IMG/VR virus record: IMGVR_UViG_3300044800_000123
Coordinates: 1-22,620 of that record
DNA: 22,620 nt
Strand: one strand, 5' to 3'
Source: a virus
Part shown: positions 1 through 22,620 of the stretch, piece after piece
How positions within the stretch are numbered: the first letter of the stretch is position 1
How the letters are laid out: each line of letters opens with the position of its first letter
Made by a program: the position numbers and the translations under genes
The notes under the pieces: model-generated
What the model was told of the DNA's origin: nothing
The model's input: the letters and a program-made list of their open reading frames with translations, nothing else
The model's database searches: none

Positions 1-199
1 CGCGCTGCATCTCCGGGTACTGGATCGCCATCGCGAGCAGGAAATCCACAGTCACGTCGTCCATCTCTCCCACGTCCCACATCGTGACGACCGGCCCGCC
101 GTGGAGCTGGTTGCACAGGCGGGCGATGCGCAGACTTCGAATGTTCGGGTTTTCAACCGGCGCCCCTTCCGAAAGGGCAATCAGGTCGTCGGTCAGGAT
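1..199 (-). CDS. Tail assembly chaperone, -1 frameshift extension (GpT-like), partial
   Basis: This is the -1 frame entered after the A AAA AAA heptamer at 199-205. It stays open for about 66 codons to the window edge, beginning ILTDDLIALSEGAP and reaching FLLAMAIQYPEMQR. In many siphophages the protein downstream of the tail tube is made as a short form (G) and a -1 frameshifted long form (GT) that chaperones tape-measure assembly. Position, slippery site and an open -1 frame all fit that arrangement. The extension has no obvious start of its own, so I infer it is made only as a fusion. Its end lies beyond the window. Confidence 0.72.
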   Translation of the reverse strand, partial: MLTDDLIALSEGAPVENPNIRSLRIARLCNQLHGGPVVTMWDVGEMDDVTVDFLLAMAIQYPEMQR

Positions 200-687
200 T
201 TTTTTGCTTGCGCGCGATATTCGTTGTGCGCATCCCAGCACTTGCGATGCAGCCATTCCCAGAAGCCCGGATCGTTCTCGACGCAATATTTCATCAGCGT
301 TTCGACATCCTCCGGCGTCCAGTGCGTGGCCGGGTCCGGGTTCTGCGACCAGGTCTCGGCCCACCAGGCGTTGATCTGCCGCTCGCATTCCTGCAGCCAG
401 CTCTTCAGGTCCTCCGGTTTGTAGGGGAGATCTGCCGTCGGATCTTTTTTCTCTTCCATGTTTTTCACCGACTTGTCGCGGTTCTCCCGCAGCATCCGAA
501 CCAGATCCTCCGAGCGTACCCGCAGCGCCTGATATTTCACCTTGTGCGTCTCGGTCGGATTGACCCACATCCAGACGCGCTTGGCCGCGTTCTCGGCGGA
601 CGGATCCGCGAGAGCGGCCGCCGTCTCCGGGTTGTAATCGGCAAACTCGATCGGACGAGCCACCCTGGGAAGTCGTATCGTCTGCAT
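193..687 (-). CDS. Tail assembly chaperone (GpG-like), short form
   Basis: A 164-residue acidic protein lying directly downstream of the tail tube gene. The start at 687 (MQTIRLPRV) is chosen because GGAGG lies 9 nt upstream; an in-frame ATG at 714 gives nine more residues but lacks an evident SD. The C-terminus is rich in Trp and charged residues and ends in AQAKKS at a run of seven A on the coding strand. No sequence motif defines the function. The assignment rests on synteny with the lambda G/GT locus and on the slippery heptamer just before the stop. A 119-nt gap separates it from the tail tube gene; I see nothing clear in that gap except GC-rich imperfect inverted repeats. Confidence 0.7.
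   Translation of the reverse strand: MQTIRLPRVARPIEFADYNPETAAALADPSAENAAKRVWMWVNPTETHKVKYQALRVRSEDLVRMLRENRDKSVKNMEEKKDPTADLPYKPEDLKSWLQECERQINAWWAETWSQNPDPATHWTPEDVETLMKYCVENDPGFWEWLHRKCWDAHNEYRAQAKKS
199..205 (-). other. -1 ribosomal frameshift site A AAA AAA
   Basis: In the frame of the 193-687 gene the codons read GCA AAA AAA TCC TGA. The heptamer therefore has canonical X XXY YYZ phasing, two codons before the stop. A -1 slip enters a frame open to the window edge. This matches the classical programmed frameshift of siphophage tail assembly chaperone genes. I did not evaluate a downstream stimulatory structure. Confidence 0.7.
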
Positions 688-806
688 GTGCTTAAGCCTC
701 CAATTTTTAGCCATAGGTAAAGATCATGGTTCCCGGTACCCCGGCCCCGCAGCCGCCCGTTTCCTGCCGGTAACGGCGCATCCACGGACCGCCGGAGAAC
801 GCCGGA

Positions 807-1838
807 TTACATCGTCAGCGAGTTGGTCGTGACGAGGCACTTGATCCCCGTCGCGCCGGTCACATCATAGGTCCCGTGCAGAACCGCCTGGGTGATGTTG
901 TTGCCGCGGTCCTCGGAGGACAGCGGGGTCACGGATTCCCAGAACCCGCTGATATCCAGCGTCAGGTTGTGTGGCGTGCCGGTGCCGATCACCGCGCCGG
1001 TGATGGTCAGCCGCACGACGGCCAGAGTCTGGGCGGCATGCGCGTCGCGGATGGCGTTCGCCAGGTCGGTGCCCTCGAGATCGAAGGTGGCCCTGACGTC
1101 GATATCGCCCTCGCCATGCGTGGTGAAGAACTTGTCCGCGGTGCCTAAGAACTTCGGATGTACGCCGGTCGGGATCTCGACGTCGAACTTCCGCAGGGAG
1201 TTGACCTGCTCAGTCTTGCCCACATCCGTCCAACTCGGATCGACGTAGATCCGCGCTGTTTTGGCGTTCATCGGTTCGACTGCCAGCAGCCCAAGCGCGC
1301 CGGTGAAGGCCTTCTTCGTGATCTGCCGGCCGAAGTATTCGCCCTCGAGATTGACGGGCGAGTCGCCCTGCCCCTGCGCGACCGCGCCGGTGAGCTTCAG
1401 ACGCGAGAACATGCAATATTCCGACACGAAGGCCTGAACGTTGTCGCCGTATTCGATCGAAAGGCTGTCCGGCGTGTTGTTGCCCGTCATCGACGGCGTG
1501 AAAGTCCACAGGTAATCATTCTGCAGCGCCGTGGTCATGGTGGCCGTGACATCGCCCTTCAGGCCGCAGGAGAACAGAAACGGCAGCGCCTGGAAGTACC
1601 CGTTGGAGATTTTTAGCGTTCCCTGGGCCAGGTACTGGTAGATGATCCCGCGCATGCTCTTCATGCGCACGCCCAGCGCATCCTCCGGATAGTTCGGCTT
1701 GCGATCGCTGTCCACCGCGAACACGTCGCCCAGGAGGATCTTCTGCGCCGCGATGATCGTGCCGTGGGTGGTCTTGACTTCCTTGCCGTACTGGATCTTC
1801 GAGAAGCAGCGTTCTCCGAAAACGGTGGGACTGGTCAT
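807..1838 (-). CDS. Major tail protein (tail tube)
   Basis: A 343-residue protein in the slot between the neck/completion genes and the tail assembly chaperone, where siphophages encode the tail tube subunit. The sequence is beta-rich with alternating hydrophobics and many Thr and Gly residues, and it has no catalytic motif, as expected for a tube protein. Its ATG overlaps the stop of the upstream small gene in an ATGA, and GGAGGAGG lies just upstream, so the start is well supported. The function is inferred from gene order, size and composition rather than from a diagnostic motif. A minor structural protein is the main alternative. Confidence 0.65.
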   Translation of the reverse strand: MTSPTVFGERCFSKIQYGKEVKTTHGTIIAAQKILLGDVFAVDSDRKPNYPEDALGVRMKSMRGIIYQYLAQGTLKISNGYFQALPFLFSCGLKGDVTATMTTALQNDYLWTFTPSMTGNNTPDSLSIEYGDNVQAFVSEYCMFSRLKLTGAVAQGQGDSPVNLEGEYFGRQITKKAFTGALGLLAVEPMNAKTARIYVDPSWTDVGKTEQVNSLRKFDVEIPTGVHPKFLGTADKFFTTHGEGDIDVRATFDLEGTDLANAIRDAHAAQTLAVVRLTITGAVIGTGTPHNLTLDISGFWESVTPLSSEDRGNNITQAVLHGTYDVTGATGIKCLVTTNSLTM

Positions 1839-2047
1839 GGCTTATCCTCCTCCGCCGGCTGGGCGGTGACAGCGTGAGTGTCGGTGACTTCGCGGTAGGA
1901 GCCGTTCTTCAGCGCCGCCTGGAGCACATCCAGCACGCCGAGGGCGCGGGCTTCCTCTTCGGTGACGTCGTGCGGGAGGCCGGCGATTCCCAGCCCGTCC
2001 CCGCAGTAGTGGAATTTCCGTGGAAATGATTCTTTGATTTTTGGCAT
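1835..2047 (-). CDS. Small conserved-type phage protein, unknown function
   Basis: A 70-residue protein between a tail-completion-type gene and the tail tube. It has a strong SD (GAGGAGG, 5 nt before ATG) and its stop overlaps the tail tube start (ATGA), so it is clearly translated in the virion operon. The central segment LPHDVTEEEARALGVLD is a short acidic helical stretch. Small proteins of this sort often sit beside tail tube genes in siphophages. I do not recognise a domain and assign no function. Confidence 0.6.
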   Translation of the reverse strand: MPKIKESFPRKFHYCGDGLGIAGLPHDVTEEEARALGVLDVLQAALKNGSYREVTDTHAVTAQPAEEDKP

Positions 2048-2057
2048 GCGAGCCTCC

Positions 2058-2519
2058 TCAATTGCCGAGCGTAATTTCGCCGCTGGTGTTTTCCTTAACC
2101 CACCAGTTGGCGACCAATCCCAGGTGTTCCTCTTCGGATCCGTACTGCAGCTTCACCGGGCCGACGATCGAGTTCTCGGTCTCGAGCGCGCAGTAGGCCA
2201 CCTTGTTGCCCAACGTCCGGTGCAACGCAAAGACGTCGCGGATCCGCCGGATGGAGTGCAGGACCTCCGGCAACTGGTCCCGGTTCGTGTTCTTGGTCAG
2301 GTGATATTCGATCGACCCCGTGATAATGTCGAAACAGGGGCCGGTGCCGTACTGGATGTCCACCCTGCGCACGAACGTCAGCGCGCAGGGAATATTGTCG
2401 AGGCTCAGGGAAGCCGGGAATTCGGACTTCTCGTAAAGCCGGAAGCCGCGCACCGGTTTCCCGTTGAACGTGATTTCGGTCGAGCGCACCAGTTCGTCGA
2501 TCCAGTTCTCAAGGGCCAT
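2058..2519 (-). CDS. Putative tail completion / neck protein
   Basis: A 153-residue protein following the gp10-like gene and overlapping it by 11 nt. The start at 2519 is preceded by AGGA at somewhat long spacing (about 11 nt), consistent with coupling to the upstream gene. The N-terminus (MALENWIDELVRSTEITFNG) and the overall alpha/beta character suit a tail completion or head-tail joining protein, which usually occupies this slot. No motif proves it. Function is inferred from the order connector, gp10-like, this gene, small gene, tail tube. Confidence 0.5.
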   Translation of the reverse strand: MALENWIDELVRSTEITFNGKPVRGFRLYEKSEFPASLSLDNIPCALTFVRRVDIQYGTGPCFDIITGSIEYHLTKNTNRDQLPEVLHSIRRIRDVFALHRTLGNKVAYCALETENSIVGPVKLQYGSEEEHLGLVANWWVKENTSGEITLGN

Positions 2520-3027
2520 TGATTTTCATGTCCTTCAGGATGGCGTCGGCCGCTTCCAGGAAGAAGCCGGTGATCCGTTCGACAGAGACGGCCAGTGCCT
2601 TGGCCAGGAAGAACCGTCCCTGGACGCCTTTGCGCGCGATGCTGCGGGCGATGACAAACGCCACGCCCCGCACGTCGGCCTCGGGCACGCCCAACTTCAG
2701 TTCCACCCAGCGCATGAGCGCCTCGACCGGCGGCATCTTGCCGGGCTGCCGGCCGCGCTCCATCACCGACGGATAGGGTGAATCCAGGTTGCTGCCCACC
2801 TGGCCGGTGATCTCGCTGCCGGCATTCGCGTTCACCTTCGAGCTGATCGATCGCCGCATGTGCCCCATGAAGACCGGGGCGTTTTCCTTCCCGGCGCCCT
2901 CGACCAGGAGCACCGACTTCGACATGGCGGTTACCAGATGGATCCGCATCCGGCTGTCGTAGGTCGCCAGCTTTGCGATCTGTTCATCGAGGCCCGGCGC
3001 CTGGACGTCGTAGGTAAGGTTGCTCAT
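2509..3027 (-). CDS. HK97 gp10-like neck / tail component
   Basis: A 172-residue protein starting at 3027, where its ATG overlaps the connector stop (ATGA). A longer in-frame reading exists upstream but only as a shadow of the connector gene. The order of features resembles HK97 gp10-type minor tail/neck proteins: a helical N-terminus; then APVFMGHMRRSISSKV; then a segment with PYPSVMERGRQPGK; then a C-terminal helical region around GRFFLAKALAVSVERI. In that family the central Y...E.G pattern and a late hydrophobic helix are typical. These proteins act at the head-tail junction. The family call is by pattern memory and moderately sure. Confidence 0.65.
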   Translation of the reverse strand: MSNLTYDVQAPGLDEQIAKLATYDSRMRIHLVTAMSKSVLLVEGAGKENAPVFMGHMRRSISSKVNANAGSEITGQVGSNLDSPYPSVMERGRQPGKMPPVEALMRWVELKLGVPEADVRGVAFVIARSIARKGVQGRFFLAKALAVSVERITGFFLEAADAILKDMKINGP

Positions 3028-4031
3028 GGCCGCACGATCCGGTAATGCCCGAGGATCCGGTTGATGGCATCCTTCGGAAGTTCGTTGAAGTAAAACGTCT
3101 CGCCGGTTTCGGCGTTGCCGATCCGGCCGGCGAACGAGCTCTCTGCCTTCTTGAGCATCAACGCGGCGATCTCCCGCGCCAGGTAGTTCACGTCGTCCGG
3201 GATGGCCATCCGGCTGATCGGCGTCGTGGCCAGGTGCGCCGCGGCCACCGTACCATTGCACCCGCGGTCAACCGCGTAGGTGCGCAACACATACACGTCC
3301 GCGTTGGTAAGATGTGCAACCCGCGTTGTCTGATTCCATCCGCGCTTCGCCAACGCGGTGTTGGTTTGTACCTCGACGCATTTCATCTGCTCGAAGTCGA
3401 TCCGCAGCACCTCGCCGGCTTTCACCTTCGTCCCATCCAGTGTCAGCACGGTCTCCTGGCTGCTGTCCAGCGCCTGGTTGGTGTTGGTCGCGCTATCGGA
3501 GAACGCTCCGGAAGCCGTGACCAGGAGCTGCTCGGATTCGATCTTCAGTGTCATGCCGGGCGAGATCTTCGACCCGTCCGAGAAAGCGATCGAGGCATCG
3601 CCTATCAGCACGTTGCCCGGCAGGGTCTGGCCGGTGTCCTCCGACGCGCCGTAGAGCCCCCACGTGCCGGTGATCACGATCTCCTCGTCGACCTCGAACC
3701 GCGTCCGGGTTCCGTCGGAGGCCATCTGCACGCAGGTGTACGGCCCGTCCTCCCAGTGCTTGTTGCGCGGCAGTAGGTCGTAGTCGCCCGGGCCCAGCGC
3801 CACGCCGTCGACGGTGATCGAGGAAACAGACAGCAGGGGCGGGATGAAGAGTCTGTCGAAACCCATCCCCAGGAACGTCTTGGCTGCCGTCGCCGGCAGA
3901 AACTCACCCGCCTGGTCGTCGATCCAGCGCGAGGCGGCGCGGATGTGCTTCATCATCGCCGCTTCGCTCGAGCAGCCGGCCAGGCTCAGGTCGTCGATCA
4001 CTTCCGCGATGTTGCAGTACAATCGTTTCAT
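3024..4031 (-). CDS. Head-tail connector protein (gp6-like) with inserted beta-rich domain
   Basis: A 335-residue protein. The N-terminal part (YCNIAEVIDDLSLAG, then helices with ASRWIDDQAGEF) and the C-terminal part (helix ending NRILGHYRIVRP) look like the helical halves of a gp6-type connector/adaptor, which is usually only about 100-200 residues. Between them is a Gly/Asp/Thr-rich insertion. Within it, DGSKISPGMTLKIESEQLLV and DGTKVKAGEVLRIDFEQMKC look like an internal duplication, and the second half ends in RGCNGTVAAAH, a pattern I associate with phage structural proteins. The SD-like GGGGAT lies 3 nt before ATG. The connector role is inferred from position after capsid genes and before the gp10-like gene. 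Confidence 0.6.
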   Translation of the reverse strand: MKRLYCNIAEVIDDLSLAGCSSEAAMMKHIRAASRWIDDQAGEFLPATAAKTFLGMGFDRLFIPPLLSVSSITVDGVALGPGDYDLLPRNKHWEDGPYTCVQMASDGTRTRFEVDEEIVITGTWGLYGASEDTGQTLPGNVLIGDASIAFSDGSKISPGMTLKIESEQLLVTASGAFSDSATNTNQALDSSQETVLTLDGTKVKAGEVLRIDFEQMKCVEVQTNTALAKRGWNQTTRVAHLTNADVYVLRTYAVDRGCNGTVAAAHLATTPISRMAIPDDVNYLAREIAALMLKKAESSFAGRIGNAETGETFYFNELPKDAINRILGHYRIVRP

Positions 4032-4043
4032 GCGATCCCCGGA

Positions 4044-4073
4044 TCAGGGGCGGGTTTCGATTCCCGCCCCTGA
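4044..4073 (-). other. Perfect intergenic hairpin (11-bp stem)
   Basis: An uninterrupted 11-bp inverted repeat (TCAGGGGCGGG / CCCGCCCCTGA, 8-nt loop) fills the 45-nt gap between the 4077-4535 gene and the connector gene. No T-run follows on the transcribed strand, so it is not a standard intrinsic terminator. It may be an mRNA-stabilising or processing element, but that is inference. Confidence 0.5.
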
Positions 4074-4076
4074 AGA

Positions 4077-4535
4077 TTAGAGAGCGTAGGCGAAGACGCC
4101 GAAGGTGTGCGCGACCGCCGTGTTGTTTACTTGCGTCCAGCGGGCGCGGATTTGCGATCCGATCATGAGAGCGCGCGTCACGCCGGCGGCCGCATCGGCA
4201 GTCCCGTCGAAGGTGACAGCTCCGGGTGCACCGTTGGGACTTAGGAGACCCAACTCTTTCCGGGCGGCTCCGTTTCCTGCTTGCTGGGTGAAGTGGATTG
4301 CATTCAGCCAGGTCGTTCCGTCGGCTGCCAGCACATCCACGAACACATCCAGCGTATCCGCGGCCACTTGCGCCGAGACGGTGATATTCAGCAGGATTTC
4401 GAACACCTTGCGTTCGCCCTGGGTGGCTACCGCCGTTCCCACCGCGTTGGTAACCGCGCCGGAAACGATGTCCAGCGGCTTCAGGACGATGGCTTCGCCT
4501 TGGCTTAGATCAACTCCTCTTCCACTGGAAGGCAT
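4077..4535 (-). CDS. Virion structural protein, unknown function
   Basis: A 152-residue protein in the virion operon with a clear SD (GGGAGG, about 6 nt before ATG at 4535). It is beta-rich, with segments such as VFEILLNITVSAQVAADTLD and RARWTQVNNTAVAHTFGVFA, and resembles a small all-beta structural domain. No catalytic or membrane signal is visible. It is the third of three small structural genes between capsid and connector, so a decoration, head fibre or neck protein is possible. I cannot choose among them. Confidence 0.5.
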   Translation of the reverse strand: MPSSGRGVDLSQGEAIVLKPLDIVSGAVTNAVGTAVATQGERKVFEILLNITVSAQVAADTLDVFVDVLAADGTTWLNAIHFTQQAGNGAARKELGLLSPNGAPGAVTFDGTADAAAGVTRALMIGSQIRARWTQVNNTAVAHTFGVFAYAL

Positions 4536-4549
4536 AGGTCACCTCCCGC

Positions 4550-5017
4550 TTACACGGCCGCGATATAGGCGCCGACATCGATCGGCATCCAACGAACCTG
4601 CCACTTGACGCTCCCGGTGTTCGTCGCGCCGAGTATTAGGTCCAGGTATCCCGGTCGAAGGACGACCGGGTTCGGTTGGCCGCCGACGCCACCCGCAAGC
4701 GCCATAACCAGCGCGGTCGCGGCGAGCCCGGAGATCGTGAACAACGACCCGACTTCTTTGCCGGTGATGTCGGACGTGGCGCACAGATCGACGGCGGTTC
4801 CAACATCCGGCGTGGCCGTAAGTTTCGCGGTGCACGCCTGGGTCTGGATGATCGTCGTCACTTCTCCAAGGATCAATCCAAGGGCCACCCGACCGACATA
4901 TGTTCGGAACAGATGGATCGTGCCACCCGCGACGATGGAGGCGGTGGCACGTTCTACCGGCATTCCAAAACGCATTAGGGTCGCGAGGTCGAGATCTGGG
5001 TTTTGCAGCTGAGGCAT
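4550..5017 (-). CDS. Virion structural protein, unknown function
   Basis: A 155-residue protein with start at 5017, preceded by GGAAAGGAAAAG. The sequence is hydrophobic and glycine/alanine-rich, with beta-like stretches (VALGLILGEVTTIIQTQA; ALVMALAGGVGGQPNP) and a C-terminus resembling a jelly-roll strand pair (YLDLILGATNTGSVKWQV). No family is recognised. It sits in the capsid-proximal group of three small genes and is most likely a head-associated structural protein. Confidence 0.5.
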   Translation of the reverse strand: MPQLQNPDLDLATLMRFGMPVERATASIVAGGTIHLFRTYVGRVALGLILGEVTTIIQTQACTAKLTATPDVGTAVDLCATSDITGKEVGSLFTISGLAATALVMALAGGVGGQPNPVVLRPGYLDLILGATNTGSVKWQVRWMPIDVGAYIAAV

Positions 5018-5034
5018 TTTTCACTTTTCCTTTC

Positions 5035-5066
5035 CGGGCGGCCCTCCCTCTCGAGAGAGCCGCCCG
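5035..5066 (-). other. Intergenic hairpin with nested palindrome
   Basis: CGGGCGGC and GCCGCCCG form an 8-bp stem enclosing the palindrome CTCTCGAGAG, in the gap between the 5101-5586 gene and the 4550-5017 gene. No U-tract follows on the minus-strand transcript. Like the hairpins at 4044 and 5601 it lies immediately before a ribosome binding site. The role is unknown. Confidence 0.4.
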
Positions 5067-5100
5067 TACATTCGTTTGCGTCGTCCTGCGATCGCTGCGC

Positions 5101-5586
5101 TTAGTCCACGACTGCGGTCGAAGGTGTGGCGCTCGGATAGGCCGCCTGGAGGTAGAACTGCGCTTCGGTGATGTTTGCGGCGTTGGAGGCGCCGGTGATC
5201 ACGCTCAGGCAGTCGAACCCGTTGGCGACGTCGAGCGACGCCGGATCGATCTGGAACACGATCTGCTTGATTTTTACGCCGGCATCGGTGGTATAGGACA
5301 CCGCGGCGGTGCGGCGCACGAAGGCGTCGCTGGCTGCACAGTCCAGGTCGGACCAGATCGGCACGACGTTGGTGATGGCCTTATGGCCGGTGTTCACGAT
5401 GGCGGTCGCCTGTTCCACGGTGATCGCGATCGTGGCGGCGTTCCCCTGGGTGATGTGGAGAACGATCCAGGCCATCACGGTGTCTTTCAACGTCACGACG
5501 GCGCTGGTGCGCCCGCCCGCATCGGCCGCGGGAGCGAGAGCGTTGACGATCTTGCAGTGTTCCGGAAGACAAAACGGCATTGGCAT
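5101..5586 (-). CDS. Head-associated structural protein, unknown function
   Basis: A 161-residue protein directly downstream of the major capsid gene. The start MPMPFCLPEH at 5586 is set by AAGGAG 8 nt upstream; the in-frame extension to 5634 lacks an SD. The pattern is beta-rich, with IVLHITQGNAATIAITVEQA, a conserved-looking Trp-Ser-Asp segment, then IVFQIDPASLDVANGFDCLS and a final strand pair. I have seen proteins of this shape beside capsid genes in other prophages but do not know a function. A head decoration or fibre protein is a reasonable guess. Confidence 0.55.
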   Translation of the reverse strand: MPMPFCLPEHCKIVNALAPAADAGGRTSAVVTLKDTVMAWIVLHITQGNAATIAITVEQATAIVNTGHKAITNVVPIWSDLDCAASDAFVRRTAAVSYTTDAGVKIKQIVFQIDPASLDVANGFDCLSVITGASNAANITEAQFYLQAAYPSATPSTAVVD

Positions 5587-5600
5587 TTTCTTTTCTCCTT

Positions 5601-5628
5601 GGGGCTGGCCCCGATCGAGGCCAACCCC
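5601..5628 (-). other. Intergenic hairpin between capsid and next gene
   Basis: GGGGCTGGCC and GGCCAACCCC pair over ten positions with one mismatch around an 8-nt loop. The hairpin lies after the capsid stop (5659 on the minus strand) and before the SD of the 5101-5586 gene. No U-tract follows, so complete termination is unlikely. It could tune relative expression of capsid and downstream genes. Confidence 0.4.
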
Positions 5629-5658
5629 ACTCAAAAACGGAAAGGAATTACCTGCGAA

Positions 5659-7032
5659 TTACGCACGCACGGCCAGGGTCACGAACGGGCTGAGCGTATT
5701 GGCTCCCTTGGCCGGGGTGAGGGCCGACTTCCACAGCGACCGGCCCGTTGTCCGGAAGGTGAACCGGAAACAGGACTCGTCGGTCAGGAAGGCGACGTGG
5801 ATCGAGAGATCGGATTGGACGTCTCCCTTGTCCGAGATGGCGTATTCGCCGAAGTTGGCCAAGGTGATGTCGCCCTGGGTGCCGCAGGTTTCGGCGGGCT
5901 CGATGATGACCACCGGCCGACCCTTCAGGCGCCCGTAGGGAACGTCCGCAAGACCACCGGGCGGCAGATAAACCGGAACCCCGCCCAGACCGACGGTCAG
6001 GGAGAGCGCGTCGAGTTGCGGCTCGACGTCCTGGTTGATCAACCACACGGCGTTCGCCCGTCCCGGCGCCCAGCAGCGCGACCACATTTTGCTGATGTTC
6101 GGCTGCGTGACGGTGGCCGCCACCTGACCGGCTTCTTTGGCCACCACGACCAGGGAGGCGGATTTCTGGATGCCTTCCGGGCAGCCCACTCCGGTGCCGG
6201 TGAAGATGGCCTCGTTGAGCATGTAGGCCATCTCATCGGCGGCCGCCTGACTGATCAGGCTGTTCATGGCCGCGATATCGGAGAGCTCTTCGTCGGTGGC
6301 GTAGTGCACGATCATCATCTTGTTCAGCCGCAGGTCCACCTCGCCGAAGGTCGGCTTTGTTGCCGTCGCGGCGACGCTGGGTGCCACCCAGTAACCCTGC
6401 ATCCCGCCCCAGCGCGAACCGGTGACGCGGGAGGTCTCGTCGACGACCTTGATGTGGATCCCGTTGGAGTTGGGGCCCACGGAGAACTTCCGGCACCGGC
6501 TCGCCAGGTCGGAAGCGCCGTATCCCTTCGAGTACAGCGCGTACGCGAAGGACGCTTCGAGCAACGCCCCGCCTTCGGAGAAGACTTCCTCGTTGCTCCC
6601 GGACGCCTTCACTTTGTACAGGCGCTCGTCGTCCCCCTGGCCGGTATAGTGGTTCTTGATGGCCATGAGCTGCTCGCCCATGCAGGAGAAGATCGGCTTC
6701 GGGAGTTTCGGGGCGGATGGAATGCGCCGAGATTTCACCGACGCGGCGCCTTCTCCACCGGAAGCCGGCTGTTCCTCCTCTTCGTCCCCTTCCTCCGGAC
6801 CGTTCTTGAAGGCCGAAATGCGCGTGGCGGGGGCTTTCAGTTTCTCTTCGGCCGCCTCGTTCCGCGCATGATCATCCGCCTGCGCCATGAGACGATCGCA
6901 TTCGTCCTGGTGCACGCGGAACTGCTTGGCTTCGGCCTCCGTCAGGGTTGTCTTCCCTTCGGTGATGGCCTTCGCCTTTTTCAGCTCCTCAGCCGCAAGG
7001 TTGCGGAGCTCCATGCTTTTTTTGCTCGCCAT
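5659..7032 (-). CDS. Major capsid protein, HK97 fold
   Basis: A 457-residue protein directly after the prohead protease, with SD GAGG before the ATG at 7032. The first roughly 115 residues are charged and helical (MASKKSMELRNLAAEELKKA, later an EEGDEEEEQ patch), which fits a delta/scaffolding domain removed by the protease. The remainder has the HK97-type layout: glycine-rich E-loop region, a long helix around TDEELSDIAAMNSLISQAAA, LINQDVEPQLDAL, and PGGLADVPYGRLKGRPVV, the common P-domain segment of phage capsids. It forms the icosahedral shell. The assignment is strong on pattern and synteny; the cleavage site is not determined. Confidence 0.85.
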   Translation of the reverse strand: MASKKSMELRNLAAEELKKAKAITEGKTTLTEAEAKQFRVHQDECDRLMAQADDHARNEAAEEKLKAPATRISAFKNGPEEGDEEEEQPASGGEGAASVKSRRIPSAPKLPKPIFSCMGEQLMAIKNHYTGQGDDERLYKVKASGSNEEVFSEGGALLEASFAYALYSKGYGASDLASRCRKFSVGPNSNGIHIKVVDETSRVTGSRWGGMQGYWVAPSVAATATKPTFGEVDLRLNKMMIVHYATDEELSDIAAMNSLISQAAADEMAYMLNEAIFTGTGVGCPEGIQKSASLVVVAKEAGQVAATVTQPNISKMWSRCWAPGRANAVWLINQDVEPQLDALSLTVGLGGVPVYLPPGGLADVPYGRLKGRPVVIIEPAETCGTQGDITLANFGEYAISDKGDVQSDLSIHVAFLTDESCFRFTFRTTGRSLWKSALTPAKGANTLSPFVTLAVRA

Positions 7033-7035
7033 ATC

Positions 7036-8136
7036 TCACCTCGTCTTTAACAGGATTTCGCGCTCTCGGATCTCGATTTGGTATCGCAGACTCTCGGTGA
7101 GTGCCATGCCGCAATCGTCCTCGGCCGACGGCTCGGCGGAGAGCAGGATCTCCTGGAGCTCCTTGCGAGCGCGATCCAAGCGCTCCAGGTCTTTCGCTTG
7201 CAGACGCCCGGGCGAGAATTCGCCGGGCACCGCAATCTCCCGCGTCAGGAACGCGAGGGAGATCAATTTGAAGTCCGGCGGCTCTTTCTCCCACGCCGGA
7301 TAGTGCTTTGCCAGGTGGTCGTAGGTCGCCTTCCGTTCCCCTTCCGGAATATCGACGCCGCCCATGCCACCCATCAGCACGCTCATCGCCGATCGGACGC
7401 CGTTCCACACGGCCGGTCCGACGCCGGATTTCTTCGGCAGGTGATGCGGAAGTTTCAGGTCTTCAAATTTCTCGGGCGGATTGTTCGCCGACCAGGCATA
7501 GTGCGCCATGATCCGGCGCCGCTCCGCCTCGTCGAGTTCTTCCCACTGCTTGTCGGTGAAATCGCCCAAGCCCGGCTTCTTCCAGGCGAGCCCCTCGTCG
7601 GCCGCGCCATGATCGGCAAACGGTACCGCGGCCTTTGCCCCGCGCGTCGCCGGGTTGGCGCCCCAGTTCACGTCCGAGAAGTCGTAGCATTTGAGCTCGA
7701 CCAGGTTCCGGATCCGGCCGCCGGTGACGACCTCGTCCTTGCTGCGAATTGCGTCGTAGCCGAAGGACATCTCGGTGATGGCTTTCTTGATGATCCCCTC
7801 GAGGATCTGATCGCTGCGGGAGTTCTGCAGGTACTCGCGCGTTTCTTCCACTGCACCGGTGATCTCCGGGAATTGCGAGATCATTTCCTTCGGCAGATCT
7901 TCCTTCCCAACCTCGCGGGCCGACAGGATCGCCGCAGTCGGCGGCTCCCACATCTGGTGCATCCAGAAATGCTTGATCTGGCCGTGCGGCAGCCGCTCCT
8001 TGAGTGTCTTCAGGAAGGAGCCCGCCATCGTCCGGTCGTTGGTCTCGTCCACGTTGCCCATGACGGCCGGATAGCCGACCACCACCCGCCCTTCGATGGT
8101 CTTCACAAACGATGGAATGGTTTTCTCTTCAGGCAT
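7036..8136 (-). CDS. Prohead maturation protease, HK97 gp4 family (S78)
   Basis: A 366-residue protein. The N-terminal ~190 residues match the HK97 prohead protease pattern: GYPAVMGNVDETNDRTMAGS, then FWMHQMWEPPTA containing the probable catalytic His60, then TEMSFGYDA with the probable nucleophile Ser124. The enzyme cleaves scaffold domains from the capsid protein after prohead assembly. The protein is longer than a minimal protease. Residues ~200-310 form an extra domain (KFEDLKLPHH, NGVRSAM, YDHLAKHYPAW) that I have seen fused to such proteases but cannot name. GGAGGG precedes the ATG and the gene overlaps the upstream small gene by 8 nt. The capsid gene follows after a few nucleotides. 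Confidence 0.82.
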   Translation of the reverse strand: MPEEKTIPSFVKTIEGRVVVGYPAVMGNVDETNDRTMAGSFLKTLKERLPHGQIKHFWMHQMWEPPTAAILSAREVGKEDLPKEMISQFPEITGAVEETREYLQNSRSDQILEGIIKKAITEMSFGYDAIRSKDEVVTGGRIRNLVELKCYDFSDVNWGANPATRGAKAAVPFADHGAADEGLAWKKPGLGDFTDKQWEELDEAERRRIMAHYAWSANNPPEKFEDLKLPHHLPKKSGVGPAVWNGVRSAMSVLMGGMGGVDIPEGERKATYDHLAKHYPAWEKEPPDFKLISLAFLTREIAVPGEFSPGRLQAKDLERLDRARKELQEILLSAEPSAEDDCGMALTESLRYQIEIREREILLKTR

Positions 8137-8395
8137 CTCGCCCTCCGTTTCCTTCGCTCTTCGTGTCGTAGCGCGGCGGCCAATCAGGGGCGGCGCGTGC
8201 CGCGGCCGGCACTTCGTTCCGAATGGTTTCCAACATACTCAGACCCGTCCATCCGTATCCCTTGTCCCGCAAGGCCTGCTTGGCCAGGTCCGCCTCTTCC
8301 AGAAGGCGCCCCAACAATTCCAATTTCTCCGGGCTGCCTTTTCGGGCCTCCTGGACTGCTTCCACCGCCAGATCTCGCCAGCCGATTTGGTTCAT
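8129..8395 (-). CDS. Small helical phage protein, unknown function
   Basis: An 88-residue protein between the portal/MuF gene and the protease. Its ATG is separated from the upstream TGA by one nucleotide, so translation is probably coupled; the SD is weak. Residues ~8-45 form an amphipathic helix rich in Glu and Leu (LELLGRLLEEADLAKQALRD), and the C-terminus is charged and probably disordered. Proteins of this kind are common upstream of prohead proteases, but I know no function. The stop overlaps the protease start. Confidence 0.5.
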   Translation of the reverse strand: MNQIGWRDLAVEAVQEARKGSPEKLELLGRLLEEADLAKQALRDKGYGWTGLSMLETIRNEVPAAARAAPDWPPRYDTKSEGNGGRDA

Positions 8396-8396
8396 C

Positions 8397-11360
8397 TCAC
8401 ACCACGGGTCCGAATGTGCGCACGCAATTGTGTGTTATGATGTTGTTCGCGATGTACCATCCCTGTTTGGTCTCGAGGTTATAGACATGTCCAGAAAACT
8501 TCCGCCGCTCAATATGAACGACATGCGTAGGAGATACCAGCGAGGCGATACGCTTCATGAGATCGCCATGAGTACCGGCTATAGCAAAACCACGCTCAAG
8601 CGGCGTTTCCAAAAGGTCAACTTTGAATTGCGCTCGCCCGGTCGAAAGATTCCCGGGGTCAACTTCCACAAACTCTTCAAGCAATACCTTTCCGGAGATT
8701 CCTCGGACCGGATCGCCGAGAGAGTTGGCTTGAATGGGGCTTCGTTGAGGCAAATGTGGCGCAAACGCGGCTTCAAATTGCGGAACGCCAGCGATGCCCA
8801 CCGATTGCAAATGCTCCGCCTCGGCAAAATCGGCAGGCAGAGGATCACCACCGCGGCCCACGACGCCGTCAGGGGTAGGAAGCAAACCCTTCAGCACCGA
8901 GAGAAGATTGCTATCTGCAAGGAGATCAGACAATCCCATACCAGCAGAATCGACCGATCCTTTGCCGCCATGCTTTCCCAACGCGGTCTCTTCCCCGTTC
9001 TGGCCAAGTCCATTGGAAAATACAATATCGATGTCGCCATTGCTCCCGTCGCCGTGGAAATCTTCGGAGGATCCTGGCACAACAGTGGATACCATGCGTC
9101 CAGATTCCAGCGCCGCACGCACGACATCCTCAACTCGGGATGGCACCTCGTGATAATCTGGGTCGAGGGCAGTCGCTACCCCCTCACTCGAATTGCAGCG
9201 GAATACGCAATCTCCTTCTTGAAGGAACTGGGCCGCAAGCCAACCTCGGTCTGTCAATATCGGGTGATTCGGGGTACAGGTGAGGAGATCATTCGCGGAT
9301 GTGCGAAGGACAATTACTTCCCCGTCAAACCGCCTCAAATATCCCGCCGTCATATTCGGTGCACACACGACAGCATCCCCGGGTAAGCAACTCGGGTGTT
9401 CCAATGGGTTCGCGCGCGCCTGCTCGATCGTCCAGACCACATCGCCGTTGGCATACACCTTGCATTCATCGCAGGAGTTGACGCTGTCTCCGTCCAGGAC
9501 GGCCACCTCGTTTACCCCGTTCTGCTCGTAGCGGCCGAGGGCGGCGTCGTTTTGAACGGTGCCGAGCTCGGTTCGTGAGATACATTCGGATCGGTGGGCG
9601 TAAGCCTCTTCTACCAGGTCCTTGATCCCGCGCAGCCCGAGCTCGGCATCACCGTTGATCATCTGGGGGATCGTCCATCCCCGCTTCGCGCCCTCTTCGA
9701 GCGCGTCGTTCACTAGCTTCAGTGTCTCTTCCCCTACTCCTTCGATCCGTCGGCCCAGGGCCTCCAGCGCCGCCTTGACGAACGGCAGGCTCTCGTCGAA
9801 TTCACCTTCGATCAGGACCGACTGATTGATCACCGACCACGATTCCGACAGCAGCCGTACGGCCCACTTCTTCACCAGCGCCTGCAGTTTGGCCAGATCC
9901 TCCGGACTGATCAGATCGCCCGGTGCCGCCTTGCGGGTTTTGCTGGCCAACAACCGTGAGACGACGGTCGATGAAAGCTGCTTGAAGTAGGCGTCGATCT
10001 CCGGCGCCGCCTTCTCGCTCACCAGGATCCGCAGCCGGCGGAGGGCAATCCCGAAATTCCGCGCCGCTTTCAACGCACGCGGGCCCATTCGCTTTCGCGC
10101 TGCCTTCCCGGTCTTGGCCCCGAAAGGCACCTCGACCATCAGCGGACCGCGCAGGTAGATGTTTCCGTTTGGATCCGGATCGTATCCGCAGGCTTCCCGG
10201 AACTCGTTCACCAGCATTCCGCCGGAAGTCAGACCGCGCAGGGCGAAATCGCGCTTCGCGGCCATGCGGGACTGCAGGGCGAGCACGTTACTGGTGTCGA
10301 ACTGCACGACGATCTTGCGCCGACCGCCGGTCTGAAATTCTCCGACCAGCCCCTGGGTGATCTCCCGCGCATCCTTCTTCCAGATCGGCACGAGCTTGCG
10401 CTCGGTGAAATGCGTCTCCATCCCGTCGACGTTGTTGTAGGTCATCTGCTCGAGCCCGACGTACAAGCCCGCTACGACGGCCGGCACGCCCGAGACCGAT
10501 GCAATGCGCGCCTCCGGGATGCGACGGAGGGCGTTGAATTCCATGTCCTTCAGATTGAGGGCGATCGCCTCGAGATCCGCGCCGCCCTCGAGGAGGGCGA
10601 TCTTCCCGCGATTGTCGCCGCCCTGTGCCTGATGGTATTCCTGCCGGATGAGTTCTTTCTCTTCCGGCGTCAACTTCTTCGTTTCCGGCGGTATCTTCAG
10701 CTTCATCCGCGGAACCGCGTCGTTCTTCAGCAGGGCGTAGAGGTATGCGGTCGCCTCGTTGTCGGTGCACACCTCGCGCAATACCGCCGCCAGCGGGCCC
10801 AGGCCCATCCACGGTTTGATCGGATCGATCATCCACTTCAGGTGGATGACGTCTTCCTTCACGATCGGAACCGGGGAGCCGGTCAAATAATCGAACTCGA
10901 AATAATCGACGAGTTTCTCGCCGCCGGCGATGGGTCGCATCTGCGCGTCGCTCAGCGGCCACAGTTCCACCACGCGCTTGCCGGAGGATCGCACCTTGTA
11001 CAGGTAGCAGGATCCGGAGATGTACTTGTAGGTCATGATGAATTCGAGCAGCTCGCTGCCGCTCATGTCTTCGTTCGGGTTGTCGAGGAGCTCCGTCAGG
11101 GGGTGATCGTAGAGCGGATCCGCGCCGTCCTCCGTGATCTCGTATGCCAGCAGGGACGGCTCGACGTATCCCTCAATCAGTGCGGATCCGCAGGCGAAGA
11201 CGGCGCTGTTGCCCTTCAGACCTTCCATCGCCAGCGTCCGGAACGTCGGAGCGGGAAACGCCTTGCGCTCCCAGGGAACGGTGAGCACGATGCCCATCCG
11301 GTTGGCCACGGCCTCCGCCGCCTTGAGCGCACTGCCTCGAATTCGATCCAGAAGACTCAC
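8397..11360 (-). CDS. Portal protein fused to MuF-like head protein, interrupted by an intein
   Basis: An open frame of 987 residues. The GTG start at 11360 (SLLDRIRGSALKAAEAV follows) has AGGAG 7 nt upstream and lies 10 nt after the terminase stop; an in-frame ATG at 11450 would overlap terL by 80 nt. Residues ~1-430 are a HK97-type portal (NPNEDMSGSELLEFIMTYKY, EDVIHLKWMIDP, VSGVPAVVAGLYVG), the ring through which DNA is packaged. Residues ~470-657 plus the last nine are a MuF/SPP1 gp7-like head protein ending in the HPxC motif (SCDECKVYANGDVVW, then HPS...CVRTFGP). Residues 658-978 are an intein, so the spliced protein would be about 666 residues. Portal and MuF are usually separate genes; here one frame covers both with no visible break. 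Confidence 0.85.
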   Translation of the reverse strand: MSLLDRIRGSALKAAEAVANRMGIVLTVPWERKAFPAPTFRTLAMEGLKGNSAVFACGSALIEGYVEPSLLAYEITEDGADPLYDHPLTELLDNPNEDMSGSELLEFIMTYKYISGSCYLYKVRSSGKRVVELWPLSDAQMRPIAGGEKLVDYFEFDYLTGSPVPIVKEDVIHLKWMIDPIKPWMGLGPLAAVLREVCTDNEATAYLYALLKNDAVPRMKLKIPPETKKLTPEEKELIRQEYHQAQGGDNRGKIALLEGGADLEAIALNLKDMEFNALRRIPEARIASVSGVPAVVAGLYVGLEQMTYNNVDGMETHFTERKLVPIWKKDAREITQGLVGEFQTGGRRKIVVQFDTSNVLALQSRMAAKRDFALRGLTSGGMLVNEFREACGYDPDPNGNIYLRGPLMVEVPFGAKTGKAARKRMGPRALKAARNFGIALRRLRILVSEKAAPEIDAYFKQLSSTVVSRLLASKTRKAAPGDLISPEDLAKLQALVKKWAVRLLSESWSVINQSVLIEGEFDESLPFVKAALEALGRRIEGVGEETLKLVNDALEEGAKRGWTIPQMINGDAELGLRGIKDLVEEAYAHRSECISRTELGTVQNDAALGRYEQNGVNEVAVLDGDSVNSCDECKVYANGDVVWTIEQARANPLEHPSCLPGDAVVCAPNMTAGYLRRFDGEVIVLRTSANDLLTCTPNHPILTDRGWLAAQFLQEGDCVFRCNSSEGVATALDPDYHEVPSRVEDVVRAALESGRMVSTVVPGSSEDFHGDGSNGDIDIVFSNGLGQNGEETALGKHGGKGSVDSAGMGLSDLLADSNLLSVLKGLLPTPDGVVGRGGDPLPADFAEAEHLQSVGIAGVPQFEAAFAPHLPQRSPIQANSLGDPVRGISGKVLLEEFVEVDPGNLSTGRAQFKVDLLETPLERGFAIAGTHGDLMKRIASLVSPTHVVHIERRKFSGHVYNLETKQGWYIANNIITHNCVRTFGPVV
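8433..8441 (+). promoter_or_regulatory. Candidate extended -10 promoter for the antisense endonuclease gene
   Basis: TGTTATGAT is an extended -10 (TGn plus TATGAT) on the plus strand, placing a start of transcription near 8448 and a leader of about 40 nt before the ATG at 8487. No convincing -35 is present. The element lies opposite the intein C-terminal codons, so it would move with the intein. This is a weak sequence match only. Confidence 0.25.
8487..9386 (+). CDS. Antisense-encoded Vsr/EDxHD-like homing endonuclease nested in the intein
   Basis: The only convincing plus-strand gene, 299 residues. Two helix-turn-helix units come first: residues ~12-45 (RRYQRGDTLHEIAMSTGYSK) and ~61-97 (YLSGDSSDRIAERVGLNGAS), each followed by an R/K-rich segment, typical of DNA-contacting modules of homing enzymes. 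A nuclease domain follows at ~165-265. GKYNIDVAIAPVAVEIFGGS, then WHNSGYHASR, GWHLVIIWVEGSRYPLT and a final QYRVIRGTGE resemble the Vsr/EDxHD fold, with Asp182, Glu191, His198 and His203 as candidate active-site residues. Start at 8487 has GAGG 8 nt upstream. The frame is open further upstream, but that part lies outside the intein and has no domain. The stop TAA lies opposite the second intein codon. I infer that it drives intein homing. Confidence 0.85.
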   Translation: MSRKLPPLNMNDMRRRYQRGDTLHEIAMSTGYSKTTLKRRFQKVNFELRSPGRKIPGVNFHKLFKQYLSGDSSDRIAERVGLNGASLRQMWRKRGFKLRNASDAHRLQMLRLGKIGRQRITTAAHDAVRGRKQTLQHREKIAICKEIRQSHTSRIDRSFAAMLSQRGLFPVLAKSIGKYNIDVAIAPVAVEIFGGSWHNSGYHASRFQRRTHDILNSGWHLVIIWVEGSRYPLTRIAAEYAISFLKELGRKPTSVCQYRVIRGTGEEIIRGCAKDNYFPVKPPQISRRHIRCTHDSIPG

Positions 11361-11370
11361 GCTTGCACTC

Positions 11371-13080
11371 CTATACCCATGAGAAGCTCGGCCTGGTCCG
11401 CTTCGGCACCAACGTGCCGGCGATCCAGCAATAGTTCTCTGCATGCGCAAAGTGGTCGGGCCCGCTCTCCACGTACCGTGCCACCTGCTGCCCGCCCGGC
11501 CCCTCTTCCAGCACCCGGATCGGCGCCTTCATCTGGGGCCGGTAATCCTTTAGGTTGTCGATGTCGCCAGGCAATGTGTTTACCTGGCCGAAGAAGGCGG
11601 CGAAGGTCTCGTCCATCGTGCGCGTCCGGTCAATCGTCACCGTGCCCTCTCCGTAATCCGTCTCGGCCGCATCCTCTTTCTTGATGCCCACCTTCTGCTG
11701 GGTGTAATAGGCCAGGAAGACGATCCCCTGGAATTGCGCCTGCAGCTCGCGGGCCTTGGTCGTCTCCGGAAGCGCGTCGATCACCGCGACCTCGACGTGG
11801 TACTGTTTGATCAGCCGGCCGAGTTCGTCCCAGTCCACCATTCCGGCGAAGCGTTGCGGACGTTCGCCCGTCTCGCCCTGGACCGGTCCGCGGATCACCA
11901 CGTGCAGCATCTTTCCGACATCGCATCCCAGACTGGTCGACTCGCCCTTCACGGCGCCTTGCGCGTACTCCCGCTTGCAGGAGTCGAGAACCTCGTCCGT
12001 CAGCCCGCCGCCCTTTGGGGTATAAGGCTCACCGAGATCCTGGTTGTAGGCCTCTCGGCGTTTCGTCTCGTCCACCGTCTGCAGCGCCTGCACCACGTCG
12101 AGCATCGCGCGCGCCGGCGAGAAAAGTTTGGTCAGGTGGAATCCGGCGATCGCGCTTTCCGGATTCGTCGGGATCCACTTGCCGGGTCCCAACCGATCGA
12201 GCTCCTTACCGCACTTCCGGCAGGCCGCCCAGGCTCGACCCTCGTCCTGCCCGTGCCAGCGAACGGGTCTACCAAGCGCATCCGATTCCTGCACCACCTG
12301 CCCGATCGTCATCGGCTGCCATTCCTTGCAGGATCCGCAACGCACATTCCACTCGCGCTGATCGCTCTTGCTCCATTCGGCGTGGATCCCGTGTCCGCTA
12401 TAGGAGGGCGTGCTGATGAGCCGCTTCTCCGCGATCGCCGAGTGGCCCAGCCGCTTCTCCGCGATCGAGGGCGCCCGCGGGTCCATCTCGTCGAGTTCGT
12501 CCAGGATCAGGACGTCCGCGTCGATCGACTTCAACTGCGAAGCCGTCCCGTCCGGATCCACCTTGGCTCCGCGCAGGTAGAGGAACCGGTCTCCCACGCG
12601 CTTGAGCGTCACCCGGTCGGCTCCGCTCAGTCCGCCGCCGGCCGCTCCGGAAACCACGATCTGCTGCAGGTACTCCGAGGCCTCCACCGCCGGCCCGATC
12701 CGCGCCGCCGAGAAATCGCTGACGTGCTTGTCGGTCGGGAAGACATACAGCGGTGTAGCGTTGCGTTCGTCAGCTGCATGCAGGGCGTAGGAGATCCCGT
12801 ACTCGCTCGCTCCCATCTGCCCGGCCTTGTAGACCACCACGTTTTGCGCTATGCAGTTGTAAAGGTCCTGAAGATATGCGTGCCGCACCAGGTCGAATGG
12901 CCGGCCTGGAATGAGCCAGACTCTATTTCTTGCGGTCCACTCCAGTAGACCGAGCGACGTCCTCGTCCGTTGCCGGCGGGGGAAGAGCGTCGGGCCGACC
13001 GCCGCCGGGATCCCCAGCGCCTCCGGCGTGAGCACGAAGTGCCGCGACCGTTTCAGGGGGAATGACGTTCGAGAGCTCAT
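11371..13080 (-). CDS. terL: Terminase large subunit, GpA family
   Basis: A 569-residue packaging ATPase/nuclease. A Walker A-like segment VVYKAGQMGASE is at ~82-93 (the loose form used by GpA terminases), Walker B ADVLILDELDEMD at ~188-200, followed by KRLISTPSYSGHG, the usual coupling motif. A zinc-ribbon-like insert has Cys248, Cys251, Cys287 and Cys290. Candidate nuclease acidic residues lie in LGCDVGKMLHVVI and VAVIDALPETTK. It translocates DNA into the prohead through the portal. The start is uncertain: the ATG at 13080 overlaps terS by 158 nt, yet the conserved-looking segment EWTARNRVWLIPGRPF is encoded across the terS stop, so some overlap is unavoidable. A 10-residue near-duplication (IAEKRL...IAEKRL) follows Walker B. 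Confidence 0.85.
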   Translation of the reverse strand: MSSRTSFPLKRSRHFVLTPEALGIPAAVGPTLFPRRQRTRTSLGLLEWTARNRVWLIPGRPFDLVRHAYLQDLYNCIAQNVVVYKAGQMGASEYGISYALHAADERNATPLYVFPTDKHVSDFSAARIGPAVEASEYLQQIVVSGAAGGGLSGADRVTLKRVGDRFLYLRGAKVDPDGTASQLKSIDADVLILDELDEMDPRAPSIAEKRLGHSAIAEKRLISTPSYSGHGIHAEWSKSDQREWNVRCGSCKEWQPMTIGQVVQESDALGRPVRWHGQDEGRAWAACRKCGKELDRLGPGKWIPTNPESAIAGFHLTKLFSPARAMLDVVQALQTVDETKRREAYNQDLGEPYTPKGGGLTDEVLDSCKREYAQGAVKGESTSLGCDVGKMLHVVIRGPVQGETGERPQRFAGMVDWDELGRLIKQYHVEVAVIDALPETTKARELQAQFQGIVFLAYYTQQKVGIKKEDAAETDYGEGTVTIDRTRTMDETFAAFFGQVNTLPGDIDNLKDYRPQMKAPIRVLEEGPGGQQVARYVESGPDHFAHAENYCWIAGTLVPKRTRPSFSWV

Positions 13081-13468
13081 GCAGTCCGTCCAGCACGCCC
13101 TGCCAACCCTTCGGCTTGATCTTCTTGTCGTCCAGCGCCGTGAGGATCCGCAGCGCCGCCTTCTGCAGGGCGGCGAAGTACATCGTCACCACCTGGCGTC
13201 CCTGCACCTCGAGCATCTCGATGTCCCAGGAAACCGCGCGATCCGTCCAGTTCCACTTCGCGGAGGCCTCGCACCATTTGCCGGACGCCCTCTTGGCCAG
13301 GGGCGTCCGCTTCCGTTTGCTGCGCGGGGACTCCTTTGACAGAAAATATGCCGCATCGATCGAGCGCCCCGGCCCGAGGTTGCGGTAAGCCAAAAAATGG
13401 GAGTAGTCCTCTTTCGGCTCGCCCGATTGCTGCTCCCACGGTTTGCGTTCTTTCGGTTCGGTCTTCAT
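12923..13468 (-). CDS. terS: Terminase small subunit-like protein
   Basis: A 181-residue basic protein directly upstream of and overlapping the large terminase. The N-terminal half has WEQQSGEPKEDYSHFLAYRN followed by GPGRSIDAAYFL, the W...GE...F..Y pattern with a following RS-helix seen in phage small-terminase DNA-binding proteins. A helical middle region could serve oligomerisation. The C-terminus is Gly/Pro-rich and probably disordered. The small subunit recognises the packaging site and loads the large subunit. The SD before 13468 is weak. The assignment depends on pattern and synteny together. Confidence 0.65.
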   Translation of the reverse strand: MKTEPKERKPWEQQSGEPKEDYSHFLAYRNLGPGRSIDAAYFLSKESPRSKRKRTPLAKRASGKWCEASAKWNWTDRAVSWDIEMLEVQGRQVVTMYFAALQKAALRILTALDDKKIKPKGWQGVLDGLHELSNVIPPETVAALRAHAGGAGDPGGGRPDALPPPATDEDVARSTGVDRKK

Positions 13469-13491
13469 GATTCATTTCCGCAGAAATGCTC

Positions 13492-13728
13492 CTACACTCC
13501 GAAAAACACCTTGGCCACCAGGAGCACGATCAAAGGCGAAATGATGATGGTGAACACCACACCCAGCACCTTCATCCAGAGCTCGAGATTGGAAACGCGG
13601 ATCGTCATGCAATCTTTCCCGGTGAACAGCAATTCATATATATCGTTCACATTTTCTTCCATGCTTTTGGCTTTGGCGTCTCGGCAACCTTCCAAATAAT
13701 CCGCGCTTCGTTTTTGTATATCCGTCAT
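13492..13728 (-). CDS. Small single-span membrane protein (XhlA-like layout)
   Basis: A 78-residue protein with a hydrophilic N-terminal ~47 residues and one C-terminal membrane segment (MKVLGVVFTIIISPLIVLLV). AGAGG lies 4 nt before the ATG. A soluble helical part followed by one terminal membrane span is the layout of XhlA-type lysis accessory proteins, and the gene follows the candidate holin by 30 nt. I infer a membrane role in lysis. Nothing in the sequence is diagnostic. Confidence 0.5.
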   Translation of the reverse strand: MTDIQKRSADYLEGCRDAKAKSMEENVNDIYELLFTGKDCMTIRVSNLELWMKVLGVVFTIIISPLIVLLVAKVFFGV

Positions 13729-13758
13729 GGCGCCTCTCTCGTGGATGGGATAGGTGAA

Positions 13759-14181
13759 TTATTTCAACTTGTAGGCGAGCACGTTCGTAAATGTTGCCTG
13801 ACCATCCAGTAACTTCGAGATGATGGCGTTGTAGACGAAGTTGGCAGCCGCGGCGATCGTGGAGCCGTACAGGAATACTATTTTGGCGGCTTCCTGTGGA
13901 TCGGACGGCAAAGGCGGCAAGGCTTTCCAGTCGAAGTAGAGGATCACCAGCACCAGGGCGATGACCCAGGCATAGATGGATGCGGCCGTCTTTCCGATCA
14001 GCCAATCTTTGCCCGTTTTGTTGGCGAGGATCTTCACGCCTTCCACCAGGAAGGGGATGACGATTGCGGTCACCACGGCGATGGCCACGGCCGGGACGAT
14101 GCTTTCCGGTGGAACGGTGGCGGCGACGACGAAGAATATCAGCAGGAACGAAATGAGCATGGCGACAAAAATCTTTTTCAT
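13759..14181 (-). CDS. Multi-span membrane protein, candidate holin
   Basis: A 140-residue very hydrophobic protein. Residues ~4-22 form a first span or uncleaved signal (FVAMLISFLLIFFVVAATV). Further hydrophobic segments are at ~28-47, ~65-86 and ~103-122, and the short C-terminus ends in Lys. Size, several spans and a positively charged tail fit a holin, which makes membrane holes to release endolysin. AAGGAGG lies 9 nt before the ATG. It is the first gene after the terminator at 14205-14252 and heads the terminase and virion operon. The two muralytic enzymes lie about 2-4 kb upstream instead of adjacent. Other small membrane proteins cannot be excluded. Confidence 0.5.
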   Translation of the reverse strand: MKKIFVAMLISFLLIFFVVAATVPPESIVPAVAIAVVTAIVIPFLVEGVKILANKTGKDWLIGKTAASIYAWVIALVLVILYFDWKALPPLPSDPQEAAKIVFLYGSTIAAAANFVYNAIISKLLDGQATFTNVLAYKLK

Positions 14182-14204
14182 TTCTTCGGGCCTCCTTAGC
14201 CCTT

Positions 14205-14252
14205 AAACAAAAACGCCCGCCTCCTTCCCATCTCTGGAAAGTAAGGCGGGCG
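14205..14252 (-). terminator. Intrinsic terminator between early/lysis and virion operons
   Basis: On the minus strand a GC-rich 9-bp stem (CGCCCGCCT pairing with AGGCGGGCG, with an inner TTCC/GGAA helix) is followed by TTTTTGTTTA. This has the hallmarks of a rho-independent terminator for transcripts coming from the right. It lies 24 nt before the candidate holin start, inside the leader of any transcript started at the candidate promoter at 14310-14338. Confidence 0.75.
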
Positions 14253-14309
14253 CTCATCTCCGTCAGGGGCCACATGGCACTGGCCTGCTAAATTGTGTGC
14301 AGCACTAAT

Positions 14310-14338
14310 ATTCTATAGCATATTTGGTATCAATGCAA
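14310..14338 (-). promoter_or_regulatory. Candidate promoter upstream of the virion operon
   Basis: TTGCAT, 17 nt, then TAGAAT reads on the minus strand within a short AT-rich patch that overlaps the end of the 14330-14641 gene. The -10 matches the consensus at five of six bases, the -35 at only three. A transcript would start near 14303 and meet the terminator hairpin about 50 nt later. Weak on sequence alone; the location makes it worth noting. Confidence 0.3.
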
Positions 14339-14641
14339 TAGAGATGCCACAGGTATTGATTTTTCTGTCTTTCCGCGCTTCAGCCGCTCCATGAGCCGAT
14401 CCATCATCTCCTGGTTGGCCTCCCATTCTTTGTCCTTATGGCAAATCGTACATCGAATAATTGCTGGTCCCCGAAGGATGGCGCGTTTTACCGGAGAAAC
14501 ATCCTTGCTTGGCCATCGCGGATCAATGGATTGTTCGTATAGGATGAGCTTCCATCCGAGGTTATCCCGTTCCACATGTCCAACCAGGTGGCCCGATTTG
14601 CAAAGCCACGGTCGTGCTTCTTCTTTGGGTTTTGGCATCAT
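14330..14641 (-). CDS. Small zinc-finger-like protein, unknown function
   Basis: A 103-residue protein, the last gene of the upstream operon. The ATG at 14641 overlaps the previous stop (ATGA). A CKSGH near residue 14 and a CTICHK near residue 64 could form a two-part zinc site (C-x-x-G-H and C-x-x-C-H). The C-terminus is a basic amphipathic helix (EMMDRLMERLKRGKTEKS). A nucleic-acid-binding or regulatory role is possible but unproven. I do not recognise the family. Confidence 0.55.
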   Translation of the reverse strand: MMPKPKEEARPWLCKSGHLVGHVERDNLGWKLILYEQSIDPRWPSKDVSPVKRAILRGPAIIRCTICHKDKEWEANQEMMDRLMERLKRGKTEKSIPVASLLH

Positions 14642-14844
14642 CCCTCTTTTCCTTCAACTTCGAAAAGGCGATGCGCAGCATCATAAGCGCGACTCTGTTC
14701 ACGGTGCGTGCTTTTGTACCAGCGGGCGTATTTGAGTGTGCCTTCGTGGTTGGCAACTCGGTATGCCCGACTGCGCTCCGCATATACATCCCGGTGCGCA
14801 AGGTAATAGGCGTGTTTGTAGGTTTGTGTTTCTTCGGGGGTCAC
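14638..14844 (-). CDS. Small tyrosine-rich helical protein, unknown function
   Basis: A 68-residue protein if started at the GTG at 14844, which overlaps the LuxR-type gene stop as GTGA and has GAGG upstream. Another GTG at 14898 would add MAKKNCSLCRRFRRKRGQ, including a CxxC, but lacks an SD and overlaps the upstream gene by 58 nt. The body repeats Tyr/Ala/Arg/His-rich helical segments (YKHAYYLAHRDVYAERSRAY, then KYARWYKSTHREQSRAYDAA). Such tyrosine/arginine helical repeats occur in small phage proteins, some near HNH motifs, but no HNH is present here. Function unknown. Confidence 0.5.
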   Translation of the reverse strand: MTPEETQTYKHAYYLAHRDVYAERSRAYRVANHEGTLKYARWYKSTHREQSRAYDAAHRLFEVEGKEG

Positions 14845-15047
14845 TTGTCCTCTTTTCCTTCGGAAGCGGCGGCAGAGAGAACAGTTCTTCTTGGCCACTG
14901 GCTGCCTATTTTTCGCCGAATGTGCTTGCCATGTGTTCTAATAGTTTCGTAAGACACAAATAGTTTTTGTGCTATTTTATTATCGGACATCCCGAGATTT
15001 ACGAGCTGCAATATTTCTATTTCTCGTCTCGTTAGATTGTCGTTCAT
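14841..15047 (-). CDS. Stand-alone LuxR/GerE-type HTH protein
   Basis: A 68-residue protein consisting almost entirely of a LuxR-type DNA-binding domain: LTRREIEILQLVNLGMSDNK, then IAQKLFVSYETIRTHGKHIR. The helix-turn-helix with the T-R-E start and the V-x-T-V/I-x-T-H-like recognition helix is typical. No receiver or ligand-binding domain is attached. The ATG at 15047 overlaps the RecU-like gene stop (ATGA), with AAAGGA upstream. It probably regulates phage or host transcription. It could be the switch for the late operon that starts just downstream, but nothing in the sequence shows its target. Confidence 0.75.
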   Translation of the reverse strand: MNDNLTRREIEILQLVNLGMSDNKIAQKLFVSYETIRTHGKHIRRKIGSQWPRRTVLSAAASEGKEDK

Positions 15048-15793
15048 CGAGTGTCCTTTCCCGCGCGCGGTAAATAACTCGATTCCCCGCGTTTGATCTG
15101 ATTGATCCGTTCCTTGCCGAGATGGAACTCCCGCCGCAGGGATTTCGTCGAGTGCCCCAGCGCCGCGAGCTTCCGGATCTTTTCGTCCCGCGCGCCGTTA
15201 TTCGAGGGCCGACCCACCGGCCGCGGCGGCATCGGTCGGTTCAGCCAGAAGCGCTCCACCGCGGTCAGCCAGTCGTAGGTTCCGTCGACGGCCGGGACGC
15301 AGAAGACCGGCGTGGTGATCGCCTGGTGCTTGCAGCGGTGATCGGCGTGCTTCTCCAATCGCCAGTCCGCGACCGGTATGCCGGCAAACATGATTTCCGG
15401 CCGGCCGTTGACCACCGGGATCTCCGGATGCACCCGCAACAGGTAGACCGCCGCGGCGCTTCTGCATTCCACCAAGAAGAACGCGATCGCGCCCATCCGC
15501 GCCTGCTCGAGCAGATCCTCGTATTGATGCAAGTTTTTCTTCGGCAATCTCCAGCCGACGGTGTCGTTCATGGTTTTCGCGTCGAAGTGAATGCTGATCC
15601 CGCCGGCCAGGGTTCCGGAATAGTCCGGTCGCGCCTTCCCGGGATCCGGAATAAACAGGCCTTGGTTCACGAAGCGGCCGGCGACGTGATTATGATATAT
15701 GGCCCCTCTCCCCTGGCGCAGATAACCGGCGTGCACATACTCCAGCACTTCCTCAAACGCCGCGCCGTAGGCCTGCGAGTCGCGGGGCGTCAT
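15044..15793 (-). CDS. RecU-like Holliday junction resolvase with C-terminal HTH
   Basis: A 249-residue protein. Residues ~10-110 follow the RecU/PD-(D/E)XK resolvase layout: GAAFEEVLEYV, then PDYSG at 56-60 with Asp57, FDAK at 70-73 with the D-x-K catalytic pair, NLHQ at 87-90 and a strand AIAFFLVEC. This endonuclease resolves four-way junctions in replication or packaging intermediates. The last ~50 residues contain a resolvase-type HTH (GRPSNNGARDEKIRKLAALG, then a recognition helix), an addition not seen in standard RecU. The ATG overlaps the upstream stop (ATGA). Confidence 0.72.
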   Translation of the reverse strand: MTPRDSQAYGAAFEEVLEYVHAGYLRQGRGAIYHNHVAGRFVNQGLFIPDPGKARPDYSGTLAGGISIHFDAKTMNDTVGWRLPKKNLHQYEDLLEQARMGAIAFFLVECRSAAAVYLLRVHPEIPVVNGRPEIMFAGIPVADWRLEKHADHRCKHQAITTPVFCVPAVDGTYDWLTAVERFWLNRPMPPRPVGRPSNNGARDEKIRKLAALGHSTKSLRREFHLGKERINQIKRGESSYLPRAGKDTR

Positions 15794-16173
15794 TTAAGAT
15801 CCTTAGACCAAAATTTCCAACCGAGTGAAACATTAGGAATATCAAAGGAAATATTATATAAACCCCAATGAGCTGTTATATATTCCCTAAATCCATACAT
15901 ACATCCGCTAGGATAATCAGGAAATACATCTGTGCAATACGGAAAATTAAATTCGGCATGTATAGAAACTCCGTAAACGTAAGGCGACGGTGTTGATAAT
16001 ATTCCACTATCTTTTCCACGATAAACAGTCCAATCAAGATCATTCCAAGACCCGTGCGCCGTCATTCCGTCATGGAAAGGAATGGAGAATAGGTTGGCAT
16101 CTTTGTGCGCTATCCCATAAAGAAATATCCCCAACACAATTCCTATCAATGCCGCAAACAATCGGTTTTTCAT
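15790..16173 (-). CDS. Small secreted or membrane-anchored protein, unknown function
   Basis: A 127-residue protein. The start at 16173 (MKNRLFAALIGIVLGIFLYG) is set by AGGAGG 5-6 nt upstream. The first ~23 residues form a signal or membrane anchor; the rest is aromatic-rich (W, Y, F) with two Cys near YCTDVFPDYPSGCMYGF that could form a disulfide outside the cytoplasm. It follows the GH24 lysozyme by 11 nt. Local base composition is clearly AT-richer than the virion genes, suggesting separate acquisition. Spanin or superinfection roles are possible only by position; no motif supports either. Confidence 0.5.
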   Translation of the reverse strand: MKNRLFAALIGIVLGIFLYGIAHKDANLFSIPFHDGMTAHGSWNDLDWTVYRGKDSGILSTPSPYVYGVSIHAEFNFPYCTDVFPDYPSGCMYGFREYITAHWGLYNISFDIPNVSLGWKFWSKDLK

Positions 16174-16184
16174 TATTTCCTCCT

Positions 16185-16967
16185 TCAGGATCCCTCGTAC
16201 TGGCATTCGCTGAATAACTTTGCCTCCGCCGCCCTTCGGATTTGCATTCCCTTGATTGGCCCCTTACCTTCCGCGTATACAAATTTTCCAAGGACATCAG
16301 GAATGGCGGTGAAGTTGCCTTCCTGAAGAACCTCTATCATCCCGGAGTTATCAAAATAATAATTCCCAAGGTTGAAATGAAAACTGGCAAGGGCGTCAAA
16401 CTGGCATTGGTTTAGGTTCACGCCGCCAAGTTTTTCGGCAAGGTGCCTTTCCGTATTCACTATGTCCTGATCAAACCATTCCCTAGCCTTGTCTGCCGTT
16501 ATCTTCAATTCCCCCAGGCACCATACGGGATCTACTTGGTGCCCAGTGCCTATAGTGCAATGCTGCCCGACATCGAAGTAGGCAATGAGAGAATCGCCCT
16601 CTTCCAGGGAAATGAATTTGCGGCCCTCGACGCTCACCTTCTTGGCCGGGGGCAACGACGTCGGGGAGACAATCACGATCACGGTTCTTTCAACATATTG
16701 TATGATTGACTCCGCCGTTGGGATTGACGTCGGTATTGACATTGGGATTGCGATTGGATCAATCTGTTTATCCCCCAGGACAATGTATGTTGCCCCTATG
16801 GCCACAACCATGAATAGCAAAATTAAGGCAATCACAACCCTTATTGATAATGCGTTGTTTTTCAGAATGGTGTAAGGTATCGGTCGAGCCCTTGGAGGAG
16901 CGTGGTTCACTCTTGGTCTTGAAACTATGATTTCTCGGCTGGGATGCTTTCGTTTTTTCTCAGGCAT
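16185..16967 (-). CDS. Membrane-anchored T4-type lysozyme (GH24) endolysin
   Basis: A 260-residue protein. A basic N-terminus (MPEKKRKHPSREIIVSRPRV) precedes one membrane span at ~41-64, then a Pro/Thr/Ser-rich linker, then a GH24 domain from ~115. The catalytic signature aligns residue for residue with T4 lysozyme: Glu123 in EEGDSLIAYFD, Asp132 and Thr138 in HCTIGTGH correspond to T4 Glu11, Asp20 and Thr26. It would cleave the MurNAc-GlcNAc bond from the outer face of the membrane. A type II anchor with a long linker suggests a holin-independent or pinholin-type (SAR-like) endolysin, though the span is not especially glycine-rich. AGGAG precedes the ATG. It lies 9 nt after the two-domain endolysin. 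Confidence 0.8.
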   Translation of the reverse strand: MPEKKRKHPSREIIVSRPRVNHAPPRARPIPYTILKNNALSIRVVIALILLFMVVAIGATYIVLGDKQIDPIAIPMSIPTSIPTAESIIQYVERTVIVIVSPTSLPPAKKVSVEGRKFISLEEGDSLIAYFDVGQHCTIGTGHQVDPVWCLGELKITADKAREWFDQDIVNTERHLAEKLGGVNLNQCQFDALASFHFNLGNYYFDNSGMIEVLQEGNFTAIPDVLGKFVYAEGKGPIKGMQIRRAAEAKLFSECQYEGS

Positions 16968-16976
16968 GATTTTCTC

Positions 16977-18122
16977 CTATCGTTGAATGTTCGCCCACGG
17001 CCACCAGGATCCCGGATCCCAGGCTGCGATCGGGGGCGGCATTTCCGAATGACCCTTGACCCAGATCGGACCCGGGTAGGCCGCGCGGATGGCGGCGATT
17101 TCGCGGACCGTGTTCACGACCTGGCCAACGAGGTAATCCTCGCAGAACTTACCGGCGATCAAGCGCATGTCGGCCTTGGCCATCCGCTGCCACCAGGCGG
17201 TTCCCGCATAGCGGTAGAAGTAGCCGAGGATTTCTTTCCAGGGATCGCATGGGCCGAAGTTCTCGTTCTCGATGTGGATGACCTTATTGTTCCACCCGTA
17301 GCAGCCCCAGGCCGGGAGGTTGAGATCGACCGCCTGCCAGATATTTTCATCGCGAGTGTTCAGGATGTGCGCCGACTTACCTTGCGAGGGATCATCCCAG
17401 GCGTCGAGGACGCCGGGCGAATGGAGCCCATCGACGATGATGCGCGACGTTCCGGCATGGCATCCGGTTCCGTGAAGCATGATTCCAATTGTTTGAAACC
17501 GCTTGAAATGATCGTGTCCCGCGATGAGTCGCCGGTGGACGTTCGACCCAAGAAGCATTCCGTTGACGATTGAAAGATTGCCGGAGGGGATCTGAGCAGG
17601 AACAGGATCGGGTATCGGGGCGGGAATAATCACAGGTGTCTCCTTCCAACCGAATTGCTTAAGTGACGCAATGGCCTCGGTCAGCAAATCATCGCAGATC
17701 AACTGGGTGTAGTTGTGGCCGCCATGCCTGTTTATCCAGTCAATCTTGTAGCCAGGGGGACAAAAGATCGGGCCGAGGTAATTCAGGAAATCGCGTCCAT
17801 CGGTGAGATGCTTGTCGATCGCGGGATAATAGACGCGATGGATGAAAGCCCAATAGCCGAGGAGCTCCTCGCCGAAACTTCGGAAGTCGCAGTAATCGTA
17901 AAGACCATCTCCGCCGTTGTATTGGAATTTACCGATCGGGAAGCGGACGTTGATGTCGCTCCGGTATTTCAGCGCATGGAAGTTGAAGGCCGCGGCCGCC
18001 AGTTGTGTGGTGCCCCGGCCGCATTCCAGAATGGCCTGACCCAGAACGAAAGGCTTAAGGTTTTCTGGGATTACCTGGCTCACGGCCATTACCTTGCAGT
18101 AAAAATCCCAAAGAGTGGTCAT
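16977..18122 (-). CDS. Two-domain endolysin: glucosaminidase plus amidase
   Basis: A 381-residue protein with start at 18122 (SD GGAGGG, ATGA overlap with the upstream zinc-finger frame). The N-terminal ~150 residues look like a FlgJ/glucosaminidase-type domain: LGQAILECGRGTTQLAAAAF with Glu33 as likely acid catalyst, and FNFHALKYR. A Pro-rich linker (~163-180) follows. The C-terminal ~200 residues look like an N-acetylmuramoyl-L-alanine amidase of the PGRP/Amidase_2 kind: His217 in IGIMLHGTG, an HIENENFG strand, His358 in KGHSEMPP and Asp369 in WDPG as zinc ligands. It would cut both glycan and peptide linkage of peptidoglycan. No signal peptide is seen, so release would need a holin. Confidence 0.78.
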   Translation of the reverse strand: MTTLWDFYCKVMAVSQVIPENLKPFVLGQAILECGRGTTQLAAAAFNFHALKYRSDINVRFPIGKFQYNGGDGLYDYCDFRSFGEELLGYWAFIHRVYYPAIDKHLTDGRDFLNYLGPIFCPPGYKIDWINRHGGHNYTQLICDDLLTEAIASLKQFGWKETPVIIPAPIPDPVPAQIPSGNLSIVNGMLLGSNVHRRLIAGHDHFKRFQTIGIMLHGTGCHAGTSRIIVDGLHSPGVLDAWDDPSQGKSAHILNTRDENIWQAVDLNLPAWGCYGWNNKVIHIENENFGPCDPWKEILGYFYRYAGTAWWQRMAKADMRLIAGKFCEDYLVGQVVNTVREIAAIRAAYPGPIWVKGHSEMPPPIAAWDPGSWWPWANIQR

Positions 18123-18307
18123 TGAATTCCCTCCAGTGGCAGTTTGGGCTCGCCCATCAATTCCATCCGGATCGATTCGGAAATAACATCCGTCTCCCTG
18201 CATTCGGGATAATTCGAGCATCCCAGAAATTGCGAGCCGTTTTCTCTATTCGTCCGCACCACAAATGGACCTCCGCCAGTTTTCCCCAGGCGTGGATCTG
18301 GAACCAA
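18119..18307 (-). CDS. Zinc-finger (topoisomerase C4-like) fragment in the -1 frame of the SSB gene
   Basis: The frame yields GGGPFVVRTNRENGSQF and FLGCSNYPECRETDVI, the second half of a topoisomerase-I-type C4 zinc finger. The first CxxC half is missing. The end is native in context: its TGA overlaps the endolysin ATG. It may be reached by a -1 slip on G GGA AAA (18280-18286) from the SSB frame, giving a 111-residue fusion. Alternatively it may start at the TTG at 18307, which has GGAGGA 6 nt upstream inside the SSB coding sequence. It could also simply be the remnant of a deletion that joined two genes out of frame. Confidence 0.5.
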   Translation of the reverse strand: MVPDPRLGKTGGGPFVVRTNRENGSQFLGCSNYPECRETDVISESIRMELMGEPKLPLEGIQ

Positions 18308-18453
18308 AGCACTTCCTCCACCGGCTGGCCATCGGAGCCGGTGTAGCGGCGATTGCTGGCCACGGAGAATGTCGTCACCGGATGGCCGGCGGGCGTGTAA
18401 CGCGTTTCGGGATCGCGCCCGAGATTGCCAACCAAAATTATTTTATGGAACAT
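18157..18453 (-). CDS. ssb: Single-stranded DNA-binding protein, truncated after ~60 residues
   Basis: The first ~60 residues are clear SSB: MFHKIILVGNLGRDPETRY, then TPAGHPVTTFSVASNRRYTG, then VEEVLWFQIHAWGKLAE. After WGKLAE the family normally continues with a strand-helix segment and the rest of the OB fold, but here the 0 frame runs into unrelated sequence and stops at 18157. The OB fold is therefore incomplete. The start is firm (GGAGGG 5 nt before ATG, overlap with the upstream gene). The 0-frame stop is not linked to the next gene, whereas the -1 frame stop is. I read this locus as a deletion fusion or a frameshifted gene, not an intact SSB. Confidence 0.65.
   Translation of the reverse strand: MFHKIILVGNLGRDPETRYTPAGHPVTTFSVASNRRYTGSDGQPVEEVLWFQIHAWGKLAEVHLWCGRIEKTARNFWDARIIPNAGRRMLFPNRSGWN
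18280..18286 (-). other. In-frame -1 slippery heptamer G GGA AAA in ssb
   Basis: The SSB codons TGG GGA AAA CTG place G GGA AAA in exact X XXY YYZ phase. The -1 frame entered here is the zinc-finger frame ending at 18119. The heptamer resembles the lambda tail chaperone site (G GGA AAG). The underlying WGK is a conserved SSB segment, so chance occurrence of the heptamer is quite possible. Confidence 0.35.
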
Positions 18454-18874
18454 CGCTTCCCTCCAATTTCCAATACTCCGGAACTCGAAGATGGGAAAAA
18501 GGCAGCATTACCAGCTGGTCCGGAACCGGCTTCGGCCCGAATTCGATTCCCGCCGCATGCCGTAGGATCTTCTCCTGCTCGAGCAAATCCAGCGCGCGGG
18601 CCCGGACCTCGCGGTCGAAATATTCCTCGACATCGTCCCAGCCGGCTGCACACCAGTAACCTCCTGTCAGACCACCGGAAGAACAGATCAGATTTCCCTC
18701 GGCGCGCAACTCGTGGATCATTACGCGCAGTTTGCGCTCCTTGACGTCGGCGAAACCGTGCATGGCCAGCTGGTGCAGGAATTCATCGCGGCTGATCGCC
18801 TGGTCGCGCCCGCGGTGGAAGTTCAGCAGGAAAAGCACACATTCTTTCAAAGCCTGTTGCCGTTGTTTGTTCAT
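18443..18874 (-). CDS. Winged-helix-like protein, unknown function
   Basis: A 143-residue protein with AAGGA before the ATG at 18874. Residues ~5-85 read as a winged helix: two helices (KECVLFLLNFHRG; SRDEFLHQLAMHGF), a recognition-type helix KERKLRVMIHELRAEGN, then a beta wing LICSSGGLTGGYWCA. A C-terminal helix (REVRARALDLLEQEKILRH) follows. Similar small proteins occur in phage replication operons next to ssb, which is the case here. A role in replication or transcription control is inferred. The end overlaps the SSB start by 11 nt. Confidence 0.55.
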   Translation of the reverse strand: MNKQRQQALKECVLFLLNFHRGRDQAISRDEFLHQLAMHGFADVKERKLRVMIHELRAEGNLICSSGGLTGGYWCAAGWDDVEEYFDREVRARALDLLEQEKILRHAAGIEFGPKPVPDQLVMLPFSHLRVPEYWKLEGSDVP

Positions 18875-18894
18875 GATTATCCTTTCCCTTCTCT

Positions 18895-18934
18895 GGGACC
18901 AGGCCGGAAGCCCTTCGTCAACCAGCCTGGTCCC
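18895..18934 (-). other. Perfect 10-bp intergenic hairpin
   Basis: GGGACCAGGC and GCCTGGTCCC form a perfect 10-bp stem with a 20-nt loop in the 125-nt gap after the methylase gene. No U-tract follows, so it is not a standard terminator. The rest of this gap (to 18999) is GC-rich and shows no promoter I can support. Confidence 0.45.
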
Positions 18935-18999
18935 TTCTCAAGGAGTCCGCCGCCGGCGCCGTCAGTTCGCAGGGACGCGCGCGCCGCAGCGGAGACGGA

Positions 19000-19839
19000 C
19001 TAAAAAAGCCTGTTGCTTTTCTCGCACGGCTTAATCCAGATCACCTCCGTGCGTTTTAACGAACCGCCACTCCCATTACCTCCGGCGGTAGATCGCTTGG
19101 TTAATTTCTTCCAATCCGAATAGAGTTCTTCGTAAATCTCGCAGCAATATCCGGAAATGATCACCATGCCGCGCACCGAATGCAGCACTTCCGCCAAACG
19201 ACAATGATCCTCGTCGCTCATTTCACACTCGTACCTGGCGTTCCCATGATCCATACTGCGCGTCGATTGCGGATAGGGTGGGTCGACATAGAAAAGCGTT
19301 GTGGGGCTGTCGTGATCCCGGATCGTCTCTTCCGCTGATTGGTGTTCAATAATCACCCCCCCCCATCGCTCCGTGAAGGATGCAATATGCTGTGGATAAT
19401 GTTTCCATTCCTCCGCATAGCGTTTGCCGTATGACGTGCTTCTTCGGAAGCCGGAGTTGCTATTCTTCTGGAGGCCAGCGGACCCGAAACTCGCAATGCT
19501 CCGGAAGATCGTCCGTCTGGCCAGTTCCACAGGATCCACGATCGTGGTCCGGATCGAGGAATGGCTTGCGTTGTATTCCTCTCTGGCGAATGGGGTCAGA
19601 GTAATCAAGCGGGTGAGCTCCGCGGCTTGCTTTGGATCCCGCAGGACCCGGAAGACATTCACCACGTCGCCGAAAAGGTCGTTATAAATCTCCACGCGCG
19701 ATCGCGGCTTGAGCAAGAGAATACTCGCACCCCCACCATATGGTTCGACGTAGATCTCGTGCGCAGGAAAGTGCGAGATGATCCACGGAGCCAGGCGGAA
19801 CTTCCCGCCGTACATTCGCAGGACCGGGCGCTTAATCAT
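19000..19839 (-). CDS. DNA adenine methyltransferase, D12 (Dam/DpnM) class
   Basis: A 279-residue N6-adenine methyltransferase. MYGGKFRLAPWI at ~9-20 is the F/YxGGK SAM-binding segment, YVEPYGGGASI at ~30-40 the motif I loop, and YVDPPYP at ~184-190 the DPPY catalytic motif. Length and motif order fit the D12 class, which methylates GATC-type sites; the actual target cannot be read from sequence. The true start is 19839, where ATG overlaps the repeat-protein stop (ATGA); upstream in-frame codons belong to that gene. No cognate restriction gene is visible, so a protective role against host restriction is a reasonable inference. Confidence 0.87.
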   Translation of the reverse strand: MIKRPVLRMYGGKFRLAPWIISHFPAHEIYVEPYGGGASILLLKPRSRVEIYNDLFGDVVNVFRVLRDPKQAAELTRLITLTPFAREEYNASHSSIRTTIVDPVELARRTIFRSIASFGSAGLQKNSNSGFRRSTSYGKRYAEEWKHYPQHIASFTERWGGVIIEHQSAEETIRDHDSPTTLFYVDPPYPQSTRSMDHGNARYECEMSDEDHCRLAEVLHSVRGMVIISGYCCEIYEELYSDWKKLTKRSTAGGNGSGGSLKRTEVIWIKPCEKSNRLF

Positions 19840-20939
19840 TTTGATTTTGATTTTGCCTTCTCGATCTTCTTTCCATCCCGATCGCACTCATAGAGCACCT
19901 TGCATTTCTTCGCCTTGATCTTGTCGGGGTATTCGGGCTCCGCATGGATAACGATGTCTTTCGGATCCACCAGGCAGGCAACGTAGCGATCATCCTTCCC
20001 GTCCCAGAAAGCATCGCAGCCGGCAGGGTCGATGCAGAAGTGCAGACCGCCATCGCATTCCGGCTTCCAATCCCAATCCGGCGCCTCGACAATTTCGCCG
20101 CTCGGGTACCGGATGCAGTTTCTGGTTTCGAATTCAGGACCGGTTCGCTTGTAGAGAATTGCCTTTCGCCCATCCATCGTCGCGCCGACCAGCTTCAACC
20201 ATTCGCGCGGTTCTGTGACTTGGGAGAGGAGCGCAATTCTTTGCTTGGGTTTTCCGCCGGTCGCCTTGCTTTCTTTGCTTCGCAGGATCGCCGCGGCAAA
20301 TAAACTGCGCAGCTCGGCGCTCGAGTTCTCCCACAACTCGGCGCTCGATTTCCCCCACAGCTCGGCGCTCGAGTTCTCCCACAGCACGGCGCGCGAGTTC
20401 TCCCACAGCACGGCGCGCGAGTTCCCCCGCAGCACGGCGCTCGAGTTCTCCCACAGCACGGCGCGCGAGTTCTCCCACAGCACGGCGCGCGAGTTCCCCC
20501 GCAGCACGGCGCTCGATTTCCCCCACAGCTCGGCGCTCGAGTTCTCCCACAACTCGGCGCTCGATTTCCCCCACAGCTCGGCGCTCGAGTTCTCCCACAG
20601 CACGGCGCGCGAGTTCCCCCGCAACTCGGCGCTCGAGTTCCCCCGCAACTCGGCGCTCGAGTTCTCCCACAGCTCGGCGCGCGAGTTCCCCCGCAGCACG
20701 GCGCTCGAGTTCTCCCACAGCACGGCGCGCGAGTTCTCCCACAGCACGGCGCGCGAGTTCCCCCGCAGCACGGCGCTCGAGTTCTCCCGTAGCACGGCGC
20801 TCGAGTTCTCCCGTAGCACGGCGCTCGAGTTGTTTTTCAAGATCACGTGCACATGGGTTTTGAATTCATGGTGTTTCCCATCGTCAATTACCTCGGCCAT
20901 AACGATTCCGTGTTTCGGACAAATTATTTGCTCTTCCAT
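19836..20939 (-). CDS. Octapeptide-repeat protein with C-terminal phage domain
   Basis: A 367-residue protein; the start at 20939 has AAAGGAG 6 nt upstream. Residues 1-37 (MEEQIICPKHGIVMAEVIDD, then a His-rich strand) form a short cap with one Cys. Residues ~38-213 hold 22 consecutive octapeptides of the type S-[SR]-A-[VE]-L-[RW]-[EG]-[NK]. Short-period repeats of this kind (small side chain, alternating hydrophobic, Gly/Asn turn) usually build a beta-solenoid. Residues ~245-367 (REWLKLVGATMDGRKAILYK; GGLHFCIDPAGCDAFW; YVACLVDPKDIVIHAE) resemble a domain often attached to such repeats in phages, possibly DUF7666 (from memory, unverified). Function unknown. Confidence 0.75.
   Translation of the reverse strand: MEEQIICPKHGIVMAEVIDDGKHHEFKTHVHVILKNNSSAVLRENSSAVLRENSSAVLRGNSRAVLWENSRAVLWENSSAVLRGNSRAELWENSSAELRGNSSAELRGNSRAVLWENSSAELWGKSSAELWENSSAELWGKSSAVLRGNSRAVLWENSRAVLWENSSAVLRGNSRAVLWENSRAVLWENSSAELWGKSSAELWENSSAELRSLFAAAILRSKESKATGGKPKQRIALLSQVTEPREWLKLVGATMDGRKAILYKRTGPEFETRNCIRYPSGEIVEAPDWDWKPECDGGLHFCIDPAGCDAFWDGKDDRYVACLVDPKDIVIHAEPEYPDKIKAKKCKVLYECDRDGKKIEKAKSKSK
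20301..20828 (-). repeat. 22 tandem 24-nt units encoding octapeptides
   Basis: The coding sequence of the repeat protein contains 22 units of exactly 24 nt. Units vary in a limited set of ways: Ser/Arg at position 2, Val/Glu at 4, Arg/Trp at 6, Glu/Gly at 7 and Asn/Lys at 8. Blocks of units recur in the same order, for example SSAVLRGN-SRAVLWEN-SRAVLWEN, indicating multi-unit duplications. Because the repeat has no stop in several frames it also creates long spurious open frames on both strands. Confidence 0.95.
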
Positions 20940-20962
20940 TTTTCGCTCCTTTGTTTGAAAAT

Positions 20963-21301
20963 TCAGACGTCCGTGTATTTTTCCTGATCGCCGTCTTGGT
21001 CCGGCGCCTGTTGAAAATCTCTGCCCCCTGCGCCGGCGTCGTCTTGCCGATTGCACACCGGACACGGCGCCTTGATCAGTCGGCCGAGAATGATCCACGG
21101 CTTACCGTTGATCTCGAAGAATTTTTGCTTATATGCGTTCGGACACAGGTACCAGCCCAGCATCTCGCCCGGCGGATCCATGTGGCAATTGGTGCAGGTC
21201 AGATCCGACGCAGGAGAGGAGACCGGATCGAGCGGGATCACGTGCCCGATCTGCGCATGGATAGGATCCCGGACGATCCAGCCGGCGGGGTACTGAGTCA
21301 T
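20963..21301 (-). CDS. Small zinc-ribbon-like protein, unknown function
   Basis: A 112-residue protein whose ATG at 21301 overlaps the upstream stop (ATGA). It contains LTCTNCHMDPPGEML, a following CPNAYKQKF and a CPVCNRQ near the C-terminus. These CxxC pairs suggest a zinc ribbon, with a WYLCPN segment between. The N-terminal TQYPAGWIVRDPIHAQIGHV has no recognised fold. The C-terminal tail is acidic and Gln/Asp-rich. Function unknown; zinc-dependent nucleic acid or protein binding is a guess. Confidence 0.55.
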   Translation of the reverse strand: MTQYPAGWIVRDPIHAQIGHVIPLDPVSSPASDLTCTNCHMDPPGEMLGWYLCPNAYKQKFFEINGKPWIILGRLIKAPCPVCNRQDDAGAGGRDFQQAPDQDGDQEKYTDV

Positions 21302-21573
21302 GGCGATGCGAGCTCCTGGGCCTCGGCCCACTCCCCGCCCACCCTCGCTGTTCGCGCGGCGTGCGCCTGGTCGATCACCTCAGACAGAATCAAATCACTT
21401 GGACGCAACGGCCCCGGGAGGGAGCGAATAAAATCAGCCAGCGGTCCGCGCAGGGAGTCAGGCGGGGCTTCGTCGGTTTCAGTCGCCGGTATATTCGCCA
21501 TTGAAATATTTGCCTCCCTTGGTTTGTTTTGAGCCAGCCCGGACGGGGCTGGCGTGTCTCTCTCTACTCTCAT
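21298..21573 (-). CDS. Small acidic protein, unknown function
   Basis: Up to 95 residues in the open frame. Three starts are possible. ATG at 21585 directly abuts AAGGAG, ATG at 21573 has that SD 12 nt away, and ATG at 21501 (MANIPATETDEAPPDS) has GGGAGG 11 nt away; I list the middle one. The first third is Pro/Ala/Asp-rich and probably disordered. The rest (LADFIRSLPGPLRPSDLILS, then a helix EVIDQAHAARTARVGGEWAE) is helical. It is coupled to the next gene by ATGA. No family recognised. Confidence 0.45.
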   Translation of the reverse strand: MRVERDTPAPSGLAQNKPREANISMANIPATETDEAPPDSLRGPLADFIRSLPGPLRPSDLILSEVIDQAHAARTARVGGEWAEAQELASP

Positions 21574-21605
21574 CTTTATCTGCATCTCCTTCTCTTCTCT
21601 TTCTG

Positions 21606-21654
21606 CGTTACAATCCGTTAAAGGGTGTCGTTACAGGGTCGTTACATTCCGTTA
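21606..21654. repeat. Five CGTTA repeats at near-helical spacing
   Basis: CGTTA occurs at 21606, 21616, 21629, 21640 and 21650, with start-to-start spacings of 10, 13, 11 and 10 nt; three of the five extend to CGTTACA. The cluster fills the gap after the replisome-organizer-like gene, whose stop codon lies within the last copy. Such spacing is typical of protein-binding arrays (iterons or operators). The role is inference. Confidence 0.45.
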
Positions 21655-22029
21655 CTCTACAACCCCGCCCGGCCCTTGGTATCCCTCGGTGCGTTTCCTC
21701 TCGCGGTGTTGCCGCACCCGGTCGCGGACGGCTTCGGGTCGGTCAGATGGCGGCCGGTACTGTCGCTTGGCGAAGTGAGCAATCATCCACACTGAATGTA
21801 TTTCCGATACCATCCCCGCCCGTCGTAACACCCCGAGCAATCGCCGCGTGGCGGATAATGGTTTGCGCACGACGCACGAAATGTCTTCCGCCGTTCCGAG
21901 CGCCCCGTTTTTTTCCACCGAGCCAGCCATGCACAAAATGTCGATCCAAAAGCGGTGTTGCTCATCAGTTAGTGCGAGGACTTTCGGATCGTGAAGCATT
22001 TCCGTCCAAAGTTTTATCCACTGACTCAT
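21652..22029 (-). CDS. Replisome organizer / DnaD-like N-terminal domain protein
   Basis: A 125-residue protein. The start MSQWIKLWTEMLHDPKVLAL at 22029 has GGGGGA upstream and overlaps the HNH stop (ATGA). The W-I-K-L-x(3)-L-x-D-P opening, followed by a helical region and a winged-helix-like pattern (DISCVVRKPLSATRRLLGVL, then GMVSE and a strand VWMIAHFAKRQY), matches the N-terminal domain of phage replisome organizers such as DnaD-like initiators. The tail is short and basic (RDRVRQHRERKRTEG); the usual C-terminal helicase-loading domain is missing. It probably binds DNA in replication initiation. Confidence 0.62.
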   Translation of the reverse strand: MSQWIKLWTEMLHDPKVLALTDEQHRFWIDILCMAGSVEKNGALGTAEDISCVVRKPLSATRRLLGVLRRAGMVSEIHSVWMIAHFAKRQYRPPSDRPEAVRDRVRQHRERKRTEGYQGPGGVVE

Positions 22030-22400
22030 TTTTCCCCCGTTTTTATATCGTGAAATTTTTGATGGCAGGATACACACAGGGTTATCAAATCATCCAAGTA
22101 GATATGTTCCAACCCGCGATGCTCATACGTTTTGTGGTGAACCTGAAGACAGGACTCGCTTAGGCATAATTGGCATTGGTTTTCGTCGCGTTCCAGAACT
22201 GCTGCCCTTACATCACCCCAATAACCATCCAATAGAAATTTTTCATATGGAATGGAGGCAAGGTATTCAAAATTGCGAATCGGCAATGTTCGCATTGCCA
22301 AAAGACGATTCCACGGAGAGGCAGGAATCTTTTGGCCGAGTATTTGCGTCGCGTGGTCAAAGAAACTAGGTAGGTTTGGTGGACTTAATTTGTCCTTCAT
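22026..22400 (-). CDS. HNH endonuclease
   Basis: A 124-residue protein. The start at 22400 (MKDKLSPPNLPSFFDHATQI) has GGAGG upstream and overlaps the previous stop (ATGA); an ATG at 22451 is in frame but lacks such support. The C-terminal ~60 residues carry the HNH pattern: CQLC (Cys76, Cys79), LQVHHKTYEHRG (His88, His89), then DDLITLCVSCHQKFHD (Cys109, Cys112, His113, His117), giving a structural zinc site and a His-metal active site. Stand-alone small HNH enzymes in phages can be homing enzymes or packaging/recombination nucleases. The operonic position argues for a resident function. Confidence 0.82.
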   Translation of the reverse strand: MKDKLSPPNLPSFFDHATQILGQKIPASPWNRLLAMRTLPIRNFEYLASIPYEKFLLDGYWGDVRAAVLERDENQCQLCLSESCLQVHHKTYEHRGLEHIYLDDLITLCVSCHQKFHDIKTGEK

Positions 22401-22620
22401 CCTGTCCTCCGGATCACAAATTTTCGAAGCAGTTGATATTTCCTCTTCCACGGCACACGCCGTTTGATCACCGGTTGGACCCCCAAAATCGAAGCCATCC
22501 GCCTGGTGGCCTTATCTCGCCCGTTGCCTACTTCCCAGCATTGGCCGCGATTGAGGGTCGTCTCTTTCTCCACATTCCCCCATGATCCGAGTTGGACATA
22601 AAGCTCCTGGAGCCTCTGCC
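22397..22620 (-). CDS. Partial gene, possible DNA-binding protein (5' end outside window)
   Basis: An open minus-strand frame enters at the right edge and ends with TGA at 22397-22399, overlapping the HNH start. The ~73 visible residues include RLQELYVQLGSWGNVEKE, then QCWEVGNGRDKATRRMASIL and a very basic end (KRRVPWKRKYQLLRKFVIRR). The LGSW..V....N.G..W.V.NGR pattern resembles a small helix-turn-helix seen in phage regulators, but the N-terminus is missing and the call is tentative. Coupling to the HNH gene shows it is truly translated. Confidence 0.5.
   Translation of the reverse strand, partial: QRLQELYVQLGSWGNVEKETTLNRGQCWEVGNGRDKATRRMASILGVQPVIKRRVPWKRKYQLLRKFVIRRTG

Follow-up and report, generated by a model that had tools for sequence, protein, structure and literature searches.

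Mobile inteins normally carry their endonuclease as an in-frame domain. In the canonical elements, of the PI-SceI and PI-PfuI type, a Hint domain is placed in an essential conserved motif with the endonuclease inside the element, and presence is sporadic, with intact empty sites. Homing genes of the EDxHD/Vsr-like group are free-standing, reside in introns or lie between the halves of split inteins. Examples are I-Bth0305I of a group I intron and the split-intein "fractured gene" enzymes, in which a nuclease domain is accompanied by extra DNA-binding units. Two known arrangements come closest to the one described here: endonuclease genes placed antisense in group I introns, and HNH sequences inserted out of frame in phage methylases. 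Nuclear group I introns of Didymium contain antisense His-Cys endonuclease genes, for which expression and cleavage have been shown (PMC9548176), while in the ShiLan-type case an HNH sequence is inserted out of frame in phage methylases (PMC11855218).

The locus analyzed here lies in a 22,620-nucleotide stretch of viral DNA (the window) and is, we consider highly probable, a mobile intein whose homing endonuclease gene occupies the opposite strand of the same DNA; splicing, site cleavage, antisense transcription, and homing are inferred. It has the features listed above for canonical inteins, but its endonuclease is an opposite-strand gene with its own start, Shine-Dalgarno sequence, and stop, and a disordered linker replaces the in-frame endonuclease domain. 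Whereas nuclease domain and extra DNA-binding units are shared with the EDxHD/Vsr-like enzymes, the gene here is antisense within a continuous intein. As in Didymium, the endonuclease gene is antisense to a splicing element; the Didymium introns, however, are RNA-spliced, belong to eukaryotic rDNA, encode another nuclease family, and sit in a host region that need not encode protein on the other strand (PMC9548176). With the ShiLan type (PMC11855218) the locus shares a hidden endonuclease that overlaps a frame staying open in continuity with the host gene and appears to spread among phages, but the ShiLan enzyme is of the HNH family and was inserted without a splicing element, whereas a conserved Hint domain is present here.

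Table 1. Features of the intein-nuclease locus (window positions)
Feature	Position	Strand	Basis or remark
Host gene, portal-MuF fusion	8397..11450	-	ORF list; Phage_portal PF04860 1.2e-52; PHROG portal/head morphogenesis matches
C-extein CVRTFGPVV, then stop	8397..8426	-	
Intein, 321 aa	8427..9389	-	PF14890 1e-6; PDB profile matches to inteins; junctions (C1 at 9387-9389, N321 at 8427-8429); Hint-fold model
Intein centre, residues 127-271, predicted disordered linker	8577..9011	-	pLDDT <50 over nearly all
Antisense nuclease gene, 299 aa	8487..9386	+	ORF (ATG 8487-8489, TAA 9384-9386); AlphaFold2; Vsr/I-Bth0305I fold and profile matches
Nuclease core motif Y-N-x-D...V-A-V-E-I-F-G-G-x-W-H, residues 179-198	9021..9080	+	Alignments A7, A8
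Shine-Dalgarno-like GAGG, 8-nt spacer, ATG	8474..8489	+	Antisense to intein block F (H-V-Y-N-L-E)
Nuclease stop TAA, equal to intein codon 2 (TTA, Leu2)	9384..9386	+	Sequence; codon counts in relatives

The intein is found near the C terminus of the portal-MuF protein, with extein codons up to 9390, and its flanks LEHPS and CVRTFGPVV place the insertion point (LEHPS/CVR) in the conserved MuF HPxC motif. The PF14890 match is below the curated cut-off of that family; a profile search of PDB sequences returns known inteins, and the structural model is a Hint fold (Z 12.5 with the Mtu RecA intein) in which both Hint halves exceed pLDDT 90 and the centre falls below 50 nearly throughout. All splicing residues of the window copy are intact, namely C1, the block B TPNH (residues 39-42, with T39 and H42), H320-N321, and Cys+1. 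C1, T39, H42, and N321 are invariant in 66/66 aligned inteins. An in-frame endonuclease domain is absent from the window intein, there being no family match and a disordered sense-frame centre. A split intein or fractured gene was rejected, since one continuous frame holds the two Hint halves and the two exteins, with no division into separate ORFs.

On the plus strand, the two frames run codon on codon, such that nuclease residue j faces intein residue 302-j. The encoded protein is laid out as two helix-turn-helix (HTH) units (about residues 10-43 and 60-93), linker helices, and a Vsr/I-Bth0305I-type domain (about 151-272), and is predicted with a mean AlphaFold2 pLDDT of 91.8. The model superimposes on Vsr (Z 10.6, rmsd 2.4 over 114) and on I-Bth0305I (Z 8.8, rmsd 3.0 over 95), and hmmsearch with the nuclease profile finds 3r3p, the I-Bth0305I entry, at E 4e-5; the lone protein gave only chance matches against PDB sequences, and profile and fold were needed. 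An earlier note on this DNA had placed an intein and a tandem-HTH, Vsr/EDxHD-like nuclease gene on opposite strands, with the TAA opposite intein codon 2; the borders proved correct to the base, and the likeness was recovered by sequence profile and by fold.

Within the core motif, Y, N, D, and E are invariant in 88/88 nucleases. The putative catalytic residues D182 and E191 are present in all 88 aligned nucleases and H198 in 80, while position 156, in a helix, is Glu in 85 and Asp in 3. When the E-D-x-H-D signature was sought, no later invariant Asp was found in the nuclease alignment. Because its conserved helix Glu156 is Asp, the window copy could be a weak enzyme. The core motif region includes the antisense of a conserved intein "motif," FHGDG (intein residues 111-115), whose F, H, G, and D are each kept in 57-64 of 66 inteins.

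The putative start codon, Shine-Dalgarno sequence, and stop of the antisense gene are embedded in conserved intein motifs. The ATG faces His301 of block F (GHVYNLE). A Shine-Dalgarno-like 4-mer precedes the nuclease start in 129/159 relatives, compared with 68/648 control antisense ATGs (P 2e-68), and the start CAT is likewise enriched (102/119 versus 708/1526; P 9e-18). At the other end, Leu2 of the intein is encoded by TTA or CTA in 80/98 relatives, as opposed to 126/4205 of the other intein Leu codons (P 1e-94). A search for a sigma-70-like promoter for the antisense gene gave nothing above shuffles, so that its transcription remains unexplained.

The arrangement recurs widely among relatives. 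In 236/248 loci, window included, the nuclease gene runs antisense within an intein whose two Hint halves share a single uninterrupted frame, and the phase between the strands never varies; these 236 loci form 163 clusters at a DNA identity of 90%. In six others the intein is also open by eye, the profile having missed the C-terminal half. The arrangement is more widespread than the earlier note supposed. Since the loci were, with few exceptions, collected through their likeness to the nuclease, the 236/248 is a property of the nuclease family and not the share of inteins without one; two phages found solely through the intein likewise carry the antisense nuclease. The collection scans relied on sub-alignments, the 14-row alignment A1 being too divergent. 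Nuclease identity to the window copy is only about 20-44%. The link between intein and nuclease is strong but not absolute, because the intein is frameshifted in one locus (L020) and the nuclease gene is free-standing in L196/L248. A search for further free-standing relatives of L196 returned the same contig only, and a tree of 164 nucleases places L196, with modest support, within the intein-borne ones. Besides MuF proteins, the element occurs in VG15-family head proteins and one dCMP deaminase. In public records, phrog_15127 and proteins annotated as "MuF-like / head morphogenesis" in Gordonia, Salmonella, and Klebsiella phages represent these same inteins, as does the annotated intein of Escherichia phage Snoke. 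Nuclease homologues are present in the isolated phages Snoke and Vivi2. In the fetched regions of named phages the antisense gene is unannotated.

Element history differs from host-gene history, as seen from the incongruence of nuclease and extein and from the dCMP deaminase host. Over all pairs, nuclease and extein identities show a rank correlation of 0.17, and in the pair L096/L099 the nucleases are 79% identical compared with 30% for the exteins. The joined flanks of the Salmonella phage vB_STM-ZS intein match 504 phage records, and most of the 60 matches listed are one uninterrupted piece, that is, empty sites. When relatives of the window's own extein were sought for its own empty site, none was found. 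Homing, itself inferred, is suggested by the empty sites and by inteins that resemble one another much more closely than their host proteins do.

Could the antisense frame be a chance ORF in GC-rich DNA, resembling a nuclease merely because the intein is conserved? The only codons that interrupt an antisense frame in this phase are TTA, CTA, and TCA, and these are rare in the window; judged by the codon usage of the contig, an open frame here has a P of about 0.09, and the window contains another antisense ORF, of 716 aa, without a family match. The open frame alone is thus weak evidence, as the earlier note held of length. It is the content of the antisense protein that exceeds chance. Against a profile of 87 relatives, with the window left out, the real protein scores 336 bits, whereas 1000 synonymous re-codings of the same intein give 113 +/- 16, with a maximum of 167, and the pLDDT of 92 does not suit a chance product. 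With the antisense protein as query, tblastn matches 115 phage records, the strongest at 3e-33, while the intein reaches no better than 1e-25. The antisense frame also stays open in loci below 50% GC, where 32% of extein Leu and 23% of extein Ser use the three codons; that none occurs inside the ORF follows in part from how an ORF is defined.

The substitution pattern decides the matter. At intein codon positions 1/2/3, the fractions that differ are.097/.048/.295 in the Hint parts outside the overlap but.391/.149/.252 in the core (16 independent pairs, 2698 codons), with.217/.075/.224 where the nuclease overlaps Hint-N; the flipped pattern is seen in 15/16 pairs. By a simple count using single-change codons, omega in the core of the relatives is about 0.14 for the nuclease and about 0.48 for the intein frame, compared with 0.22 and 0.18, respectively, in the nuclease/Hint overlap. 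Selection in the intein centre is, as inferred from these values, mainly for the opposite-strand protein, while in the Hint overlap both proteins are protected. The position-specific test refutes a chance ORF, and we give that reading practically no weight. Broken antisense frames in homologous inteins, or a lack of purifying selection, would have undone the earlier note's proposal, and neither is the case. Computation shows that the two frames are uninterrupted and conserved, that purifying selection acts on each, strongly so on the antisense one, and that the nuclease folds as a Vsr/I-Bth0305I relative. A real DNA-binding protein that lacks, or has lost, the function of a homing nuclease, such as a regulator or a decayed nuclease, would accord with the tandem HTH units, which also match transposase, resolvase, and regulator families, with D156 in the window copy, and with the lack of cleavage data; the near-complete retention of D182, E191, and H198 and the low omega speak against it, and empty sites with incongruent histories fit active mobility, so we hold it improbable. 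Slightly less credible still is an intein frame that no longer splices and serves as a mere open in-frame spacer, the role suggested for the HNH sequence that lies out of frame in phage methylases. The weakly constrained, disordered centre would allow this, but the Hint parts beyond the overlap show strong conservation, and the invariant splicing residues, the Hint fold, and the kept Cys+1 likewise argue against it.

We therefore return to a mobile intein with its homing enzyme encoded antisense, the nuclease very probably spreading the same intein, with cleavage and homing inferred. In the proposed mechanism, the minus strand would yield two Hint half-domains joined by a disordered linker, which would assemble into one fold, release the intein, and so rejoin the HPxC motif of the portal-MuF protein. 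From the plus strand, the DNA of the linker and of parts of both Hint halves would give the 299-residue endonuclease with its two HTH units and Vsr/I-Bth0305I-type domain. The most likely course is that this enzyme recognizes and cleaves the HP-x-C site in a co-infecting phage that lacks the intein, after which repair by recombination would copy the whole element into the break. With its nuclease gene nested in the intein, the element disrupts the target wherever it inserts, which should spare the carrier from self-cleavage.

The earlier note knew of no described example. None was found in the literature examined for an antisense nuclease in an intein, although antisense endonucleases of group I introns and out-of-frame ones of phage methylases are known; the search was incomplete for actinobacteriophage inteins, where the Gordonia examples could already be covered, and priority is unsettled. 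These elements are probably a previously undescribed and widespread class of mobile inteins, hosted by MuF and VG15 head proteins and a dCMP deaminase and numbering no fewer than 163 distinct sequences. In this class one strand would encode the splicing protein and the other, over the same base pairs, the homing enzyme, with block F of the intein also supplying the ribosome-binding site and start of the endonuclease gene and codon 2 its stop. They would be a new solution to a problem common to mobile inteins, that of carrying an endonuclease without spoiling splicing, and are among the clearest computational cases of two unrelated proteins that selection maintains on opposite strands of one DNA among highly divergent relatives. 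As a naturally occurring system of two-strand coding, they could also serve in the study or construction of genetically entangled elements. Automatic annotation misses the whole gene family, and the arrangement may explain conserved "motifs" of phage head proteins, such as FHGDG, that are without function in the frame where they are read. Isolated phages of E. coli, Salmonella, and Gordonia carry the element, and it is testable there.

The window, an entire 22,620-base IMG/VR virus contig, encodes a terminase, a protease, a major head protein, a head-tail adaptor and an endolysin in addition to the portal-MuF fusion. The intein and the nuclease frame lie exactly where the earlier note had placed them on opposite strands, with the nuclease's TAA stop facing intein codon 2, a TTA, and its Vsr/EDxHD-like character is supported by Vsr and I-Bth0305I matches at the level of fold. 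The two frames register codon-on-codon, the nuclease ATG facing His301 of intein block F (GHVYNLE). The intein retains its splicing residues, namely Cys1, the TPNH of block B, His320-Asn321 and Cys+1.

Coordinates of the intein and of the reading frame on its opposite strand
Feature	Position	Strand	Description
Intein	8427-9389	-	321 aa, splits portal-MuF fusion at LEHPS|CVRTFGPVV
Antisense nuclease ORF	8487-9386	+	299 aa

As only TTA, CTA and TCA codons break it, the open antisense frame is unremarkable in this window (P about 0.09 given the contig's codon usage), and the caution that its length proves nothing by itself was justified. A 716-codon antisense ORF (4900-7050, plus strand), mostly opposite the major head gene and without a PHROG match, illustrates well how long an antisense frame can be in this GC-rich contig without meaning anything. 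What is remarkable is not the openness of the frame but the content of the protein. Against a profile of 87 relatives, window excluded, the real antisense protein scores 336 bits; when the same intein protein is re-coded synonymously 1000 times, the scores against that profile are 113 +/- 16 bits, with a maximum of 167. The antisense protein also reaches its best phage relative at E 3e-33, the intein its own at a weaker 1e-25.

A total of 248 loci, window included, came from scanning viral, genome and phage collections. Because these were fetched mainly by nuclease similarity, the counts describe the nuclease family, not the number of inteins lacking a nuclease. At 236 loci (163 clusters with a 90% DNA-identity threshold), an intein with both Hint halves in a single open frame carries the nuclease on its antisense strand, and the phase of the two frames never varies; the antisense frame is thus conserved in homologous inteins, a point on which the earlier note had staked its reading. 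The 12 exceptions comprise six open inteins whose C-terminal half was missed by the profile, four loci at or near a contig end with the N-terminal half arranged likewise, one frameshifted intein (L020) and one locus without an intein (L196). In L020 (887-1866), possibly a decaying or mis-assembled copy, the intein frame is broken between the Hint halves and most of the nuclease frame remains open. Two further phages, Cronobacter ES2 and Gordonia Keitabear, were reached only via the intein, and they also carry the antisense nuclease.

Two further checks proposed in the earlier note, structure prediction and dN/dS of both frames, gave concordant answers. An AlphaFold2 model of the antisense protein (88 sequences, mean pLDDT 91.8) has a pair of HTH units, then a helical linker and finally a nuclease domain. 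Among solved structures, the protein comes closest to Vsr (Z 10.6) and to the catalytic domain of the homing endonuclease I-Bth0305I (Z 8.8). Sequence profiles match I-Bth0305I (4e-5) and the DUF559-like 3hrl (2e-6). Residues Y179, N180, D182 and E191 are invariant across the 88 sequences and H198 is kept in 80; a helix Glu156, present in 85 of 88, is replaced by Asp in the window (codon 8952-8954), and activity of this copy could differ. In the intein model, the Hint halves are well predicted and match intein structures at Z up to 12.5, while almost all of the centre (residues 127-271) has pLDDT below 50, so the sense strand supplies a splicing domain plus a flexible spacer, and the antisense strand puts this spacer to use for the enzyme.

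Substitutions were counted in 16 independent pairs of relatives. In the intein core (2698 codons), differences at intein codon positions 1/2/3 are.391/.149/.252, with most freedom at position 1, opposite which lies the third base of the nuclease codon. Intein sequence outside the overlap has the normal pattern (.097/.048/.295), and the nuclease overlap with the N-terminal Hint half is constrained from both sides (.217/.075/.224). All but one of the 16 pairs show the flipped pattern (P 0.0005). By a simple four-class count, omega in the core is 0.14 for the nuclease versus 0.48 for the intein; where the nuclease overlaps the Hint halves, the values are 0.22 and 0.18. Alignment and register identify a conserved intein "motif," FHGDG, as the mirror of nuclease V-A-V-E.

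Translation signals for the nuclease are embedded in intein motifs. Leu at intein residue 2 is encoded by TTA or CTA in 80 of the 98 clusters that have it; elsewhere in the inteins these two codons make up only 126 of 4205 Leu codons (P 1e-94), a bias implying selection for the antisense stop. Of 163 antisense genes, 74 end exactly at this codon. The residue preceding block F is His in 119 clusters, encoded by CAT (antisense ATG) in 102, versus 708 of 1526 His codons elsewhere (P 9e-18). A Shine-Dalgarno-like 4-mer precedes 129 of 159 antisense starts but only 68 of 648 antisense ATGs taken as controls (P 2e-68). A search for a sigma-70-like promoter for the antisense gene found none, so its transcription remains open.

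When the extein flanks of Salmonella phage vB_STM-ZS are joined, they find matches in 504 phage records. Of 60 sampled matches, most are uninterrupted, representing empty sites (up to 91% identity among the matches listed), and others contain the intein. Some Salmonella phage MuF genes (e.g., records MT677934, MZ560703 and OQ507916) are annotated "NAD+--asparagine ADP-ribosyltransferase," which looks like a misannotated head protein. Two loci, L096 and L099, share 79% in the nuclease versus 30% in the extein, and the nuclease-extein rank correlation over all pairs is 0.17; judged from these sequence comparisons, nuclease and extein histories differ. The usual insertion site is HPx|CxC of MuF, but VG15-family head proteins (L002, L204) carry the element too, and Virus Rctr197k (L009:748-1632) has it at the PCxxC zinc motif of a dCMP deaminase (PF00383, 4e-10), whose record labels it a head morphogenesis protein despite this match. 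In another locus (L064:1066-3033), the element interrupts the host protein in an ACxxC region instead of at HPxC, and the nuclease has a Cys-rich C-terminal extension. A free-standing nuclease gene with the same domains (L196/L248, IMGVR_UViG_2925083658_000003; L196:1342-2307) is convergent with an intein-free MuF gene that retains HPxC, overlapping its 3' end from the opposite strand. This nuclease, which has an additional N-terminal Cys-rich unit, may represent either an intermediate or a gene that has escaped.

Classical mobile inteins are defined by in-frame endonuclease domains (PMC3943268), a feature for which the window intein was tested and which it lacks. Nuclear group I introns are known to harbour antisense endonuclease genes, for which expression and cleavage have been demonstrated (PMC9548176), but those elements splice as RNA. 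For phage methylases, a 2025 paper (PMC11855218) described an HNH gene that overlaps an open insertion out of frame, but no splicing element is involved in that case. No account of an intein with an antisense endonuclease inside it was found in the literature searched, which did not extend to a preprint on actinobacteriophage inteins ("non-canonical architecture") that could cover the Gordonia examples. Given these precedents and the preprint, we count the element among mobile inteins and regard priority as unsettled.

Computation shows the dual coding, the fold, the translation signals, the existence of empty sites and the incongruence of the histories. The reading that these support best is a homing intein whose endonuclease is encoded on the opposite strand, although splicing, DNA cleavage, antisense transcription and homing itself are inferences: intein splicing would restore the host protein, the antisense enzyme would cut a co-infecting phage at its empty site, and repair of the cut would copy the element into that site.
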